Part shown: positions 1 through 64,000 of the stretch, in pieces | How positions within the stretch are numbered: position 1 is the first letter of the stretch | Layout of the letters: each line of letters opens with the position of its first letter | Assembly (NCBI GenBank): GCA_001515265.1 | Contig: LNDB01000001.1 | Location: 143,044 to 207,043, forward strand | Length of the DNA stretch: 64,000 bases | Direction: 5' to 3' | Source: Candidatus Dichloromethanomonas elyunquensis | GTDB taxonomy: Bacteria > Bacillota > Desulfitobacteriia > Desulfitobacteriales > Syntrophobotulaceae | Program-made: the position numbers and the translations under genes | The notes under the pieces: model-generated | The model's database searches: none | The model's input: the letters and a program-made list of their open reading frames with translations, nothing else | Told to the model about the DNA's origin: nothing

Positions 1-363
1 ATACTGTCCGTCCAGATGGGGAGAATCCGCTGCCATAATAAAGAACTGGGACCCTGCCGAATCGGGAATCCTGGAACGGGCCATAGACATTACTCCGCGC
101 GTATGTTTCAAATCATTTGCAAAACCGTTATCTGCAAATTCTCCTTTAACGGCATAACCCGGACCGCCAACTCCAATTCCTTCAGGGCATCCGCCCTGAA
201 TCATAAAGCCCGGAATTACCCTGTGGAAGATCAAACCGTCATAAAAACCTTTTTGGACAAGGGAAATAAAATTATTAACTGTATTGGGTGCAATTTCAGG
301 ATAGAGTTCGGCCTGGATTATATCTCCGTTTTCCATTTCAATGGTGACAATTGGTTTTTCCAT
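1..363 (-). CDS. Peptidyl-prolyl cis-trans isomerase, cyclophilin type (C-terminus cut by window edge)
   Basis: The first 121 codons of a cyclophilin-type prolyl isomerase, which catalyses cis/trans isomerisation of Xaa-Pro bonds during protein folding. The reverse-strand translation begins MEKPIVTIEMENGDI and contains the family core FHRVIPGFMIQGG and the active-site block GSQFFI. No N-terminal signal peptide is seen, so a cytoplasmic form is likely. The ORF track misses it because the stop lies outside the window. Two in-frame ATGs (366 and 363) follow an AAGGAG box; the second has the better spacing of 7 nt. Confidence 0.9.
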   Translation of the reverse strand, partial: MEKPIVTIEMENGDIIQAELYPEIAPNTVNNFISLVQKGFYDGLIFHRVIPGFMIQGGCPEGIGVGGPGYAVKGEFADNGFANDLKHTRGVMSMARSRIPDSAGSQFFIMAADSPHLDGQY

Positions 364-440
364 CATAAGACTCCTTTTCTGTCATTTGATATACAATCTA
401 ACATAAATTTTCATGATTGTACAATATCGGATATTTTAAG

Positions 441-2861
441 TCATTCAAACTCTCTTTCATCCCGATACCTTCCCGGAATAATTTGAAACCCCTCATGATT
501 AATTTTCAATTCGATCGTGCCCTGTATATCCGTCCGGAATATCTTTATATTTCTCTCCTGCCAATAAGCAAGGACTTCAGGAGAGGGGTGTCCAAAACTA
601 TTTTTGCCAACGGAAATAAAGACCGCCTGAGGGTCTGTTTCATCAAACCAGGATGTATCCAACGCGCCTTTTGCCCCATGGTGCGGGATCTTGATAAAAT
701 TAGCCGACCACTTGACCCCCCTGTCGGAAATTTGCTGCATTTCTTCTTTTTCCATATCACCTGTCAGCAGAATCCTGCTCCCAAGATAATCAAGAAGCAA
801 AACCAAAGAATTATTGTTCGCGTCCGAAGCTGTCCCGCCGATAGTTGAAACCGGAGCCAATACTTCAATTTTCAGGCCTGAAGAAAACGCCAAGGTATCC
901 CCGGCCAGAAGCCTGACAAGCTGATCCCTCTTGTGAAGAAATTCCAAGGGGATTGCTTCCTGCCATTCCGGATTTTCCAACCGGTCACCGACTTCAGGTA
1001 CTCCTAATGCTTTTACGGGAATATTGGCCAGCAGGTACTTGGCTCCGCCGCAATGGTCGTGATCTTCATGGGTAATAAAAACCATATCCAGCTGTTTAAT
1101 TTGCTTCTCCATCAGATAAGGTACAAGGACGCGCTCTCCCGCATCATAATTCTCTTTTCTGGGTCCGGTATCGACAATGAGATTTTCCTCAGCGGTTTGA
1201 ATAAGCATGCAATCTCCCTGTCCTACATCCAAAAAGGTAATTGTAAGCATGTCGCTTTGCAGCCAAGGAAAATTTAACAAGAAAATAAAGACCGCAAGGA
1301 ATAGGCATTTAACACAAAAAAGTAAATTTTTATCTTGCATCCGGTTTTTGAAGGGTCTAGGGAGTCTCCGGCATTGTACGCGGAATATAAACCAGACTTT
1401 CTCCCTGCCGGCAAGCCATATGCCTAATGCAGCATACCATGCCATCCAAAATATTTTACCCGGATTTAACACCCAAAAATAAGCAAAAGGTAATGAAGCC
1501 GCCCAATGCAGGATAGAATCGCTAAACCGGAGCAGCCAAAATCCTGTTTGAAAAAATATCTTGGAAAGGGACGGGAATAAAACAAGAGCAGTTCCCAATA
1601 AACCGAATTGTAAAACCGCTCCTAAGATAAAAAGCGCGACTATGTTTGTCAAGAAACCTGCCAAGGAAATTGTGTGAAAGGCATTAATCAGGATAGGAAG
1701 AGCCGCGATCTGGGTGCTTAGGAAAACGGCCGCCAAAGTTCTGAGCGGACCGGGAAATTTTTGAAGCCACAAGTTTTTTTCCAGCCGCGGGGTCAATACA
1801 ATCATTCCCCAGGTCGCTGCAAAGGACAGCTGAAAACTAATATCCTTCAGATAGAGGGGTTTAGAAATGAACATCATAAGACCGGCGAACATCAGCCAAC
1901 GGAGGGAAGACATTTTTCCTTTTCCCATCCTCCCCGTCAGAACAGCTATGCCAAGGATGGCCGCCCGCAGGATAGGGGGATTGTACTGGCATAAGGCGGT
2001 ATAAAGAACCACAGCTCCAATTGTCCAAATAATTCTCACTTTTCGCGGCAGGAAAAAGAAGATTCCCCAGATCAGAGCGATCACAAAAGCAATATTTGAC
2101 CCCGAAGCCGCAAGAATATGCATTACGCCTGCAGCTTTATACATATTAAGGGTCTCCGCGGGTATCCGGCTGGAATCCCCGAACAGTATCCCATCCATGA
2201 TACCGCTCTGTTCCGGCCAGTTTATTTTTATCATATGGTTGACCTTCTCCCTTATCTTCCATGGGATGCCAGGTACTCCCTTATTCAAAAGTATTGCGTT
2301 GCCCTTAGCCGTAATTGACCCGCTCAATCCCCTGACTGCATTGTATAAGGGCAGATTAAATTGACCTTCTGTTCCCGGCTCTTGAGGTTGTTCCAATCTC
2401 CCTGCAAATCTTATCCTGTCCCCTTGTTCAACAATGTCCCATCCTTGATGAAACTGACCTTTGCTGTCCGCAAAAACATAAATAGCATATTTTTGACCAA
2501 GCCCTTCAGCATATTGCGGGGTATTTTCCAAAAGAATTACACCCTCAGCCTCAGCTTGGTCCATTTTCCACTGCTCAAGTTTTCCCTCCAACTCTATTTC
2601 CTGAATCAGAAGAGGAGGAGCGATAATCCTCTCTGCAGTCATTCCATATATAAATCCAATCAGAATTCCGGCTGCAAGGAAAGATATCTCAGGCTTGTAC
2701 ATTTTTCCCCAGAAATCCGAAGGTTTCCATAAAAACCATAACCGGATAAAAAGCAACACCAAAAAAGCCAGAATCCAAATCCTGACTTCCTGTTTAGGCT
2801 GAACTGCAATAAACCCGCCGCATACTACAGCTGCGGCTCTCCGCAATAATGGATCTTTCAT
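441..2861 (-). CDS. comEC: ComEC/Rec2 DNA-uptake channel protein
   Basis: Polytopic membrane protein that forms the channel for single-stranded DNA entry in natural transformation. The 806 residues show the family architecture: an N-terminal DUF4131-type region (about 20-200), a multi-helix 'competence' membrane domain (about 220-500, with GILFGDSSRIP and HILAASGSNIAF) and a C-terminal metallo-beta-lactamase-like domain (TFLDVGQGDCMLIQT, ITHEDHDHCGG, LLTGDME). All three domains are intact. It lies 29 bp after comEA on the same strand, the usual late-competence pairing. A functional competence system in this organism is inferred; no other com genes are in the window. Confidence 0.95.
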   Translation of the reverse strand: MKDPLLRRAAAVVCGGFIAVQPKQEVRIWILAFLVLLFIRLWFLWKPSDFWGKMYKPEISFLAAGILIGFIYGMTAERIIAPPLLIQEIELEGKLEQWKMDQAEAEGVILLENTPQYAEGLGQKYAIYVFADSKGQFHQGWDIVEQGDRIRFAGRLEQPQEPGTEGQFNLPLYNAVRGLSGSITAKGNAILLNKGVPGIPWKIREKVNHMIKINWPEQSGIMDGILFGDSSRIPAETLNMYKAAGVMHILAASGSNIAFVIALIWGIFFFLPRKVRIIWTIGAVVLYTALCQYNPPILRAAILGIAVLTGRMGKGKMSSLRWLMFAGLMMFISKPLYLKDISFQLSFAATWGMIVLTPRLEKNLWLQKFPGPLRTLAAVFLSTQIAALPILINAFHTISLAGFLTNIVALFILGAVLQFGLLGTALVLFPSLSKIFFQTGFWLLRFSDSILHWAASLPFAYFWVLNPGKIFWMAWYAALGIWLAGREKVWFIFRVQCRRLPRPFKNRMQDKNLLFCVKCLFLAVFIFLLNFPWLQSDMLTITFLDVGQGDCMLIQTAEENLIVDTGPRKENYDAGERVLVPYLMEKQIKQLDMVFITHEDHDHCGGAKYLLANIPVKALGVPEVGDRLENPEWQEAIPLEFLHKRDQLVRLLAGDTLAFSSGLKIEVLAPVSTIGGTASDANNNSLVLLLDYLGSRILLTGDMEKEEMQQISDRGVKWSANFIKIPHHGAKGALDTSWFDETDPQAVFISVGKNSFGHPSPEVLAYWQERNIKIFRTDIQGTIELKINHEGFQIIPGRYRDEREFE

Positions 2862-2890
2862 GATCGACCCCTGTCTTACGTCTAAAATGA

Positions 2891-3457
2891 TTATGGACCA
2901 ATCGTTACATAAGGTGCCATTTTCTCGTAGGTTTTCGGTCCTATTCCCGATACTTTTTGAATTTCTTCGGGACTGGAGAATAACCCGTTCTGCGTACGAT
3001 AGTCAATAATCCTTTGGGCGATTGCGGGCCCAATTCCCGGTATGGAGTCTAATTCCCCCACTCCGGCTTTATTAATATTAATCTTCACAGTCAACCCCGC
3101 GGAAGGGCTTTTTACAGCTGCATCCAAACTCCCCGTCTGTCCCGATTCTATAGGCAGTTTCGAAGGAACAACAATCTTCTGCCCATCTTTCAGTTTCTGA
3201 GCGGGATTAAGGACTTCAGTATCCGCGTCCGCCTGCAATCCTGCTTTTACGAGAGCATCCTCCAGCCTGGAATCAATCGGTAAATGGATTAGACCGGAAT
3301 GATTAACCGCACCGCCAATATAAACTGCAATCTCCCTGGAACTTTGGGATTCTTCTATTTTGACCGGAGTTTTTACGGGAAGAAAGAACTTTACCGCAGC
3401 CGCCAGTAAAAGGACTCCTAATACTCCCCACCAAAGGTACTTTAATCTTTTGTCCAT
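2891..3457 (-). CDS. comEA: ComEA competence DNA receptor (SLBB + helix-hairpin-helix)
   Basis: Membrane-anchored double-stranded-DNA receptor for transformation. An N-terminal transmembrane segment (YLWWGVLGVLLLAAAVKFFL) is followed by an SLBB-like domain (IGGAVNHSGLIHLP) and a C-terminal tandem helix-hairpin-helix module (ININKAGVGELDSIPGIGPAIA ... IQKVSGIGPKTYEKM) that binds DNA. The ORF track begins at an upstream TTG. The ATG of MDKRLKYLWW, with GAGG 9 nt upstream, is the better start and gives 188 aa. It stands upstream of comEC in the transcript. Confidence 0.93.
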   Translation of the reverse strand: MDKRLKYLWWGVLGVLLLAAAVKFFLPVKTPVKIEESQSSREIAVYIGGAVNHSGLIHLPIDSRLEDALVKAGLQADADTEVLNPAQKLKDGQKIVVPSKLPIESGQTGSLDAAVKSPSAGLTVKININKAGVGELDSIPGIGPAIAQRIIDYRTQNGLFSSPEEIQKVSGIGPKTYEKMAPYVTIGP

Positions 3458-3658
3458 GTTTCCATCCCTCAAATAACAAACCCGCAACTAATTTACATAT
3501 TTTGTTATTATTCTCCATTTAATTCCAAACTCCTTTTATTATTTATCTTTTTCACCAACGTCCTTACAAAAAAAAGATTACCTTTTTATTCCAGGCGCAT
3601 ACATTATATTAGCCTTATTGTTAATGGCAATATTGTAAGAAGGAGGTAATTTAGGTTC

Positions 3659-3949
3659 ATGACATTATTTAAAAATACCCAGATAAATTACGCTATGTTA
3701 GCGCCCCATGTCGGAAAACGGGCTACCGTCAGTCTCTACGGCGGCAAAACCTATCACGGTGAAATTGTCGCTGTCCGTCAGGATGGTATCCTATTTCACT
3801 CCGACAATCCGGGATTCCTCTTCCTTCCCTTTCTAGCGGTAGCTGCGTTAGCGCTTACGGTTCCTCTCGCCTTCGGTGTCGGATACGGAGCCGGCAGACG
3901 CGCTTACGGTCCTTATCCTTATCCCTACCCCTCCCCCTATTACTACTAA
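3659..3949 (+). CDS. Small protein with SH3/Sm-like N-terminus, hydrophobic helix and Tyr/Pro tail
   Basis: A 96-aa protein of unrecognised family. Residues 12-48 (MLAPHVGKRATVSLYGGKTYHGEIVAVRQDGILF) read like a small beta-barrel of SH3/Sm type. Then comes a hydrophobic stretch (FLFLPFLAVAALALTVPLAF), a short Gly-rich linker (GVGYGAGRRAYG) and a terminal repeat PYPYPYPSPYYY. A strong AAGGAGG Shine-Dalgarno box precedes the ATG, and a rho-independent terminator follows, so it is probably a single-gene transcript. Tyr/Pro-rich tails are common in spore-coat proteins, but no family assignment is possible from sequence alone. Confidence 0.75.
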   Translation: MTLFKNTQINYAMLAPHVGKRATVSLYGGKTYHGEIVAVRQDGILFHSDNPGFLFLPFLAVAALALTVPLAFGVGYGAGRRAYGPYPYPYPSPYYY

Positions 3950-3997
3950 ATACCGATCTTTAATTTCTTATGTTATCAATCTGACCGGAATCAATAA

Positions 3998-4036
3998 AAC
4001 GGGGAAGTAATCTTCTGTATGCTTCCCTGTTTTTTT
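3998..4036 (+). terminator. Rho-independent terminator after the small Tyr/Pro protein gene
   Basis: GGGGAAG and CTTCCC arms are separated by about 14 nt and followed by GTTTTTTT. It lies 50 bp past the stop of the 96-aa gene and before the ribosome-binding site of the creatininase gene. Confidence 0.8.
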
Positions 4037-4132
4037 CTCCGCAAACACCTTTCTTTACGCCTATCATACATTAGAAGTAACTTCTTGCAGTTTAAGAACC
4101 TATTTAGAATAAAAAACACGGAGGATAAAAAA

Positions 4133-4987
4133 ATGTTTGAAAATTTAGTTCCCTTAGCCAAAGGGAATAAAAAACAAAGCCCGCCCCTCCCAGCCTCCAT
4201 GATGGATATGACCTTCAAAGAAATTGAGCAGGCGGCAACAGGAGGGGGCACTGTGCTGCTGCCAATTTCTGCAATAGAAGAATATGGTCCCCATCTCCCT
4301 GTTGCTGCCAATACTTATCTAACCAACCGAATATGTTTGAAACTGAGAGAAAAACTTTGGGAACAGAAAAAAAACTGTGTGATCGGTCCTCCTCTTTTTT
4401 GGGGGAGGAACTATTCTACAGGTTCTTTTCCCGGTTCATTCAACCTGAAATCACAGACACTGGTCAATCTTTTACTCGATATTCTTTCGGATTTTACGCG
4501 CTGGGGTTTCGGCACTATCATCCTTGTCAACATTCATGGGGATCCGCACCATAATACCGCAATCATTCAGGCCGTTAAACTTGCTAGAAATGAAAAAAGC
4601 AACGTATTTTTTCTTGTGCCCCAGCAAAGCTTGCCTCAGTACAATTTAACTGAAGCGGAAAACTTCGCCATTGTTTATAACATGCCTGCTTTTACATCCC
4701 CTTCTCTATATGTTGACCTTCATGCCGGTACTTTTGAAACGAGCTGGATGACAGCGGCTTTTCCGGATCTTGTCAACACAAAGCTGGCAAAGCATCTTCA
4801 GTCCACCAAGACAACCCTTGATGAAGCGGCTGTATGGTCCAAAGGATGGGATGAAGTTAAGAGAGCCTTCCCATTAGGGTACTGCGGCAACCCCTCCAGG
4901 ACTGAAGTCAAAAACGCCAAGGAATTTGAATCTAACATTGTGGAACAGATGGCAAGCGCCATACTCCTGAAAGGCTGTTTACAGTAA
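4133..4987 (+). CDS. Creatininase-family amidohydrolase
   Basis: A 284-aa member of the creatinine amidohydrolase/MftE fold, whose members hydrolyse cyclic or linear amide bonds with two metal ions. The metal-binding block is recognisable in LLPISAIEEYGPHLPVAANT (Glu and His ligands). The second metal/substrate block reads LVNIHGDPHHNTA where the family usually has NGHGGN, so substrate preference may differ. DLHAGTFETS is the conserved C-terminal His-Ala-Gly-Glu block. The ORF-track start at 4019 lies over the upstream terminator; the ATG at 4133 follows GGAGG by 8 nt and is preferred. The substrate cannot be told from sequence or neighbours. Confidence 0.88.
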   Translation: MFENLVPLAKGNKKQSPPLPASMMDMTFKEIEQAATGGGTVLLPISAIEEYGPHLPVAANTYLTNRICLKLREKLWEQKKNCVIGPPLFWGRNYSTGSFPGSFNLKSQTLVNLLLDILSDFTRWGFGTIILVNIHGDPHHNTAIIQAVKLARNEKSNVFFLVPQQSLPQYNLTEAENFAIVYNMPAFTSPSLYVDLHAGTFETSWMTAAFPDLVNTKLAKHLQSTKTTLDEAAVWSKGWDEVKRAFPLGYCGNPSRTEVKNAKEFESNIVEQMASAILLKGCLQ

Positions 4988-5000
4988 ATCCATTAAGTAT

Positions 5001-5075
5001 TTGACAGTCCCGGAAAGAGACACTATACTCTAATTAGCTAAATATTTTAATTAGCTAATTTAGCAATATGGCTAA
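5001..5075 (+). promoter_or_regulatory. SigmaA promoter with palindromic operator array for the Phd-Uma2 gene
   Basis: TTGACA (5001-5006) and TATACT (5024-5029) are 17 nt apart, an almost ideal vegetative promoter. Directly downstream are two exact copies of the palindrome TTAGCTAA (5034-5041 and 5051-5058) and a split half-site pair TTAGC-N6-GCTAA (5060-5075). The array ends just before the GGAGG ribosome-binding site. Its placement between -10 and start codon is what an autorepressed gene would have, and the downstream protein begins with a Phd-type DNA-binding domain. Autorepression is inferred. Confidence 0.75.
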
Positions 5076-5090
5076 TTGGAGGCGGGTCAA

Positions 5091-5810
5091 ATGGAAGTTT
5101 CATCAACTGACGCGCAGAATAATTTTGGCCGTTACATGAAACTGGCTTGGTTCGAAGATGTTGTGGTCACAAAAAACGGGAAAAAGGCAGTCGTCATTAA
5201 ACGCTACGAAGAATCGGGAAAGAATTCTTCCGTCATAGCCGAAAAGACCGAACCCTATACCTGGGATAAAGAAATAATCACCTATGAGGACTTTCTAAAG
5301 CTCAGCGAGGCAAGCGAAAACCGTTATGAGTATATTGACGGGGAAGTTTACCTGTTAGCTTCTCCTACCTATGATCACCAAAATATTATCGTGGAAATCA
5401 TTACTGTAATGCATACTTATTTCAAAGGAAAAACATGCCGCCCCCTTACATCCCCCTTTGATGTCACTTTGACTGTTGATGACAAAAAGAATGTCGTCCA
5501 ACCCGATATTGTGGTGATCTGCGATACGGAAAATATTAATGAAAAAGGCAGGTATACAGGCACACCCACCTTGGTATTAGAAGTATTGTCCGAATCAACC
5601 CAAAAAAAAGATCTGCTGAAAAAGCTGAATCTTTATCTGCATGCCGGTATCAGAGAATACTGGATTGTCAACCCGCTGCGCAAAGAAGTCTATTTATACC
5701 GCTTCGGACAACAGGACATTGAGGAATACCGCGTATACCAAGGCAGCGAGACGGCACATTCCTCCGCTTTTAACGGCTTGGCCATTCCCCTGGAACAGTT
5801 GTTTGTTTGA
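5091..5810 (+). CDS. Phd/YefM-type antitoxin domain fused to Uma2-family nuclease-like domain
   Basis: A 239-aa two-domain protein. Residues 1-45 (VSSTDAQNNFGRYM ... VVVTKNGKKAVVI) match the N-terminal DNA-binding domain of Phd/YefM antitoxins. Residues 60-239 are a Uma2 (DUF820) domain of the PD-(D/E)XK superfamily: YEYIDGEVYL, VQPDIVVICD, TPTLVLEVLSEST and AGIREYWIVNP. Uma2 proteins are abundant but poorly characterised; the superfamily core of D...E-x-V plus a downstream Lys is retained. The start is ATG 5091, after GGAGG, rather than the TTG at 5076 used by the ORF track. No toxin gene lies beside it. The fusion may be a self-regulated nuclease or a domesticated solitary gene. Confidence 0.88.
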   Translation: MEVSSTDAQNNFGRYMKLAWFEDVVVTKNGKKAVVIKRYEESGKNSSVIAEKTEPYTWDKEIITYEDFLKLSEASENRYEYIDGEVYLLASPTYDHQNIIVEIITVMHTYFKGKTCRPLTSPFDVTLTVDDKKNVVQPDIVVICDTENINEKGRYTGTPTLVLEVLSESTQKKDLLKKLNLYLHAGIREYWIVNPLRKEVYLYRFGQQDIEEYRVYQGSETAHSSAFNGLAIPLEQLFV

Positions 5811-5843
5811 TAAAGCATGCCTTTGGATATCCGGAAAAATAGT

Positions 5844-8327
5844 TTATTTTACAACAATATTGACCAGTTTGCCTGGTACTGTAATCACTTTGACTACGGT
5901 TTTCCCATCGAGGTACTGTTTGACCCTGTCTGATGCCAAAATTAATTTTTCCAGTTCTTCACCGGGCATTCCGGCAGGAACCTGAACCTTATCCCGCACC
6001 TTCCCGTTTACCTGGAGAATAATTGTAATTTCTTCTTCTACCAGAGCGTTTTCATCTATGGAAGGCCAGGCTTGTTTATGGATACTCCCGGTATATCCGA
6101 TCTGACTCCAAAGTTCTTCGGCAATATGGGGGGCAAACGGCGCCAATAATGTAAGAACCGCTTCAATCCCCTCCCTGGCCACAGCAATATTGACATCTTG
6201 TTGTTCTTTATAAAGATAAAGGGCATTAACAAGTTCCATAATGGAACTGATAGCCGTATTGAAATTAAACCTTACCCCGACATCATTGGTTACCCGTTTG
6301 ATCGCCGTGTGGATATCAAATCTCATTTTTTTGGCATTTATGTCAAGATTCTGCGGAGATAGTTCCTGACCCTGCTGCGCTTTGAGAGATTCCCCGTATT
6401 GCAAAACCAAACGCCAGACCCGGTTCAGGAAACGGTAACAACCCTCCACTCCCTGGTCGCTCCACTCCAGGTCCCGCTCAGGGGGAGCGGCGAAGAGGAT
6501 GAACATCCTGGCTGTATCTGCGCCGTATTTTCCAATGATCTCCTCGGGACTGACAACGTTCCCTTTGGATTTGGACATCTTGGACCCATCCATGCAAACC
6601 ATCCCCTGCGTTAAAAGGTTGGCAAAGGGTTCATCCACTTCCAGATACCCGAAATCCCGCAGTGCCTTCGTAAAGAAACGGGAATAAAGCAGATGGAGGA
6701 TGGCATGTTCTACTCCCCCGACATATTGGTCCACATTCATCCATTTGGCTGCGGCTTTTTCATCAAAGGCTTTTGCGGTATTCCTCGGGTCGCAATAGCG
6801 CAAATAATACCAGGATGAACACATAAAGGTATCCATGGTATCTGTCTCCCGGCGTGCTTGCCTTCCGCACTTGGGACAGGTTGTGTTCACAAACGCGGAA
6901 GAAGTGGTAAGGGGATTTTCTCCGGCTTTAAATATGACATCCCCCGGTAGCTGCACAGGCAGCTGATCATCCGGAACCGGAACCGTTCCGCAGGAATCAC
7001 AGTAAACCATGGGGATCGGAGCCCCCCAATACCGCTGCCTGGATATCAGCCAATCTCTGAGCCGATAGTTCACTTTGCGTTCTCCCAATTGGAATTTTTC
7101 AAGTTTGCCTGCCATCCGGTCCCAGGCGGTATCGTTATCCAACCCGTCAAAATCTGCGGAATTGACCATGGTCCCTTCTCCGGTATAAGCGGCAGACATG
7201 GGAAGATCTTTGTCTTCCACGGATAGTGCAGGATCAAGAATTACCCTTGCAATTGGAAGATTATACTTCTTAGCGAATTCAAAATCCCTTTCATCGTGTC
7301 CCGGTACCCCCATGACGGCCCCAGTTCCATACTCGAGCAAAACGTAATTGGCAATCCAAATGGGAACGAGTTCCCCGCTTAAGGGATTAATACAGTGATG
7401 ACCGATGAACATTCCCTCTTTTTCTGCCTCGGTTGAAGTTCGGGCAATTTCATTCAGCCCTTTCATCTTCTCAATGAAAGCATTCACATCCTGCTCGTAT
7501 TCCGTTCCTTGCACCAATTCGGTGACCAGGGGATGCTCCGGTGCTAGGACAACGCAACTGGCTCCGAATAGGGTATCTACCCGGGTGGTAAATACGGTAA
7601 TCATATCGGTCCTGCCGACTGCTTTGAATTTAGCCTCAACCCCTTCCGAGCGGCCAATCCAGTTACGCTGCATGGTCTTCACTTTTTCCGGCCATCCGGT
7701 AAGTTTTTCTAAATCATTGAGAAGCTGCTCGGAATAATCGGTTATTTTGAAAAACCACTGTTCTAAGTCTTTCTTGGTAACAGGAGTATCACATCGTTCA
7801 CAAGCCCCGTCTACGACCTGTTCATTGGCCAAAACAGTGGCGCAGGAAGGACACCAATTAACAGCGGCCTTTTTTTTGTAAACAAGCCCATGCTTATAAA
7901 ATTGAAGGAAAATCCACTGTGTCCAGCGATAGTAATCAGGATGGCAGGTGGCAACTTCCCTGTCCCAATCATAGGAAATTCCCATTTCCTGAAGCTGCCT
8001 TTTCATATTCGCTATATTTTTCCATGTCCATTCGGCCGGAGGGGTCTGATTTTTGATGGCGGCGTTTTCCGCCGGAAGACCGAATGCGTCCCAGCCGATC
8101 GGATGAAGAACATTATATCCCTGCATCCTTTTGAATCTGGCAATTACGTCAACGATGGAATAATTGCGGACATGACCCATATGTAAATTTCCGGAAGGAT
8201 AAGGAAACATAGCCAAAGCATAAAACTTTTCCTTGGCGGGATCATCATCCGTCTTACCGGCCTTATGTTCAAACCAATTTTTTTGCCACTTGGACTCAAT
8301 CTCATTAAAAAAGTATTTTTCCTGCAT
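5844..8327 (-). CDS. leuS: Leucyl-tRNA synthetase
   Basis: Charges tRNA-Leu with leucine in the cytoplasm. The 827 residues match the bacterial LeuRS length. The class I signatures are present: [16 protein letters not shown] (HMGH) near residue 45 and [12 protein letters not shown] (KMSKS) near residue 580. The CP1 editing insertion ([22 protein letters not shown], ... [13 protein letters not shown]) and the zinc-like CNWCPSC/CERC module are also visible. It stands alone behind its own promoter and a leader hairpin, and converges on the Phd-Uma2 gene with a 33-bp gap. Confidence 0.98.
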
Positions 8328-8371
8328 TTATCCAACCTCCCATTTCTATTCTTTCCCAATTTGAGTATACA

Positions 8372-8452
8372 TAAAAAACTCCCATCCCAAAGGGACGAGA
8401 GTCTTCTTTCCTTCAGGGCCTTATTTTATATAGAAACCTTAGTTTAAGTCAA
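8372..8452 (-). promoter_or_regulatory. leuS promoter and leader terminator hairpin (possible decayed T-box)
   Basis: TTGACT (8452-8447) and TATAAA are 16 nt apart on the minus strand. The transcript would run straight into an 11-bp hairpin, ACTCTCGTCCC/GGGATGGGAGT with a TTT loop and two wobbles, followed by six T residues (8402-8372), before the leuS start. The hairpin resembles the terminator half of Firmicute T-box leaders, including the CGTCC...GGAT core shared with the valS leader in this window. No T-box core (GGTGGTACCGCG) fits in the leader. Alternatively it is simply the terminator of the rsfS transcript. Confidence 0.55.
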
Positions 8453-8491
8453 GGGTCTGTCAAAGACTTAAGCTTTAGGCGCACATATGCT

Positions 8492-8833
8492 CTATAATAC
8501 GACTTCCCGCGCATCTCCCCACAAACGCTCCAAACTATAGAATTCCCGCGTATCCGGTGTCATAATATGGATTACGAGATCCCCGCAATCAATTAAGACC
8601 CAGTTTGCTTCCGGCAAGCCTTCTTTTCTGAGTATGGGTATACCCAATTCAGGTAATTTTTCCAGCAAGTGATCCGTGATGGCTTTGGTTTGTGTTGTCG
8701 TATTCCCGGTTGCGATAATAAAATAATCAGCAATAATTGAAATTCCTTTGAGTTCTAAAACAGTGATTTTACCGCCTCTTTTATCATCGATAAAATCAAT
8801 GACTTTACTCAACTGGTTATTCCCAAGTACCAA
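8492..8833 (-). CDS. rsfS: Ribosomal silencing factor RsfS/YbeB/Iojap
   Basis: Binds ribosomal protein L14 on the 50S subunit and blocks subunit joining under starvation. The 113 residues are the full family length with the signatures ISIIADYFIIATGNTTTQTKAI, GLPEANWVLIDCGDLVIHIM and FYSLERLWGDA. It starts 14 bp after yqeK, and the yqeK-rsfS pairing is conserved in Firmicutes. It is probably cotranscribed with yqeK. Confidence 0.96.
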   Translation of the reverse strand: MVLGNNQLSKVIDFIDDKRGGKITVLELKGISIIADYFIIATGNTTTQTKAITDHLLEKLPELGIPILRKEGLPEANWVLIDCGDLVIHIMTPDTREFYSLERLWGDAREVVL

Positions 8834-8847
8834 ATTGGAGCCTCCTT

Positions 8848-9423
8848 TTAATCATTTCCATTGTTCTTCAAACTCTCATAGGTTAACCATGTGAGTTGAT
8901 GAATGATTTTCCCACTATCTCTGAGGTAGTTCAATGTATGCTCTACACAAGCTAAGGTTCCCTCTTTAAGGTCATGATACAACTTCTTTCTGAGCTTGTC
9001 TACTCCGTGAAAACTTCGTGAAGGTTCAGTCAGATCCGCGCTGTAAATCAGCATTTCCAAATTGGACATCCCAGGTCTGCCCAAAGTATGATTTGCCACG
9101 GCATTAAGAATATCCTCATCATGGATTCCATGTTCATTTCGCAGCATATAGGCGGCAATCCTTCCATGAAGGACCTGAGGGCATTGCAGGTCATCGGGAT
9201 ATTGAATAAGTCCCCATTCGTTTGCTTTCCGCATTTGATCCTGAAGGGAATACATTTTTGCCATATCGTGGGTGAGGGCGGCCAAAGCCGCAGCTTCAGG
9301 ATCTATCTGATATTTTCCCGCAAGATCACAAGCGAGCACTTCGACTCCGATAGTATGCCGGAATCTCTCAAACTCCAAATTTCTAGCAGCCAGGAGACGG
9401 AACTGTCCAAGCGGGTAGCCCAT
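8848..9423 (-). CDS. yqeK: HD-domain nucleotide phosphohydrolase YqeK
   Basis: A 191-aa HD-superfamily metal-dependent hydrolase; family members cleave diadenosine tetraphosphate (Ap4A) symmetrically. The HD motif is visible in ALTHDMAKMYS, with the upstream His (FRHTIGVEV) and later metal ligands (VLHGRIAAYML, ANHTLGRPGMS). It is followed by rsfS at 14 bp and separated from nadD, its usual neighbour, by an RRM gene. The ATG is preceded by AGAGAGG. Confidence 0.93.
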   Translation of the reverse strand: MGYPLGQFRLLAARNLEFERFRHTIGVEVLACDLAGKYQIDPEAAALAALTHDMAKMYSLQDQMRKANEWGLIQYPDDLQCPQVLHGRIAAYMLRNEHGIHDEDILNAVANHTLGRPGMSNLEMLIYSADLTEPSRSFHGVDKLRKKLYHDLKEGTLACVEHTLNYLRDSGKIIHQLTWLTYESLKNNGND

Positions 9424-9447
9424 GACGACAACCTCTCTTTAGAATAG

Positions 9448-9487
9448 TAATAATAATAAGAAGAATACGGTACAATATACCGTATTC
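9448..9487 (-). terminator. Terminator downstream of the RRM gene
   Basis: A perfect 10-bp inverted repeat GAATACGGTA/TACCGTATTC with a 5-nt loop (9463-9487). On the minus strand it is followed by TTCTTATTATTATTA. It sits between the RRM gene and yqeK and would end RRM transcription. Confidence 0.65.
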
Positions 9488-9582
9488 ACCGGGGTCCAGG
9501 ATATTTAAGATAAACCAGAATACTCAAAAAGGTATGATAATATTTAATAATTTATCTTAAGAGAAACCCCTGACCAAATCGC

Positions 9583-9837
9583 TTAGACAGTTTGGCGAGG
9601 TCTAGCTTCGTTAACTGTCAGTGAACGGCCGTTAAAATCACTGCCGTTAAGTTCTTCTGCAAGGTGCTCGGCATCGTCTGCAGCAACTTCAACAAAACCA
9701 AAGCCTCTTGAACGTCCTGTTTCTCTATCGGTTATAATTCTGCTGCCTACCACATTACCGTAGCGAGAAAAGAACTCAGTCAGCTCCTCGGAAGAAGTAC
9801 TCCAGGGAAGGTTGCCCACATACAGGGTTTTTGTCAT
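9583..9837 (-). CDS. Small RNA-binding protein with a single RRM domain
   Basis: An 84-aa protein that is almost entirely one RNA-recognition motif. RNP2 is LYVGNLPW at residues 5-12 and RNP1 is RGFGFVEV at about 43-50. Single-RRM proteins of this kind bind single-stranded RNA and are often cold- or stress-induced. The ORF track starts at MILEVNL; the ATG at 9837 follows AGAGGTGA by 5 nt and puts the RRM at the very N-terminus as in homologues. It is inserted between nadD and yqeK with its own terminator, so it is probably independently transcribed. Confidence 0.92.
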   Translation of the reverse strand: MTKTLYVGNLPWSTSSEELTEFFSRYGNVVGSRIITDRETGRSRGFGFVEVAADDAEHLAEELNGSDFNGRSLTVNEARPRQTV

Positions 9838-9916
9838 CAGATTCACCTCTAAAATCATTTTGATAATAGTATAAGCAACTTATACTATAGTATACAAAGC
9901 TGTCGGAAGTCAATTT

Positions 9917-10558
9917 TTATTTGCTTTGGTAGAGATGGTTTGTTTTAATAAAAAGCCTTACTTCCTCCGGCAAGAGGTACCGGATAGATTTTTGATTAAA
10001 GACCCTGGACCGAATGTCAGTAGAAGATATTGCCAAGGCCGGAACTTCCAGCTGATATATCCGTTCCTTGGTAAACGGATATTTTTTGAATATTTTACTA
10101 AGCACATTACGCGAATCATATCCCGGTCTGGAAACGCCAACAATTTTTGACAGCTTGATAATTTCTTCGGGTTCCCTCCAGGTTAGCATTTCCTTCAAAG
10201 CGTCCGTTCCGGTAATGAAATAGAGCTCCTGATCTGAAAAGGTTTTCTTTAAAATACGTAAGGTGTCAATGGTATAGGTCGGTCCTGTACGTTCAATCTC
10301 CATACGGGAAACCTTAAAGTTATTATTACTCCGTATTGACATCTCTACCATTTCAAAACGCAGATTGGCATCGGTTATGATACGATCTATTTTATGAGGG
10401 GGATTTCCCGCAGGGATAAAAAGGACATTGTCCAGTTCGAGCTCAATCCTGGCTGTCTCTGCTGCCACGAGATGCCCGTAATGAATAGGATCGAAGGTTC
10501 CTCCCATAATCCCCAGCCGTAATCCGCCGGTCATTGAATCTCGAACGTTGGCTTCCAT
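9917..10558 (-). CDS. nadD: Nicotinate-nucleotide adenylyltransferase
   Basis: Converts nicotinate mononucleotide and ATP to deamido-NAD in NAD biosynthesis. The nucleotidyltransferase signature GIMGGTFDPIHYGH is near residue 17 and ISSTDIRSR is near residue 175. The length of 213 aa is normal. GGGGAG 8 nt before the ATG supports the start, giving a short N-terminal extension (MEANVRDSMTGG). It is in the conserved obg-yhbY-nadD neighbourhood. Confidence 0.96.
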   Translation of the reverse strand: MEANVRDSMTGGLRLGIMGGTFDPIHYGHLVAAETARIELELDNVLFIPAGNPPHKIDRIITDANLRFEMVEMSIRSNNNFKVSRMEIERTGPTYTIDTLRILKKTFSDQELYFITGTDALKEMLTWREPEEIIKLSKIVGVSRPGYDSRNVLSKIFKKYPFTKERIYQLEVPALAISSTDIRSRVFNQKSIRYLLPEEVRLFIKTNHLYQSK

Positions 10559-10630
10559 CTTAATCTCCCCGGTTTAAATCTGTTATTCATGTATTCTCTA
10601 GTAATTTGGCTGTTTTCCTTGCAGGAATAT

Positions 10631-10924
10631 TCAATCCGGCAAAATGATCTTTACTTTATCACCGGACGTTCGGTAAAGGAGAAAGTTACGTCCAATCACC
10701 TGAACAAGTTCGGCCTTGACCTTATCCGCCAATTGCAGGGCAATGCTTTCGGGAACATCTGCGCAATTCTGTAAAACCCTGCCTTTGATTAACTCTCTCG
10801 CTTCCAGTGCATCGTCTGCTTGTTTCATCACATTTTCAGTGACTTCTTCTTTGCCGATAAAAAGTATCGGTTCCATTTCATTGCCCAGAGACCTTAAAAA
10901 TCTTTTTTGTTTACCGGTGAGCAT
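10631..10924 (-). CDS. yhbY: YhbY-family CRM-domain RNA-binding protein
   Basis: A 97-aa CRM (chloroplast RNA splicing and ribosome maturation) domain protein associated with pre-50S ribosomes. The family signature is complete: LTGKQKRFLRSLGNEMEPILFIGK, ELIKGRVLQN and VQVIGRNFLLYR (the conserved GxxG-type loop near the N-terminus). It begins 5 bp after obg, so the two are translationally coupled. Confidence 0.95.
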   Translation of the reverse strand: MLTGKQKRFLRSLGNEMEPILFIGKEEVTENVMKQADDALEARELIKGRVLQNCADVPESIALQLADKVKAELVQVIGRNFLLYRTSGDKVKIILPD

Positions 10925-10929
10925 CTAGA

Positions 10930-12204
10930 TCACCCTCCTTCAGACCATTCCAATTCCAGATTACCAATCATCACTTTATCGCCAACTTTAATTCCTTCCT
11001 CCCGAAGGGCATCATCCACTCCCATGACTTTAAGGATATTTTGAAAGCGCATGATTCCGTCATCCGTATCGAGATAGGCCATCGCTGCATGTCTTTCAAT
11101 TTCTTTTCCGCTTATAACAAACATTATGCCCTGACGCTCGATCCGGAACCGGTCTTCGTTTTGGGCCTGGATGATCCGATGCTGATCGGGATTCGCGGAA
11201 AATTCGATAGGGGGAACTTGAGGCAGAACCTGTGTTACCCTATGGAGAAGTTCTTCAATTCCTTCCCCGGTTACCGCAGAAACCGGAAAGATTTCATATT
11301 GATCCCGCAAAAACTCTTTGAGCTTTCGCAGGTTCTCGACCGCACCGCTAACATCCATTTTGTTGGGCACAACGATCATAGGTCTTTCCGCTAAAGCCGG
11401 ACTATATTCCTTCAGTTCCCTGTTGATAATTTGGAAATCTTGAATCGGATCCCGTTCCTCAGATCCGGCTATATCCAAAATATGGAGCAATAATCTGGTT
11501 CGTTCAATGTGCCGCAAGAACTCGTGCCCCAATCCGGCTCCGGCATGGGCCCCCTCGATAATTCCGGGAATATCCGCCATCACAAAGCTCTCGTCTTCCA
11601 CTTTAACCACCCCAAGATTAGGAACCAGTGTCGTAAAGTGATAATCGGCAATTTTGGGACGCGCCGCCGATACTCTGGATATGAGCGTAGATTTGCCGAC
11701 ATTGGGAAACCCGACTAATCCGACATCGGCCAGCAGTTTGAGTTCTAATAAAAGCCAGCGCTCTTCTCCCGGCTCTCCTCTTTCCGCCACGGTGGGAGCT
11801 TTATTGGTATTGCTCATAAACCTGGCATTTCCGCGGCCCCCGCGGCCGCCTTTGACGATAATAACCTGCTGTCCATGTCTTGTTACATCTGCAAGGATCT
11901 CTCCCGACGCTTCATCTTTAATGATTGTACCGGACGGAATCCGCAGAATCAAATCGGAGGCACTTTTTCCATGCATGTCTTTACCTTCTCCATGCTCCCC
12001 GCGGTCGGCTTTATAGTGCCTTCTATATCGAAAATCTACCAGGGTTCTTAGACCTTCATCGGCTTCAAAGATAATGTTTCCCCCGCGGCCGCCGTCCCCT
12101 CCGTTGGGTCCCCCCATCGGAACATATTTTTCCCTGCGGAAAGATACGGCGCCTGCTCCGCCATCACCGGCTTTGACATAGATTTTTGTCCGGTCATAAA
12201 ACAT
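10930..12204 (-). CDS. obg: Obg/CgtA GTPase
   Basis: An essential GTPase acting in 50S maturation, stress response and, in Bacillus, the sporulation phosphorelay. The 424 residues carry three domains: a glycine-rich Obg fold (1-158, e.g. GGDGGRGGNIIFEAD), a G domain (GFPNVGKSTL, ADIPGIIEGAHAGAGLGHEFLRH, NKMD) and a C-terminal OCT domain (about 345-424). It lies just downstream of spo0B as in Bacillus subtilis. Confidence 0.98.
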   Translation of the reverse strand: MFYDRTKIYVKAGDGGAGAVSFRREKYVPMGGPNGGDGGRGGNIIFEADEGLRTLVDFRYRRHYKADRGEHGEGKDMHGKSASDLILRIPSGTIIKDEASGEILADVTRHGQQVIIVKGGRGGRGNARFMSNTNKAPTVAERGEPGEERWLLLELKLLADVGLVGFPNVGKSTLISRVSAARPKIADYHFTTLVPNLGVVKVEDESFVMADIPGIIEGAHAGAGLGHEFLRHIERTRLLLHILDIAGSEERDPIQDFQIINRELKEYSPALAERPMIVVPNKMDVSGAVENLRKLKEFLRDQYEIFPVSAVTGEGIEELLHRVTQVLPQVPPIEFSANPDQHRIIQAQNEDRFRIERQGIMFVISGKEIERHAAMAYLDTDDGIMRFQNILKVMGVDDALREEGIKVGDKVMIGNLELEWSEGG

Positions 12205-12228
12205 AGTTAATCCCTCTGCTTCATCGAC

Positions 12229-12726
12229 TCATTTTGCTTCAAAGTTTTTCTCCAGACAGATTTGTCCTTGATTCAGCAGCTTAAATTCACTGCCGAAACC
12301 TCGGGGTAAAGGAAACAAACGAATTCTAACCCATAAATTTCCAGGATCTTCATCTTCCGGTATTAAGTCAAGACATTCTTTAGTGTATCCATAAAATAAG
12401 AAAGCATTATCTTCTCCCAGCCTTTCCCGCCAGAACTCTTCACTTTTCATTTCCAGGGGAAAATCAATGGCCATTTCGACACCTTTTAACCTTAACCCAA
12501 AATGCCACCCCATTAGAACAGCGACTATGTTTTTTTCACCGATCGTATAAATTTCCTGTTGAAGCGATAATCCTTCGACTGTTTCATCGATATAGGACAA
12601 TGCTTTTTGAGGCATATTCAATTGCAAATAGCCTCGGATAACCTGAAAATTATTCAGAAAATCATGGCGCTGAATTTGAAAGTTTTCCAATTGTTCAAAC
12701 AACAGGGTTTTATCTAACTGAGACAT
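12229..12726 (-). CDS. Spo0B-like sporulation phosphotransferase
   Basis: A 165-aa protein with the Spo0B alpha-helical hairpin at its N-terminus. QIQRHDFLNNFQVIRGYLQL contains the phosphorylatable His followed by D-F-x-N-x-x-Q, as in Spo0B and DcuS-type kinases. Residues 60-165 match a degenerate ATPase-like C-terminal domain. In Bacillus, Spo0B relays phosphate from Spo0F to Spo0A. The rpmA-spo0B-obg order is the Bacillus order, which supports the assignment. The ATG follows GGAGG by 9 nt. Phosphorelay function is inferred; clostridial-type sporulators often lack a full phosphorelay. Confidence 0.82.
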   Translation of the reverse strand: MSQLDKTLLFEQLENFQIQRHDFLNNFQVIRGYLQLNMPQKALSYIDETVEGLSLQQEIYTIGEKNIVAVLMGWHFGLRLKGVEMAIDFPLEMKSEEFWRERLGEDNAFLFYGYTKECLDLIPEDEDPGNLWVRIRLFPLPRGFGSEFKLLNQGQICLEKNFEAK

Positions 12727-12749
12727 ATTTCCTCCCTAAAAATCCTTCA

Positions 12750-12780
12750 AACAAAACAAACCCCTGAGTTAACCCAGGGG
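12750..12780 (-). terminator. Terminator after rpmA
   Basis: CCCCTG...CAGGGG arms with an inner GTTAAC, followed on the minus strand by TTTGTTTTGTTTG. It lies between rpmA and spo0B and separates ribosomal-protein transcription, wholly or partly, from spo0B-obg. Confidence 0.75.
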
Positions 12781-12797
12781 TATGAAGCTTGCTTGAG

Positions 12798-13073
12798 TTA
12801 TTGGGCTTGAGCAACACCGTTTTGAGAATAAACACTTACTTGTTTACGGAATTTGTCTTTGCGTTCAAACTTGACATAACCGTCAATCAATGCAAATAAT
12901 GTATCATCGCTGCCAATACCGCAGTTATTACCCGGATGAATCTTGGTGCCGCGCTGGCGAACCAAAATATTTCCGGCTGCAACGAACTGCCCATCGGCCC
13001 GTTTGACTCCAAGTCTTTGCGCTTGACTATCCCTACCATTTCGGGTACTGCCTACACCTTTCTTATGAGCCAT
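12798..13073 (-). CDS. rpmA: Ribosomal protein L27 (no N-terminal extension)
   Basis: A 50S protein reaching the peptidyl-transferase centre. The 91 residues match L27 ([40 protein letters not shown]). The protein starts MAHKKG, i.e. it has the mature N-terminus directly. It lacks the cleavable extension (ending ...FFA) present in many Firmicutes. The prp/ysxB protease gene that normally sits between rplU and rpmA is also absent; only 52 bp separate the two genes. Confidence 0.97.
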
Positions 13074-13125
13074 GAAAGTTCACCTCCTCAAATGGAAGAC
13101 ATGATAAATAAAGAAAGAAAGCCGT

Positions 13126-13437
13126 TTACGCTTGAATCGTTTCTACAGAAAGCTTAGTATAAGGCTGACGATGGCCTTTTTTTACACGGACATGCTTTTT
13201 GGATTTATAACGGAAAGCGATAACCTTATCGGCTTTTCCCTGTCCAATAACCTTTACAACTACGGAAGCTCCCTCTACTACCGGAGTCCCAACGGTTATC
13301 ATTCCATTTTTTTCCACAAGCAGCACTTCATTAATATTAAGGGTTTGACCTTCAATGACTGCAAGCTTTTCTACCTGAATGACATCGCCCTCTTGAACTC
13401 TGTATTGTTTGCCCCCGGTCTCGATAACTGCATACAT
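13126..13437 (-). CDS. rplU: Ribosomal protein L21
   Basis: A 103-aa 50S protein that binds 23S rRNA. It begins [18 protein letters not shown] and carries the C-terminal signature [19 protein letters not shown]. The ORF-track start 11 codons upstream is rejected: the ATG at 13437 follows GGGAGGTG by 8 nt and gives the standard length. It is first in an rplU-rpmA transcript with its own promoter and leader. Confidence 0.97.
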
Positions 13438-13574
13438 ATTATTTACACCTCCCATACCCAGACTCGCCAATTGAGGTCGGTTTTCAAAAAAACCTGTTTT
13501 GTACCTTGTACGTGCGGTTGTGGCAAGAAGTTACCACGTTTAAATATTTTAGCATTATTGGGTACTTTCGTCAA
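13438..13574 (-). promoter_or_regulatory. rplU promoter and 5' leader (position of the L21 autoregulatory leader)
   Basis: TTGACG (13574-13569) and TAAAAT (13551-13546) are exactly 17 nt apart on the minus strand. The transcript has a roughly 100-nt leader before rplU. It holds short hairpin arms (GTGG...CCAC and GTAC...GTAC) and a run of T residues. Firmicutes often carry an L21 leader motif here, and the position and length fit; the full motif was not confirmed by eye. Confidence 0.6.
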
Positions 13575-13591
13575 CAACTGAAAATCACAGC

Positions 13592-14839
13592 CTATCTTTT
13601 GGCCAACCGGCCCCTTCCGGAACATTTAGGACAATCCGCCGTATAACGGGCGGCAAGAGTCTGTCCTTGCTTCTTGCGGGTCACTTCGACCAGTCCTAAT
13701 TTGGTTAAACCTATTACTTTACATTTTACCTTATCCCGTTCAAAAAATTTCTCCAAAGTAGTGATTAATTTTTCCCAGTCTTCCGTTCGTTCTAAATCAA
13801 TAAAATCAATAATGATAATTCCGCTTAAATTCCGTAGCCTGATTTGACGGGAAATTTCTTCCGCCGCTTCCAGGTTAAGACTCAGCAAGGTTTCCTCAAG
13901 GTTATTGTTGCCGGTATATTTCCCTGAATTGACATCAATAGCTGTCAGCGCCTCTGTTTGCTCTATCACCAGATACCCTCCCCTGGCAAGGGGTACTCTA
14001 GGGTGTAACGCATTACGAATTTCAACATCAATCCCGTAACGTTCGAAAAGAGACGCTTTCATATCCGTCCAAATTTTGCTTGCAGCCGGACATCCCAGTT
14101 CTCTTAACTTTTCCCGCAGCAATTCGGCCGTCTTTCCGTTGTCAATCATAATTTTATCCACTTCGTCATCAATTATTTCTCTTACAAGCCGGGAAAACGG
14201 ATCATTACTGCCGTAAAGAAGACCTTTTACAGTATGATCTTCAATTTTCTTGAAAATTTCTTGCTGCTCCGACTGAAGCCTTTGTACATCTTCAAAAAAC
14301 TCCTTAGCGGATACTCCCTCTGCCAGGGTGCGTATAATAAGTCCCGCTTCGGCCGGTTTCACTCTTTCCCCCAAGGATTGCAGACGCTGTCTTTCTTTTT
14401 CGTCTTTTATTTTTCGGGAAACTCCGATATACCCATGAACTCCCGGAAGCAAAACGACATAACGCCCTGCGAGGGAAAGATGGGTCGTTACCCTAGCCCC
14501 TTTGTTTCCAACAGGCTCTCTCACAATCTGAACAATAATTTCCTGTCCTTCTTTCAGGTAATTTTCTATGGACGGAAAAACTTTGGGGATTATTTTCTCG
14601 TTACCGGCAAATTCCTCCTCCAACACATCCCCAACGTAAAGGAACGCGTTTTTACCTAACCCGATATCGATGAAAGCAGCTTGTATTCCGGGAACGATAT
14701 TATTGACTTTCCCTTTATAAATGCTGCCTGCCAGACGCAATTCTTTTTCGGAATCGTCTAATACCTCGATCAGCTTTCCGCCGTCCAGGACGGCAGCCCT
14801 TATGTGATTATCTTTCAAGGTAATGATGATCTCTTTCAA
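13592..14839 (-). CDS. rng: Ribonuclease E/G family endoribonuclease
   Basis: A single-strand-specific, 5'-monophosphate-dependent endoribonuclease involved in rRNA and mRNA processing. An N-terminal S1 domain is seen (GSIYKGKVNNIVPGIQAAFIDIG...NAFLY), then the catalytic DNase I-like region with metal-binding Asp residues (ALTAIDVNSGKYTG and IIIDFIDL). It ends with the Zn-link type motif CPKCSGRGR. At 415 aa it is on the short side and lacks any RNase E scaffold tail, so it is RNase G-like. Its start overlaps the stop of the next upstream gene by 4 bp. Confidence 0.93.
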   Translation of the reverse strand: MKEIIITLKDNHIRAAVLDGGKLIEVLDDSEKELRLAGSIYKGKVNNIVPGIQAAFIDIGLGKNAFLYVGDVLEEEFAGNEKIIPKVFPSIENYLKEGQEIIVQIVREPVGNKGARVTTHLSLAGRYVVLLPGVHGYIGVSRKIKDEKERQRLQSLGERVKPAEAGLIIRTLAEGVSAKEFFEDVQRLQSEQQEIFKKIEDHTVKGLLYGSNDPFSRLVREIIDDEVDKIMIDNGKTAELLREKLRELGCPAASKIWTDMKASLFERYGIDVEIRNALHPRVPLARGGYLVIEQTEALTAIDVNSGKYTGNNNLEETLLSLNLEAAEEISRQIRLRNLSGIIIIDFIDLERTEDWEKLITTLEKFFERDKVKCKVIGLTKLGLVEVTRKKQGQTLAARYTADCPKCSGRGRLAKR

Positions 14840-15609
14840 ACCGCTTCCCCGCTTTCGGCTAAAAGATTGAGTATCTCAATCGGATCCAAAAGCCTTCCGT
14901 CAGGCTGTTCAATGAAGAGTCCTTCACGAACTGTATAGACTCCGGAAAGATCCACGGGTAGACCTGCGAGGTCCCGAAGGCTCTCCAATACTTCAATGGG
15001 ACGGACAGACCCGGAATTACCGGTAACTATATCAAACTGCATACTGATCGCATTATTGCCGGCTTGATCTGCCTGTGCCGCTTCTTGAGCTAAGACAGTG
15101 ATCCGCTTAACAAACGGACGGATATTCCTCTCCACTTTCTTTCCTTTCTGAAAACGTACTCCTATCACTTCTTCTCTGGCAAGCCATTTTTGGCAGAATT
15201 CCAGAATCCGGTCAACTTCTGCAAATCCAGCCAATAGTCCCTCCGTTCTGTAGCGGGCTAAATTAATCACCGCCGTTAAAGCTTTATCAGCCTGCGACCG
15301 GACTGCATAATCTATTAACTCAATCCCTCCGGGAAGCTGGCTCTGTAGTTTATTTACAGTTTCCTCCAAAAAATACTTTTCAGGAATATCCGGCAGTGTA
15401 CTTAACTCCATATCCACAAATTCCCGCTGTCCTTCGACCCCTACCGGCAGCGGAGGACCAAACGAGATTTTCGGGTGGGGATTAAATCCTTCCGTAAATA
15501 CCGCCTTGATTTTTGCCCTTCTCAGTGCTCTGTCAAATACTCTGGTAAGATCAAGATGAGCAATGTACCTTGCTTCATTTTTTTTGGTATAAGCCATTCT
15601 TGTCTTCAG
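14836..15609 (-). CDS. DUF2344 / TIGR03936 'radical SAM-linked' protein
   Basis: A protein of the family found beside, or fused to, a particular B12/radical-SAM protein and upstream of RNase G. The signature is clear: EARYIAHLDLTRVFDRALRRAKIKAVFTEGFNPHPKISFGPPLPVGVEG. Biochemical function is unknown; a link to tRNA or rRNA modification has been suggested only from context. The ORF track starts at 15696, but no ribosome-binding site fits there. An AGAGG box 9 nt before a CTG (15609) would give MKTRMAYTKK, aligning with homologue starts; the ATG at 15597 is the alternative. It overlaps rng by 4 bp. Confidence 0.85.
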   Translation of the reverse strand: MKTRMAYTKKNEARYIAHLDLTRVFDRALRRAKIKAVFTEGFNPHPKISFGPPLPVGVEGQREFVDMELSTLPDIPEKYFLEETVNKLQSQLPGGIELIDYAVRSQADKALTAVINLARYRTEGLLAGFAEVDRILEFCQKWLAREEVIGVRFQKGKKVERNIRPFVKRITVLAQEAAQADQAGNNAISMQFDIVTGNSGSVRPIEVLESLRDLAGLPVDLSGVYTVREGLFIEQPDGRLLDPIEILNLLAESGEAV

Positions 15610-15770
15610 AAACAAACGCCTCTTTCTATAAACAAAATAATTCGGTCTTAATCCATTAACGGGACAAGCATGATTCTTTCTGCCGTGAATAAACATCTTG
15701 TAGATGAAGGAGCGAAAATTAATTTTATATTCTTCAAGGATATTGTCAAAATTGCTGGGAGGAATACTTT

Positions 15771-16196
15771 ATGCAGTTTTCCTATGGTGAGCAAATGCCT
15801 CTTAGGCTTTTGGATGAGGCAACCTTTTGGAAACACCAAGAAAGTGAGCATACCGTTGTAATTAGGGAAATCACACCTAATCTAGAAAGAAAATTTGTCG
15901 AAGAACTCAAACAGTGGGAGTCGGCCTTAGTCAAAACTCATAGTCTGGCAGTCCAACTAACCGAAACTGTTGTACGGTCAGGAAATACCGTACCGCCGGT
16001 TATTGCCGAGGAAGTCTTGCGGCTGATGAGTTTTAGCCTGGAACAAAGCGGCCGCTTCGTCAAATTTCTCTTTGGAATCCTAGATATGAGTCCGTCTGTC
16101 AAAAGGAATTCGATTGCTCAGACTGTTGTCAAACATATCATCCGAGAGTCAGAATACTTTATCGGTATCGCTCAGGCTATCTGCGGAAATGGATAA
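15771..16196 (+). CDS. DUF2935-type protein
   Basis: A 141-aa helical protein opposite the radical-SAM pair, resembling DUF2935. The block PLRLLDEATFWKHQESEHTVVIREITPNLE, with its clustered Glu/His residues, and the later EEVLRLMSFSLEQSGRFVKF are family-like and suggest a four-helix bundle. The spacing of WKHQxxEH is compatible with metal binding. GGGAGGA lies 7 nt before the ATG. Its function is unknown. It has no clear partner; both neighbours are on the other strand. Confidence 0.8.
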   Translation: MQFSYGEQMPLRLLDEATFWKHQESEHTVVIREITPNLERKFVEELKQWESALVKTHSLAVQLTETVVRSGNTVPPVIAEEVLRLMSFSLEQSGRFVKFLFGILDMSPSVKRNSIAQTVVKHIIRESEYFIGIAQAICGNG

Positions 16197-16201
16197 TTGC
16201 T

Positions 16202-18073
16202 TTAATCTATCTGCCTGTACCTGACCGGTTTGGCGGTTTCGGGGCACACTCCGCATTCACCGCATCTTCCGCGGCAGTCAGGGGTTGTTTCTTCTGACAG
16301 GGCCTTTTCATATTCACCCCAAAGATATGACTTTTTTACTCCGGTACTAAGATGATCCCAAGGAAGAATCTCATCCTGATCAAATTTCCGGTTGGCATAA
16401 AAAGAAGGCTCAATTCCGGTTTCAGTCATTCCCCGCTGCCAAAGCTCCAGATGAAAGTATTCGGTCCATCCATCAAATTTGCAACCTGCATTGACGACCC
16501 ATTCCAAGAGGCTGGCCAATCTGCGGTCTCCTTTGGCAAGGACCGCTTCGATAAAACTTGTCCCGGCATCATGATAAATAAACTTAATGCGTTGATCCCT
16601 TAATCTTTTCTTCAGATATTCTTGTTTTTGTTTTAGAAGTTCCATGGAATCCTGGCCTTCCCATTGGAAAGGGGTATGCGGTTTAGGAACAAATGAGCTT
16701 GCCGAAACCGTGACTTTTGCCCCTCTTCTTCCGGCTTTGCGGGATATTTCCAGTACTTTTCGTGCTTGGTCGATGATTCCGTCCAGATCTTCATAGGTCT
16801 CTGCAGGCAGCCCAATCATATAATAAAGTTTGATGCTGCTCCAGCCGGCTCGAAACGCTGCCTCAGTAGTTCTGAGAAGATCCTCTTCCGTGACGCCTTT
16901 GTTGATCACATCCCGCAGCCGCTGGGTTCCGGCCTCAGGGGCGAAAGTCAACCCTGATTTTCTGACCTTTTGAACCTGTTCTGCGATCTTCACTTCAAAA
17001 GAATCCAACCGCAGGGAAGGGAGCGATACGCTGACACCTTTTTCCTGCATTTTGGCCATTAACTCTTCGAGTACCCTGTTTACACAGGTGTAATCACTGG
17101 TTGATAAAGATACCAGTGATATTTCCTCGTAGCCCGTAGCTTCTATAGATCTCTGACCCTGTTCAATCAAAGCCTCCGGGGACCTTTCCCTTAGGGGTCT
17201 GTAGATCATCCCCGCCTGACAAAAGCGGCAGCCTCTGGTACAGCCCCGCATCACTTCCAGCATTACCCGGTCATGGACGGCTTCAGTATAGGGAACAATT
17301 ACCTTTTCCGGGAAATAAGCCGCACTGAAATCTTGCATCACCGTCTTCTTAATGAGCCGGGGAGCGCCCTCTTCAACTTTAAATTCTTGGATGGTTCCAT
17401 CCTGATTATAGGCAAAATCATAGAACATGGGAACATAAATTCCCTGTAATTTGGTTAATTCCTTAAGAATCTCAATCTTAGACTTTCCCTTATTTTTATT
17501 TTCTTGAATGACATGAAGAGCGGCAGGGAATTGTTCCTCCCCTTCCCCAATCAGGAAAAAATCCACAAATGGGGCAATGGGTTCCGGATTATAGGCACAG
17601 GGACCTCCGGCGATAACAAAAGGAAATTCATGACGGTCTGTTTTTATCCTGTCGCTGGATCTTAAGGGTATTTCACTCAGCTTTAACATATTTAAAATAT
17701 TTGTATAGCTTAATTCGTACTGGAGTGTAAAAGCGACCACATCAAAATCCTTTAGGGGATGAAAAGATTCTAAAGCGTAAAGAGGAATACCTTCCTCTTT
17801 CATTTTTTCTTCCATGTCCGGCCAGGGAGCAAAAGCCCGCTCACACAAAAACTCATCATAAGAATTGATGAGACCATAAAGAATCCGTAAAGCCAGATTA
17901 GACATTCCTACTTCATAAACATCCGGAAAAATAAAAGCCGCCTTTACATCCGTTTTGTCCCAATCTTTATGAATGATATTCCATTCTCCGCCCACATAGC
18001 GGCCTGGTTTCATGACTTTAAGAAGAATACGGTCAAGCCGGCTGCGGATCCGCTCATTATCCTTGTTGTGCAT
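16202..18073 (-). CDS. TIGR03960-type radical SAM protein (B12-binding + radical SAM)
   Basis: A 623-aa radical SAM enzyme of unknown substrate. The N-terminal third contains a cobalamin-binding-like region (AAFIFPDVYEVGMSNLALRILY). The [4Fe-4S] motif is CTRGCRFCQAG (CxxxCxxC) at about residue 290, with GLPAETYEDLDGI further on. The extreme C-terminus has a Cys cluster (CRGRCGECGVC) that could hold another cluster. Genomes conserve this gene directly upstream of the DUF2344 gene and RNase G, as here, although a plus-strand DUF2935 gene has been inserted between them. The two proteins probably act together. Confidence 0.92.
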   Translation of the reverse strand: MHNKDNERIRSRLDRILLKVMKPGRYVGGEWNIIHKDWDKTDVKAAFIFPDVYEVGMSNLALRILYGLINSYDEFLCERAFAPWPDMEEKMKEEGIPLYALESFHPLKDFDVVAFTLQYELSYTNILNMLKLSEIPLRSSDRIKTDRHEFPFVIAGGPCAYNPEPIAPFVDFFLIGEGEEQFPAALHVIQENKNKGKSKIEILKELTKLQGIYVPMFYDFAYNQDGTIQEFKVEEGAPRLIKKTVMQDFSAAYFPEKVIVPYTEAVHDRVMLEVMRGCTRGCRFCQAGMIYRPLRERSPEALIEQGQRSIEATGYEEISLVSLSTSDYTCVNRVLEELMAKMQEKGVSVSLPSLRLDSFEVKIAEQVQKVRKSGLTFAPEAGTQRLRDVINKGVTEEDLLRTTEAAFRAGWSSIKLYYMIGLPAETYEDLDGIIDQARKVLEISRKAGRRGAKVTVSASSFVPKPHTPFQWEGQDSMELLKQKQEYLKKRLRDQRIKFIYHDAGTSFIEAVLAKGDRRLASLLEWVVNAGCKFDGWTEYFHLELWQRGMTETGIEPSFYANRKFDQDEILPWDHLSTGVKKSYLWGEYEKALSEETTPDCRGRCGECGVCPETAKPVRYRQID

Positions 18074-18235
18074 TTTTGTTTTCTCCTTGGAAACTTTGGT
18101 AAATAATTATAGCATGTTGTCTTGCTCAGGGCAAAAATTATACACACTATAATTTAAAACGGCTTCACACTAACAGTGACCAACTGGTAACCCCTGCAAT
18201 ATAATACAATAACTTCAAACCAAGGGGGGATAAGT

Positions 18236-18784
18236 GTGTTTAAGTTTGCCAGCGGATTATTGTATCCGGTTGAGGTAAGCTGTCCGGACCCCGCTTTCGC
18301 GCAGATTATGTTTGAGCATTACGGGGGAAAAGACAGCGAGTTTTCGGCAGCAACCCAATATCTGAACCACCGTTCCAACATGTCTAATCCATACGTCAAG
18401 GAGTTATTGGGTATGATCGCCGCAGAAGAACACAGCCATATGGAAATGGTCGCTGTTTCCATCCGTAAACTGGGAGGGCCTCCGCTTTGTTATGTGAATT
18501 CGGAGGGAATGCCATGGAATCTCAGCTATATTGATCAGAGCCTTGATCCTATTGCTATGCTGCAAGCTGATACCGAAGCAGAAATCCGGGCGCGTCAGTT
18601 ATATGATCAGCATTTTGTCATGACTCAAGATCCGGCATTAAAACAAATGATCCGTTTTCTGGGCAGCCGGGAAGATGTCCATAAGTACTTATTTGAAAAA
18701 TCCCGGATGCTCATTCTTCAGGGAGCAGGACCGGAACAATTCAAGAAATTAATTACCGAGTATAGGATGAGTTTTCCGACATAA
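18236..18784 (+). CDS. cotJC: CotJC-like spore coat protein (manganese catalase family)
   Basis: A 182-aa ferritin-like protein of the Mn-catalase/CotJC group, found in the inner spore coat of Bacillus. Metal-ligand blocks are visible: YGGKDSEFSAATQYLNHR (Glu), IAAEEHSHMEMV (Glu-x-x-His), TEAEIRARQLYDQHF (Glu) and GSREDVHKYLF (Glu-x-x-His). The start is GTG with the strong GGGGGATAAGT box before it. It is a solitary plus-strand gene; cotJA/cotJB are not adjacent. A terminator follows. A role in spore oxidative protection is inferred. Confidence 0.9.
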   Translation: MFKFASGLLYPVEVSCPDPAFAQIMFEHYGGKDSEFSAATQYLNHRSNMSNPYVKELLGMIAAEEHSHMEMVAVSIRKLGGPPLCYVNSEGMPWNLSYIDQSLDPIAMLQADTEAEIRARQLYDQHFVMTQDPALKQMIRFLGSREDVHKYLFEKSRMLILQGAGPEQFKKLITEYRMSFPT

Positions 18785-18814
18785 CTGCATTTGCTTATTT
18801 GCACAATATAAAAC

Positions 18815-18853
18815 TAGGCAATCCCGGAGGAATTCCCCGGGGTTACCTTTTTC
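18815..18853 (+). terminator. Terminator after cotJC
   Basis: AATCCCGG and CCCCGGGGTT arms flank a short loop and are followed by ACCTTTTTC, 35 bp past the cotJC stop. It is in the convergent gap with spoIVFB. Confidence 0.65.
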
Positions 18854-18868
18854 TTACCGGGAGAAAAA

Positions 18869-19738
18869 TTAAACCAGATCCCCCACTTTGCATTCCAATC
18901 CCCGGTCCATCATACCCTGCACAATTTCGGTCTCACTGAAAGTCTTTTCTATTTTATCCTTTCTCCCTAAAACATTGATGAGGCTGTAGCGGTCAGAGGC
19001 AAGTTCGTCCATAATCCGGCGGAGCGGAGTATCCCTGGGGACCGTAAACGAATTGCTCCGCATCAGCCCTTTATTGAGAAGCTGCTCTTTCTTACGGCAT
19101 AGTTGTTTGAGAAAAACAATCTTTGCCTTTGCGATTTCTTTTTCGCTGCCTATCCAGAAAAATACACCAAGCACAATAAAAAGGGGAGGTTCGTAGAGAT
19201 AATAGCCAAAACCCTGCAAGGCAAATCCCAAAAGAACAAAAATTCCGCCGACCCATTTGCCGCCGGCCGCTAAAAACTTCGTGGTTTTAACAAATCCAAA
19301 AGTCCCGGAAAAAAACGCTCTTGCAATCCTCCCTCCGTCCAAGGGCATTACAGGGATAAGGTTAAAACATGCCAGCCAAAAGTTGATTTTGACAACTTCC
19401 AGAACCCATTCGCCGTTGAGAATCCCCTCCCACCGCAAAAACTGCAAAAGAAGGAACAAAGCAAAATTAAAGGCCGGTCCTGCGAAAGCGATGACCGTCT
19501 CTTCCTTCCTTTTTCCTTCAAAAGTATCTTCCAGAACAGCGGTTCCCCCGTAAGGGTACAGTTCAATACTTTTCACTTTTATACCATATCCCCTTGCTGC
19601 CAGAACATGAAACAGCTCATGCAGTATGACAATTCCAAAAACAATAATAGCTCTTACGGCCAAGCCGCCAAGAGCGCATATCAGTAAAAGTCCTACAAAC
19701 GTAGGATGAATTCTAATCGTTATTCCTCTCAACTGCAT
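18869..19738 (-). CDS. spoIVFB: SpoIVFB-type site-2 protease (M50)
   Basis: An intramembrane zinc metalloprotease; in Bacillus, SpoIVFB cuts pro-sigmaK in the mother cell. The active-site HExxH is HELFHVLAARGYGIK near residue 40. The third ligand motif is NLIPVMPLDGGRI near residue 130. Several transmembrane helices surround them. A C-terminal domain (about 230-289, VPRDTPLRRIMDELASDRYSLINV) resembles a CBS-type regulatory half. At 289 aa it matches SpoIVFB. It lies 23 bp after the M23-like gene, the classical spoIVFA-spoIVFB order. Confidence 0.92.
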   Translation of the reverse strand: MQLRGITIRIHPTFVGLLLICALGGLAVRAIIVFGIVILHELFHVLAARGYGIKVKSIELYPYGGTAVLEDTFEGKRKEETVIAFAGPAFNFALFLLLQFLRWEGILNGEWVLEVVKINFWLACFNLIPVMPLDGGRIARAFFSGTFGFVKTTKFLAAGGKWVGGIFVLLGFALQGFGYYLYEPPLFIVLGVFFWIGSEKEIAKAKIVFLKQLCRKKEQLLNKGLMRSNSFTVPRDTPLRRIMDELASDRYSLINVLGRKDKIEKTFSETEIVQGMMDRGLECKVGDLV

Positions 19739-19761
19739 TTCTATCCCGCCTAAACTTGGGC

Positions 19762-20505
19762 TTATTTACTTTGAATCAGATATGGAATAGGATTAACCGG
19801 TTTGCCGTTTTTAGACAGTTCCAAATAGAGCCAAGGTTTTTGTCTTGATCCATTAATCCCAACAGTCCCAATCCTCAGACCCATAGAAACCGGGTCGCCC
19901 TTCTTGATGGATACTTCTCCGAGATTTCCGATGACACCTTCCCACCCGTTTCCAAAATTGATTTTAATATATTTGCCAAACATGTTATTCTGGCTTGATT
20001 CCAGAACGATACCTTCATTGGGACAAAACACCGGCGTTCCGAGTGAACTCTCGATCTCAATTCCCTGACTAAGCGCTCCCTCGAAGTTCTTTCCCTGAAA
20101 CCCCACCTTTACCGGGCCCGCAACCGGCGGATAGAATATTCCCTGAATTTGATTATTCACGGGTGTACTTTCCTGATTCGGAACCCCCATAGCCTCTTTG
20201 GCCATTGAATTTAGGGACGTATATAAATTTCCGCTGTCCATGCTGTTTTTATAAACTGAGTGTACGCTTTGAGATAGAAAGTCTTCTCCTTTCGTGCTAA
20301 AAACAACGGTTAGAAAGAAAAGAGCGGATAAGATCACTCTTTTCTGACTTCCGTTTAACTGTTCTAGAATGTTTTTTGGCGTACTTTGATTGAAATAATA
20401 CCTCTTACCCCTTGGATAATCCCTATTGTTCTCGGAGTGGTCCCTGCCTATCGCCTGTGCCGCTTTTTCCCACTCCCAATCGTCCCAACGTTCGAAAGGA
20501 TTCAT
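19762..20505 (-). CDS. spoIVFA: SpoIVFA-like protein with degenerate LytM/M23 domain
   Basis: A 247-aa bitopic protein. A single membrane segment (RVILSALFFLTVVF) follows about 55 N-terminal residues, and the C-terminal 115 residues form an M23/LytM fold (GTPVFCPNEGIVLESSQNN, GNGWEGVIGNLGEVSIKKGDPV). The zinc ligands are missing: the HxxxD position reads IEIESS, and HxH reads WLYLEL. It is therefore a non-enzymatic LytM domain, as in SpoIVFA and SpoIIQ. In Bacillus it anchors and inhibits SpoIVFB; the operon position supports that here. Confidence 0.87.
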   Translation of the reverse strand: MNPFERWDDWEWEKAAQAIGRDHSENNRDYPRGKRYYFNQSTPKNILEQLNGSQKRVILSALFFLTVVFSTKGEDFLSQSVHSVYKNSMDSGNLYTSLNSMAKEAMGVPNQESTPVNNQIQGIFYPPVAGPVKVGFQGKNFEGALSQGIEIESSLGTPVFCPNEGIVLESSQNNMFGKYIKINFGNGWEGVIGNLGEVSIKKGDPVSMGLRIGTVGINGSRQKPWLYLELSKNGKPVNPIPYLIQSK

Positions 20506-20569
20506 TTACCCACCACCTTTTAGGGGTTTTTTTGTAGACAACCCTGTTAGAAGATATGTCCGGGCAAAG

Positions 20570-20599
20570 AAAAAAAGAACTTTACAAAAAGTTCTTTTC
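20570..20599 (-). terminator. Terminator hairpin upstream of spoIVFA
   Basis: AAAGAACTTT/AAAGTTCTTT arms with a TTGT loop, followed by a T-run on the minus strand. It lies 100 bp past rodA and 65 bp before spoIVFA, so it separates the rod/min operon from the spoIVF operon. The symmetric A/T flanks would also allow termination on the plus strand. Confidence 0.7.
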
Positions 20600-20615
20600 A
20601 CACCTTGTATTCTTT

Positions 20616-20678
20616 GATATTTGAGTATTCGTAAGCGAACCGCTTCGGCGCGTGGTGAGCGGGTAATACTCAAATATC
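20616..20678. repeat. 14-bp perfect inverted repeat with 35-nt GC-rich centre, at the rodA stop
   Basis: GATATTTGAGTATT (20616-20629) and AATACTCAAATATC (20665-20678) are exact inverse complements. The spacer contains further GC-rich complementary pieces (CCGCTT...GAGCGG). The right arm ends one base before the rodA stop codon. It is not followed by a T-run on either strand, so it is not a plain terminator. Confidence 0.7.
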
Positions 20679-20679
20679 T

Positions 20680-21852
20680 TTAAAACATTGGCCGCTCTCC
20701 CCTTAACCCAACACTCATCACTAAACCCACAGCCAGCATATTAGCCCACATCGAACTGCCTCCGGATGAGATAAAAGGGAGGGGGATACCGGTTACAGGC
20801 ATAATACCTGAAGTCATTCCAATATTAATAAAGATATGAAAGGCCATCATCGAAACCACTCCTGAAGCGATAAGCGTTCCGAAATTATCCCTGGATTTCA
20901 TGGCGATATTAATCAGTCTTAATAAAAAAATACAGAAAATAAAAAGCAGAATAGCTGTTCCGATGAAACCGAACTCTTCGCCAACGACTGAAAATATAAA
21001 ATCAGTATGATGCTCGGGGAGAAAATTAAGTTGTCCCTGCGTCCCCATCCGGTAACCTTTACCCCATAAACCGCCTGATCCAATTGCCCAAACGGATTGT
21101 ATGACATGATAACCGTCTCCGGAGGTGTCGCGCGAGGGATCAATAAATACAATTAACCGGTTTAGCTGGTAATCCTTTAAGGGAAGGGGAAGCCCTTGCA
21201 GATATTTAAGCGGCCAAGGCAGGTTGGAAGCAAAATGCAAGTAGACTGCCGTTACCGTTGCAGCTATAGTGCCAATAATAATACCCCCAAATTTTAAGGG
21301 ATTTGCTCCGGCAACAAACATCATCCCGACAAAGATGGCCCCAAACACCAATGCGGTCCCCAAATCAGGCTGGAGAAAAACGAAAACCGTGGGAGGCATC
21401 ACAAATAAAAGGGGAAGAACAAAATCTTTCACATCATTCAGTTTACCTTTTCTGTCAGCGAGAAAATTGGCAAAAGTAACAATTAACAAAACCTTGGCAA
21501 ATTCCGAAGGCTGAATACTCTGAGTAGAAGTGATTTGAATCCAGCGTTGGGCACCTTTAGCAGAAGATCCAACAAAGAAAACCAGGATTAACAGCAAAAT
21601 ATTGAATCCATAGATCCACCAATTGATTTTCCGCCAGTGCTCGTAATCCAACGCAGCAATAACGGCAGCCATGGCCAGCCCTGTAACAATCCAGACAGCT
21701 TGCGTTTTCACATAGTGATAGGGATCAGACGGAATAACATTAATCGATGCTGTACTTAGGATAAGGAGGCTGGCCCCCAATAATAACGCTAGGGTCAAAA
21801 GCATACCCGAATCAAATCCCTGTAGAAATTTCCTGTCAGATTTCTTCGCCAT
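20680..21852 (-). CDS. rodA: RodA, SEDS peptidoglycan glycosyltransferase
   Basis: A polytopic SEDS-family glycosyltransferase that polymerises lipid II during cylindrical growth, partnered with PBP2 (mrdA, encoded upstream in the same operon). Motifs: SSAKGAQRWIQI, IQPSEFAKVLLI, FLQPDLGTALVF, LPEHHTDFIFSVVGEEFG and GIPLPFISSGGSSM. About ten membrane helices are present. The ATG at 21852 (MAKKSDRK) with AAGG 9 nt upstream is preferred to the ORF-track start six codons earlier, though the latter cannot be excluded. Confidence 0.95.
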   Translation of the reverse strand: MAKKSDRKFLQGFDSGMLLTLALLLGASLLILSTASINVIPSDPYHYVKTQAVWIVTGLAMAAVIAALDYEHWRKINWWIYGFNILLLILVFFVGSSAKGAQRWIQITSTQSIQPSEFAKVLLIVTFANFLADRKGKLNDVKDFVLPLLFVMPPTVFVFLQPDLGTALVFGAIFVGMMFVAGANPLKFGGIIIGTIAATVTAVYLHFASNLPWPLKYLQGLPLPLKDYQLNRLIVFIDPSRDTSGDGYHVIQSVWAIGSGGLWGKGYRMGTQGQLNFLPEHHTDFIFSVVGEEFGFIGTAILLFIFCIFLLRLINIAMKSRDNFGTLIASGVVSMMAFHIFINIGMTSGIMPVTGIPLPFISSGGSSMWANMLAVGLVMSVGLRGERPMF

Positions 21853-21969
21853 CTGCATTTTCCTTATCATTTAAATTAAATTCTATAAAAAATTATATCA
21901 TACCAAACTCCTTTACAGAAGGTGTCAACATCCAAACTGATCCAATACCGGACAGCAAAAATTCTAACT

Positions 21970-22257
21970 CTAAGATGTCTGGCCCCGTTCCATATAGTCA
22001 CGCCTAATCTTTTTAACAGGAATGCTCGCGACCAATGCGACTTCCTGCTCATCCTGATCCAAATGCACCTCCATACCTTCTTCATCAATAATCATATAAT
22101 CGGATATTACACGTAAAAGATCTTCTTTCAGCCTGTTCATAAGATAGGGTGAGATACTGGCCCGGTCATGAACCAGGACCAGACGCAAACGTTCTTTTGC
22201 ATAAATACGGCTATTAGGTGTGTGTTTGCCCAGCACACGAAACAAAAGCTCCCACAA
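21970..22257 (-). CDS. minE: MinE cell-division topological specificity factor
   Basis: A 95-aa partner that stimulates MinD ATPase and displaces it from the membrane, creating Min oscillation. Residues 1-12 form the membrane-targeting/MinD-binding segment (WELLFRVLGK). AKERLRLVLVHDRASISPYLMNRLKEDLLRVISDYMIID is the conserved anti-MinCD core, and EVALVASIPVKKIRR ends the topological domain. The start is TTG at 22257, seven nt after GGGAGGT; the ATG used in the track is too far upstream. It overlaps the minD operon closely (27-bp gap). Confidence 0.95.
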   Translation of the reverse strand: MWELLFRVLGKHTPNSRIYAKERLRLVLVHDRASISPYLMNRLKEDLLRVISDYMIIDEEGMEVHLDQDEQEVALVASIPVKKIRRDYMERGQTS

Positions 22258-22284
22258 GATTATTACCTCCCCTCTGTGCAAGGC

Positions 22285-23079
22285 CTAGCGCATGCCGACT
22301 AATCTTTTGAGCTTACCCATAATACTATTGGATACATCAAGGTTCATTAAAGAAACCTCTTCACCCCTTATTCTTTGAGCAATCCTGCGATATGCTTCAC
22401 CGGCTTGGGAAATAACATCCATGACTGCGGGTTCGCCCTTATTCGTGGAAACAATGATTTTTTCATCCTCCGGCACTACGCCGAGAAGATCAATCGCCAG
22501 GATATCGACGATATCTTCAATATCCATCATGTCTCCCTGTTTCACCATTCGGGGACGGATCCGGTTGATGATGAGTTTGGGGTTGCGCAAATCCGCGCTT
22601 TCCAATAAGCCTATGATTCTGTCAGCATCTCGGACAGCACTGACTTCCGGAGTAGTCACTACAACGGCTTTATCCGCTCCTGCGATTGCATTATAAAAGC
22701 CTTGTTCGATTCCTGCAGGACAATCGATTAGCGTATAATCAAACTCATCCTGCAATTCTTCACACAGAATTTCCATCTCGTCCGGACTTACCGCCGTTTT
22801 ATCCTTGGTCTGGGCAGCCGGAAGCAAGTATAAGCTATTAAAGCGTTTGTCCTTGATCAGAGCCTGTTTTAAGCGGCAATTCCCACTGGTGACATCTACG
22901 ATGTCATAGACGATTCTATTCTCTAATCCCATTACAACATCAAGATTGCGGAGGCCGATATCCGTATCCACCAATACTACTTTATACCCCGCGAAGGCCA
23001 GTGCCGTACCTAGGTTAGCGGTTGTAGTAGTTTTCCCCACGCCACCTTTCCCTGATGTTATGACAATTGTTTCACCCAT
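22285..23079 (-). CDS. minD: MinD septum-site-determining ATPase
   Basis: A membrane-associated deviant-Walker ATPase. TSGKGGVGKTTTTANLG is the P-loop with the signature Lys; VVLVDTDIGLRNLDV and YTLIDCPAGIEQGF are switch regions. The C-terminal amphipathic helix (SIMGKLKRLVGMR) is the membrane-targeting sequence. The length of 264 aa is standard. Upstream, where minC is expected between mrdA and minD, there is only a 233-bp gap with a terminator; no minC is in the window. Confidence 0.97.
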   Translation of the reverse strand: MGETIVITSGKGGVGKTTTTANLGTALAFAGYKVVLVDTDIGLRNLDVVMGLENRIVYDIVDVTSGNCRLKQALIKDKRFNSLYLLPAAQTKDKTAVSPDEMEILCEELQDEFDYTLIDCPAGIEQGFYNAIAGADKAVVVTTPEVSAVRDADRIIGLLESADLRNPKLIINRIRPRMVKQGDMMDIEDIVDILAIDLLGVVPEDEKIIVSTNKGEPAVMDVISQAGEAYRRIAQRIRGEEVSLMNLDVSNSIMGKLKRLVGMR

Positions 23080-23267
23080 TATCCAAGCCTACCTTTCATC
23101 TAATATGCAATTTTCCCATAAGCATCCATTCCAGGTAATATATTACATGAGGCGATGAAAAAAAATAATTCCTATTCTACCTGGAAATCCCCTGAAGATT
23201 TAAAAAATCTTTAGATTTTTCATGGAAAATGATTCTACAATCAACCTTCCTTTTCCTTTAGAAAAAA

Positions 23268-23299
23268 GAAAAAACCGAGGTTCAAATTCCCCGGTTTTT
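23268..23299 (-). terminator. Terminator between mrdA and minD
   Basis: AAAAACCGGGG and CCTCGGTTTTTTC arms on the minus strand just after the mrdA stop. This suggests that minD-minE-rodA is not simply read through from mreBCD-mrdA. Confidence 0.75.
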
Positions 23300-23312
23300 C
23301 TGATAATTACGT

Positions 23313-25376
23313 CTATTTCCAACCGAAATACTTGATAAACGCCGCTTTGGCGACAAGACCCGATGTATCTCCACCATGTCCGCCATATTCGACAACTCCC
23401 GCAAAAGCAATCTGAGGGTCATCGTATGGGGCGAAAGCAACAAACATTCCGTTATAGCTTTCCTCCTGCGCTGTTCCTTTAGAGCCGATCTGGGCCGTCC
23501 CTGTCTTGCCTCCTCCTGTGAACTGAGGAACATCGGCAAAAAGCCAGTTTGCCGTCCCTTGCCCACTTGTAACCTCAGACATCGCCTTTTTAACGATCTC
23601 CAAATTCTCTTGAGACACAGATACTTGATTCAGCAGCTGGGGTTGATTCTCTTTGACGACTTCTCCTGTGACCGGGTTAATGATTTGATCGACAAGATAA
23701 GGTTTAAAATGCTTGCCTCCGTTGACAATTGTCGCAACGTAATTGGCCATCTGGATCAATGAATAGGAATTATATCCCTGACCAATTGAATTATTATAAC
23801 TGTCAAAAAGCCGCCAGTCCACATAGAACTGTACTTTTTCCTTATAATCGGTTTCCACAAGGGCTATTTCATTTTGTTTCTGCTTTTCGAGATTCTTTTT
23901 TTGCTTGTCATCGGAGGCGTTGGTAAGAAGACCGGCGTATTTATCATCAATGGCCCTGAGCTGATCTTCCCTTTTTTTATCATAAGCAGGCTTAAAATAC
24001 TCTTTTTTCCACTCGGGTGACGGGGCAATTCCGATTCCTTCACCTGGAATATCTATACCCGTACCAACCCCCAACCCAAACTCGTTCGCAATCTGCTTAA
24101 TAAGCTCAGGTTGTCTATCAAAGACCCTCCGCCCAACAATTTGGAAATAAATATTTGAAGAATGGGCCAGCCCGCTATAGAGGTTGACCATGCCAAAGTT
24201 ATTTCCCCCCCATTCAGCTATCCCTTGGGGACCGAGTGAAGAAAGAGAATCCGCAAAAGAATCCTCGGGGGTAATTACCTCAGATTGCAGAGCCGCCATC
24301 GCCGTGATCATTTTAAATGTTGAACCGGGCGGGTACAACCCTGTTAAAGCACGGTTAAACGAAGCGGCATCTTTACTGCTGAAGTATTTTTGGGCAGTTT
24401 CATCCGAAATAACGCCGATTAAATCATTGGGGTTCATAAATGGTCTTGAGGCCATGGCCAAAATCTTCCCTGTCTTGACATCAATGACAACTGCTGCACC
24501 CGCTTGGGCATCGGGGTGAACCGTTTCGATACTTTTGACGACCTCATCCAGTTTTTGTTCTACCACTTTTTGCAATTCGCTGTCAATTGTCATTTTGATG
24601 GTATATCCAGGCTGGGCTTCCTGGACCGTTACCCGGTCAACCGGCCTGGCATTGCTATCGATACCAACGCTGTCAATACCATGGTTTCCTCTCAACCAGA
24701 CATCATAGCTTTTTTCCACGCCCATCTTTCCGACAAGGTCACCTTGGCCATAGCGGTAAGTATCGCCCTTGGCCTCAGCCTGCTGGTTGAATTGGTCCAG
24801 CTCACTTTGACTGATTTCACGCACATAGCCTAAGACCTGTCCTAATGTCGTGTTTTGAGTATAGACCCTTACAGGGATGGGTTCGATACTTACCCCGGGA
24901 AGCTCATTGCTGTGTTCGGCTATGACGGCCTGCAGCTGAGAGGGAACATCTTCCAAAATGATAACCGGCCGGTAACTTTCCCACTGTTGATTACGGATCA
25001 TCACATAAATATCTTCTGTAATTAACTCCACCGACTGATTGGCATTGGGCCAATAAGGCTTAACATACCCCGCTAATTTACTGACAACGTTTTTCCAGTC
25101 CTGATTTACTTTCTGAAGGTCTGTCCAATCCAAGACAAGGGCGAACTTTGGAACGCTTCTGGCCAATACAGCGTTATTGCGGTCAACGATCTCCCCTCTG
25201 ACCGCCGGGGTAGTGATATTCTTCATGACATTGCCGGCAGCCAGCCCCGCATAATACGATGCTTTGGCAATCTGCAGCCTCCAAAGGTTAAAACCGAGAA
25301 GCAAAAAAATAAGGACAACCGCAACACTAAGCCCCGTTAGCCTTTTGTGATAAGGTCGACGCTCTTTCCTTTCCAT
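23313..25376 (-). CDS. mrdA: Penicillin-binding protein 2 (class B, elongasome transpeptidase)
   Basis: A membrane-anchored DD-transpeptidase that cross-links peptidoglycan in the rod complex. One N-terminal membrane helix (LTGLSVAVVLIFLLLGFNLWRL) precedes the dimerisation domain and the transpeptidase domain. Catalytic motifs are SxxK in PPGSTFKMITA, SxN in SSNIYFQ and KTG in GGGKTGTAQIG. A lysine/glutamine-rich insertion (about residues 465-510, DDKQKKNLEKQKQNEI) lies between the SxN region and KTG. At 687 aa it is typical. It is followed by the terminator at 23268. Confidence 0.96.
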   Translation of the reverse strand: MERKERRPYHKRLTGLSVAVVLIFLLLGFNLWRLQIAKASYYAGLAAGNVMKNITTPAVRGEIVDRNNAVLARSVPKFALVLDWTDLQKVNQDWKNVVSKLAGYVKPYWPNANQSVELITEDIYVMIRNQQWESYRPVIILEDVPSQLQAVIAEHSNELPGVSIEPIPVRVYTQNTTLGQVLGYVREISQSELDQFNQQAEAKGDTYRYGQGDLVGKMGVEKSYDVWLRGNHGIDSVGIDSNARPVDRVTVQEAQPGYTIKMTIDSELQKVVEQKLDEVVKSIETVHPDAQAGAAVVIDVKTGKILAMASRPFMNPNDLIGVISDETAQKYFSSKDAASFNRALTGLYPPGSTFKMITAMAALQSEVITPEDSFADSLSSLGPQGIAEWGGNNFGMVNLYSGLAHSSNIYFQIVGRRVFDRQPELIKQIANEFGLGVGTGIDIPGEGIGIAPSPEWKKEYFKPAYDKKREDQLRAIDDKYAGLLTNASDDKQKKNLEKQKQNEIALVETDYKEKVQFYVDWRLFDSYNNSIGQGYNSYSLIQMANYVATIVNGGKHFKPYLVDQIINPVTGEVVKENQPQLLNQVSVSQENLEIVKKAMSEVTSGQGTANWLFADVPQFTGGGKTGTAQIGSKGTAQEESYNGMFVAFAPYDDPQIAFAGVVEYGGHGGDTSGLVAKAAFIKYFGWK

Positions 25377-25397
25377 CTTCTCTCACTCCTGTCTAAG

Positions 25398-25910
25398 TCA
25401 CCGATGTTCATACTTTGGCTTTTGGAATAAAAAGCCGCTGGTAAAGGACCTGTGAATGAATGGATAAGTCAAAGGGACCAGGAGGCAATTGTAAAAGGAT
25501 ATCCCCAAAATAATATTTAAGGCATCACCGAAAAACCAGTTCAGGCCGGAGGTAGCAGCAAACAGCATAATCAAGGTTTGTCCTAATATGGAGACGATTA
25601 ACACGAGCACCATCGTGAGGGGGATGTTCTCCCGATACCATCTCTGTTGGAGAAAACCTATCAGTAAGGCTGCTGCGGCTAAACTAATTGCATTTAAACC
25701 AATATATCTGCCTAGATAAAAATCTTCAATCAGCCCAAAACTGAAACCGTAGGCAATTGCCCGGACCGGACGGTGGTGAAGTGCGATATATATGACCCAC
25801 AGCATGACTAAATCGGGTTTTATACCCCCCCATGACCAATATTGGAATAAAGTCCCCGGAAGGGTCAGACAGAGCATAAAGATGATCAACATGATAACAT
25901 AGCGTTTCAT
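25398..25910 (-). CDS. mreD: MreD rod-shape membrane protein
   Basis: A 170-aa multi-helix membrane component of the elongasome, poorly conserved in sequence. It shows five or so hydrophobic segments, the family-type GFSFGLIEDFYLGRYIGLNAISL loop, and a position directly after mreC with a 4-bp overlap. Confidence 0.92.
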   Translation of the reverse strand: MKRYVIMLIIFMLCLTLPGTLFQYWSWGGIKPDLVMLWVIYIALHHRPVRAIAYGFSFGLIEDFYLGRYIGLNAISLAAAALLIGFLQQRWYRENIPLTMVLVLIVSILGQTLIMLFAATSGLNWFFGDALNIILGISFYNCLLVPLTYPFIHRSFTSGFLFQKPKYEHR

Positions 25911-26776
25911 CTGCTCCCTCCCGGAACATCCAGGATATAGACTTCCTCCAGGGAATCAAAATTAACAATAGGTTCAATATTTGCCGTTTTTAACAGCCCG
26001 GTAGGGTCCACCCTTACTCCGGTAACCACACCAATAGGAATATCCTTGGGGAAAACCCCTCCGAAGCCGGAAGTGAACACCAAATCGCCAGAATTCACTT
26101 CGTCTTCTTGTTTGAACTCCATTTCTAAACTTCCGGTGGCATTTAGCCTTGAACCTTTCTTATATGTCCCTTTTAAAATCCCGAAAACCGCGTTTCCTAG
26201 ATTATCCCGGACCAGCGCACCAACCTGTCCTTCCCCGTCCAGGATCAGCAGAATATCGGAAGTTGCAGAAGAAGCAGCCACAACCTTGCCGACTAAACCG
26301 AGATTGGCGATTACCGGGTCATCCGCCTTGACTCCGTCCTTGCTTCCCTTATTAACGGTTATCGTTTGATACCAGGCAGTCGGATTACGGTTCACAATCG
26401 TTGCCCCTATCTTTTCATATTTTTCCAGCGTGGGGCTTTGAAAAACGTCTTTATCCAGTTCCTGATATCTTAAAGCGGCTAAAACCTGCTGCTTCAGCTG
26501 AAGATTATCTCCTTTAAGCTGTTCAACCTGTTTCCGCAATTCTTCGTTTTCCGCTTTTACCGTACGAAAACTAAAAATGGCCCGGACATTATCCTTGATT
26601 CCATCCCCAATAGACCAGATCGTTCTTTCTACCGGGGACAGAATTCTATCCAGAGCTTTCCCGACAGGGTTGGGAAAATCGCTGCCTAATCCTGTCAAAC
26701 GAATAGACGTAAGCGTAATCAGGATCACAGCGAATACCAGGACAGCAATCCCCATGGGATTGATCTTTTTCCCCAC
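25907..26776 (-). CDS. mreC: MreC rod-shape-determining protein
   Basis: A bitopic scaffold linking MreB to peptidoglycan synthases. One membrane helix (GIAVLVFAVILITLTSI) is followed by a coiled coil (about 75-105, VKAENEELRKQVEQLKGDNLQLKQQV) and two beta-barrel domains (IVNRNPTAWYQTITVNKGSKDGV, LGLVGKVVAAS, GDLVFTSGFGGVFPKDIPIG). The length of 289 aa is standard. Confidence 0.96.
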   Translation of the reverse strand: MGKKINPMGIAVLVFAVILITLTSIRLTGLGSDFPNPVGKALDRILSPVERTIWSIGDGIKDNVRAIFSFRTVKAENEELRKQVEQLKGDNLQLKQQVLAALRYQELDKDVFQSPTLEKYEKIGATIVNRNPTAWYQTITVNKGSKDGVKADDPVIANLGLVGKVVAASSATSDILLILDGEGQVGALVRDNLGNAVFGILKGTYKKGSRLNATGSLEMEFKQEDEVNSGDLVFTSGFGGVFPKDIPIGVVTGVRVDPTGLLKTANIEPIVNFDSLEEVYILDVPGGSR

Positions 26777-26795
26777 CTATTTCTCCTCCCGCTTC

Positions 26796-27812
26796 TTAAT
26801 TCTTCTGCAAAGAGGCAATCTTCCGTAATATCTCGTCATCCTCCAAAACTTTGCCGGTACCGAGAGCAACGCAGGACAGAGCGTCTTCAGCCAAATGAAC
26901 AGGAATACCGGTTTGATCAGAAATCAATCTATCCAAATTTCTTAAGAGGGATCCGCCTCCGGCCATAATGATACCCCGGTCCATTATATCTGCCGCCAGT
27001 TCAGGAGGAGTTTTTTCCAAACAAGTTTTGACAGCCTCGACAATCGCCGTTACCGGTTCACTGAGGGCATCGACAATTTCTTCGGAAGTAATCTCCACAT
27101 TCTTGGGCAGCCCCGTTAAAAGGTCTCTTCCTTTTATGACATAAACTTCACCTTTAGGAGGCAGATAAGCTGCGCCGATTTCCTTCTTGATGGTTTCGGC
27201 AGACTGATAACCTACAGATAAATTATAGGTTTTTTTGATATAAGCAATAATCGCTTCATCCATTTCATCCCCGGCTACCCGGATAGAACCAGCCGTAACG
27301 ATACCGCCCATGGAAATGACAGCTACTTCTGTCGTTCCTCCGCCGATATCGACAATCATATTTCCGGTCGGTTCGCCTACAGGAAGCCCGGCCCCGATAG
27401 CCGCAGCCATCGGTTCTTCCATAATGATAGGATCTTTGGCACCTGCAGCCAGGGCAGCTTCTTTTACCGCTCTTTCTTCTACGGCTGTTACACCTGAGGG
27501 AACACAGATAACCACTCTGGGACGTGCAAACTGAAACTTGGAACCCAAGGCCCTGTTGATAAAATATTTCAGCATTTTTTGCGTGACGTTGAAATCGGAA
27601 ATTACACCGTCTTTTAGAGGACGAATAGCTACGATATTCCCGGGGGTCCTGCCGATCATCTCTTTGGCCCTGTCCCCGACAGCCAAAGGCTCATTTCTTT
27701 CTATATCCATCGCGACCACCGAAGGTTCACGAACAATAATCCCTTTTCCCTTCATATGTACAAGCGTATTGGCTGTTCCCAAATCAATTCCTAAATCCTT
27801 GGAAAAAAACAT
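26796..27812 (-). CDS. mreB: MreB actin-like cytoskeletal protein
   Basis: The bacterial actin homologue that directs lateral wall synthesis. Phosphate-1 motif [13 protein letters not shown], phosphate-2 motif [16 protein letters not shown], and adenosine motif [14 protein letters not shown] are all intact in 338 residues. It heads the mreB-mreC-mreD-mrdA run; a 110-bp gap separates it from radC, so a promoter may lie there. Confidence 0.98.
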
Positions 27813-27922
27813 GGCAAAATTCTCCCTTCATCCTATCATATCCAAACTTTACTTAGTTTACCGCTTTAACCAATTTTCATGCTTTAAATGACCATTAATT
27901 TATATTTTTTACCAAACCTTGC

Positions 27923-28609
27923 TTAAATAACTCCTTGCTCCTTGAGACTTACAAACCTTTTATCCCCGATAATGACATGATCCAGAACATCAATACCCAG
28001 AATCTTTCCCCCTTCTGCCAGACGCCTCGTAATATCCACGTCTTCCTTGCTGGGAGCGGGGTCTCCGCTTGGGTGATTATGCAGAAGAATAATCGTGTTG
28101 GCATTTCGCCGGATTGCCTCTTTAAAGCACTCCCGGGGATGAACTACAGAAGAATTGAGTGACCCGATGGAAACAGGACTAATACCCAGGACGTTATTGC
28201 GGGTGCTTAAAAGCATAATTCTAAAATGCTCACGATCAAGACACCGCATTTCTTCCATCACCAAATCGGCAACATCCCCCGGAGAATTGATCACAGGTCT
28301 TGTAACCGGATCTGAACAGACACTCCGCTTCCCTAATTCCAAAGCGGCTTTTACTTGAGCGGCCTTGGCCGGACCTATCCCATGAATCTGTTCCAGTTCA
28401 TAAACAGAAAGTTTGGAAAGTCCTGTTAACCCTCCGGTATCTGCTAAAATCCTCTCCGCAAGTTCTAAAACGTTTTCTCCTTTAGACCCAATCCGGAGCA
28501 GAATGGCAAGAATTTCTTTGTTAGACAAAACCTCTGCCCCAAACTGGTGAAGACGCTCTCTCGGTTTCAGATCCTCAGAAAGATCTTTCAGCCGGCGGTA
28601 AACCATCAC
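27923..28609 (-). CDS. radC: RadC/YeeS-type JAMM-domain protein
   Basis: A 228-aa protein with an N-terminal UPF0758 helix-hairpin-helix region (YELEQIHGIGPAKAAQVKAALELGKR) and a C-terminal MPN/JAMM fold. The metal-binding motif reads LLHNHPSGDPAPSKEDVD, and CFKEAIRRNANTIIL is conserved. The historical DNA-repair name is not well supported; the biochemical role is unknown. The maf-radC-mreB order is the classical Firmicute order. Confidence 0.94.
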   Translation of the reverse strand: MMVYRRLKDLSEDLKPRERLHQFGAEVLSNKEILAILLRIGSKGENVLELAERILADTGGLTGLSKLSVYELEQIHGIGPAKAAQVKAALELGKRSVCSDPVTRPVINSPGDVADLVMEEMRCLDREHFRIMLLSTRNNVLGISPVSIGSLNSSVVHPRECFKEAIRRNANTIILLHNHPSGDPAPSKEDVDITRRLAEGGKILGIDVLDHVIIGDKRFVSLKEQGVI

Positions 28610-29230
28610 TTATCTCTCCTGCCGGAAATATTTATGGGTTGGGAAAATTCCTCTTTCTTTGAGCTTTGCTGATAAAAGTTCCATAGGCAAACCAATAACA
28701 TTTGTATATGAACCTTTAACCTCTGCGGCAAATTTTCCGGCCTCTCCCTGAATCCCATAAGCCGCCGCCTTATCCATAGGCTCCCCGGAAGCAATATAGT
28801 TGAGGATCTCCTGACTGTCTAAATTCCTGAACGATACGATAGTGACTTCCACATACGTCTTTACAGCTATACTTCGGCGATGATCCAGACCTGCCAAGGC
28901 GATCCCTGTCATGACCTTATGGGTCTTTCCGCTTAATCCCCGCAGCATCCGTTCTGCATCCGCATTATCGAATGGTTTGCCAAAAATTTGCTGATCCAAA
29001 ACAACGATAGTATCAGCGCTTAGAATCATGTCATAGATTGAACCGTCCTGATTCCGCCAGGCCTCGTATCCTGCAAATGCCTTGCGTCTGGCCAGTTCCT
29101 GAACTCCTGTCTCCGGAACAATTCCTTCTTCAAGTTCTTCGGACACCGGAGCATTGACCGAACCAAATTCGTAACCCCACTCCTGCAAAAGTTCTTTCCT
29201 GCGGGGAGAAGATGATGCCAAGACCAGCAT
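28610..29230 (-). CDS. maf: Maf-like nucleotide pyrophosphatase
   Basis: A house-cleaning pyrophosphatase of the Maf/Ham1 fold hydrolysing non-canonical or modified NTPs. The N-terminal signature VLASSSPRRKELLQEWG, ILSADTIVVLDQQIFGKP and GIQGEAGKFAAEVKGSYTNVIGLPM are present. The length is 206 aa. It is one base from radC. A TATAAT-like element lies about 40 bp upstream of its start, without a clear -35. Confidence 0.94.
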   Translation of the reverse strand: MLVLASSSPRRKELLQEWGYEFGSVNAPVSEELEEGIVPETGVQELARRKAFAGYEAWRNQDGSIYDMILSADTIVVLDQQIFGKPFDNADAERMLRGLSGKTHKVMTGIALAGLDHRRSIAVKTYVEVTIVSFRNLDSQEILNYIASGEPMDKAAAYGIQGEAGKFAAEVKGSYTNVIGLPMELLSAKLKERGIFPTHKYFRQER

Positions 29231-29472
29231 ACCCTATCACTCCAGATGTTGCTTTAGTATCAAATTATAACAAGCCAGGGCTTTTATCCCCGGCTAGCGT
29301 AATCCTTGCTTCAGTTTAGCATCTTGGATTTTCTTTTGCAAGATACGATGAATACAGCACTCATCTCCTCAGCGAGTCTTGATTTTTTCTGCATTTCCCG
29401 TTAATCCCTGTCATTTCTTACAACGCATATTAGTTTCGACATAATTAATATGAATTCCTTTAGATAAATCAA

Positions 29473-31092
29473 TTATTTATTTAATTCTTTTGTTGTTAAT
29501 TTTCCCCGGTCACTGAGAATTACAAGATGCAATGCCTCTAAAAGAGCTTTGGCGCTGGCCCGGAGAATATTGCTGGAGACTCCTATCGTTCCCCATGTAT
29601 GAAGACCATGCCGGGTCTCGACAATAACCCGGACAAACGCGCCGGTTCCTCTTGATCCGTCTAATACCCTGACTTTGTAATCCACAAGCTCGCTCTCGTC
29701 AATCGCAGGAAAAAAAGCACTCAATGTCCGTCTCAATGCCCTGTCTAGGGCATGAACAGGCCCATCGCCCTCAGCTGCAAGATGTACGAATTTATCCCCG
29801 ACCTTAATCTTTATCACAGCTACCGAATCCAGTTCTTCCCTTAGCGGGTCACTCCAGACATGATAGTCCTCAAGGCTGAAAGGCGGTTCATATTCACCTA
29901 AAATATCCATAATGAGAAGATCAAGGCTCCCTTCGGCCGTTTCGTATTGCAAGCCTTCATTTTCTGCCTTTTTAATTCTATCCATAGCTTCTTCGACCAG
30001 GGGATCATCTTTTTTAATTTCCGGTCTAAAACGGCGCATCCGCTCACAGATGTTGGCTTTTCCCGATTGATCTGAGACAAGAATGCGTCGTTCGTTGCCG
30101 ACCAGGGACGGTTCGATATGCTCAAAAGTTTTATTATTTTTCAATACAGCATCGACATGCATGCCCGCTTTATGAGCAAAAGCACTCTTTCCGACAAACG
30201 GTTGTTTTTCGTCAAAAGGATAGTTGACAAGATCAGCAACGTAACGGCTTAAATGGGTTAGTTTTTGGAGAACACCCTGCGGAAGAAGATCGTACCCAAG
30301 TTTAATTTGCAGCCAAGGAATCAGTGTACTCAAATTAGCATTTCCGCAGCGTTCTCCAAACCCGTTCCAGCTTCCTTGTATCTGATTGGCTCCTGCTTCA
30401 ACAGCGGCAAGAGTATTGGCTACCGCAAGCCCACCGTCATTATGGGTGTGAATACCTAAGATTGGAGGCTTGAAATGTTTCGAAACCGCCTCCACACCCT
30501 TGGTTATTTCTTTGGGATATGCTCCCCCGTTGGTATCACAAAGAATAAGTCCTTTGGCTCCGCCTTCCAGAGCGGCTTTCAGACAGCTCAGGGCAAAATC
30601 CGGATTATCCAGCCAACCGTCAAAAAAATGCTCGGCGTCAAAGAATACCTCCCTACCCGCATTCACCAAAAAGCCGACTGATTCCCGGATAATTCTTAGG
30701 TTCTCACGCTTATCCGTACGCAAAACATCCCCGACATGCAATTCCCATGTCTTCCCGAAGATGGTTAAGGTATCGGCTCCTGAAGATAGAAGCCGGGCCA
30801 GGATCTCACTTTTCTCCGGAGACTCGTTCACCCGGCATGTACTGCCAAAAGCAGCAATGCGTGTTGTTAGGGAAATGTCCTTTTGATTTGAAGTCTTACT
30901 TAGAGAAACCTGGCGAAAAAACTCATCATCTTTGGGATTCGATCCGGGCCAACCTGCCTCAATATAATGAATACCCGTTTCTGTGATTTTTTGCAAATAA
31001 ACCAGTTTATCTTTTACAGAGAAATGAACCCCTTCTCCCTGTGCCCCATCTCTTAATGTCGTATCGTAGATGCTGATTTTCGAGTCTGCCAT
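29473..31092 (-). CDS. cimA: (R)-citramalate synthase
   Basis: Condenses pyruvate and acetyl-CoA to citramalate, the first step of the threonine-independent isoleucine route. It belongs to the LeuA/isopropylmalate-synthase superfamily. The TIM-barrel signatures are YDTTLRDGAQGEGVHFS, YIEAGWPGSNPKD and GIHTHNDGGLAVANTLAAVEAGA. The C-terminal LeuA dimer/regulatory domain (about 420-539, VKVGDKFVHLAAEGDGPVHALD) is intact. The length of 539 aa and the EGVHFS motif point to the CimA/TIGR00977 class rather than LeuA. GGAGGGG precedes the ATG. No T-box or leader peptide is visible upstream. Confidence 0.93.
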   Translation of the reverse strand: MADSKISIYDTTLRDGAQGEGVHFSVKDKLVYLQKITETGIHYIEAGWPGSNPKDDEFFRQVSLSKTSNQKDISLTTRIAAFGSTCRVNESPEKSEILARLLSSGADTLTIFGKTWELHVGDVLRTDKRENLRIIRESVGFLVNAGREVFFDAEHFFDGWLDNPDFALSCLKAALEGGAKGLILCDTNGGAYPKEITKGVEAVSKHFKPPILGIHTHNDGGLAVANTLAAVEAGANQIQGSWNGFGERCGNANLSTLIPWLQIKLGYDLLPQGVLQKLTHLSRYVADLVNYPFDEKQPFVGKSAFAHKAGMHVDAVLKNNKTFEHIEPSLVGNERRILVSDQSGKANICERMRRFRPEIKKDDPLVEEAMDRIKKAENEGLQYETAEGSLDLLIMDILGEYEPPFSLEDYHVWSDPLREELDSVAVIKIKVGDKFVHLAAEGDGPVHALDRALRRTLSAFFPAIDESELVDYKVRVLDGSRGTGAFVRVIVETRHGLHTWGTIGVSSNILRASAKALLEALHLVILSDRGKLTTKELNK

Positions 31093-31184
31093 TTTTACCC
31101 CTCCAATGATAAAACACGGTATTTAAAGAAGTTTGATTTTACTTATTTTATTTATTTTACAGATAATCGTTGCAGAAATAAAGC

Positions 31185-31217
31185 AAAAATTAAAACCACC
31201 CCAAAACGGTGGTTTCA
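31185..31217 (-). terminator. Terminator after rex
   Basis: AAACCACC and GGTGGTTT arms with a short loop, followed by TAATTTTTG on the minus strand, 25 bp past the rex stop. Confidence 0.8.
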
Positions 31218-31242
31218 TGGACCGTATAAAATTATCATCGGA

Positions 31243-31875
31243 TTAAGCCATTTTAGCGCCAAGATTAAAGGTAAGGACCTCCAGGTTAACGGAAAGGTCT
31301 ACATTTCTAAGTTCTACCTCAGGGGGAACATTAAGGACAACCGGTGCAAAATTCAATATCGCTTTAATGCCGCACCTGACTAACATATCTGCGATCACCT
31401 GAGCGGAGGCAGCAGGAACAGTTATCGCACCTATTTGCGTCTGCCTTTGGGAAACCACTTCCTCAATCTGATCTACAGACATCACTTCTACCCCGTCAAT
31501 CAACATGCCGATTTTCTGAGGGTCATTGTCGAAAATACTGGTAATGGCAAAACCCCTGTCTTTAAATCCCTTATAGGTACTTAGCGCTAAACCAAGGTTG
31601 CCTAATCCTACTAAGCACATGCTCCATTCATTGCTTAGTCCTAAGATTCTCAAGACGTTCCGATGAAGATCCTTTACATTGTATCCGACACCCCTTATGC
31701 CAAATTCCCCAAAATAAGCCAGGTCTTTCCGTACTTGAGCAGGACTGACTCCCACGCCTTCCGCAATATCCCCTGAGGAGATCGTTATGATTCCTTTACG
31801 ATCAATTTCCGTCAAATAACGGGAATAAACGGAAAGACGCATGATGGTTGCTTCAGGTATCTTTAAGGTTTTCAA
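31243..31875 (-). CDS. rex: Rex redox-sensing transcriptional repressor
   Basis: A dimeric repressor that releases DNA when NADH binds, tuning fermentation and respiration genes to redox state. An N-terminal winged helix (IPEATIMRLSVYSRYL...GVSPAQVRKDLAYFGEFGIRGVGY) is followed by a Rossmann domain with GLGNLGLAL. The ORF track adds 29 codons; the TTG at 31875, six nt after GGGGGG, gives 210 aa, the usual length, and starts MKTLKIPEATI. It stands alone with its own terminator. Confidence 0.95.
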   Translation of the reverse strand: MKTLKIPEATIMRLSVYSRYLTEIDRKGIITISSGDIAEGVGVSPAQVRKDLAYFGEFGIRGVGYNVKDLHRNVLRILGLSNEWSMCLVGLGNLGLALSTYKGFKDRGFAITSIFDNDPQKIGMLIDGVEVMSVDQIEEVVSQRQTQIGAITVPAASAQVIADMLVRCGIKAILNFAPVVLNVPPEVELRNVDLSVNLEVLTFNLGAKMA

Positions 31876-32015
31876 ATAAATCCCCCCATTTCGCAAATGT
31901 TCAGTGATGTCGATTGATAGGTTAATTATATCACTACCGAAAGAATATGCAATTCTACACAAGAAAATACAGGATTTGAGGTACGATTGGCATGAATAAG
32001 CTTCCGGATCTGTTC

Positions 32016-32723
32016 TTATTTGCTAATATTAATATATTTTGTCGTAATTGATTTGTACTCGGCATATAATCCGAGTAAGTCCCGCCGATCAAGATTGTCG
32101 GATTCTTTATTTGGAAATTCTCTGAACAGAATTTCTTGAAGCATTGCCTTCAAATTTTGAAAATCTTGGGGACATTGACCTGCAAAATAAGATTGAACAT
32201 CACCAGCCTGTTCCTGTTTGACTTGATCTCTTTCCGCCCCATTAAGTATGGAATTTGCAATCATTAACAAGGATGTGATTTTTCCAATATTATTCCCGCT
32301 GACTTTATAATGCAAAGCCGGGAAAGTTTCCTCCTTTATCCAGGTTTGGATGCCCTCTTGAGCGAGAATATTTCCTTGTCTGACCGCTTCCTCTTTGTTG
32401 TTAAAGACGCCAAGAGCTACCGTATAAGGCTCTTCTTTAATTATTTCTGCCTTCCGGCCTTCAAGTTTCAGCGAGCTGACCAGAATATCCGCCTTTTTTT
32501 TGTCTTTATAAACCCCTATCTGGCATGTCCAGAAGTCAACCTTCGGCAAATTTAGGATGACACTGCCGCTTTGATCAGCTTTGGCCTTTGTTTCAGACGT
32601 TCCAGCAGAGACCATTCCCAAAAATATTTTACCGAGATTCCAAGTGAACCAAGAGATACAGCTTATTCCTAGTATTACCATGATAATAGTAATCAAAACT
32701 TTCAGTACTTTAAATTTTTTCAT
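32016..32723 (-). CDS. Membrane-anchored SPOR-domain protein
   Basis: A 235-aa protein with one N-terminal membrane helix (VLITIIMVILGISCISWFTW) and a SPOR-like repeat region at about 65-135 (FWTCQIGVYKDKKKADILVSSLKLEGRKAEI, PYTVALGVFNNKEEAVRQGNILAQEG). SPOR domains bind denuded peptidoglycan glycan strands at septa. The C-terminal 95 residues are helical and unrecognised. The ATG at 32723, after GAAGGGG, is preferred to the ORF-track start. A role in division or sporulation septa is inferred. Confidence 0.85.
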   Translation of the reverse strand: MKKFKVLKVLITIIMVILGISCISWFTWNLGKIFLGMVSAGTSETKAKADQSGSVILNLPKVDFWTCQIGVYKDKKKADILVSSLKLEGRKAEIIKEEPYTVALGVFNNKEEAVRQGNILAQEGIQTWIKEETFPALHYKVSGNNIGKITSLLMIANSILNGAERDQVKQEQAGDVQSYFAGQCPQDFQNLKAMLQEILFREFPNKESDNLDRRDLLGLYAEYKSITTKYINISK

Positions 32724-32775
32724 AAAAACCCCTTCTTCTGCCCTTATGATCAAGCATATGAGGGGTTGGAAAAAT

Positions 32776-34131
32776 TTAGTACTTTTGCTGCAAATACTTC
32801 CTTACCTCGGAAATCATATAAAGTGAACCGGTGACACAAAGCAAGTCATCCGTTTCCATCATTCTTATCCCTTCTTTAACGGCCTGTGCTGGGTCCTCAA
32901 TTACATGAATCTTGGAAGAGTCAAGATATTTCTCTGCAAGACCTGCAATTGCCTTCCAATCCCCGGCACGAGGTGAATCCGGCTTTGTGATAATTATCTC
33001 ATCCGCTAAGGGCGCGATAAGCTGAATTATTTTGCCGACCTCCTTATCCCGGAGGATCCCGATACAGAGTAAAAGCCGCTTCCGTTGAAAAGGACCTCCT
33101 GCATATTCTTGGAGCGCCCGGACAAGCGTTTTCATTCCGTCAACATTATGGGCCCCGTCAAGAAGGATTTTAGGCCTTTGGGAAATCATCTCCAATCTTC
33201 CGGGCCATTGAACAGTGATCAGCCCTTGACGGACGGCCTTCTCTTCTATGTTTATTTTAAAAAGTTCCGCCAGCATCTCACAAACGGCCAAAGCAGCTGA
33301 CGCATTGATAAATTGGTGGTCCCCGTATAGTGATAGTCTTAACCCGAAATAATGATATTTCAGCCCATGGTAGTGAAAAGAATTTTGCTTGCCTTCATCT
33401 TTCTCCCACCGGACCTCATTTCCAACCTGAATTAATGCAGACTTTTTTTTCTCTGTATGATGCTGAATGATTTGGAGGGACTCCGGGTTGTCTACAGAGG
33501 TTATAACAGGTACCCCTTCTTTAATAATACCCGCTTTCACTTCGGTGATCTCTGGCAAAGACTCTCCCAAATAATCCATGTGATCCATACTAATGCTCGT
33601 CAGAACCGAGATAACCGGGGTTACTACATTTGTGGAGTCAATCTCTCCACCCAGCCCCACTTCGAGCAAAACGAAATCGGGCTGTTTTTCGGCAAAATAC
33701 CAAAGAGCCAGCGCAGTACTCACCTCGAACTCCGTAGGATGCTCAATTCCTTCGGCAGCCATCTCTTCCAAGATAGGCCTCATCTTTGCTATTCCTCTTG
33801 TGATATCTTGACAAGAGATCAACTCATCATTGATCCGTATCCTTTCCCGGTAATCATGAAGATGCGGAGAAATAAACATCCCGGCGCGATAACCGGCTTG
33901 TTTGAGTACAGACTGAAGAATAGCTGTAGTAGATCCCTTGCCATTCGTTCCGCCAATATGAACTATTTTCAGACCTTGATGGGGATTACCCAGTCTCTGC
34001 AGTAAAGACCTGATCCTGTGAAGACCCAGGTTAATCCCGAATTTGGTAAGATTCTTGATGAAATCCATTGCCTCAAGATCAGCCATCTCAACCGGACCAA
34101 CCTGTCTTTTCTCCAAATCGTGGCCCTTCAT
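32776..34131 (-). CDS. folC: Folylpolyglutamate synthase / dihydrofolate synthase
   Basis: A Mur-ligase-family enzyme adding glutamate to dihydropteroate or folates. GTNGKGSTTAILQSVLKQAGYRAGMFISPHLHDYRERI is the ATP/folate-binding start. Also seen: LLEVGLGGEIDSTNV, SMDHMDYLG and ILLDGAHNVDGM. The length is 451 aa. It follows valS by 22 bp, as in many Firmicutes, and would be cotranscribed under the valS T-box. Confidence 0.95.
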   Translation of the reverse strand: MKGHDLEKRQVGPVEMADLEAMDFIKNLTKFGINLGLHRIRSLLQRLGNPHQGLKIVHIGGTNGKGSTTAILQSVLKQAGYRAGMFISPHLHDYRERIRINDELISCQDITRGIAKMRPILEEMAAEGIEHPTEFEVSTALALWYFAEKQPDFVLLEVGLGGEIDSTNVVTPVISVLTSISMDHMDYLGESLPEITEVKAGIIKEGVPVITSVDNPESLQIIQHHTEKKKSALIQVGNEVRWEKDEGKQNSFHYHGLKYHYFGLRLSLYGDHQFINASAALAVCEMLAELFKINIEEKAVRQGLITVQWPGRLEMISQRPKILLDGAHNVDGMKTLVRALQEYAGGPFQRKRLLLCIGILRDKEVGKIIQLIAPLADEIIITKPDSPRAGDWKAIAGLAEKYLDSSKIHVIEDPAQAVKEGIRMMETDDLLCVTGSLYMISEVRKYLQQKY

Positions 34132-34153
34132 AAATTCCTCCTATTGTGGCCTT

Positions 34154-36808
34154 TTATTTTTCTAAGTCGTCAGCGACATCAGAGAGTCTGATTTTTAAAG
34201 ACCGCAGCCTGGTTTGGATCGTATCCAGTTTTTCTTTTTCCTTCGCGATAACTTCTTCCGGAGCCTTCCCGATAAATCCCGGATTACTCAGTTTCCCTTC
34301 CAGTCTCTTTTGCTCCGCAATGGCATTTTCAATTTCTTTACGGACCTTGGCAATCTCTTTATCCAGATCCAATAAACCCTTGAGCGGTAAGTAGACAGTA
34401 ACCCCATCCAGTACCGCACTAGCCGATTGAGGAAGATTATTTTCCAGTCTCTGTAAAATGGTGATCTTCTCTCCAACGGTTAATTTGCGAATATCTTCCC
34501 TCCCTCTGTCCAGCATTTCCCTGATTTCAGTCTCAGGGGCTACCAAGAGGATGTCCGCCCTGCGTCCGGGTGCCACATTCATTTCGGCCCTGATATTACG
34601 AACTGAGCGGATGACTTCCATCACGACAGACATTTCCTTTTCAGCCTGTTCATTTTTGTATCCGCTGGCTTCCGGCCAGGAACGCAGCATGACGGTCTCT
34701 CCTTCCGTAGGAAGGTGCTGCCAGATTTCCTCGGACAAGAAAGGCATAAACGGGTGGAGAAGTCTCATTGTACCTTCCAAGACCTCGAACAGGACACTTT
34801 GAGCAGTATTCCGCACCTCGGAATTTTCTTTGTCGTACAGTCTCTTTTTGGTGAGTTCAATATACCAGTCACAATATTCATTCCAGATAAATTCATAGAG
34901 TATTCTCCCGGCTTCTCCCAGGTCATACCGTTCCAAAGCATCGGTAATATTCCGGACCGTATCTTCATAACGGGAAAGAATCCATTGGTCGGCGAGTGCC
35001 AGTTCTCCCCGGGGTTTATTCTCGTAATCCTCAAGATTCATCAGTACAAAACGGGAGGCGTTCCAAATCTTATTGAGGAAGTTTCGGGCAGCTTCCAGTC
35101 TTTCGGAGTGGAACCGCAGGTCGTTGCCGGGCGTGTTCCCTGTTATCAGCATGAATCTCAAAGTATCGGCACCGTATTGGTTGATTACTTCAATGGGATC
35201 TACACCGTTACCCAGGGATTTACTCATCTTCCGGCCCTGCGAATCCAAGATCAGTCCATGGATCATGACCTTGTGGAACGGAACTTCTTGCTGAAATTCC
35301 AAGCCCATAAAAATCATTCTGGCCACCCAGAAAAAGATAATATCTCTTCCGGTCACAAGGACACTGGTGGGATAGAACTGTTTGAGTTCCGCAGTTTGAT
35401 CAGGCCAGCCTATTGTCGAGAACGGCCAAAGTCCCGAAGAAAACCAGGTGTCTAAAACATCAGGGTCCTGCTCGATGTTATTGCTGCCGCATTTGGGGCA
35501 ATGAACGGGGTCTTCTTTGACGCAAATCTCAGCCCCGCAATCCTGACAATACCAAACAGGGATACGGTGACCCCACCACAGCTGACGGGAAATGCACCAG
35601 TCCCGGATATTTTCCAGCCAACTGATATAGATCCTGGCAAAACGTTCCGGAACAAACTGCAGGTCCCCGTCCTGAACAACCTTAATTGCCGGTTCAGCCA
35701 GCGGTTTCATTTTAACGAACCATTGTTTGCTGACTCTTGGTTCAACCACTGTAGAACAACGGTAACATTCTCCTACCGCATGGCTATGCTGTTCAACTTT
35801 TACCAGGAGACCCAATTCTTCCAGGTCTTTGACAATCTGCCGCCGTGCTTCATACCGGTCCAGGCCCTGGTATTTTCCGCCGTTTTCGTTAATTGCGGCA
35901 TCGCTGTTCATAATATTGATTTGGGGCAGCTCATGCCTCAACCCCATCTCAAAATCATTGGGATCATGAGCGGGCGTAATTTTAACCGCCCCTGTCCCAA
36001 ACTCTTTATCCACATATTCATCGGCGATGATAGGAATTTCCCTGTCCGTCAAAGGAAGAATAACTGTTCTTCCAACCAGGCTGCTGTACCTCTCATCTTC
36101 GGGATGAACAGCTACCGCCGCATCTCCCAGCATAGTCTCAGGGCGGGTTGTGGCCACAATTACCCCTTCACCCCCGTCTTTTGCGGGATAACGGATATGC
36201 CATAAGTTTCCTTCTTTTTCTGTGTGCTCTACTTCGATATCTGAAATCGTGGTATGACATTTGGAACACCAGTTGACAATATAATTTCCCCTATAGATCA
36301 GCCCTTTTTTATAAAGCTTTACAAAGACTTCCCTAACAGCCCGGGAACACCCTTCATCCATCGTGAACCGTTCCCTGGACCAATCACAGGAAGCTCCCAA
36401 TTTCCGAAGCTGCCGGGTAATTGTTCCTCCGTATTGTTCTTTCCAGGCCCAGACTCTTTCCAAGAACTTTTCACGTCCCAGTTCATGCCGGTTGGTGCCT
36501 TCCCGGGCTAATTGTTCTTCCACTTTCGCTTGAGTGGCAATGCCCGCATGGTCTGTGCCCGGAAGCCATAGTGTATTATACCCCTGCATGCGCTTGAAGC
36601 GGGTTAGGATATCTTGGAGAGCATTGTCCATAGCGTGACCCAAGTGAAGAGAACCCGTGACATTGGGCGGGGGCATAACGATACTGAAAGGTTTCTTCTC
36701 AGTTTCAACCTTCGGCGTAAAGAATCCGTTTTCTTCCCAGTAACGATACCATTTTTCCTCTACCTGAACAGGGTCATAAACTTTGGCTAATTGTTGTTCT
36801 TCAGACAT
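34154..36808 (-). CDS. valS: Valyl-tRNA synthetase
   Basis: Charges tRNA-Val. The 884 residues contain the class I motifs PPPNVTGSLHLGHAMDNALQD (HLGH) near residue 50 and GRKMSKSLGNGVDP (KMSKS) near residue 525. They also include the editing domain (VATTRPETMLGDAAVAVHPEDERY), a zinc-like CQDCGAEICV/CPKCG knob and a C-terminal tRNA-binding coiled coil (LDLDKEIAKVRKEIENAIAEQKRLEGKL). The ATG at 36808 follows AAGGAG by 7 nt; the track's 26-codon extension lies in the leader RNA and is rejected. Confidence 0.98.
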   Translation of the reverse strand: MSEEQQLAKVYDPVQVEEKWYRYWEENGFFTPKVETEKKPFSIVMPPPNVTGSLHLGHAMDNALQDILTRFKRMQGYNTLWLPGTDHAGIATQAKVEEQLAREGTNRHELGREKFLERVWAWKEQYGGTITRQLRKLGASCDWSRERFTMDEGCSRAVREVFVKLYKKGLIYRGNYIVNWCSKCHTTISDIEVEHTEKEGNLWHIRYPAKDGGEGVIVATTRPETMLGDAAVAVHPEDERYSSLVGRTVILPLTDREIPIIADEYVDKEFGTGAVKITPAHDPNDFEMGLRHELPQINIMNSDAAINENGGKYQGLDRYEARRQIVKDLEELGLLVKVEQHSHAVGECYRCSTVVEPRVSKQWFVKMKPLAEPAIKVVQDGDLQFVPERFARIYISWLENIRDWCISRQLWWGHRIPVWYCQDCGAEICVKEDPVHCPKCGSNNIEQDPDVLDTWFSSGLWPFSTIGWPDQTAELKQFYPTSVLVTGRDIIFFWVARMIFMGLEFQQEVPFHKVMIHGLILDSQGRKMSKSLGNGVDPIEVINQYGADTLRFMLITGNTPGNDLRFHSERLEAARNFLNKIWNASRFVLMNLEDYENKPRGELALADQWILSRYEDTVRNITDALERYDLGEAGRILYEFIWNEYCDWYIELTKKRLYDKENSEVRNTAQSVLFEVLEGTMRLLHPFMPFLSEEIWQHLPTEGETVMLRSWPEASGYKNEQAEKEMSVVMEVIRSVRNIRAEMNVAPGRRADILLVAPETEIREMLDRGREDIRKLTVGEKITILQRLENNLPQSASAVLDGVTVYLPLKGLLDLDKEIAKVRKEIENAIAEQKRLEGKLSNPGFIGKAPEEVIAKEKEKLDTIQTRLRSLKIRLSDVADDLEK

Positions 36809-36839
36809 TTTGAGGCTCCTTCCAAAAAGAAAGTAAAAA

Positions 36840-36996
36840 TACAAAAAGTCTTTCTGATCCAAAGGACGAAAGACTCGCGGTACCACCTTTATTCCGGAAA
36901 TCTACCCCGAAAGACAGAAGACCGGCACTCTTCGGCAATAACGGGCTCCTCTCATTGATTCATAAATATTATACTGACCCTCCCTAAAATTGTCAA
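36840..36996 (-). promoter_or_regulatory. valS promoter and short T-box leader
   Basis: TTGACA (36996-36991) and TATAAT (36973-36968) are exactly 17 nt apart on the minus strand. The leader carries the diagnostic T-box core AAAGGTGGTACCGCG. It is followed by a terminator, AGTCTTTC/GAAAGACT plus TTTTTG (about 36884-36843), that competes with the antiterminator. A T-box reads uncharged tRNA through its CCA end, here presumably tRNA-Val; a GTC is present in the upstream stem region as a candidate specifier. From the promoter to the start codon is only about 150 nt, short for a T-box. Confidence 0.85.
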
Positions 36997-37004
36997 AGGA
37001 ACTA

Positions 37005-37349
37005 TTATAGATTCAAAACGATTACGCCTAAGATTATCAGCCCGGTCCCCAGGAGTTTGGGAAGACTCATTGTCTCCCGTAAAAAGTAAAAAGACAGCAT
37101 CATAACAAAAATATATCCAAGACTTACCATAGGATAAGCTATGCTCAATTCCATCTTCCGCAGCACAAATATCCAAATCACCATGCTCGTTATAAAACAG
37201 GCCACCGCAAGTATCATTTTCAGATTCAGCATGGATAGTCCCAGTTTCCAAATACCGCTGCCCGTTTGCAGCGACCCGGAAGCTAATTTCAGTCCGAACT
37301 GTCCAACAGCCCCTAGGGCAATAGAAATAACTGCCGCGAGATAAATCAT
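37005..37349 (-). CDS. EamA/SMR-like four-helix transporter (flippase-like subunit)
   Basis: A 114-aa membrane protein with four helices (IYLAAVISIALGAVGQFGLKL, ILAVACFITSMVIWIFVL, IAYPMVSLGYIFVMMLSFYFL, LLGTGLIILGVIVL). The pattern and length match the small EmrE/ArnE-F type proteins. Beside a GT2 polyprenyl-phosphate glycosyltransferase and a PMT-type membrane glycosyltransferase, a role in flipping a lipid-linked sugar is the natural reading. It is the last gene of the trio, 4 bp after the GT2 gene. A drug-efflux role cannot be excluded. Confidence 0.82.
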   Translation of the reverse strand: MIYLAAVISIALGAVGQFGLKLASGSLQTGSGIWKLGLSMLNLKMILAVACFITSMVIWIFVLRKMELSIAYPMVSLGYIFVMMLSFYFLRETMSLPKLLGTGLIILGVIVLNL

Positions 37350-37352
37350 TTT

Positions 37353-38084
37353 TTACCTTACTTTAGCCAGCAAAGAGAAGTAGCCTTTTACGGTTTTGGC
37401 AACTTTCATCTTACTGGCCCCTTCCTTCAATCCATAATTTAATATGAGCGGTACTTCGCCCGCCTTGATCCCCATCCTGCTGAATCTGGCGGCTATTTCC
37501 GCCATGCAGTCAAATCCATTTGTCGTAATTAATTCTATCCATCTCTCTTGGGCCTGACGGATGATTCCCACCCGGTAAGCCCTAAATCCGGAGGAATAAT
37601 CGTTTAGATTTTTTATGGGGAAAAACAACTTAAAAAAACACATAGCTCCACGGCTGTATAGTTTGCGTATTGCTTTTAATCCCAACTCACAACCGCCATC
37701 TGTGAACCTTGAAGCCACCACCATATCCAGATCATGACTGATTAAACTTCCAATCATGCTTTCAATCAGGAGGGGACTATGGGTATTATCCGCATCCATG
37801 GTCACAAGAATATCTTCATTTTCCATATGTTCTATGGTATAGCGCAAGATTGTTTTGAGGGCCTCTCCCAAACCTTTATTTCCGTTATGCTCAATCATTT
37901 TTATATCAGCATACTTCCGGGTAAAGTTTCGGACAACCTGGGACGTTTGGTCAGTACTTCCGTCATTAACAAGCAAAACCTCAATGGAATACCTGCTGTA
38001 ATTTCGGAACCGGATAATACTTTCCAATACATTGGCAATGCCCGCTTCCTCGTTGTATGCAGGCAAAGCAATAAGTACGTTCAT
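37353..38084 (-). CDS. Family 2 glycosyltransferase, polyprenyl-phosphate sugar synthase type
   Basis: A 243-aa GT-A-fold enzyme like dolichyl/undecaprenyl-phosphate mannose or glucose synthases. It has LIALPAYNEEAGIANVLES at the N-terminus, VLLVNDGSTDQT, and TMDADNTHSPLLI (DxD-type). The mid-region GFRAYRVGIIRQ is conserved. It has no C-terminal membrane helices, so it is the soluble type. The probable job is to transfer a nucleotide sugar to a lipid carrier for the PMT-type enzyme encoded upstream. Confidence 0.9.
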   Translation of the reverse strand: MNVLIALPAYNEEAGIANVLESIIRFRNYSRYSIEVLLVNDGSTDQTSQVVRNFTRKYADIKMIEHNGNKGLGEALKTILRYTIEHMENEDILVTMDADNTHSPLLIESMIGSLISHDLDMVVASRFTDGGCELGLKAIRKLYSRGAMCFFKLFFPIKNLNDYSSGFRAYRVGIIRQAQERWIELITTNGFDCMAEIAARFSRMGIKAGEVPLILNYGLKEGASKMKVAKTVKGYFSLLAKVR

Positions 38085-38102
38085 ATTTGCGCCTCCTTCT
38101 TT

Positions 38103-39542
38103 CTAACGCAGTTGAAAAATAGGATATCCTTTTATGGGTTCTATCTTGGAAAATTGATTTTCGATTTTTTTTAGTAGTTCTCCGCTTTCATCCCCATATA
38201 TTTTTCCCTGAATCGGAACAAAATATTTTGCTCCCCTTTCAATATAATCTTTTAATTCCTTCTCCGGGTCAGCAGGCGTTGCCGCATAAATTCCAAGATT
38301 ATACCTCCAGCCCCTGCGGTCAGCCGAACTTAAAAGACAAGGGTCCAATGACCCAACCACAATCAGGTCATCTGTTTTTGTCAGATTCTGTACTACTTTT
38401 ACTTGATTCTGCAGAACCGTATTGAAAGCAAACATCGGCCTAACCAGGTGTAAACTCTCCAAAGCGATAACGGATACCAGTAATACGGCTAAAATCTTTC
38501 CCGTCGGTTCTGAACAAATCCTATATAAGAAATTCCCGATGAGAAGTGCACAGGGAACTGTAAAAAATATGAGATAATAAGCCGCTCTGACAGCGCTGAC
38601 AAAAAAAATAACTTCTAACAGCATGGCAATAAACCAAACCAAAATGACGGTTTGCCTTCTGCTGATAAAAAATATCCCAATGACAGCCAGCAGCAGGGCT
38701 ATAAGTCCCAGGCTCCTGGGAATATCCGTGGAATAAAATTGGCAGGCTGCGTGACTGTAAAAGATATTCCAAAAGTTATTACGGAAAATATACTGAGTAA
38801 TTCCGACGGTAAATTTAAACTCGGCAATCTTTGTACTATAGCAATAATAGATTGCAGGGACAGTCAAAATAACAAAGGCATATCCCCATAGTTCCGGAAA
38901 TCTCAGCCATCTCCGCTGAAAATACTGAAAACAGAGGTAGATCATGGGGATAGCAATCAATATAACCGGGGGCTTCGTCATAATGGCTAAAGCCGTCAAT
39001 ACCGAACTTAGCAGAAGATATCTGATACCGTTTTGGAGGTTCTTTTTCCTGGCAAGCCATTTATCGAAAAAATAGAATCCCCCGGTCCAAAACATTAAAG
39101 CGGCGGACTCCGGCATAATTGCCCTGGAGTAGTAAACATTTAAAGGTAAAATCCCGTAGATAAGCAAACTGATAAGCGCTGCACCTGTCTTCATGTAGTT
39201 TCTGGCAAACGCGTAAAGGAATACCCCCGATAAGATAAAAAACATCAGCGGAACGAGTCTTGCCAGAAAATACTGATGTCCAAATAAGCGGTATAGAAGA
39301 GAGATCAGATAAGTAGTAACCTGAATCTCCAGAGCGGGAATATTGGGCAGAGGCCCATCATAGTTGAGATTGGGATGGAAAGGGTTCGCATCATATTTGA
39401 CATAATTCCAAGCCATGGATTCTGTATCTGCCTGGCGCCAACTTTCCTCGATCTCTAAAGAGGGAAAATTTACATGGTATAGCCGGATTACAGCAAGGCC
39501 AAAAAGTAAAAAAAATAGCAAGAGTTTCTCCTGTTTTTTCAT
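38103..39542 (-). CDS. PMT/ArnT-family membrane glycosyltransferase
   Basis: A 479-aa polytopic GT-C enzyme. The first luminal loop has the family-type acidic patch (FPSLEIEESWRQADTESMAWNYV), and helices follow in the usual PMT/ArnT/DUF2029-like arrangement (YSRAIMPESAALMFWTGGFYF). Such enzymes transfer a sugar from a polyprenyl phosphate onto protein, lipid or cell-wall polymer. The ATG at 39542, five nt after GGGAG, is chosen over the track's 31-codon extension. It leads the GT-C/GT2/SMR-like trio. Confidence 0.87.
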   Translation of the reverse strand: MKKQEKLLLFFLLFGLAVIRLYHVNFPSLEIEESWRQADTESMAWNYVKYDANPFHPNLNYDGPLPNIPALEIQVTTYLISLLYRLFGHQYFLARLVPLMFFILSGVFLYAFARNYMKTGAALISLLIYGILPLNVYYSRAIMPESAALMFWTGGFYFFDKWLARKKNLQNGIRYLLLSSVLTALAIMTKPPVILIAIPMIYLCFQYFQRRWLRFPELWGYAFVILTVPAIYYCYSTKIAEFKFTVGITQYIFRNNFWNIFYSHAACQFYSTDIPRSLGLIALLLAVIGIFFISRRQTVILVWFIAMLLEVIFFVSAVRAAYYLIFFTVPCALLIGNFLYRICSEPTGKILAVLLVSVIALESLHLVRPMFAFNTVLQNQVKVVQNLTKTDDLIVVGSLDPCLLSSADRRGWRYNLGIYAATPADPEKELKDYIERGAKYFVPIQGKIYGDESGELLKKIENQFSKIEPIKGYPIFQLR

Positions 39543-39611
39543 AACTTCTCCCGGTCCTGTTTGATCATGCAATTGCTTTCTTTTTTTAGTATTTCCAAAA
39601 CATTCAAATCC

Positions 39612-39652
39612 ATTAAAATAAAAGTAATCCCGCAAAAATATACGGGATTAAC
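39612..39652 (-). terminator. Terminator after the TIGR04086-type gene
   Basis: AATCCCG/CGGGATT arms followed by ACTTTTATTTT on the minus strand, just past the stop of the 197-aa membrane protein and before the glycosyltransferase trio. Confidence 0.75.
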
Positions 39653-39666
39653 TTATATCTGCTCTT

Positions 39667-40260
39667 TTAGCGGCTCTTCAACTGTTTCTTTGATTCAACA
39701 CTCCACCAGTCGAAAGCGTCTTCCTCGTCCTTATCTGTCATGTCTATTTCCGGGTTGCAAATTTCATAGATCTTGGCTCTCTCTTCTTCGGAATGATTAT
39801 TGTAAGAGCTTGAATAACTAAACTCGTTATCTAATAATCGAAGACTGTTGTTTCTATCATAATAGTTCTCTTTGTTAGAAACACCCGTTTCCGGATAATC
39901 ATAAGGTTCCGGGGCCGAACTCAGTATTCCGGCTCCTAAAACACCTGCCAGAAACCCTAAACCGGTACCCTCAGAAATAATTTTGACAGCTCCGATGATA
40001 TTAATGGGAAAATATAAGGCTAACAGTAAAACCCCTACGATGGCATATCCTCCGGATGCAAGTCCGGCCGGAAGGATTCTCCCCGAATTCCTGCTGGCCC
40101 GGTATCCTGAAGCTAAGCAGCTTAGTAATAGACCGAAGTCCACAAGATAAGAAATCATGTTTTTGTCGATTCCGGTCAAAGTGGCTCCCAGAACAGCCAG
40201 AAGTGTCAATACCGTTACAAGCAGGCCGGTGGTGATCCCTTTCAAAATGCTTGTACCCAT
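39667..40260 (-). CDS. TIGR04086/DUF3792-type membrane protein
   Basis: A 197-aa protein with four hydrophobic segments in the first 125 residues (GLLVTVLTLLAVLGATL, MISYLVDFGLLLSCLASGYRAS, GGYAIVGVLLLALYF, GFLAGVLGAGIL). It resembles the TIGR04086/YrzE family found in spore formers. A charged, Asn/Glu-rich cytoplasmic tail of about 70 residues ends in DEEDAFDWWSVES; this tail is longer than usual for the family. Function is unknown. Confidence 0.75.
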   Translation of the reverse strand: MGTSILKGITTGLLVTVLTLLAVLGATLTGIDKNMISYLVDFGLLLSCLASGYRASRNSGRILPAGLASGGYAIVGVLLLALYFPINIIGAVKIISEGTGLGFLAGVLGAGILSSAPEPYDYPETGVSNKENYYDRNNSLRLLDNEFSYSSSYNNHSEEERAKIYEICNPEIDMTDKDEEDAFDWWSVESKKQLKSR

Positions 40261-40360
40261 TTTAAAATCACCCCATTCCCGTTATTTTTATATATGTATA
40301 TTTAAGCGGGGATAGTTTAATTCATCCGATTTCTGTTTTATCCAATTTTTTTAAATAAGC

Positions 40361-41356
40361 TTAAACCATATTTCGAATAACAGAAATAATAAACAGCAGG
40401 TAGAACACTCCTCCCAAGAGAAGTCCTGCCGGGTAAAGGGTTCTCTTTCGCAATAGGAAAAAGTACTGCAAGGAAGCCGACCCCAAAACAAGGAGTGCGC
40501 TAATCAAAGCAAGGGGCTCTAAAACCCATGGCGTAAAAGCGATCCCCAGCGCCGGGATTACCGAACTCTGAAAGACCATCGCTCCGGTAATGTTCCCTAT
40601 GGCCAGCGTATCTTTACCCCTGCGGGCCCAAAGTACACTGTTAAACTTTTCAGGCAATTCCGTTGCCACAGGTGTAATAATCAGAGAAAGGACAAGAACA
40701 GGTATTCCCGCAGACGCAGCCACTTTCTGAACAGAACCGACGAAAAGCTCGGCGCCGGCTACAATAATGAGAACAGCAAAGACGATTTGGCTCAAAACAG
40801 TCATGATCCTGGGCTTTTTTGAACGTTTATCAAAATAGAGAGGAGGCAGTTCTTCATGGGTATCTACACCCCCATGACCGGATGTGATTGTTTTAATGAC
40901 ATAAGCAATATAAGATCCTAAAAGAACCGCCACAATCACAAGTCTTAAGGGGAATGCCGGGAGAAACGAAGCGATAATTGCCAAAGAATAAACTGCCAGG
41001 AAGAAATTAATATCCCTCAGCATTACCTGGTAGTTGATATACATCGCTCTGTTGGACCGGCGAAAGATAAAGACGGCGCATCCCACAACAAATAAAGCAA
41101 GCGTACCCAGCATGAACGGGGCACCCAAGATAGCCCCGATGCCTACGTCCTGTCCGGCCGCTCCGCTGTGCGACAAGATGGCGATAACCGGTATCATCGT
41201 TTCCGGTAAAGCTGTTCCTACCGCAGCTAAGACACTGCCGACAGCCCCATCGTCCAGATTAAGCCTTTTCCCGAGCCACTCCACCCCGTTTGTAAATACT
41301 TCTGCTCCCAAAAGAATGATACCTAAGCTTAAAACCAATAAGACAATGTCTTTCAA
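40361..41356 (-). CDS. CaCA-family cation (Ca2+/Na+) antiporter
   Basis: A 331-aa membrane exchanger with the two inverted alpha-repeats of the family. Repeat 1 is VFTNGVEWLGKRLNLDDGAVGSVLAAVGTALPETMIP. Repeat 2 is LFVGSVQKVAASAGIPVLVLSLIITPVATELPEKFNSVLWA. Each carries the conserved Glu of the ion-binding site. A GGVDTHEELPP loop connects the halves. Ten or eleven helices are likely. It is probably a monocistronic calcium or sodium extrusion system; the ion cannot be told from sequence. Confidence 0.9.
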   Translation of the reverse strand: MKDIVLLVLSLGIILLGAEVFTNGVEWLGKRLNLDDGAVGSVLAAVGTALPETMIPVIAILSHSGAAGQDVGIGAILGAPFMLGTLALFVVGCAVFIFRRSNRAMYINYQVMLRDINFFLAVYSLAIIASFLPAFPLRLVIVAVLLGSYIAYVIKTITSGHGGVDTHEELPPLYFDKRSKKPRIMTVLSQIVFAVLIIVAGAELFVGSVQKVAASAGIPVLVLSLIITPVATELPEKFNSVLWARRGKDTLAIGNITGAMVFQSSVIPALGIAFTPWVLEPLALISALLVLGSASLQYFFLLRKRTLYPAGLLLGGVFYLLFIISVIRNMV

Positions 41357-41431
41357 TTCTTTTCTCCTTTACAGTTGGTTCATAATATTATAAGCTTAGG
41401 TTCATCCGATTAGTATTGATTTTATTTATGA

Positions 41432-42040
41432 TCAGACATTTTTTTCTTCATCCGTGTCTTGGATAATATGCTCAATTGCTTCATGAAGCTCTTTCAGGCC
41501 TGTTCCATCCATTGAAGAGAATGGAATAATCTCCTTCCACTCTTGCATGTCCAAAGCCTCAGCAATTGCTTTCAGATACTTGGGCCGCTGCCCCCTTGCA
41601 ACTTTATCCGCTTTGGTGGCAACAATCAAGACAGGGATTTCATTTTCCCAGAGCATATTCACCATCATCCGGTCATCGTCAGAAGGTTTGTGACGGATAT
41701 CCACCAATTGGATTACTCCCTTGAGGTTTTCCCGGCTCCGGAAATAGGTCTGCATCATTTTTCCCCACTGAGCCCTCATTTGCAGCGGAACTTTGGCATA
41801 GCCGTATCCGGGCAAATCCACCAAATACCATTCGTCATTCATATTAAAAAAATTGATGGTCTGGGTTTTACCGGGAGTATTGCCTACCTTGGCCAGATTT
41901 TTACGGTTAACAAATTTATTGATGAGGGTAGATTTCCCGACATTGGATCTGCCCGAGACCGCAAGTTCAGGACAATTTCCCTCCGGATACTGTTCCGGTT
42001 TGACTGCTGACGTCACAAATTCGGTCTTGCGTAAGATCAA
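41432..42040 (-). CDS. ysxC: YsxC/EngB ribosome-assembly GTPase
   Basis: An essential GTPase for 50S assembly. G1 is AVSGRSNVGKSTLINKF, the G2 region PGKTQTINFF, G3 VDLPGYGYAKVP and G4 VATKADKVARGQ. The length of 202 aa is standard. The start is TTG (42040) after an AAGGTG box. It follows lonA by 68 bp, the order seen in Bacillus. Confidence 0.97.
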   Translation of the reverse strand: MILRKTEFVTSAVKPEQYPEGNCPELAVSGRSNVGKSTLINKFVNRKNLAKVGNTPGKTQTINFFNMNDEWYLVDLPGYGYAKVPLQMRAQWGKMMQTYFRSRENLKGVIQLVDIRHKPSDDDRMMVNMLWENEIPVLIVATKADKVARGQRPKYLKAIAEALDMQEWKEIIPFSSMDGTGLKELHEAIEHIIQDTDEEKNV

Positions 42041-42108
42041 TCCTTGTCACCTTCCATTAAACAGCCATCATGCAATTCGCCGAGATTTTATTCCCGGCGA
42101 TTCAACTC

Positions 42109-44490
42109 TTATAAAGGTCTCGTATCGGTATGTTGAAATTCGGTATAGACAGGTACTCTTGGTAAAAACTTATCCGGTTCGGAAACAGGAAGAAGCGCAA
42201 TTTCAATGACTTCCTCCATCCTTTTGACAAACTGAAACTCCAGCTCTTTACGGATATCCAGCGGAATCTCCTCAAGATCTTTCCTGTTTTTTTCGGGTAG
42301 AATTACGGTTTTAATCCCGGCCCTATGCGCAGCCAGCACTTTTTCTTTGACGCCGCCGATGGGCAGAACATTTCCGCGCAAAGTAATTTCGCCCGTCATC
42401 GCCACATCTTGGCGGACACCTCTTGCCGCTAAAGCCGAAGCCATGGCTGTAGCCATGGTAATCCCGGCTGAAGGGCCGTCTTTGGGTACTGCTCCTTCAG
42501 GCACGTGGATATGCAGGTCAATTTGCTCGTGAAAGTCTTCCGGTATCCCCAGATCTGCGGCATGGGAACGGACAAAGGTTAATCCTGCCTGCGCCGATTC
42601 CTTCATGACATCTCCCAACTTTCCGGTTAGAGTCAGTCTTCCTTTTCCCGCTAAAGGAGTTACTTCGATGGTGAGAACATCCCCGCCCACCTCGGTATAG
42701 GCTAGGCCTACTGCGGCCCCTATCTCCGGGGTTACGCCCACTGTCTTGTAATAATAACGCGGAGCTCCCAAAAGCACCTCAACATCGTCAGACATTACGG
42801 TTTTAGGCTCCCACTCTCCTTTAACAATCCGCACGGCGACTTTCCGGAGAACATTGGCTATTTCCCTTTCCAAATTACGCACACCTGACTCACGGGTATA
42901 ACCACGGACAATTTTAAGGACGCCTTCTTTGTCCAGCTTAACCTTTTCTTCCGTTAAACCGTGAGCCTTCATCTGTTTGGGAACAAGATGCCTGACCGCG
43001 ATATTGACCTTTTCATCCTCTGTATAGCCGCTGAGATGGATAACTTCCATCCGGTCCAGAAGGGGTCTCGGTATATTTTCGTAATAGTTTGCTGTCATGA
43101 TGAACATTACCTTGGAGAGGTCAAACGGAATTTCCAGATAATGATCGGAAAAATTACAGTTTTGTTCAGGATCGAGAACTTCCAATAACGCTGAAGCAGG
43201 ATCTCCCCTAAAATCCGCCGACATCTTATCAATCTCGTCAAAGAGAAAAACAGGATTCTTGGTACCGGCCTTCCGTATTCCCTGGAGAACCCTACCGGGC
43301 AGAGCGCCGATGTAAGTTCTCCGGTGCCCCCTGATCTCTGCCTCATCCCTCACCCCGCCCAAAGACATCCTGACAAATTGACGGTCCATGGACCTGGCCA
43401 CCGATTTAGCGAGCGAGGTTTTCCCAACACCGGGGGGACCAATAAAACAAAGAATAGGGCTGCGCATACCGGATGCCAGTTTGTGGATGGAGAGAAATTC
43501 AATAATCCTCTCTTTGACCTTCTCCAAACCATAGTGGTCTTCTTCTAAGATCTTTTCCGCTTTGGGGATATCGATTTTATCTTTGCTGGCTTTCATCCAG
43601 GGAAGAGCCAATATCCAATCGAGGTAGGTTCTGACAACTGTTCCTTCGGCGGAAGCAGGAGGCATCTTATCCAGACGGTCGATCTCTTTTAGGGCCCTTT
43701 CTTTTGCTTCCTTGGTTAGTTTTGCTTTTTCAACCTTTTCTTTATATTCTTCTATTTCTGCCTGTTTTTCATCTTTATCGCCCAATTCTTTTTGGATTGC
43801 CTTCATCTGCTCACGGAGGTAATACTCCTTTTGTGCTTTTTCCATTTGTTTGCGGACCCGGAGTCCAATACGCCTTTCCAACTCCAGGATCTCAATCTCG
43901 CGCATAATTAATTCAGTGAGTTTTTCTAATCTCTCGCTCAGATCAATCGCATCCAGAATCGCTTGTTTATCTTCAACTTTGAGATTGAGGTGAGATGCAA
44001 CCAAGTCGGCCATTCTTCCGGGTTCCTTTACGGATAATACAGTCCCAATTGTCTCCGGCGATACTTTCTTTCCCAAACGTGCATATTCTTCAAATTGGTG
44101 GGAAAGACTCCGGGTCATATTTTCAAGTTCGGGTGTCATCCGTTCATTGCCCGAAATCTTTAGAACCCCAGCCTTAAAATAAGGCTCCTCGGTTAGAAAT
44201 TCCTGGACCTTGCCCCTGCAAATCCCCTCTACAAGAACCCTTAGGGTCCCTCCCGGCAGTCTAAGGAGTTGTTTAATTTCTGCTATCGTTCCAATAGTAT
44301 ACAAATCATCCGTAGTTGGACTATCGATTTCTGTTTCTTTTTGGGACAAAAGAAGAATCTGGCGATCCTTAAGCATTGTTTCCTCGATAGCTGCCATGGA
44401 CCGTTCCCTGCCTACGTCGAGGTGAATAACCATGTAGGGAAAGACAAGGATTCCTCTAAGCGGAAGGACCGGTATTTCTCGTTGATTCAT
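42109..44490 (-). CDS. lon: ATP-dependent Lon protease (LonA)
   Basis: A cytoplasmic AAA+ serine protease degrading damaged and regulatory proteins. It has an N-terminal substrate-binding domain (1-205), a coiled coil, Walker [14 protein letters not shown], Walker [11 protein letters not shown], and the proteolytic domain with the Ser-Lys dyad ([14 protein letters not shown] and [16 protein letters not shown]). The length of 793 aa is standard. It lies downstream of lonB as in Bacillus. Confidence 0.98.
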
Positions 44491-44531
44491 TTTCTTATAT
44501 CTCCCCTCAAAAGACTTGTCAGTGCTCTATT

Positions 44532-46268
44532 TTAACATGTTCTACCTTGCTCAGGCAAATTTGAGACCGGTAATTTTATCCTGTTTAAAACTTTATGCAA
44601 GGAAGTGCCCTTTTCTGTCAAATTCACTTCTACAGTTTCCATAAATACTTCAGGTTCCAATACAGAGCTTAAAACTTCCTCTAAGGTATCCACAGGGATA
44701 ATCTCCGCATCTTTTTCCATATGGGTAAAACGGACTTGCCAGTTTTCTTTAGGAATGAAGATTTTTTTACATCCCGCCTGGATCGCCGCCTCGACTTTTG
44801 CCGCTACTCCCCCTACAGGTTTAACCTTTCCCCGAATCGACAATTCGCCTGTCATGGCAACTGTATTGTCTACCCTGCGTTTTTTGATTGCCGAATATAC
44901 GGCTGTGGCCATGGCAACTCCTGCGGATGGTCCGTCTAAGGGAATCCCTCCCGGGAAGTTGACGTGAATATCGTAATGACGGGGTTCTATCTTCAGCTCC
45001 CGACGCAGGACGGTAAGTACATTTTCCAAAGAAGAACGGGCCATACTTTTCCGCCGCACTTTTTTCCCGCCATACCCGGACTCCTCTTCTTCTACAATTC
45101 CTGTCACATATAACTCCCCTTTTCGATGATGAGCAGGATAAGCAGTCACTTCCATTTCCAGAAGCATTCCCAGATTAGCACCGTAAACAGCCAATCCGTT
45201 TACGACTCCGACTTGAGGGACCGGAGGAATATTCTTCTCCGGTCTCGGCGCATATTCGCCCGTGGTTACTACCCACTCAATGATTTCCTCATCGATTTCG
45301 ACATGCCTTTCATTTTGAGCCGCTCCGGCTGCCAACTGGATAATATTCACGGTTTCCCGGCCATTGGTAGCATATTTTTTTATGACTTCCAAAGCGTTTT
45401 CAGTTATGTTCATATTGATTTTTTCAGTAGAATTCAACGCTATCTTCGCAATATCGTCCGGCTGCAGCGAACGGAAAAAGATCTCCATACAGCGGGAGCG
45501 GACGGCCGGCGGTATTTCATCCGGGCTTCTTGTAGTGGCTCCAATCATACGGAAATCTGCGGGTAAACCATTTTGGAAAATATCGTGAATATGCTCGGGA
45601 ATATTTGTGTCTTCCGAGCTATAATAAGCGCTTTCTAAAATCACCTTTCTATCTTCCAGTACTTTTAGGAGCTTATTAATCTGAATGGGATGCAGTTCTC
45701 CAATCTCATCAATAAATAATACTCCTCCATGCGCTTTGGTCACGGCCCCCATTTTAGGTTGAGGTATTCCTGCCATCCCCATGGCACCCGCCCCCTGATA
45801 GATGGGGTCATGGACAGAACCGATCAGAGGATCGGCAATACCCCGTTCATCAAACCTGGCTGTAGCTCCGTCGATTTCAATAAACTTGGAATCCGTTTTA
45901 AATGGGGATAAGGGATTTTTACATGCCTCATCCAGCACAAGCCTGGCCGCAGCGGTTTTTCCGATCCCCGGAGGTCCGTAAAGCAGTACATGCTGGGGGT
46001 TAGGTCCGCATAAAGCCGCCCGTAAAGCTTTAATTCCTTCTTTCTGGCCGACAATTTCAGTTAAATTTGCAGGTCTGGTCTTTTCCGAAAGCGGAATGGT
46101 TAACGATATTTTCCTCATTTTATCCAATTTTTCTTTTTGTTTCTGAGACTCCTTCTCCACAGCTGATTTTGTGGCATACTGCTGCCGGAGCATAGTCCAA
46201 AAATACATTCCGATAACAAAAGCAAACACGAGCTGTACAATTACCAGCAGCCCACCCAAGTTTTCCAT
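44532..46268 (-). CDS. lonB: LonB, sporulation-type membrane-anchored Lon protease
   Basis: A 578-aa Lon-like protease. It has one N-terminal membrane helix (LLVIVQLVFAFVIGMYFW), no large Lon N-domain, Walker A GPPGIGKTAAARLV, and a C-terminal Ser-Lys protease (PLDGPSAGVAMATAVYS, PVGGVAAKVEAAIQAG). Bacillus LonB is produced in the forespore under sigmaF. The ATG at 46268, seven nt after AGGAGGG, is preferred to the track start six codons upstream. It is followed by lonA. Confidence 0.95.
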   Translation of the reverse strand: MENLGGLLVIVQLVFAFVIGMYFWTMLRQQYATKSAVEKESQKQKEKLDKMRKISLTIPLSEKTRPANLTEIVGQKEGIKALRAALCGPNPQHVLLYGPPGIGKTAAARLVLDEACKNPLSPFKTDSKFIEIDGATARFDERGIADPLIGSVHDPIYQGAGAMGMAGIPQPKMGAVTKAHGGVLFIDEIGELHPIQINKLLKVLEDRKVILESAYYSSEDTNIPEHIHDIFQNGLPADFRMIGATTRSPDEIPPAVRSRCMEIFFRSLQPDDIAKIALNSTEKINMNITENALEVIKKYATNGRETVNIIQLAAGAAQNERHVEIDEEIIEWVVTTGEYAPRPEKNIPPVPQVGVVNGLAVYGANLGMLLEMEVTAYPAHHRKGELYVTGIVEEEESGYGGKKVRRKSMARSSLENVLTVLRRELKIEPRHYDIHVNFPGGIPLDGPSAGVAMATAVYSAIKKRRVDNTVAMTGELSIRGKVKPVGGVAAKVEAAIQAGCKKIFIPKENWQVRFTHMEKDAEIIPVDTLEEVLSSVLEPEVFMETVEVNLTEKGTSLHKVLNRIKLPVSNLPEQGRTC

Positions 46269-46404
46269 GATGAGTCCCTCCTGCAAAAAATTCTTTATCT
46301 AGTATTTACAATTATAGGAATTTCAAAACATTTTCTTTGCAGGACACCAATTATCTTTTAAACAAACATATGAAAATATGTTCATAGTTTATTTTTTACT
46401 AAAT

Positions 46405-46432
46405 AGAAAGAACCTGCTTGTTTAGGCAGGCT
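46405..46432 (-). terminator. Terminator after clpX
   Basis: AGCCTGCC and GCAGGTT arms with a CTAAACAA loop, followed by CTTTCT on the minus strand. It lies 55 bp past clpX and 137 bp before lonB. Confidence 0.65.
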
Positions 46433-46487
46433 CCTTATCCTTAAAAACAATATATCACTCTGGAAAGCGCGTGCTATGGTCAAGCAC

Positions 46488-47747
46488 TTACGCTGATTCT
46501 TCTTTCTTTACCTTCTGTTCCACTGTAACCAGTTCAGGCTCGATCCGCCTGAGTATGGCATCTTTGGTTACAATGCACTTGGTAACATCGGTTCTGGTAG
46601 GCAGATCATACATTACGTTCATCATGATCTCCTCCATGATCGCCCTTAGACCCCTGGCCCCGGTGTTCCTCCTGATAGCTTCTTCGGCAATAGCCTTAAG
46701 GGCATCTTCTTTGAATTCTAAAGCAACACCGTCCATCTCGAGCAATTTTTCATACTGTTTGACGAGTGCATTTTTCGGCTGGGTTAGAATGCTTACAAGC
46801 GCCTCGTGGTCTAAGGCATCTAAGGTCACAATGACAGGAAGTCTGCCAACGAATTCGGGAATAAGGCCAAACTTTAACAGATCGGTTGGGAGAATCTGCC
46901 TTAATATTTCGCCCACATTTTTCTCGTTCTTCTTTTGTATTTCCGCCCCGAAACCCATTACTTTTTTACCCATTCTGTTTTGAATTAATTTCTCAATTCC
47001 ATCAAATGCCCCGCCTACGATAAAAAGGATATTTGTGGTATCAAGCTGTATAAACTCCTGATGAGGATGTTTACGTCCGCCTTGGGGCGGGACACTGGCG
47101 ACAGTGCCTTCCAGAATTTTCAGCAGAGCCTGCTGGACCCCTTCTCCGGAAACATCTCTTGTGATAGAAGGGTTTTCCGATTTACGGGCAATTTTGTCAA
47201 TCTCATCAATATAGATAATGCCTCGTTCGGCTTTCTCAATATCATAATCTGCAGCCTGAATGAGTTTAAGGAGGATATTTTCGACATCTTCCCCCACGTA
47301 TCCAGCCTCTGTGAGAGAGGTTGCGTCCGCGATGGCAAATGGCACATTTAAAACTTTAGCAAGGGTGGAAGCAAGAAGGGTTTTGCCGGATCCTGTCGGC
47401 CCAAGCATAATGACATTTGATTTCTGCAGCTCGACATCATCGATCTGTATACCTAAGCTAATACGTTTATAATGATTATAAACCGCAACTGATAAAGCTT
47501 TTTTTGCTTCATCTTGGCCGACAACATATTGGTCCAAAATACTCCTGATTTCCTTAGGCTTAGGGATCTCACCTATTTCTGTCCCTGCATCGTCTTGAAG
47601 TTCCTCTTCAATTATTTCATTACACAGTTCTATGCACTCATCACAGATATATACCCCGGGTCCTGCCACTAATTTTTTGACTTGTTCTTGAGTTTTACCG
47701 CAAAAAGAACATTTCAACTGGTTCTTATCATCATTGAATTTAGCCAT
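46488..47747 (-). CDS. clpX: ClpX, ATP-binding unfoldase of ClpXP
   Basis: A AAA+ unfoldase feeding the ClpP peptidase. The N-terminal C4 zinc-binding domain reads [14 protein letters not shown]...[10 protein letters not shown]. Walker A is [14 protein letters not shown], Walker [12 protein letters not shown], and the sensor/arginine region [16 protein letters not shown]. The ATG at 47747 after AAGGGGTGA gives 419 aa, the family length. It follows tig directly; clpP is not in the window. Confidence 0.98.
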
Positions 47748-47797
47748 ATTGCTCACCCCTTTACATGAAAATTTCATTCATTGCGGTGCTTCATCCT

Positions 47798-49138
47798 CTA
47801 TTCTTTTTTTCCTGCATCGGTATTCTCCGTCTCTTCCTCCGGTTCCTCCTTTTTGACGTCATTATTTTCAACCAGTAAATCAATTGTCCGGTCAGACACA
47901 ATACCGATTTTGAACCACTCCAACTCACCCTGTGCCGCCAAAATCTGTTTTAATTCTTCAGCCTTACGTCCGTATTGTTCGGATAGTTTAACCATTTCCT
48001 TTTCGACATCTTCGTCAGAAACAGCAATTCCTTCTTTTTGGGCTATGGCATCCAGAACCAGTTCTGTTTTCGTTCTTTCGACAGCCTGTGCCCTGTAATT
48101 TTCTCTCAGCTGTCCTTCGTTAGAATTAATATAACTATAATACTGCTCTAAACTAACTCCCTGATAAGAAAGATTATTTTGCAAATCTGCAATCATGGAA
48201 TCAATTTTACTCCGGATCATTCCTTCCGGAATCTCTACACTGGCATTATCAACAGCTTTTTTAACAATTTCCGCTCTGTATTCATTATTCAATCTCATTC
48301 CGGCCGCAGTGATCATCTTTTGTTTAACATCTTCCCTTAATTCAGACAAAGTTTCAAACTCACTGATGTCCTTAGCAAATTCATCATCCAGCGGAACCAA
48401 TTCTTTACGTTTTATACTATTAATCTGAACTTTAAAGAGAGCTTCCTTACCAGCAAGGTCCTTACTATGATATTCATCCGGGAAACGAACATTCACATCT
48501 ACCGCCTGATCCTTATGAGCACCTATTAACTGTTCTTCAAACCCGGGAATAAACGTATTGGATCCAATGGTCAATTCATGATTTTCCCCCTTGCCGCCGG
48601 CAAAAGGTACCCCATCAATAAATCCTTCAAAATCAATCACGGCAATATCGTTATCAATAATTTCCCCTTCATCTATTTGTATCAATTTGGCATGCAAGTC
48701 TTGACGGCGTTTCAATTCATCATCAACCTGCTGCTCCATTACTTGCGGGGATTTCTTTTCAACGCCCAGTCCCATATACTGTCCCAGTTCTACTTCGGGC
48801 TTGACTTCGACAACTGCTTTAAAAATCAAATCCTTGCCTTCCTCAACCTGAATGAGTTCAACTTCAGGTCTGGAAACCGGCCAAATCCCGCTTTCATCAA
48901 GCGCTTGAGCGTAGGCAGGACCTAATACCGGATCGACAGCTTCTTTTTGCAAGTATTCTTTCCCCACATACCTTTCTATTATATGCCGAGGGGCTTTTCC
49001 TTTGCGAAAACCCGGAATAATAATTTCCCCGGCAATTTTTTTGGCAGTACGGTCAATTGCCAGAGAAAATTCTTTAGCCGGTACGAGGATTTCCAATCCT
49101 ACTTTGTTCTTTTCTATCTGTTCGACTTTGACGGACAT
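47798..49138 (-). CDS. tig: Trigger factor
   Basis: A ribosome-bound chaperone and prolyl isomerase. The N-terminal ribosome-docking loop is GFRKGKAPRHIIE; the FKBP-type PPIase domain includes VIDFEGFIDGVPFAGGKGENHELTIGSNTFIPGFEEQL; the C-terminal helical arms follow. At 446 aa it ends with an acidic tail (KKEEPEEETENTDAGKKE). It is first in the tig-clpX cluster. Confidence 0.97.
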   Translation of the reverse strand: MSVKVEQIEKNKVGLEILVPAKEFSLAIDRTAKKIAGEIIIPGFRKGKAPRHIIERYVGKEYLQKEAVDPVLGPAYAQALDESGIWPVSRPEVELIQVEEGKDLIFKAVVEVKPEVELGQYMGLGVEKKSPQVMEQQVDDELKRRQDLHAKLIQIDEGEIIDNDIAVIDFEGFIDGVPFAGGKGENHELTIGSNTFIPGFEEQLIGAHKDQAVDVNVRFPDEYHSKDLAGKEALFKVQINSIKRKELVPLDDEFAKDISEFETLSELREDVKQKMITAAGMRLNNEYRAEIVKKAVDNASVEIPEGMIRSKIDSMIADLQNNLSYQGVSLEQYYSYINSNEGQLRENYRAQAVERTKTELVLDAIAQKEGIAVSDEDVEKEMVKLSEQYGRKAEELKQILAAQGELEWFKIGIVSDRTIDLLVENNDVKKEEPEEETENTDAGKKE

Positions 49139-49321
49139 GTCTGCTCCTCCTTGTTTTAGCTTTACATTTTATATATTGATTTATTATTAGTATTTATTTC
49201 CAAAACCTATTCTAACCTTATTTTATGTTTGACAAACCTTCTGATAGAGAATAATGAACAGATCTTATATGCTATTCTATGTGATAAGGCTTATAAAAAA
49301 TCAATGAAAGTCAAGCAATTT

Positions 49322-49353
49322 CAGAAAGGGGAAACTTCCGCTTCCCCTTTTCT
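49322..49353 (-). terminator. Terminator between the glycosyltransferase gene and tig
   Basis: A near-perfect 11-12 bp inverted repeat, AGAAAGGGGAA and TTCCCCTTTTCT with an 8-nt loop. It sits 70 bp past the stop of the gene at 49423-50592 and could function on either strand. Confidence 0.65.
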
Positions 49354-49422
49354 CAGCATCTCGAAGATTTGGCCAATTAATACTAACAGAACTTGTCTAA
49401 AGAATCAAGAAAAACCATCTAA

Positions 49423-50592
49423 TTAAATGATTGCCTGATTTCCGTATTTCTCCGATTTTTCCCGTTTTGCTAAGTCCAGAATAGACTCGGCGGTCAGTAA
49501 AGCAGTATTTGTTTGAAGTGCTGTTTTTGCTTTTATTTCCATTTGCTGGAGCTGATGTTGATGATGTATTAATTCTTTTACTGCGCTTTGAAGTTCTTTC
49601 AGAGAATCAACTTTGATGCCAGCTCCGATTTTTTCAACAAATTGCGCATTACCGTTTTCATGACCGGGGATCGGTTTATAGATGAGCAGCGGCAATCCTA
49701 CCGTCAAAGCTTCCGAAATTGTCAAAGCCCCTCCTTTCGTAATAAGAAGATCTGCTGCAGCCATAAAAACCTCAATATCTTTTTCGTAACGGTAAATATG
49801 TGTACTAAAGCCCCTTTTGTTAACTTCGTATCTCAAACCTTGGTATAAATCTTCATCATTTCCGCAGACCACTAGAAACTGCACCGAATGCTGATTCGTT
49901 ATATCCTCCAGCAGATCAACAATCCCCGAATTTTTGCCTGCTATCCCGCCGGTACCTCCCATAATCAAAACTGTTGTTCTATTCATATCCAGCTGCAGTC
50001 TCTGCCGGGCCTCATTCTTGGGGAGTAGCCGAGTAAAGCTTGGCCTGATAGGGATACCCGTAAGCATAATCCTTTCTGCGGGAATGCCCCCCTCCCTGAG
50101 TTTTTTGACAGCCTCCCCGCAGCCAGTCAGATAAAGGTCTATCCCGGAATGAATCCAAACGCCATGTACCAGATAATCCGTAACAACGGTAGCTAGAGAC
50201 GCCGTAATCAGGCCTCGTTTTTTATACTCTGCCAATAAGCCCGAAGAGATAAAATGTGTATTAACGATAATATCCGGCCTAAACTCCCTGATATGGTTAA
50301 GCATGTTCTTCGAATCAAGGCCATAGACAAACTTCCGGCAGCTCTCAGCAGTAAGAGCAGCGGTCTTCTCATAAATAAATTTCCAGATTTCAGGAGTCTT
50401 TGTGATAACATTGAAGTAAGCTTTTTTCATCAGATAATCTATTTTCTTATGAAAAAACGACCCAAAATCCAGATGGCTGACAACCGCTTGAGAAGGATAT
50501 TCTGACTTGAATACGGATGTCAGAGCTTCCCCCGCTTGGTAATGTCCTTCTCCAAACCTCAAAGACAGGATAAGAATCCTTGCATTTTGCAC
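49423..50592 (-). CDS. MGDG synthase/UgtP-like diacylglycerol glycosyltransferase
   Basis: A 389-aa GT28-type glycosyltransferase. The N-terminal MGDG-synthase-like domain begins ILILSLRFGEGHYQAGEAL. The C-terminal nucleotide-sugar site is MGGTGGIAGKNSGIVDLL and LITKGGALTISEALTVGLPLLIYKPIPGHENGNAQF. Relatives add glucose or galactose to diacylglycerol to make glycolipid membrane anchors. The GTG at 50592, six nt after GGAGGA, is preferred to the track start. It is a solitary gene between a tRNA-Leu and tig. Confidence 0.9.
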   Translation of the reverse strand: MQNARILILSLRFGEGHYQAGEALTSVFKSEYPSQAVVSHLDFGSFFHKKIDYLMKKAYFNVITKTPEIWKFIYEKTAALTAESCRKFVYGLDSKNMLNHIREFRPDIIVNTHFISSGLLAEYKKRGLITASLATVVTDYLVHGVWIHSGIDLYLTGCGEAVKKLREGGIPAERIMLTGIPIRPSFTRLLPKNEARQRLQLDMNRTTVLIMGGTGGIAGKNSGIVDLLEDITNQHSVQFLVVCGNDEDLYQGLRYEVNKRGFSTHIYRYEKDIEVFMAAADLLITKGGALTISEALTVGLPLLIYKPIPGHENGNAQFVEKIGAGIKVDSLKELQSAVKELIHHQHQLQQMEIKAKTALQTNTALLTAESILDLAKREKSEKYGNQAII

Positions 50593-50705
50593 GCTGTTTC
50601 CTCCGCAAGTCAAAGGATAACATGGTTTGCTAACAACACCTTGATGTTATTTTGCGCGTGTAATTTCAAAATTATCCCAAACTCAGAATTTTTTGAAAGA
50701 AAACA

Positions 50706-50731
50706 ACAAACCCGCACGAATGGCGGGTTTT
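50706..50731 (-). terminator. Terminator after tRNA-Leu
   Basis: CCCGCCATTCGTGCGGG hairpin plus a T-rich tail on the minus strand, 15 bp downstream of the tRNA 3' end. Confidence 0.75.
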
Positions 50732-50742
50732 TAGACAAATTT

Positions 50743-50827
50743 TGGTGCGGAAGAAGGGACTTGAACCCCCACGGAGTTACCCGCTGGAACCTAAATCCAG
50801 TGCGTCTGCCAGTTCCGCCACTCCCGC
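50743..50827 (-). tRNA. tRNA-Leu (anticodon UAG), CCA encoded
   Basis: The reverse strand gives a class II tRNA: acceptor GCGGGAG paired with CTTCCGC, D-loop GGCAGACGC, anticodon stem CTGGA/TCCAG with loop TTTAGGT (anticodon TAG), a long variable arm (GCGGGTAACTCC) and T-arm GGGGGTTCAAGTCCC. The 3' CCA is encoded. It reads CUA/CUN leucine codons. Confidence 0.95.
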
Positions 50828-51028
50828 ATGAAAAGCGACTTTGCGATAATAACCTCTATCCAGCTTTACTGGATTCCGAATTATTATATCACTGGATTAT
50901 ATTTTTATCAACCAGTCTTTTTTTGCTATTCGCAATGATTTGGAAGTAGAACTACTCCGCCTCATATCAAGATAAAAAATTAGATATGAACATTTTGTAA
51001 TGTAAAATAGTTAAGTAAAATTTAATAG

Positions 51029-51057
51029 TTGATTTACGATTGAGAATTATCTATAAT
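51029..51057 (+). promoter_or_regulatory. SigmaA promoter of the tRNA-Asn/tRNA-Met operon
   Basis: TTGATT (51029-51034) and TATAAT (51052-51057) with exactly 17 nt between. The first tRNA begins 15 nt after the -10 box. Confidence 0.8.
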
Positions 51058-51071
51058 ACCTTCATAGATGT

Positions 51072-51146
51072 TCCTCGATAGCTCAACGGTAGAGCAACCG
51101 GCTGTTAACCGGTAGGTTGCTGGTTCGAATCCAGCTCGGGGAGCCA
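51072..51146 (+). tRNA. tRNA-Asn (anticodon GUU), CCA encoded
   Basis: Acceptor TCCTCGA/TCGGGGA, D-arm AGCTCAACGGTAGAGC, anticodon arm CCGGCTGTTAACCGG (anticodon GTT) and T-arm CTGGTTCGAATCCAG, ending GCCA. It is first of two cotranscribed tRNAs. Confidence 0.95.
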
Positions 51147-51154
51147 TTTGCTTT

Positions 51155-51229
51155 GGGCCTATAGCTCAGCGGTAGAGCGGCCGGCTCATAACCGGTTGGT
51201 CCCTGGTTCGATCCCAGGTGGGCCCACCA
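51155..51229 (+). tRNA. tRNA with CAU anticodon (probably elongator Met), CCA encoded
   Basis: Acceptor GGGCCTA/TGGGCCC, D-arm AGCTCAGCGGTAGAGC, anticodon arm CCGGCTCATAACCGG (anticodon CAT) and T-arm CTGGTTCGATCCCAG. It lacks the three G-C pairs of initiator tRNA in the anticodon stem, so it is elongator Met, or possibly the lysidine-modified Ile2 isoacceptor; sequence alone does not settle this. Confidence 0.9.
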
Positions 51230-51246
51230 AAATTGATAATTATTTA

Positions 51247-51281
51247 TAAAAATAGTTCTTATTTAAGGACTATTTTTTATT
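51247..51281. terminator. Bidirectional terminator between tRNA-Met and the nuclease-like gene
   Basis: AAATAGTTCTT/AAGGACTATTT (one wobble) with an ATTT loop and T/A tails on both sides. It closes the tRNA operon on the plus strand. It overlaps the stop codon of the minus-strand gene at 51277. Confidence 0.75.
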
Positions 51282-51876
51282 CTAGATAATTAGATATGAG
51301 TTCACACAGTTTGGGGATTGAGGATATCTTTCCAGCATTAGAATACTCGATACGTTTTGTTATGCTATTCCATTTCATAACGCCCAAATTATGTTCATGT
51401 AAGTCTAGCTCCTCTTTTGCTTTTCCCTGATGAACACCCACTATTCTAGTAATATTAGTAATGTCTGGGTTGTTATGCAAAATAGTTGTTAAACGAGGGC
51501 TAATTTGACCATCAACGTTAATCAATAAACCCAACTTAGAATCTGAAATTAAACAGTAGCCGATTAACTGGGACAGTTCTTTTAAGCCAACTGCCTTTAA
51601 GTCTTTAATCTCGCATATAAGGATTTCAAATAGGCCTTTAGCATTCATAATAACAATAAAAATATCTAAATCGAGAGGAGCAACTGCATCAGCAAAAACA
51701 GTTAAAAATAGACTAGGAAAAATTGACTTATCTTTTATAAGTTTATCAATACCTTTTTTCAACTCCCCTGTTGCACCAGTTATTAAGTATTTCTTTCCCA
51801 TAGCTTGAAAGTTACTATTCAACTGCAAAATTAAATAATCCAAAATCTCATTATAAAAAGTTTGCTCATTACTCAC
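51277..51876 (-). CDS. PD-(D/E)XK nuclease-like protein of a restriction-type cassette
   Basis: A 199-aa protein with no family I can name. The middle has the layout of a PD-(D/E)XK nuclease core: LDLDIFIVIM (Asp69/71), then a strand with FEILICEIKD (Glu89-x-Lys91), then a helix with Gln and Tyr (ELSQLIGYCL, Q103, Y107). The start is GTG in a 4-bp GTGA overlap with the stop of the upstream gene, so it is translationally coupled. It is the last gene after the C5-methyltransferase and LAGLIDADG-like genes. Its composition is markedly AT-rich compared with flanking housekeeping genes. It is the probable cleavage subunit; this is inferred. Confidence 0.72.
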   Translation of the reverse strand: MSNEQTFYNEILDYLILQLNSNFQAMGKKYLITGATGELKKGIDKLIKDKSIFPSLFLTVFADAVAPLDLDIFIVIMNAKGLFEILICEIKDLKAVGLKELSQLIGYCLISDSKLGLLINVDGQISPRLTTILHNNPDITNITRIVGVHQGKAKEELDLHEHNLGVMKWNSITKRIEYSNAGKISSIPKLCELISNYLE

Positions 51877-53270
51877 TCAAAATCCTCTTCTCTTATTGCT
51901 CTGACCTTATACCCAAATTCGCTGTCTTTTTCAATTAACTTTTTATAGACTCCAGGGTTTTCTGGTCCAACTAATGCTCCAAAATTAGTACCCAATATTT
52001 TAATCGGAGTAAGTTTATCAGGCATATAAATATTGATATGTTTAATTGTATCATTACTAATTGCATCTTCGATACTCCTTATAAAGTTACCTGATGTCCT
52101 CTTACCCCTTGAAGTCCTGCTTTCCATTGAAAGTACAGCTGCTAAGGCTTGTAATACCTTATTTACTGGATAACCGCTTTTATCTTTAGAATTTCCCCAT
52201 ATCAGAGTATTGGGGTCTCTTTTATATATCTCAATAAGTTTCTCAACTTTAACTTCATATTTTGTATATGTGCGATTCTTTAAAACTTCTTCAGATTCTA
52301 GAATCTTGTTTATTTGATCTACCCTTGCCTTTGTAATAACCGTGAAAGGCGTAATATAACATTCTAGATTATCTAAAATAGGTTTTAACTGGTTTTTAGG
52401 CACATATGGACAGCCAAACATTGCACATAAATGTTTATGATGGACAAAATGATAACCTCTTAGGTTTTTGGGAATCCAAAAATTATCTTCATCGATATGA
52501 ACCGGTTTAATACCATTAACATTTATCCGCCTATCTAAGCAAGAATTAGCTTCATGTTCCTCTGTCTTTTCCTTTTCAATATTTTCTTTAGCAGCTTCAA
52601 GTTTAGCATTAAAAACAAAAGAACCTTTTTTTGTATATTGGTCTAAGAGAACACGAATCTTGAATCCCTTTTTCCAAGTGCCATAATAGTGACCATAGTA
52701 ACGGTCATTGCCACTATGCTGATTTGGATGATTCCAAAGAATTTGGTCAGCAAAACATTTAATTTCATTCAAAAGCTGACAAATTTCAAAAACTAATCGG
52801 AAATTATCTCCCGAAAACTCAAATGAAATTATCTGATAATCATCATTAAATCTTCTATGAGAATTTACCACGCTTCCAATAGAATCTGCAAGACCTGCAA
52901 TAAACTGTCTCTTTAAATTTTCATCACACAAATAAGGAATGAGATTTTCTATACCGGCATTTTTTCGTAACTCTCCACCGTTAACAATCCCAAACTTATG
53001 TAAATCATCTGTTAGTTTTTCTAAATTACCGGTACATACTATGCTCCATTCAGGTTCAGGATTAAATGTTACTGATATATCATATTCGTTTTCAAAGACT
53101 GGTTTCACTTTAAGAAGAATATCAGATGCAATTTTACCAGCCCTAATGGGATTACTGATTACTTTTCCCCATCTTTTATATGGTAGAACAATAATCAAAT
53201 TTGACTTTGTGGGATTAATAATACCGCCGCCGATAATTAGACCTAGCAGATACGCTTTATCATTATTCAT
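51873..53270 (-). CDS. LAGLIDADG-like protein lacking catalytic acids, in a methyltransferase cassette
   Basis: A 465-aa protein. Two motifs with LAGLIDADG spacing are seen: KAYLLGLIIGGGI at residues 5-17 and RQFIAGLADSIGSV at 121-134. In homing endonucleases the penultimate residue of each motif is a catalytic Asp/Glu; here these positions are Gly and Ile, so cleavage by this fold is unlikely and DNA recognition is more plausible. The C-terminal 250 residues include HHKHLCAMFGCPY and basic stretches but no family I recognise. The ATG at 53270, eight nt after AAAGGAAG, is preferred to the track start, which overlaps the methyltransferase gene. It is AT-rich. Confidence 0.75.
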   Translation of the reverse strand: MNNDKAYLLGLIIGGGIINPTKSNLIIVLPYKRWGKVISNPIRAGKIASDILLKVKPVFENEYDISVTFNPEPEWSIVCTGNLEKLTDDLHKFGIVNGGELRKNAGIENLIPYLCDENLKRQFIAGLADSIGSVVNSHRRFNDDYQIISFEFSGDNFRLVFEICQLLNEIKCFADQILWNHPNQHSGNDRYYGHYYGTWKKGFKIRVLLDQYTKKGSFVFNAKLEAAKENIEKEKTEEHEANSCLDRRINVNGIKPVHIDEDNFWIPKNLRGYHFVHHKHLCAMFGCPYVPKNQLKPILDNLECYITPFTVITKARVDQINKILESEEVLKNRTYTKYEVKVEKLIEIYKRDPNTLIWGNSKDKSGYPVNKVLQALAAVLSMESRTSRGKRTSGNFIRSIEDAISNDTIKHINIYMPDKLTPIKILGTNFGALVGPENPGVYKKLIEKDSEFGYKVRAIREEDFE

Positions 53271-53289
53271 TTCTTTAACTTCCTTTGGT

Positions 53290-54294
53290 TTAGAAAACTT
53301 GCTTTTTGATTTCTTGAGCAAATACTTCCGCTAATTTTGGAGGTACTGCATTTCCTATTACCTTATACATTGAAGTTATATCCTTTAAAGAATTATCGAT
53401 AAATAAAAAATCATCAGGGAAAGTTTGTATTCTAGCAATTTCACGTATGTTATATCTTCTATTTTCCACCGGGTGAATTATGCCACAATTTTCTGGTTGT
53501 GCAGATGCTGTAATCGTTCCATTTATTTCTCTTCTTGAAAAACGTCTATAGAAATTTGGAGACCTATATTTTTGCATATTATCTCTTATCTTTTTTAATC
53601 TAGTTGGTAATAACTCATAAGGAATATCCTTCCAAGACCCGCCCTCTGGAATATGTTCAATAAGATTCCTCGCTTGTGGTGATAGCTTCCAATCTATTTG
53701 ATTAGGGATATTACCAGAAATATTCAGAAGATTCCCTACTTCAAGCCCATCTTTTTTAAAAACAGCCGGAAATTCAAAGGTATGTTTTAAATCTTTTCTA
53801 ATCCCTATCATGATGACTCTATAACGATTCTGCGGTACTTTATAATCACTTGCATTAACCAGCTTATAAACAACATTATATCCTTGTCCGATATTCTCCA
53901 GGGTTTCTTTTATTGTACATATTAGTTTATTTCCATTTTCGTCTTTTGTAGAAAGAATACCCCTAACATTTTCGAAAATGACTACTTTAGGATGTTTTTT
54001 TTCAATAATCCTAAAACATTCTTTATATAAAACACCACGTTTATCAAAAACGCCTTTTCTGTTACCTGCATTGGAAAAAGGTTGACAAGGAAATCCTGCA
54101 ATGAGTACATAACATTCAGGAATTTCAGAAGCACTTACATCTCTAATATCTCTTTCATCAATATTTCCCAGATTTAACTTATATATCTTCTGTGCATCTT
54201 TATCAATATCATCAGCGTATACTATTTCATATCCTGCATTTAAAAAACCTAAATCCATCCCACCGCAACCTGAAAATAAGGAAACAATTTTCAT
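53290..54294 (-). CDS. DNA (cytosine-5)-methyltransferase
   Basis: A 334-aa C5-cytosine DNA methyltransferase that protects host sites. Motif I is SLFSGCGGMDLGF, motif IV GFPCQPFSNAG (catalytic Cys), motif VI FENVRGIL, motif VIII QNRYRVIMIG, motif IX RREINGTITA and motif X VIGNAVPP. All are intact and in order, so it is likely active. The target-recognition region is about residues 185-265; the site recognised is unknown. The ATG at 54294 is chosen after GGAAGGG. It is followed 20 bp later by the LAGLIDADG-like gene. Composition is AT-rich, consistent with acquisition by transfer. Confidence 0.95.
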   Translation of the reverse strand: MKIVSLFSGCGGMDLGFLNAGYEIVYADDIDKDAQKIYKLNLGNIDERDIRDVSASEIPECYVLIAGFPCQPFSNAGNRKGVFDKRGVLYKECFRIIEKKHPKVVIFENVRGILSTKDENGNKLICTIKETLENIGQGYNVVYKLVNASDYKVPQNRYRVIMIGIRKDLKHTFEFPAVFKKDGLEVGNLLNISGNIPNQIDWKLSPQARNLIEHIPEGGSWKDIPYELLPTRLKKIRDNMQKYRSPNFYRRFSRREINGTITASAQPENCGIIHPVENRRYNIREIARIQTFPDDFLFIDNSLKDITSMYKVIGNAVPPKLAEVFAQEIKKQVF

Positions 54295-54439
54295 CTTATT
54301 CAGCCCTTCCAAGCATAATATGGCTCATGCACACATTCTACTTGGGTAGCTAAAATTCCTGCTCATGTTAATGCTTATGAAATGATTAAGTCTCGAATTT
54401 GATACACTCTGCCATAATTTTCCTAAAAACAACAAATAA

Positions 54440-54475
54440 GCGGATATGATTTAAACTAAAGTGAATCATAACCGC
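54440..54475. repeat. Imperfect inverted repeat upstream of the methyltransferase gene
   Basis: GCGGATATGATT (54440-54451) and AATCATAACCGC (54464-54475) pair except at two inner positions, with a 12-nt loop. It lies 145 bp upstream of the methyltransferase start and about 95 bp from tRNA-Gln. It could be an operator, a terminator or an old element end. The rest of the 54295-54569 gap is AT-rich with no gene seen. Confidence 0.55.
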
Positions 54476-54569
54476 CTCAAGTTAAAACATTTATTCTTTT
54501 TTTGCTAATATACAACCTTAGACAAACAGAACCAACAAAAAGGGCGGGAAACAGAATTTTAGCAATAAA

Positions 54570-54644
54570 TGGCTGGGGTAGATGGATTCGAACCACCGGA
54601 TGTCGGAGTCAGAGTCCGATGCCTTACCGCTTGGCGATACCCCA
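54570..54644 (-). tRNA. tRNA-Gln (anticodon CUG), CCA encoded
   Basis: The reverse strand gives TGGGGTA/TACCCCA acceptor, D-arm CGCCAAGCGGTAAGGC, anticodon stem TCGGA/TCCGA with loop CTCTGAC (anticodon CTG) and T-arm GGTGGTTCGAATCCATC. It decodes CAG glutamine codons. Confidence 0.93.
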
Positions 54645-54681
54645 GCGGCAAAATGTATTATACTGAAAAACTGTGATTGTG

Positions 54682-55566
54682 TCAAACAATTTCGACTCCG
54701 GTAAGCCTTTCTAATACTTTGACCACGGCGGACATGTCTTCTTGACCAAGTCCGGCATATGCCGCTTCCCGGCCGATTTGGTGAGCCAAAGATCCCAAAA
54801 GAAGCCTGACACCCTGATTTAAAGCCAATTCCTCGGCTAACGCCATATCCTTATTCAACATATCCAAAGTAAAGGCCGGACTGAAATCATTTTTCAATAC
54901 GAAATTCGGCAAATTACGTTTAAGGACGAAGCTGTCTCCTGAAGATTTTGTTAAAATATCGAGCGCCTGCTCCGCGTCCAGCCCGTTTTTGACTGCCAGG
55001 ATAAAAGCTTCGGCCAAGGCGGCATTGGTGATGCCAACTAGAAGGTTGTTCACCAATTTCATGGCATTGCCGCTTCCGCTGGAACCCAAATAGAAAATGC
55101 TTTTACCGATGATCCTGAGTAAGGGTTCAGCCAATATGTAATCATTGTAGTCTCCGCCGACCATAATACTTAAAGTGCCTTTTTCAGCACCGGTCACCCC
55201 GCCGCTGACGGGCGCGTCCAAGAATCCGACTCCTTTGTCTCTGCATGCTTCAGACATCCGTCGGGAATCGGCAGGACTAATCGTACTATGATCGATAATC
55301 AGCGTCCCCGCAGCGATTGAATCCAGAATTCCATCCGTTCCGGTTACGGCAGCCGCAACATCTTTCCCTGTCGGCAAACAAAGGAAAACAACCTCCACGT
55401 CCTTCCCCGCTTGGGCAGGGGAATCGGCTGCAATTGCCCCTGCCATGACCAGGTCATCGACAGCCTTTTTGCTCCGGTTGCATACGGTTAGTTCGTGACC
55501 GGCATTGCGTAAGTTAAAAGCCATAGGCTTGCCCATCTTACCCACACCGATAAACCCTAATTTCAT
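54682..55566 (-). CDS. 3-hydroxyisobutyrate dehydrogenase-family (GarR/GlxR-like) oxidoreductase
   Basis: A 294-aa NAD(P)-dependent beta-hydroxyacid dehydrogenase. The Rossmann start is LGFIGVGKMGKPMAFNLRNAGHELTVCNRS; the substrate signature is FLDAPVSGGVTGAEKGTLSIMVGG; the catalytic Lys block is GSGNAMKLVNNLLVG. Substrates in the family include 3-hydroxyisobutyrate and tartronate semialdehyde; which applies here is unknown. The ATG at 55566 is preferred to the track start seven codons earlier. It is the last gene after the split transketolase, probably one transcript, which suggests sugar or hydroxyacid catabolism. Confidence 0.9.
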   Translation of the reverse strand: MKLGFIGVGKMGKPMAFNLRNAGHELTVCNRSKKAVDDLVMAGAIAADSPAQAGKDVEVVFLCLPTGKDVAAAVTGTDGILDSIAAGTLIIDHSTISPADSRRMSEACRDKGVGFLDAPVSGGVTGAEKGTLSIMVGGDYNDYILAEPLLRIIGKSIFYLGSSGSGNAMKLVNNLLVGITNAALAEAFILAVKNGLDAEQALDILTKSSGDSFVLKRNLPNFVLKNDFSPAFTLDMLNKDMALAEELALNQGVRLLLGSLAHQIGREAAYAGLGQEDMSAVVKVLERLTGVEIV

Positions 55567-55633
55567 AAAATCATCCCCATGGTTCATATTCGGAATTACC
55601 CAGTCCGCCTAGTCCATCCCAATGTATTCCATT

Positions 55634-56575
55634 CTACCGCCATGAATTTCTGCTCAGAACCTCTTTTACCGCTTCTTCAATTTTTTCAGCAGTAAGCCCA
55701 AGGACTTGATGGATTTCTTCGTAACTGCCGCAAACACCAAATCTGTCCTGAGAACCTACGATCTGCATAGGAACAGGATTGGCGCAGGACAAAAATTCAG
55801 CTACCGCTCCCCCTAATCCGCCAATTACAGAATGTTCTTCCGCTGTCACAACAGCCCCGGTCTTTTTCACCGATTTCAGTATCGCTTCTTTATCCAGGGG
55901 TTTAATCGTGTGCATATTGATTACTTCCGCACTGATTCCTTCTCTGGACAGGGCTTCAGCAGCGGCTAAAGCTTTGGAAACCATAACCCCGCAAGCAATA
56001 ATGGTCACATCGCTTCCCTGACGAAGAATATTGGCTTTGCCAATAATAAATTCATCCTCTTCTTTGGTCACAACCGGAATAGGCAGCCTTCCGACCCTCA
56101 TATAAGCAGGGCCTACATGCTGGGCTAAAGCTTTCACAGCTTTAATAATTTCAATTCCGTCCACAGGTTCAATAACGGTCATTCCTGGGAAAGCGCGGGT
56201 AAGAGCAATATCTTCCAGAGGCAAATGCGTGGGACCGTCCTTGCCGGAAGAAGCGCCGATATTATGTCCGATAATTTTTACATTTTTGTGGGCGTAGCAT
56301 ACTGAGATCCTGATTTGTTCCCAGCCGTTTCCCAGAAGAAAATTGGCATAAGCGTTGACAAATGGGATCTTCCCAGCTACTGCAAATCCGGAACCTGTTC
56401 CAATAATATCCGATTCCGCTATTCCTAAATCAAAGAACCGATCCGGAAATACTTCCTTAAATAATACCGTCATCGAAGCTTTGGCAACATCAGCGTCAAG
56501 AACGACAATATCCTTATTTTCTTTTCCTAATTCTACCAAAGCCTTTCCATAGGCTTCGCGCGGTGCAATCATCAT
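55634..56575 (-). CDS. Transketolase, C-terminal subunit
   Basis: A 313-aa Pyr-domain plus C-terminal-domain half of a split transketolase. Conserved blocks are KASMTVLFKEVFPDRFFDLGIAESDIIGTGSGFAVAGKIPFV, SSGKDGPTHLPLEDIALTRAFPGMTVIEPVDG and VVTAEEHSVIGGLGGAVAEFL. It needs the neighbouring N-terminal subunit to bind thiamine diphosphate. The two genes abut (stop and start within about 10 bp), so subunits are made together. Confidence 0.93.
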   Translation of the reverse strand: MMIAPREAYGKALVELGKENKDIVVLDADVAKASMTVLFKEVFPDRFFDLGIAESDIIGTGSGFAVAGKIPFVNAYANFLLGNGWEQIRISVCYAHKNVKIIGHNIGASSGKDGPTHLPLEDIALTRAFPGMTVIEPVDGIEIIKAVKALAQHVGPAYMRVGRLPIPVVTKEEDEFIIGKANILRQGSDVTIIACGVMVSKALAAAEALSREGISAEVINMHTIKPLDKEAILKSVKKTGAVVTAEEHSVIGGLGGAVAEFLSCANPVPMQIVGSQDRFGVCGSYEEIHQVLGLTAEKIEEAVKEVLSRNSWR

Positions 56576-56576
56576 G

Positions 56577-57404
56577 TCAGCTCAACTCCTTCAAGGCAAT
56601 TTCTAATTGTTCGTCACTTGGCGCTGCTGCATGCCAGCCTACTTCATCTTCCATGAAGGAAACACCTTTTCCTTTAATCGTATGCGCAATAATCACTGTC
56701 GGACCATCTTTATAGGCAATAGCTTCAGCAAAAGCTTTATAAATTTGCTCAAAATCGTGACCGTCTATTTCGACAGTATGCCAACCGAATGAATCCCATT
56801 TTGCCCTCAAGTCTCCCAGGGTTTTAACCTCATCCAGGGAACCATCCAATTGCAGTTTATTATAATCAACGATAGCGCAGACATTATTTAATTTAAAATG
56901 AGCGGAGGTCATCATCGCTTCCCAAACTTGTCCCTCATGGAGTTCGCCGTCTCCAAGCATTACATAGGCCCTTTGGTCAGTCCCATTCAATTTTGCCGCC
57001 AAAGCAGTACCATTAGCGACTGAAAGGCCTTGCCCTAATGATCCGGACGCCATATCAATCCCCGGGGTGATTTCACAACTGGGATAAGCAGGAAGCCTTC
57101 CTTCAACTCCCCGAAAGTCCTTCATCTCTTCCCTATCCAAGAACCCCATTTCGATTAAAACCGCATACTGCGCCGGAACAGCATGACCTTTGGATAAAAA
57201 GAAATAATCTCTGCCGGACCATCTTGGATTCTTAGGGTCAACCTTCATATAACACTTGTACAGCACCGCTAAGATGTCTGTAGCCGATAGACAACCTCCA
57301 GGGTGACCTCCTTTGGCGCGATTCGTCATCACAAGAATGTTTTTACGCACGTTTTTAGCAACTGCTTTTGCTTCCTGCAGTGCTTGCTCCATACTTTGCG
57401 ACAT
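56577..57404 (-). CDS. Transketolase, N-terminal (thiamine diphosphate PP-domain) subunit
   Basis: A 275-aa half carrying the thiamine diphosphate/Mg2+ motif GDGELHEGQVWEAM...CAIVDYNKLQLDG. AKGGHPGGCLSATDILAVLY and FFLSKGHAVPAQYAVL are also typical. Together with the downstream C-terminal subunit it forms a complete transketolase for the non-oxidative pentose phosphate pathway or a related ketol transfer. A 300-bp noncoding stretch lies upstream. Confidence 0.94.
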   Translation of the reverse strand: MSQSMEQALQEAKAVAKNVRKNILVMTNRAKGGHPGGCLSATDILAVLYKCYMKVDPKNPRWSGRDYFFLSKGHAVPAQYAVLIEMGFLDREEMKDFRGVEGRLPAYPSCEITPGIDMASGSLGQGLSVANGTALAAKLNGTDQRAYVMLGDGELHEGQVWEAMMTSAHFKLNNVCAIVDYNKLQLDGSLDEVKTLGDLRAKWDSFGWHTVEIDGHDFEQIYKAFAEAIAYKDGPTVIIAHTIKGKGVSFMEDEVGWHAAAPSDEQLEIALKELS

Positions 57405-57703
57405 GATTTTACCCCCTAACTTTAAGCTATACTAAATCTTACTCTTTTTCATGCCATAATTCCAGTTTTAGTATGTACATTGTCAAAGAATAGACTCTTC
57501 ATAAATAAAAGCATGTTTTTCACCTCATGCTTTAAAAATGTGATATAACAAAAATTGAGACCCGGCAAAAACACCTCCAAACTGCTTAGTAATCTTGCTT
57601 TATCTCCTCAAGTTACTAACCCCTCTGCATTCTCTCTATTTACAGCAGCCGGAAGTATCGGGATCTCTTTTTTTGTAAAACCTTGGTTCCACGATATGAA
57701 GCT
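57405..57703. other. Intergenic region upstream of the transketolase genes
   Basis: About 300 bp without a convincing gene. The only structure seen is a short hairpin AGCATG...CATGCT (around 57510-57531) that could end the transcript of the upstream 205-aa gene. No clear sigmaA promoter or IclR-type palindrome was recognised by eye. Confidence 0.5.
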
Positions 57704-58321
57704 TTATTTCATTGGGCATTGAAAATGTTTACAGAAACGGTTAAATCCAAAGATATAAGTAGCAGCCTTTTCCGGTCTCAGGGTCTCCCACTGCGTAATA
57801 TCAATTTTTTCACCAAAACGGTTTTCAGCAATACGGTCGTCACTAACCCAGCCAAATGGGCCCTGCTCACTTAAGTGAATTTCCCATTCCCCTTCTGTTT
57901 TTCCCGGAATGATCCGAAGACCACAGCGGGCATGAAAAATCTCGACCAGCTTCACAAAAACTGTAAACAGAAAATCAGTATTATGGGTAGGTTTATTCGA
58001 AGGAATACCAAGGTCCGAATAAAGTTCCTCTACTAAACCTGTTACGCCTTTTTCCGGAGAATAACGGTGATAAAAACGGGTTGTGAGCGTACCAAAATGA
58101 ATTGCACCGGCAGTAAATTCTATCATCAAAGAATTGGATAATCTTTTTAGATCAAGGATAATTGTATTCTGCGTGATTTTCCAGTTGCCTTCAAACCTTC
58201 TGAGGAAATGATCCGCAATTTGAAAAGAAAGGATGTAGGTGGAAATTTGTTTTTCATCTCTGATTTCACATCCCATGCACTCCCTAGCTTCATCATAAGT
58301 GATAGAAGCAATTCTCATCAT
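57704..58321 (-). CDS. Hypothetical protein beside transketolase/IclR
   Basis: A 205-aa soluble protein with no family I recognise. It has no membrane segment or signal peptide. Notable features are a Cys-pair near the start (RECMGCEIRDE), a GAIHFGTLTTRFYHRYSPEKGVTGLVEELYSDLG block and a Trp-rich C-terminal half (EGEWEIHLSEQGPFGWVSDDRI). It lies between the IclR regulator and the split transketolase on the same strand, so it may belong to that pathway. Start MMRIASI is supported by AGGTG-like sequence upstream. Confidence 0.65.
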   Translation of the reverse strand: MMRIASITYDEARECMGCEIRDEKQISTYILSFQIADHFLRRFEGNWKITQNTIILDLKRLSNSLMIEFTAGAIHFGTLTTRFYHRYSPEKGVTGLVEELYSDLGIPSNKPTHNTDFLFTVFVKLVEIFHARCGLRIIPGKTEGEWEIHLSEQGPFGWVSDDRIAENRFGEKIDITQWETLRPEKAATYIFGFNRFCKHFQCPMK

Positions 58322-58488
58322 TCTTCGCTCACCTCCACATCTGTTTTAATATTTGAAACAATGTTTCATTATTTAATTAACATCACAATATTTTATGCAG
58401 TCACTTCAAAAAATTCACTTCACTGCACTTATTATATTAGATATATTATCTACCTGTTTTTGTTTTGAGTCAAGTAGGTCTCTTCCGA

Positions 58489-58549
58489 AATAACAGCAGC
58501 GGCATTAGGGCATATAACCCCTGCCGCTCCTGCTGCCGCTGCTGTTATT
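58489..58549. repeat. 16-bp perfect inverted repeat at the end of the IclR gene
   Basis: AATAACAGCAGCGGCA (58489-58504) and TGCCGCTGCTGTTATT (58534-58549) pair perfectly around a 29-nt loop that itself holds GGG...CCC. The right arm contains the stop codon of the IclR gene. No clean T-run follows, though it may still act as a terminator. Confidence 0.75.
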
Positions 58550-59333
58550 TTGATTCATTATTATCATGGTAATAAGCATAGCCTAACTTTGAGGACATTT
58601 CCAGACCGGCGCGCTTAATTTCTTCCCCGATTCTTTCCGTTCCTTTTTCCTTCATCCTGTTCACAGGACCGGAAACGCTGATTGCGCCAATAGCACGTCC
58701 TGAATAATCAAAAATCGGAGTCCCGAGACAAAGAATCCCAATCTCATTCTCTTCCGCTTCGAGCGCATATCCCAGCCGCTTAATCTCGCGCAGCTGTTCC
58801 ATTAAGCGGTCGGGGTCAGTAATAGTTGTGTATGTGAAGCCTGGCATTCCTTTCGTTTGCAAAATGTAACGCACTTCTTCCTCCGGCAAAGTAGATAAAA
58901 TTGCTTTGCCGACTGCAGTACAGTGCATCAGAGCCCTGCGTCCAACCTTTGAATGAAGGCCGACCAACTGTGAACTTTCCCTCTTGTCAATATATACGAC
59001 TTCCCCATCGTCCAGCAGAACCAAATGAACAACTTCATCAAAAGACTTAGCCAAAAGTCCAAGAAAACTAGCGGCTACTTTCCGAATTTCCAGGTCGTTA
59101 AAGAACCGGGTTCCCAGTTCGACAATTTTAATCCCCAAGTGGTACCGTTCCCGGTCTTTCTCTTTTTCTACATATCCCCGGTAACATAGAGTCTGAAGTA
59201 TCCTGTGGACTGTACTTTTATGCAAACCTATTCTGTTTCCGATTTCCGTAACTCCCAGATACTCCTCAGAGCGAGCGAGGACTTCTAATATATCTAAAGC
59301 TCTCTCCAAAGTCTGGACATATCTCTCTGTCAC
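58545..59333 (-). CDS. IclR-family transcriptional regulator
   Basis: A 262-aa regulator. The N-terminal winged helix-turn-helix is RALDILEVLARSEEYLGVTEIGNRIGLHKSTVHRILQTL. The C-terminal effector-binding domain contains LHSKVGRRALMHCTAVGKAILSTL and GIPIF-type ending (LCLGTPIFDYSGRAIGAISVSGP). IclR proteins bind small carbon metabolites and control nearby catabolic genes; the transketolase/dehydrogenase cluster downstream is the likely target (inferred). Confidence 0.94.
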   Translation of the reverse strand: MTERYVQTLERALDILEVLARSEEYLGVTEIGNRIGLHKSTVHRILQTLCYRGYVEKEKDRERYHLGIKIVELGTRFFNDLEIRKVAASFLGLLAKSFDEVVHLVLLDDGEVVYIDKRESSQLVGLHSKVGRRALMHCTAVGKAILSTLPEEEVRYILQTKGMPGFTYTTITDPDRLMEQLREIKRLGYALEAEENEIGILCLGTPIFDYSGRAIGAISVSGPVNRMKEKGTERIGEEIKRAGLEMSSKLGYAYYHDNNESK

Positions 59334-59422
59334 AAAGAGGCCTCCAATCTATTATCTTTCCCCTCAAATAAGTATGCCTAACATTAAATATTTAGTCAAT
59401 ACTTGAACCTGCCAATTATTCA

Positions 59423-59559
59423 AAAAACAAAAACATCAGGAATCCACTCCTGATGCTTCATCAATTTTAAAAAGTACTTCATTGCCATGAAGCTCAATAT
59501 CATTATGGGGTGAATGATGGGACTTGAACCCACGAGTGCCGGAGCCACAATCCGGTGCG
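59423..59559. repeat. Distal att-type repeat: displaced 3' part of tRNA-His plus flank (copy A)
   Basis: 59423-59526 is identical to 61893-61996, and 59458-59559 is identical to 62078-62179. Within it, 59506-59559 reproduces the 3' 54 nt of the intact tRNA-His gene (anticodon arm to CCA) but lacks the 5' half. At 59560 the match to tRNA-His ends. A truncated tRNA 3' end as a far direct repeat is the classic scar of an integrative element in a tRNA gene. Confidence 0.85.
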
Positions 59560-59720
59560 AACTCCACGATACCACGAAGTCAAGTACCATGCAGGTTTCA
59601 GGTATTATTTAGGTTGAAATCTTGTCCCAGCCGTGCCGGATTTTGATTTCTTAGCCTAACCGGATTGTATAATTCTGTTATAGGTTGCAAGCTCTATATG
59701 ATCATTATTGAACCTGCAAT

Positions 59721-59763
59721 AGAATGCAATTGGCAATCAATCATTAATTGCCAATTGCATTCT
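59721..59763. repeat. 17-bp perfect inverted repeat downstream of the XRE gene
   Basis: AGAATGCAATTGGCAAT (59721-59737) and ATTGCCAATTGCATTCT (59747-59763) with a 9-nt loop. It lies 49 bp past the XRE-gene stop. It may be its terminator, though no T-run follows the hairpin. 59564-59720 shows no gene. Confidence 0.75.
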
Positions 59764-59811
59764 AGCCTAAAAAAGTCAGTAAAACAAACTCTTGTTATTA
59801 CAAACCATAAC

Positions 59812-60252
59812 CTAGGATGCTAACTTCTTTGGGAAGTCAGTTACTTCAGATTTAATAGTTACACCCAAAGCATCTAATATTCTTTGTGCCTTCTCTAAAG
59901 TTATACCATGGTATTCATTTCGTTCATCTTTTGAAATTTGAGCTTCAGAAACATTTAATTTATCAGCTAATTCCTTTTGACTAAGACCAAGTGCAATTCT
60001 TAATCCAATTAATGTCCTTCCGAGATCTTCTAAATTCAATATGGCTTTGAATTCCCCTCTTTTTATCCTTTCATAATATTCAACTTCGTCTTTCAACTGT
60101 TGATAAAATGAAAGGGCTGGAGCCATCGCTCTTTCAATTTCTTCTTCTGTTAGATTCATTTCAGCTAATGAATCTCTTTGTAACCTTAAAAAGTTACGAT
60201 CATCTTCAAGACGATCTAACATTTCTTTATATTCTTTTTCACTTCTTATCAT
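59812..60252 (-). CDS. XRE-family helix-turn-helix protein (antitoxin-like)
   Basis: A 146-aa protein. The C-terminal half is a Cro/C1-type HTH (LGRTLIGLRIALGLSQKELADKLNVSEAQISKDERNEYHGITLEKAQRILDALG). The N-terminal half is a charged helical region (EKEYKEMLDRLEDDRNFLRLQRDSL) found in HigA-like antitoxins. GGAGGT lies 6 nt before the ATG. It follows the nucleotidyltransferase-like gene on the same strand inside the tRNA-His element, an arrangement typical of toxin-antitoxin or addiction modules. Confidence 0.85.
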   Translation of the reverse strand: MIRSEKEYKEMLDRLEDDRNFLRLQRDSLAEMNLTEEEIERAMAPALSFYQQLKDEVEYYERIKRGEFKAILNLEDLGRTLIGLRIALGLSQKELADKLNVSEAQISKDERNEYHGITLEKAQRILDALGVTIKSEVTDFPKKLAS

Positions 60253-60395
60253 TGTGGTACCTCCATCACTTTCTATCTCTCTTCTATCTATCTCTTTTCT
60301 CTTTTACCTTTTAAATTCTCTCTTTGCTATTCAATATTCTATCTTCGCTCTTCTATATTCTATCTCTGTTAATCTCTTTCAATTACTATTTCAGA
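60253..60395. repeat. Pyrimidine-rich low-complexity tract between the XRE and NTase-like genes
   Basis: About 120 bp of degenerate TCTATC/TCTCTT repeats on the plus strand, purine-rich on the coding strand. It separates the two genes of the putative module. No gene or clear promoter is seen in it. Confidence 0.7.
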
Positions 60396-60941
60396 TTACT
60401 TAACAATTTTAATTATCCCTTTTGGTCTTCTAGAATACCGCTCCTTTCTAAAAGCTGCCGGGAACTGCAATGGATTTCCATACTCGTCTAAAGCACCAAA
60501 AAATTGTCCGAATTCCGGATATAGTTCAACTCTATATTTATGCCACATTGGTAGTTGCCGTTTAGTTGAACCGCGGCAGGGTCTTAAGCTTTTTGGATCC
60601 CAAGTCCAAATCTTATGTGGATTGATTTTATTCAAATCACGTTCAATGTCTCCACTAGCAACTCTCATTACATCACAAACAAAATAACCATCAATATCGT
60701 TTGGGTGAGGTTTGTTTGTAACGAATGACCCGTCAATAAAAATTTCAGTAATTCCCACCTCCCATAATTCATTAACGAGTTTCTGTAAGTTATCAACTAG
60801 TTGCAATCTCCATTGTGAATCCCATTCTTCATCGCAATTCGAATTACCAAGTACTAATATTGATGTTCTTAACATTCCAAAGTTCATTAAATAATCACCC
60901 TGCGGTAAAAGCCCGTATTCATTAAAATCTAACATTAACAT
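60396..60941 (-). CDS. Nucleotidyltransferase-fold protein (possible toxin)
   Basis: A 181-aa protein. EIFIDGSFVTNKPHPNDIDGYFV matches the GS-x(n)-D-x-D active-site signature of DNA polymerase beta-type nucleotidyltransferases, including minimal NTases of toxin-antitoxin systems. The rest (IWTWDPKSLRPCRGSTKRQLPMWHKYRVELYPEFG) is unfamiliar. GGGGTGAAGAG precedes the ATG. It is followed by an XRE antitoxin-like gene and lies inside an integrative-element scar. Toxin function, for example by nucleotidylating a tRNA or protein, is an inference. Confidence 0.78.
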   Translation of the reverse strand: MLMLDFNEYGLLPQGDYLMNFGMLRTSILVLGNSNCDEEWDSQWRLQLVDNLQKLVNELWEVGITEIFIDGSFVTNKPHPNDIDGYFVCDVMRVASGDIERDLNKINPHKIWTWDPKSLRPCRGSTKRQLPMWHKYRVELYPEFGQFFGALDEYGNPLQFPAAFRKERYSRRPKGIIKIVK

Positions 60942-61256
60942 CGATACTCTTCACCCCTAGTATATGCTGATTTTTTAAATACTATACTTATATATTAACC
61001 TTAACCTATATATTAATTCAAGTATTTTTATGTAAAATATTTATTATATTTTTTAGATCTAAAGTAGTAGTATACCGATGAAAGATAAATCTGAATGTTA
61101 CACAACTGCATTATGTTACATTCTTTAATCCATGGAACGCCCGGTACACCTGGCTTCCAGAGATTTTTATATATAAGCCTAGAAAATACGGTATTGGAAT
61201 CTGACATAGCTATTAACTTTGAAGCATTATGTCACATACAGAAAGGAGTTATCACA
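60942..61256. other. AT-rich noncoding stretch inside the tRNA-His element
   Basis: A divergent gap between the NTase-like gene and the integrase fragment. The reverse strand would hold the promoter of the NTase/XRE pair, but no clear -35/-10 pair was identified. The track ORF starting at 61095 runs through here only because its in-frame upstream part is open. Confidence 0.5.
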
Positions 61257-61447
61257 ATGGAATTTGTGCAGCCGATCCGGGATAAAAAGGCACTGGAAAC
61301 CATGAAAAAGCTCTTACGCTCATCAAACTTAAGAGATTATTGTCTCTTCGTTCTCGGTATCAATTCCGGATTGAGAATCAGCGACCTATTGACCCTTAAA
61401 GTTTCTGATGTCCTGGATGAGAAGGGAAAAATTAAGGATAGGATCAA
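61257..61447 (+). pseudogene. Tyrosine recombinase (integrase) fragment, middle region only
   Basis: About 63 codons beginning MEFVQPIRDKKALETMKKLLR and including [27 protein letters not shown], the Arg-containing motif I of tyrosine recombinases. The original ribosome-binding site (AGGAG) and ATG are present. Similarity stops near 61447, before the catalytic His-x-x-Arg and Tyr, where the sequence switches to an inverted phage baseplate fragment. It is broken by rearrangement, not by a point mutation. Confidence 0.8.
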
Positions 61448-61620
61448 TAATAACAACCTTTACTGTCCCAGGCCCAGCATATAAGGGAAAGACTTTCACA
61501 CCTCCGACACCGGAAACTTCTTCTGCCCATTGCTCGTATTGATAGGCATTTCCCGAACTGCCGGCTGTATCGCATTCAGCCAATACTGAAACATAACCTT
61601 CATCTGGAATTACTTTTGTT
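61447..61620 (-). pseudogene. Phage baseplate J/gp47-like fragment
   Basis: The reverse strand encodes [57 protein letters not shown], matching the core of phage baseplate assembly protein J (GNAxxYxxWAxxVxGVGxxxVxPLxxGPGTVKV). It has no start or end of its own and abuts the integrase fragment, so it is a leftover of a contractile-tail prophage. The track ORF 61386-61583 covers part of it. Confidence 0.72.
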
Positions 61621-61624
61621 TCTT

Positions 61625-61759
61625 TTATTGTGAATGGTATTCATAGTCTTTCTGAGTGCGCACAGAACGTCCCTGAGCTGCCTTCTCGTTTAAAAATTGT
61701 TTCAACATGTCCTGCCAACCTATTGACTGAATGATGTTCCCTAAACGTTTTCTCGTCAT
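61625..61759 (-). pseudogene. Integrase N-terminal remnant (SAM-like core-binding domain start)
   Basis: A 44-codon [68 protein letters not shown] fits the N-terminal core-binding helix of tyrosine recombinases. The start is supported by GGGAGGT 6 nt before the ATG. It stops abruptly next to the baseplate fragment. It could be the 5' piece of an element integrase. Confidence 0.6.
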
Positions 61760-61892
61760 AAAAATACCTCCCATCGTTTTCTGGTTAAGAAACGCAAGGA
61801 GGATTTCAACCAAATAACACCTGATTTATTACCGTGCCGGACTAAGAATTTTCTACCATGCCGGACACCACCCAATTTTAAGCAATCATAAT

Positions 61893-61996
61893 AAAAACAA
61901 AAACATCAGGAATCCACTCCTGATGCTTCATCAATTTTAAAAAGTACTTCATTGCCATGAAGCTCAATATCATTATGGGGTGAATGATGGGACTTG
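61893..61996. repeat. Internal copy (B) of the tRNA-His-associated repeat
   Basis: It is identical over 104 bp to 59423-59526. It includes the last 19 nt or so of tRNA-His and its downstream flank, then breaks at 61997 into a GC-rich 75-80 bp segment (61997-62077) before copy C begins. Confidence 0.85.
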
Positions 61997-62077
61997 CTCC
62001 GCCCCTGCGGGGCTATCACGCCGGGGCGGGTAAATGCTCCCCTAGGTCGCATTTCCTTTTCCGCCCGTTCAAGTCCC
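61997..62077. other. GC-rich insert between repeat copies B and C
   Basis: An ~80-bp segment, far more GC-rich than its surroundings, with self-complementary pieces (CCGCCCCTGCGGGGC; CGCCGGGGCGGG). It splits the tandem repeat and replaces most of one tRNA-His copy. It could be a palindromic mobile element of the REP/MITE kind or an intergenic repeat; its identity is unknown. Confidence 0.5.
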
Positions 62078-62179
62078 TCATCAATTTTAAAAAGTACTTC
62101 ATTGCCATGAAGCTCAATATCATTATGGGGTGAATGATGGGACTTGAACCCACGAGTGCCGGAGCCACAATCCGGTGCG
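62078..62179. repeat. Proximal att-type repeat within intact tRNA-His (copy C)
   Basis: It is identical over 102 bp to 59458-59559. The repeat spans the 3' 54 nt of the functional tRNA-His and 48 bp downstream, so the gene is restored at this end of the element. Confidence 0.85.
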
Positions 62180-62202
62180 TTAACCACTTCGCCACATCCA
62201 CC
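62126..62202 (-). tRNA. tRNA-His (anticodon GUG), CCA encoded, integration target
   Basis: The reverse strand gives G-1 plus GTGGATG/CATTCAC acceptor, D-arm GGCGAAGTGGTTAACGC, anticodon arm CCGGATTGTGGCTCCGG (anticodon GTG) and T-arm GTGGGTTCAAGTCCCAT, ending CCCA. The extra G at -1 paired with C73 is the tRNA-His hallmark. It is 7 bp downstream of tRNA-Arg and probably cotranscribed with it. Confidence 0.95.
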
Positions 62203-62209
62203 AAGTAAA

Positions 62210-62286
62210 TGGCGCGCCTGGAGAGATTCGAACTCCCGACAACCTGCTTAGAAGGCAGATGCTCTATCCGACTGAGCTACAGGCGC
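62210..62286 (-). tRNA. tRNA-Arg (anticodon UCU), CCA encoded
   Basis: The reverse strand gives GCGCCTG/CAGGCGC acceptor, D-arm AGCTCAGTCGGATAGAGC, anticodon arm CTGCCTTCTAAGCAG (anticodon TCT) and T-arm CGGGAGTTCGAATCTCT. It decodes AGA/AGG arginine codons. Confidence 0.95.
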
Positions 62287-62449
62287 GTTACCAGGACTCT
62301 CCATATGGAGTACGGCCGGGACAGAGGAATTCAAAAGTTTATCCTGCTCCCTAAGGCCCTTGATATCACTAAGTTTAAAGATTTTTGATCAAATTTTTGC
62401 TGAAATTTTGACCGAATCACTAGCTTAGCTGATTTTTTGACCGAATTTT

Positions 62450-62478
62450 ATAATGCCATGAATCTGATTGATTGTCAA
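62450..62478 (-). promoter_or_regulatory. Probable promoter of tRNA-Arg/tRNA-His
   Basis: TTGACA (62478-62473) with CATTAT 17 nt downstream (62455-62450), or TATAAA at 20 nt, on the minus strand. The element lies about 165 bp upstream of tRNA-Arg. The remaining 62287-62607 region holds no gene; a TTTTGACCGAAT direct repeat (62406 and 62435) is noted between promoter and tRNA. Confidence 0.5.
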
Positions 62479-62607
62479 GACTATTTGCTTCCGACACCGG
62501 AATAACAAACAGGATCACTATACTTTTTCCTTATATTAAATCCTTTCCTTATTAACATAAATAAATTAAGTGTCAAATAATAAAATTTCATTCATTTAAC
62601 AGCGAAA

Positions 62608-62641
62608 AATTAGGCCTCCTGTCGTTTAGGAGACCTATTTT
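62608..62641 (-). terminator. Terminator after the small Gly-rich gene cluster
   Basis: AATAGGTCTCCT and AGGAGGCCTA arms with a short loop, followed by TTTTTCG on the minus strand; it lies 50 bp past the last of the four short genes. Confidence 0.8.
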
Positions 62642-62690
62642 GTCATTTCATCCAAAGAAAATCATCTCTGAGAAAAATTAATTTACATCC

Positions 62691-62819
62691 TTAAAAGATT
62701 ACTCCAAGAGCGATTAAGATCAAGATGGCAATCGCAATTATTCCTACCCCATAATTGGGTGCGGCAACAACTACCGGTCTAGCCACAGGTCTGCAACAAC
62801 AACCGCCGCGTCCGTACAT
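62691..62819 (-). CDS. Small Cys/Gly protein with C-terminal hydrophobic segment (42 aa)
   Basis: MYGRGGCCCRPVARPVV... followed by GVGIIAIAILILIALGVIF at the C-terminus. It has a perfect AGGAGGT box 6 nt before the ATG and is too short for the ORF track. The overall layout (short Gly-rich head plus a single hydrophobic C-terminal helix) resembles small sporulation peptides of the YjcZ type, but no firm match can be claimed. The CCC triplet suggests disulphide or metal binding. It is last of five adjacent genes of the same style. Confidence 0.8.
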   Translation of the reverse strand: MYGRGGCCCRPVARPVVVAAPNYGVGIIAIAILILIALGVIF

Positions 62820-62864
62820 TTTTTTACCTCCTTTCGAGAAAAAACTCATCTTGGACTTATTGGA

Positions 62865-62981
62865 TTAAAATACGATTCCCATTGCGATTAACAAAAGAAT
62901 GATAACGACTACAATTCCAATCCCACAACCGCAGCCGCCACCGAAACTGCCAACGTAGCCTGCGCCTCCTTCAACAGCCAT
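62865..62981 (-). CDS. Small Gly-rich protein with hydrophobic C-terminus (38 aa)
   Basis: MAVEGGAGYVGSFGGGCGCGIGIVVVIILLLIAMGIVF. A ribosome-binding site AAGGAGGTG precedes the ATG. The last 18 residues (GIGIVVVIILLLIAMGIVF) are identical to the end of the next upstream 41-aa gene, so the two are recent tandem duplicates. It has two Cys residues in GCGCG. Confidence 0.82.
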   Translation of the reverse strand: MAVEGGAGYVGSFGGGCGCGIGIVVVIILLLIAMGIVF

Positions 62982-63030
62982 TTTGTACACCTCCTTAAAA
63001 AATTCTTCGGACAATAATGAACGTATTATT

Positions 63031-63156
63031 TTAAAAAACGATTCCCATTGCGATTAACAAAAGAATAATAACAACAACGATACCTATGCCGCAAAAGCAC
63101 CCGCTACCGCCGCCACCGCCGAATGTTCCGCCAAAGGTTCCGGCTCCAACTGCCAT
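63031..63156 (-). CDS. Small Gly-rich protein with hydrophobic C-terminus (41 aa)
   Basis: MAVGAGTFGGTFGGGGGSGCFCGIGIVVVIILLLIAMGIVF. A GGAGGTGA box lies upstream of the ATG. It shares both the MAV start and the C-terminal 19 residues with the 38-aa neighbour; the Gly-rich head differs in length. It has a CxC motif before the membrane-like segment. Confidence 0.82.
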   Translation of the reverse strand: MAVGAGTFGGTFGGGGGSGCFCGIGIVVVIILLLIAMGIVF

Positions 63157-63231
63157 TATATATTCACCTCCGTTTAGTTACTTAAAATGTGTCTATAGCT
63201 TCGTTTATAGATGAACCTTTAAGAGCTGTGT

Positions 63232-63369
63232 TTAAAAAATAACGCCAAGCGCGATAAGAATTAAAACTGCGATAGCAATAATTCCAGCCCCTGCACCAAT
63301 GCCTCCTCCGTACGCATTTCCGCCTGCGAAGGTTCCCGGATAGGCTGCTGCACCGTAAACTCCGTGCAT
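63232..63369 (-). CDS. Small Gly/Ala/Tyr protein with hydrophobic C-terminus (45 aa)
   Basis: MHGVYGAAAYPGTFAGGNAYGGGIGAGAGIIAIAVLILIALGVIF. AAAGGAGG precedes the ATG. The end IIAIAVLILIALGVIF closely matches the 42-aa gene (IIAIAILILIALGVIF), so the four short genes form two pairs. It lacks Cys. Confidence 0.82.
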   Translation of the reverse strand: MHGVYGAAAYPGTFAGGNAYGGGIGAGAGIIAIAVLILIALGVIF

Positions 63370-63532
63370 GCTTTTTTCCTCCTTTTAATTATTGTCTTGG
63401 TTAGGACTACTTCACAATATAGTATTCTCCCAACATTTTTTTGGTACTATTTGGTAATCAACAATACCTGATTTTTCAATTATCTATCGACAGTCTCATG
63501 CTTGTCTTTATGAGGATGAGCAGCTAGAAAAG

Positions 63533-63745
63533 CTACCAGCCATAGCCGCCGTAACCGGCGCCAGGTGCGTATCCGCATCCCCAGCCGCCCCAGCCGCCCC
63601 ACGCCCACCAACCAAAGAAGATAAAGATGATGATGATGATCCACCACCACCAACCTCCTCCCCAGGCCCAACCGCCGCCATAAGGGCCATAGCCGCCGCC
63701 ATAAGAGCCTCCGTAAGTGATTCCGGTTCCACCGAGAAGAGACAT
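63533..63745 (-). CDS. Gly/Trp-rich small membrane-associated protein (70 aa)
   Basis: MSLLGGTGITYGGSYGGGYGPYGGGWAWGGGWWWWIIIIIFIFFGWWAWGGWGGWGCGYAPGAGYGGYGW. One hydrophobic core, WWWWIIIIIFIFFGWW, is flanked by Gly/Tyr/Trp-rich arms. GGAGGTT lies 5 nt before the ATG. The composition is extreme, but the strong ribosome-binding site and the company of four similar small genes support it. Overlapping ORFs in other frames (63480, 63508) are shadows of this biased sequence. The context suggests a spore-coat or envelope structural peptide. Confidence 0.78.
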   Translation of the reverse strand: MSLLGGTGITYGGSYGGGYGPYGGGWAWGGGWWWWIIIIIFIFFGWWAWGGWGGWGCGYAPGAGYGGYGW

Positions 63746-63860
63746 AAAATAACCTCCTTCCCTTCGATAATACGTTTTTCTGTCCCTATTTTATGAATAT
63801 AATTGGTAAATGTTTCCTGATGCCTTGCTGTTTAACAGCGTTAAGACATGCCACCGGTTC

Positions 63861-63890
63861 ACATGCAAAAAACCCAGAGGTTTGGCATGT
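63861..63890. terminator. Hairpin upstream of the small-gene cluster
   Basis: ACATGC...GCATGT outer arms and AAACC/GGTTT inner arms around a CAGA loop. It lies between the partial gene at the window end and the Gly/Trp-rich gene and could terminate the former. Confidence 0.45.
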
Positions 63891-63930
63891 AAAAGAAAAG
63901 ACGCCTCAATTAACGAGACGCCTTTGTTGG

Positions 63931-64000
63931 CTATATAGATACGGCCCCATCTTTTTTTACTGCAGGCAAAGATCTTACCAAACTCGATTCTTTCCCCGGT
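63931..64000 (-). CDS. C-terminal end of an unidentified gene (cut by window edge)
   Basis: The reverse strand reads ...GKESSLVRSLPAVKKDGAVSI and then a TAG stop at 63933-63931. Codon use is like the neighbouring genes and a hairpin follows about 40 bp downstream. Only 22-23 codons are visible, too few to identify the family. Confidence 0.4.
   Translation of the reverse strand, partial: PGKESSLVRSLPAVKKDGAVSI

What the first reader, a model, noticed from the sequence alone, without database searches (positions are those of the whole stretch)
51277..54294. AT-rich C5-methyltransferase cassette with an acid-less LAGLIDADG-like protein and a PD-(D/E)XK protein
Three tightly coupled minus-strand genes sit between tRNA-Asn/Met and tRNA-Gln. 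The first is a complete C5-cytosine methyltransferase. The second (465 aa) has two LAGLIDADG-like motifs, LLGLIIGGG and IAGLADSIG, in which the catalytic acid positions are Gly and Ile. The third (199 aa) has D...ExK...Q...Y of a PD-(D/E)XK nuclease and starts inside the stop of the second (GTGA). A plausible reading is a restriction system in which a retired homing-endonuclease fold supplies DNA recognition and a separate small nuclease cuts. I know of no described restriction system built this way. The cassette is visibly more AT-rich than its surroundings.
Basis: partly seen in the sequence, partly recalled or inferred. Interest (0 to 1): 0.82.

Follow-up and report, generated by a model that had tools for sequence, protein, structure and literature searches.

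The report
Restriction system using retired homing endonuclease
A three-gene set found in bacteria, archaea, plasmids and phages looks like a DNA-cutting immune system in which a former "homing" enzyme that has lost its cutting residues reads the DNA while a small separate nuclease would do the cutting, a combination we did not find described.

Summary
On the minus strand lie a complete C5-cytosine methyltransferase (334 aa), a 465-aa protein and a 199-aa protein, the last two overlapping by 4 nt. AlphaFold models confirm both guessed folds. The large protein is a double LAGLIDADG domain (best VIA Z 15.9, I-Tsp061I). The small one is a PD-(D/E)XK nuclease (Z 10.7, PaqCI). Neither LAGLIDADG catalytic position carries an acid in any of 28 relatives examined. 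The nuclease's E38/D71/E89/K91/Q103 are invariant in 21 of 21.

This is a real family. The same ordered cassette occurs in Firmicutes, Bacteroidetes, Proteobacteria, Actinobacteria, two methanogens and a viral contig, often more AT-rich than its flanks and sometimes beside Vsr. A second branch (short reader plus ~160-aa nuclease) sits in Lactiplantibacillus plasmids and phages with different methyltransferases (fused EcoRI-type N6 + C5, or two amino-MTases). Reader plus nuclease is therefore a portable unit.

Best explanation: a Type II-like restriction-modification system whose endonuclease is a two-subunit enzyme, a cleavage-dead LAGLIDADG reader with a PD-(D/E)XK cutter. Folds, motifs, linkage and co-inheritance are shown; restriction, complex formation and the target site are inferred. 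No described LAGLIDADG restriction system was found in print; REBASE was not available.

The parts
53290..54294 (-). C5-cytosine DNA methyltransferase (M), 334 aa
   Evidence: PF00145 E=2e-80; 51-85% pairwise identity among 20 cassettes, with the putative target-recognition region (res. 201-275) the most conserved part
51873..53270 (-). Acid-less LAGLIDADG protein (putative DNA reader), 465 aa from ATG at 53270
   Evidence: AF2 pLDDT 89.3, pTM 0.86; VIA Z 15.9 to I-Tsp061I, 3.0 A over 185 residues; start placed by relatives
52554..53270 (-). Double LAGLIDADG domain (about residues 1-239)
   Evidence: Model range 1..239 aligned with I-Tsp061I; alpha-beta-beta-alpha-beta-beta pattern twice
53223..53249 (-). 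LAGLIDADG motif 1, LLGLIIGGG (residues 8-16); catalytic position Gly15
   Evidence: position is G/N/R, never D/E, in 28 of 28 relatives
52875..52901 (-). LAGLIDADG motif 2, IAGLADSIG (residues 124-132); catalytic position Ile131
   Evidence: position is I/T/V/A, never D/E, in 28 of 28
51876..52394 (-). C-terminal region of the large protein (residues 293-465), fold not identified, absent from short-form relatives
   Evidence: short-form proteins end at residue ~288 of the long form; barely tested by fold search
51277..51876 (-). PD-(D/E)XK nuclease (putative cutter), 199 aa, GTG start
   Evidence: AF2 pLDDT 92.0, pTM 0.88; VIA Z 10.7 to PaqCI nuclease domain; PF13366 at E up to 1 in 21 of 21 members, best 1.4e-4; the window's own is below the curated cutoff
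51604..51612 (-). E89-x-K91 of the nuclease
   Evidence: invariant in 21 of 21
51664..51666 (-). D71 of the nuclease
   Evidence: invariant in 21 of 21
51763..51765 (-). E38 of the nuclease
   Evidence: invariant in 21 of 21
51568..51570 (-). Q103 of the nuclease
   Evidence: invariant in 21 of 21
51873..51876 (-). 4-nt overlap (GTGA) of reader stop and cutter start
   Evidence: an overlap occurs in 20 of 20 complete long-form cassettes and 6 of 6 short-form pairs
50828..54569 (.). Stretch between tRNA-Leu and tRNA-Gln that holds the cassette and a tRNA-Asn/tRNA-Met pair; absent in relative G206, where the two tRNAs are 10 bp apart

Best explanation
A mobile Type II-like restriction-modification system. 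The C5 methyltransferase marks the host's copies of a target (inferred from family). The endonuclease is a two-subunit enzyme: a LAGLIDADG protein that kept the DNA-reading saddle but lost both catalytic acids recognises the unmodified target, and the translationally coupled PD-(D/E)XK protein, docked on it, cuts. Shown: folds (predicted models), missing acids, intact PD-(D/E)XK residues, fixed gene order and overlap, co-inheritance, spread across phyla, pairing of the same two-gene unit with different methyltransferases. Inferred: complex formation, DNA reading by the LAGLIDADG saddle, cleavage by the small protein, protection by the methyltransferase, phage restriction.
For: LAGLIDADG fold: Foldseek E 3.3e-6 and VIA Z 15.9; each of the 50 VIA rows shown is a LAGLIDADG protein by its title or by established knowledge. 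No acid at either catalytic position in 28 of 28 proteins. PD-(D/E)XK fold: VIA best PaqCI Z 10.7, with restriction enzymes and resolvases through the list, and invariant E38/D71/E89/K91/Q103. Cassette M-reader-cutter: C5 MTase upstream in 23 of 23 distinct long-form loci; cutter directly downstream in 21 of 23, the other two ending with the contig. Reader and cutter genes overlap in 20 of 20. Pairwise-distance correlation is highest for reader-cutter (r=0.91), against M-reader 0.87 and M-cutter 0.78; 0 of 2000 permutations reach any of them. Short branch: reader homology hhalign prob 99.9, E 1.7e-35, overlapping cutter with invariant D66/E83/K85/Q96 in 5 of 5, with an EcoRI-type N6 MTase fused to a C5 MTase or two separate putative amino-MTases. 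Vsr lies beside 5 cassettes. Precedents: BspD6I/BsrDI/BtsI large reader plus small cutter (PMC4081073 passages) and WhiA, a LAGLIDADG relative that 'retained only DNA binding' (title in a reference list).
Against: No activity data. No complex could be modelled (two folding jobs only). The target site is unknown; palindrome depletion in host flanks was uninformative. Foldseek alone gives the cutter no match at E <= 0.001 (0 of 367; best rows are RNA polymerase subunit RPB5). Long and short cutters are only weakly related by profile (prob 30, E 5.5e-4). LAGLIDADG enzymes usually read long sites, unlike typical R-M targets. The 170-residue C-terminal region of the long reader is unexplained and could have its own role. 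One short-form locus (L003) has MTase and reader but no detectable cutter.
Confidence: 0.72

Rival explanations
1. The acid-less LAGLIDADG protein is a WhiA-like regulator (controller) of the operon, and the small PD-(D/E)XK protein is a complete restriction enzyme that finds its own site.
For: WhiA structures are among the fold matches (Z 13.7 and 11.7) and WhiA is a cleavage-dead LAGLIDADG transcription factor; small PD-(D/E)XK enzymes such as PvuII work alone (recalled).
Against: A separate HTH gene lies just upstream of M in 5 cassettes (L002, L014, L016, L022, L027; HTH_17 family shown for L002), a more usual controller.
Confidence: 0.13
2. The large protein still cuts, through residues outside the LAGLIDADG acids (for example its C-terminal region), so the enzyme is a BspD6I-like pair with one active site in each subunit.
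For: BspD6I/BstNBI has a large reader-nickase and a 186-aa cutter (PMC4081073 passages); its small subunit 2p14 is among the matches (Z 7.0). Histidines 258, 277 and 280 of the long reader are invariant in 21 of 21. The C-terminal fold is unknown.
Against: The short branch lacks the whole C-terminal region yet keeps the arrangement; no family model matches a nuclease there.
Confidence: 0.1
3. The LAGLIDADG gene is a decayed homing endonuclease that parasitised an ordinary M-R pair and has no role in restriction.
For: Homing endonuclease genes do invade methyltransferase genes (PMC9957025 passages).
Against: It is an open frame conserved with 35-80% pairwise identity over 20 complete cassettes, present with the cutter in two deep branches, with fixed overlap.
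Confidence: 0.04

Closest known systems
LAGLIDADG homing endonucleases (I-Tsp061I, I-DmoI, PI-SceI)
   Same: Double LAGLIDADG fold, Z 15.9 / 12.6 / 14.5
   Different: Both catalytic acids absent in 28 of 28; free-standing in an R-M operon, not seen inside an intron or intein
WhiA (DUF199)
   Same: LAGLIDADG fold without nuclease activity used for DNA binding (Z 13.7; title)
   Different: WhiA is a transcription factor; this protein sits between a methyltransferase and a nuclease
Heterodimeric Type IIT/IIS enzymes BspD6I, BsrDI, BtsI
   Same: Large protein that reads the site plus small PD-(D/E)XK protein that cuts (PMC4081073 passages)
   Different: Their large subunit also cuts one strand; as far as I know nothing there is LAGLIDADG; here the large protein's LAGLIDADG acids are gone
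LlaJI-type systems (C5 methyltransferase with McrB-like AAA and McrC-like nuclease)
   Same: Nearest methyltransferases found in plasmids and phages (57-65% identity) belong to such cassettes (AAA_5 in all three; McrC PF10117 found in the two whose third gene was scanned); also a reader gene plus a separate nuclease gene
   Different: Reader there is an NTPase with a B3 domain (PMC12707154 passage); here a LAGLIDADG protein without an NTPase match
PaqCI (Type IIS)
   Same: Best structural match of the cutter is its nuclease domain (Z 10.7)
   Different: PaqCI carries its recognition domain in the same chain (PMC10201449 passages)

Membership tests
LAGLIDADG homing endonuclease | LAGLIDADG fold | tested here: met
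   AF2 model; Foldseek E 3.3e-6, VIA Z 15.9
LAGLIDADG homing endonuclease | acidic residue at position 8 of the motif helices | tested here: not met
   0 of 28 at either motif
LAGLIDADG homing endonuclease | encoded in an intron, intein or as a homing element | tested here: not met
   Second gene of a fixed operon with methyltransferase and nuclease
PD-(D/E)XK restriction nuclease | fold | tested here: met
   pLDDT 92; VIA Z 10.7 PaqCI, 7-9 for many other PD-(D/E)XK enzymes; Foldseek alone not significant
PD-(D/E)XK restriction nuclease | conserved acid - acid-x-Lys set | tested here: met
   E38, D71, E89, K91, Q103 invariant in 21 of 21
Type II restriction-modification system | methyltransferase next to a nuclease, inherited together | tested here: met
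Type II restriction-modification system | endonuclease and methyltransferase act on the same site | not testable with these tools
   needs methylome and cleavage assay
Type II restriction-modification system | restriction of unmodified DNA | not testable with these tools
   needs phage plating or in vitro cleavage
Heterodimeric Type IIT (BspD6I kind) | large subunit that reads and has its own active site, plus small cutter | tested here: inconclusive
   LAGLIDADG acids absent; C-terminal region of the long form not assigned
WhiA/DUF199 | cleavage-dead LAGLIDADG domain followed by HTH domain, transcription factor | tested here: inconclusive
   first half met; no HTH match in the protein by Pfam, C-terminal fold not searched alone

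The most novel reading that the evidence does not exclude
A new, widely spread class of restriction endonuclease: a portable two-subunit enzyme in which a retired LAGLIDADG homing endonuclease is the sequence reader and a separate PD-(D/E)XK protein the cutter, and which is combined with at least three methyltransferase arrangements (C5; EcoRI-type N6 fused to C5; two amino-MTases) in bacteria, archaea, plasmids and phages.
Probability: 0.68. Interest if true: 0.87.

Novelty: new variant of a known kind. Interest (0 to 1): 0.8.

Why it matters
[quoted passage not shown] Here a whole family seems to use the fold as a cleavage-dead reader with a separate cutter, which is the arrangement engineers build by hand (a DNA-binding protein joined to a nuclease). 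It would show an evolutionary road from selfish homing enzymes to immunity, and the same two-gene unit combined with different methyltransferases offers a natural set for learning how LAGLIDADG saddles can be set to short targets. Carriers with complete plasmid sequences from isolates exist (Lactiplantibacillus plantarum plasmids of 6.5 and 8.8 kb), so it is directly testable.

Tried and rejected
Single-sequence scans of viral contigs and genome contigs with the window's reader found nothing; the alignment-based scans worked. Long-form reader in plasmids and phages: no match; long-form cutter in plasmids: no match. In the cutter fold search, RPB5 chains head Foldseek's list; not followed, as VIA ranks PaqCI and other PD-(D/E)XK enzymes above them. 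Palindrome depletion in 186,806 bases of host flanks was run to guess the target: CTAG, GATC and GGCC are lowest, which I recall to be common in many genomes and did not control for, so no target is claimed. Direct repeats flanking the insertion: none convincing. GmrSD (Type IV) was once said to carry LAGLIDADG motifs; PMC4619093 (passages) reports that it lacks them, so it is no precedent. L024 was left out of alignments A5 and A7 because its M is frame-broken and its reader lacks its start. REBASE could not be consulted. The spread over phyla rests on MAG bins for many loci; binning errors for single contigs are possible.
Full report
WHAT IS THERE. The window holds, on the minus strand, a complete C5 methyltransferase (53290-54294), a 465-aa protein (51873-53270) and a 199-aa protein (51277-51876). 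ATG 53270 is the likely start of the large protein, since relatives begin there. The large and small genes share GTGA. Cassette GC is 0.324 against 0.438 in the rest of the window.

WHERE IT SITS. In the window the order is glycosyltransferase-like gene (named by eye), tRNA-Leu, tRNA-Asn and tRNA-Met (opposite strand), cassette, tRNA-Gln. In the same-family genome G206, tRNA-Leu and tRNA-Gln lie 10 bp apart, with sequence similar to the glycosyltransferase-like gene on the same side. So a stretch of about 3.7 kb (50828-54569) is extra here; a deletion in G206 cannot be excluded from one comparison. The tRNA-Asn/Met pair has a second, 98% identical copy elsewhere in the genome.

FOLDS. AlphaFold2 with a 23-row alignment gives the large protein pLDDT 89.3 and pTM 0.86. 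Foldseek's best match is the homing endonuclease I-Tsp061I (E 3.3e-6; 37 matches at E <= 0.001). VIA-align gives Z 15.9, rmsd 3.0 over 185 residues, and all 50 rows shown are LAGLIDADG proteins, WhiA among them. The small protein gives pLDDT 92.0 and pTM 0.88. VIA-align ranks PaqCI first (Z 10.7, 133 residues, 3.4 A), followed by many PD-(D/E)XK proteins including McrC (7.9), FokI (7.7) and the small subunit of heterodimeric BspD6I (7.0). Foldseek by itself is not significant for the small protein. Pfam agrees weakly: PDDEXK_3 in 21 of 21 small proteins, best E 1.4e-4; Hom_end in 7 of 23 large ones, best E 0.013.

ACTIVE SITES. In 28 large proteins (23 rows of A5 and 5 further short-form rows) the position of the LAGLIDADG catalytic acid holds G 22, N 5, R 1 in motif 1 and I 21, T 5, V 1, A 1 in motif 2, never D or E. 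In 21 small proteins E38, D71, E84, E89, K91, S102 and Q103 are invariant; in 5 short-form ones D66, E83, K85 and Q96 are. So the protein with the DNA-reading fold lacks a LAGLIDADG active site and the small protein has the residues of a PD-(D/E)XK one.

THE FAMILY. Alignment-based scans found 21 loci in genome contigs and one in viral contigs. With the window and genome searches there are 23 distinct long-form loci; L021 is taken as the same contig as L002, and L030 as the same as L007. Record titles name Firmicutes (such as Syntrophomonas palmitatica and Parablautia muri), Bacteroidetes, Deltaproteobacteria, Alphaproteobacteria, Coriobacteriia, and the archaea Methanocorpusculum and Methanimicrococcus. 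A C5 methyltransferase lies upstream on the same strand in 23 of 23; in L024 it is frame-broken and about 4.3 kb away. The nuclease follows directly in 21 of 23; L007 and L028 end with the contig. Reader and nuclease genes overlap by 4-17 nt in 20 of 20 complete cassettes. Cassette GC is below that of the flanks in 16 of 16 cases with enough flank, in two of them by less than half a point. The tree of 20 complete cassettes mixes phyla: Bacteroidetes need 4 changes and Firmicutes 6, no better clustered than shuffled labels.

ONE TARGET. Between 20 cassettes the methyltransferase is least variable in residues 201-275 (median 83% identity, against 76, 51 and 73% in the other parts). I take this region to hold the target-recognition domain (inference from its place in C5 methyltransferases). 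That fits one shared target. A single C5 methyltransferase suggests a symmetric target; the short branch, with two methyltransferase domains or genes, suggests asymmetric ones (inference). The target itself is unknown.

READER AND CUTTER BELONG TOGETHER. Distance matrices of the 20 cassettes correlate best for reader-cutter (0.91), then M-reader (0.87) and M-cutter (0.78); 0 of 2000 permutations reach any of these. Rates and shared history alone could give part of this.

A SECOND BRANCH. L003 (genome G116) carries an N4/N6 methyltransferase (PF01555 E 1.1e-35) directly before a 284-aa acid-less reader. Two Lactiplantibacillus plantarum plasmids, NZ_CP060181 (6,495 bp) and NZ_CP141333 (8,781 bp), were found with it (2 of 72,556 plasmid records). 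They encode a 700-aa EcoRI-type N6 plus C5 double methyltransferase (PF13651 E 6e-118, PF00145 E 3e-72), a 292-aa reader and a 168-aa protein. Two phages (2 of 50,697 records) carry the same trio (methyltransferases 64-67% identical). Two viral contigs carry a putative methyltransferase of 469 or 476 aa (not scanned against families), a 255-aa one 45-47% identical to that of L003, a reader of 296-299 aa and a 158-aa nuclease. Profile comparison joins long and short readers over 275 columns (prob 99.9, E 1.7e-35; L003 is a row of both profiles, and the comparison of the long profile with the plasmid reader alone gave prob 99.5, E 4.3e-22), and the short ones end where the long C-terminal region starts. 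Long and short nucleases are linked only weakly (prob 30, E 5.5e-4), but order, overlap (6 of 6) and active-site spacing agree. L003 lacks a detectable nuclease. G362 holds a remnant in which the methyltransferase runs into a reader tail.

OTHER SIGNS OF AN R-M SYSTEM. Vsr mismatch endonuclease genes, companions of C5 methyltransferases (established knowledge), lie near 5 cassettes: L011, L015, L023, L024, L027. A small HTH gene precedes M in 5: L002, L014, L016, L022, L027 (HTH_17 shown for L002). The nearest outside methyltransferases (57-65%) stand with McrB-like AAA genes; McrC was found in the two of three whose third gene was scanned. So the same kind of methyltransferase is served by two different reader-plus-cutter modules.

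HOW IT MOST LIKELY WORKS. M protects the target. The LAGLIDADG protein, a pseudo-dimer with one DNA saddle, finds the unprotected target; the cutter, made from the same message by coupled translation, is held on it and cleaves, perhaps as a dimer or from two sites. The first step rests on family knowledge, the second on fold plus loss of acids, the third on the intact active-site residues and co-inheritance; none was assayed.

WHAT IS KNOWN. [quoted passage not shown] The 2014 Type II review PMC4081073 never uses the word LAGLIDADG in the text held (0 occurrences) and describes large-reader/small-cutter enzymes such as BspD6I. PMC12707154 (2025) likewise has 0 occurrences and describes LlaJI. 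Searches for LAGLIDADG with restriction terms found no such system in listings and the passages opened; subscription papers, preprints and REBASE were not covered. Hence 'new variant of a known kind': an R-M system by composition, with an endonuclease architecture I did not find described.

Noticed in passing
window 51072-51229; G000:C1:91894-92052: The tRNA-Asn/tRNA-Met pair beside the cassette has a second copy, 98% identical, elsewhere in the same genome, so the extra stretch may have come with a duplicated tRNA pair.
   Followed up: partly
L069 (G206:C1:2680000-2695000): In a same-family genome tRNA-Leu and tRNA-Gln are 10 bp apart: a likely empty site.
   Followed up: yes
L034, L035, L036: Methyltransferases 57-65% identical to the window's M are partnered by McrB-like AAA genes and, in L035 and L036, McrC genes in Staphylococcus and Fructilactobacillus plasmids and a Ruminococcus phage: restriction modules swapped around one methyltransferase kind.
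   Followed up: partly
L036, L083, L084: Three gut phages labelled Ca. Heliusvirales carry R-M-like modules close to a genome end.
   Followed up: no
L042 889-1629 (G362): Remnant: an N4/N6 methyltransferase frame runs into the tail of a short-form reader, as after a deletion.
   Followed up: partly
   Followed up: partly
L022 8420-13243: Next to the archaeal cassette lie an 885-aa protein with HATPase matches, a 319-aa ORF and a second C5 methyltransferase: possibly a defence island.
   Followed up: no
L081 5768-7387: A gene that looks like an OLD-type ATPase (by eye, not searched) follows the short-form trio on a viral contig.
   Followed up: no

Follow-up and report, generated by a model that had tools for sequence, protein, structure and literature searches.

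Little is known of spore envelopes beyond those of Bacillus and Clostridioides, and the smallest envelope parts evade annotation. SpoVM, an amphipathic, charged forespore-surface peptide of 26 aa, is made in the mother cell, marks the outer membrane of the forespore and has SpoIVA as its binding partner. SscA (YhzE), a B. subtilis protein of only 28 aa, is expressed late in the mother cell and reportedly influences how the spore coat is assembled. The closest known kind to the proteins described here is YjcZ, or tiny_TM_bacill (TIGR01732, PF09680), of the Bacilli. In a comparison set of 24 YjcZ-family peptides, taken by the TIGR01732 model from other genomes of the phylum, the proteins are tiny (most 26-46 aa) and consist of a variable Gly/Tyr/Cys-rich head followed by a near-invariant, uncharged hydrophobic tail of ~19 residues with Gly at both ends; they are present as many paralogues per genome, often in tandem. 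The yjcZ gene of B. subtilis is a member of the sigma-K regulon (PMC517825). In B. cereus, a list of sporulation proteins includes products of the yjcZ family (PMC8313275).

The window, as the whole analysed stretch of 64,000 nucleotides from Candidatus Dichloromethanomonas elyunquensis is called here, has its right end at the end of the contig. An ORF check of the window gives five small ORFs at 62691-63745, all on the minus strand and in the same direction. Four of these correspond to the tiny genes of 38-45 codons that the initial annotation had proposed (42, 41, 38 and 45 aa), and its strong ribosome-binding sites, seen as AGGAGG-like matches of 5-6 of 6 bases in all five genes, and near-identical hydrophobic C-termini of the four small proteins are likewise confirmed. 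The four are very probably spore-envelope proteins that occur nearly always in two matching types, A and B. The features of the region, from upstream to downstream, are as follows.

63787..63813, minus strand: putative sigma-K-type promoter of the Gly/Trp gene, AC (63813-63812), 16 nt, then CATAAAATA (63795-63787)
63533..63745, minus strand: Gly/Trp-rich protein, 70 aa, with WWWWIIIIIFIFF core, a separate family
63442..63456, minus strand: candidate operator, two TACCA half-sites 10 bp apart (63456-63452 and 63446-63442)
63418..63426, minus strand: putative -10 element of the A1-B1-B2-A2 unit, AATACTATA, a mother-cell-type variant of a motif enriched upstream of clusters
63232..63369, minus strand: A1, type A small protein, 45 aa, tail GAGIIAIAVLILIALGVIF
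63031..63156, minus strand: B1, type B small protein, 41 aa, tail GIGIVVVIILLLIAMGIVF
62865..62981, minus strand: B2, type B small protein, 38 aa, tail as in B1
62691..62819, minus strand: A2, type A small protein, 42 aa, CCCRPV head, tail GVGIIAIAILILIALGVIF
62611..62637, minus strand: intrinsic terminator ending the A1-B1-B2-A2 unit, 10-bp stem then ATTTTT

The gaps between A1, B1, B2 and A2 are only 75, 49 and 45 nt, so the four genes probably form a single transcript; 163 nt separate A1 from the upstream Gly/Trp gene, for which a promoter of its own is predicted. An in-frame alternative ATG start for A2 is present upstream at 62849.

The two types are defined by their C-terminal tails, GxGIIAIAILILIALGVIF in type A and GIAIVVVIILLLIAMGIVF in type B. 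From the loci fetched, 171 different genes of the order were collected (85 A and 86 B), and an A gene is adjacent to a B gene in 71 of 78 non-redundant clusters, with a median gap of ~40 nt; at L064, one of the seven unpaired clusters, an A-like neighbour had been missed by the search pattern. The order within clusters is mostly B-A, with A-B and A-B-B-A also seen. The A-B-B-A order recurs at another locus of the same genome (L030), in a second genome of its genus (L034) and in a different genus (L037), each time with a CCCRPV-type head on the second A as in the window. The four genes had been taken for two duplicate pairs, which holds in that they are of two types, but not as recent duplication, since A and B are old types. 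As judged from their tail profiles, the types are clearly related to each other: they align better than all 2000 column shuffles, and hhalign gives a probability of 95%, with 0 of 100 shuffles attaining the observed score. Family matches are present in 37 of 41 genomes (the own genome and 40 relatives), reaching 30 per genome, with 11 in four places in the own genome. One genome of genus g12 (G033) represents an unusual expansion, in which the A query matches ~30 times and the B profile 21 times.

The constant tail and variable head first noticed at this locus is a pattern seen across the 171 genes, in which the tails are under strong purifying selection and the heads vary. In comparisons across these genes, the fractions of tail codon positions 1, 2 and 3 that differ are 0.13, 0.05 and 0.60 in A and 0.16, 0.04 and 0.58 in B, with a tail amino-acid difference of ~10%. 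Change at 58-60% of third positions against 4-5% of second positions indicates purifying selection on the protein, and the constrained tails with silent third-position change therefore mark real proteins. Counted from the C-terminus, positions -6 to -10 are invariant in B, as are -5, -6, -8, -9 and -10 in A, while Gly at -4 is found in 83 of 83 B and 73 of 82 A peptides. The heads vary in length as well as sequence, giving total lengths of 20-76 aa for A and 24-43 aa for B.

In comparing these proteins to YjcZ, the same layout is seen, in that a Gly-rich variable head precedes a conserved hydrophobic segment with a near-terminal Gly, and size, uncharged tail, copy number and tandem arrangement are also shared. 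The A and B proteins look as if they resemble YjcZ in how they work, without falling within the family as it is modelled. The YjcZ tail reads GFALIVVLFILLIIVGAAW, and its consensus FALIVVLFILLIIVG is followed by neither the A nor the B tails; the A/B chain ends exactly at Phe in nearly all members, whereas YjcZ ends vary, and side-by-side tail types are absent from the YjcZ comparison set. When the five window proteins were scanned against Pfam and NCBIfam, weak chance matches only and no family model were returned. Plasmids searched with a YjcZ consensus yielded no match, which is probably due to low-complexity filtering. PF09680 has no match in the own genome (E = 0.001), and TIGR01732 exceeds its cut-off in 0 of 41 genomes, leaves the small proteins unmatched even at E = 10, and gives weak matches that fall at other places than the small-protein genes. 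In a 399-genome sample, no member of the order is over the TIGR01732 cut-off, a threshold passed by eight genomes from elsewhere in the phylum. In literature searches, no paper was found that deals with these genes in Desulfosporosinus or Desulfitobacterium or that mentions TIGR01732 by name. Two further peptides are comparable by description: SscA is likewise tiny, Gly-rich and hydrophobic but is not known as A/B pairs, and SpoVM is likewise a tiny peptide, its amphipathic and charged character differing from the uniformly hydrophobic A/B tails.

It is possible, though we hold it only tentatively, that the A and B proteins are true but distant members of YjcZ/tiny_TM_bacill, undetected by the curated models, and share its poorly understood role in spore-envelope assembly. 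The shared layout, copy number and frequent tandem arrangement speak for common descent, as does the B tail, which aligns with the YjcZ tail in register (9 of 2000 column shuffles are as good, and 2 of 150 in a second test) and reaches an hhalign probability of 87%, also in register. With the Gly columns fixed, however, 82 of 2000 shuffles do as well, which is marginal, and the A tail is no better than shuffled columns (341 of 2000; 38 of 150). An hhalign value of 87% for A against YjcZ was discounted, as only five N-terminal columns were aligned and the tail was not covered. The failure of both models to match A/B proteins and the lack of over-cut-off YjcZ matches in the order members searched further weigh against descent, and hydrophobic stretches of this kind converge easily. 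With the new proteins, it could be examined whether the YjcZ design has a single evolutionary origin or two.

Structural predictions for the small proteins are consistent with the earlier proposal of a shared membrane anchor carrying variable surface heads. AlphaFold, run on B2 with 16 related sequences, predicts a single helix at residues 19-34 with a tail pLDDT of ~88, while the head is unstructured (pLDDT about 45-52); the tail is uncharged, with a mean hydropathy of ~3 over 19 residues. The tails could instead be self-assembly segments, which the initial annotation had also considered, beta or amyloid-like, that build part of the coat or crust rather than span a membrane, as they are rich in beta-branched Ile/Val and devoid of charge, and Gly/Tyr/Cys-rich heads resemble those of other structural proteins. 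This is unlikely given the predicted tail helix, although AlphaFold is a weak test of amyloid, and given a hydropathy that fits a membrane span.

A link to sporulation comes from the distribution of the family. In the 74 available genomes of the order, to which Desulfosporosinus, Gracilibacter and Peptococcaceae bins belong, the B profile detects the small-protein family in 68, and a search with SpoIVA is positive in 67. The six genomes without a B match all lack SpoIVA as well, and the sole other genome without a SpoIVA match (G023) has B; this co-occurrence gives Fisher p = 4e-8, which is to be read as few independent losses rather than many independent tests, as the co-absences come from about two lineages, namely genus g4 and one member (G364) of a different genus, in which the congener G035 carries the family and SpoIVA alike. 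Neither sigma-K nor sigma-E-like matches were found in the six family-less genomes (sigma-K model, E <= 1e-30); G023 has a match of each kind, one of which is cut short by the end of a contig. The own genome has SpoIVA and a sigma-K above the model cut-off. Outside the order, the family is absent from 291 of 291 sampled genomes (300-genome phylum sample; matches in order members only). Across the 74 genomes, the family is thus confined to endospore formers, as its presence tracks SpoIVA and, where checked, sigma-K/E; it follows sporulation capacity throughout the order, and the link is strong. Conservation of the tail in relatives, on which the initial annotation had hinged, extends to the same 68 genomes, and its suggestion of spore-coat or envelope peptides is upheld as regards sporulation, from the presence of the family and its mother-cell-type promoters, with coat or membrane as the putative site. 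Three clusters (L030, L032 and L034) lie amid ordinary metabolic or regulatory, non-sporulation genes, so gene neighbours lend no support. In G035, the sigK homologue is in two pieces on different contigs (C96:27565-27954 and C120:2885-3235, model 5-121 and 110-226), a pattern that recalls the interruption of sigK by a skin-like element.

This distribution, in essentially all order members with sporulation genes and in none without them, makes it very improbable that the proteins are small hydrophobic toxins or bacteriocin-like peptides of type I toxin or antimicrobial clusters; their size, hydrophobicity, several copies and variable heads would suit such a role, but in the few clusters inspected, the neighbouring genes include none recognisable as serving immunity or export. 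An origin as chance ORFs in AT-rich intergenic DNA, which short length and the lack of a model match might suggest, is refuted by 171 homologous genes with near-invariant tails and silent third-position change, 159 of which have a ribosome-binding site matching at 5/6 or better, the 11 copies in the own genome and the family's presence across the order being beyond chance.

In analyzing the upstream regions, enrichment in motifs of mother-cell (sigma-E/K) promoter type is seen by sequence pattern. The promoter and WWCCA patterns were defined after viewing the sequences, so p-values drawn from the following counts are optimistic. The stricter pattern, AC N15-17 CATANNNTA, is present upstream of 9 of 34 distinct clusters compared to 0.09 in dinucleotide shuffles and 3 of 84 AT-rich control genes, while the looser [CA]ATANNNTA at -85 to -38 is found in 22 of 34 clusters (2.5 in shuffles, 13/84 controls). 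The -10 element of the window cluster has AATA instead of CATA, which leaves the choice between sigma-K and sigma-E or another factor uncertain there. Sigma-70 promoters show no clear excess in the region (6 against a shuffle mean of 4.0, sd 2.0). A further pattern, WWCCA repeated at 10 bp or paired with an inverted TGGWW, lies upstream of 22 of 34 clusters, compared to 3.5 in shuffles and 5 of 84 control genes, and these half-sites may be bound by a mother-cell regulator.

Taken as a whole, the evidence is probably best explained by an order-wide sporulation family whose helix-anchored heads are made in the mother cell and displayed in A + B pairs at the boundary of forespore membrane and coat. 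The four window genes would be unannotated members of this family of tiny proteins in the Desulfosporosinus/Peptococcaceae lineage, with A and B peptides produced in the mother cell late in sporulation. Each peptide would have a disordered Gly/Tyr/Cys/Pro head and one uncharged hydrophobic C-terminal helix, kept constant to insert in or pack on a particular surface, for which the outer forespore membrane and the innermost coat are the likeliest candidates. Above the helix lies a layer that the heads would fill or cross-link, and those rich in Cys may be the ones that cross-link. That A and B are so constantly paired suggests helices packing on each other as partners, with the types retained together for this reason, a contact that we infer from adjacency only; mother-cell expression, location and head cross-linking are likewise inferred. 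A bolder and more doubtful version makes A and B obligate partners in a two-component helical scaffold of the forespore outer membrane or coat, an independently arisen, clade-specific counterpart of YjcZ in which head variants determine what the layer consists of and a regulator dedicated to the system acts via the WWCCA 10-bp repeats. What is new here is the pairing of two tail types and their order-wide agreement with sporulation genes; an order-wide, multi-copy, paired protein set with no family model is missing where sporulation genes are missing. Candidates, promoters and a possible regulator site are thereby offered for Desulfosporosinus and its relatives.

The 70-aa Gly/Trp protein is present beside the four genes, as first described, but it represents a second conserved small family with no family model. 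Orthologues are found in five other genomes of the taxonomic family (L141-L145), covering several genera, and usually do not lie beside AB clusters. As these orthologues sit elsewhere in their genomes, the protein was rejected as a part of the AB system. The promoter predicted for the window copy is near-perfect sigma-K type; a sigma-K-type element is found at -66 to -69 in four of the five orthologues, with an imperfect -35 in the fifth, so that five of the six genes have such a promoter when the window copy is counted. The Gly/Trp protein would thus be separate, under the same kind of control.

In the window, a 114-nt repeat is also present in three copies at 59413-59526, 61883-61996 and 62033-62146 (100, 96 and 70%), the last of which overlaps tRNA-His (62126-62201), and ORFs resembling recombinase fragments are found at 61095-61484 and 61625-61813. 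Together these look like a decayed integrative element at tRNA-His.
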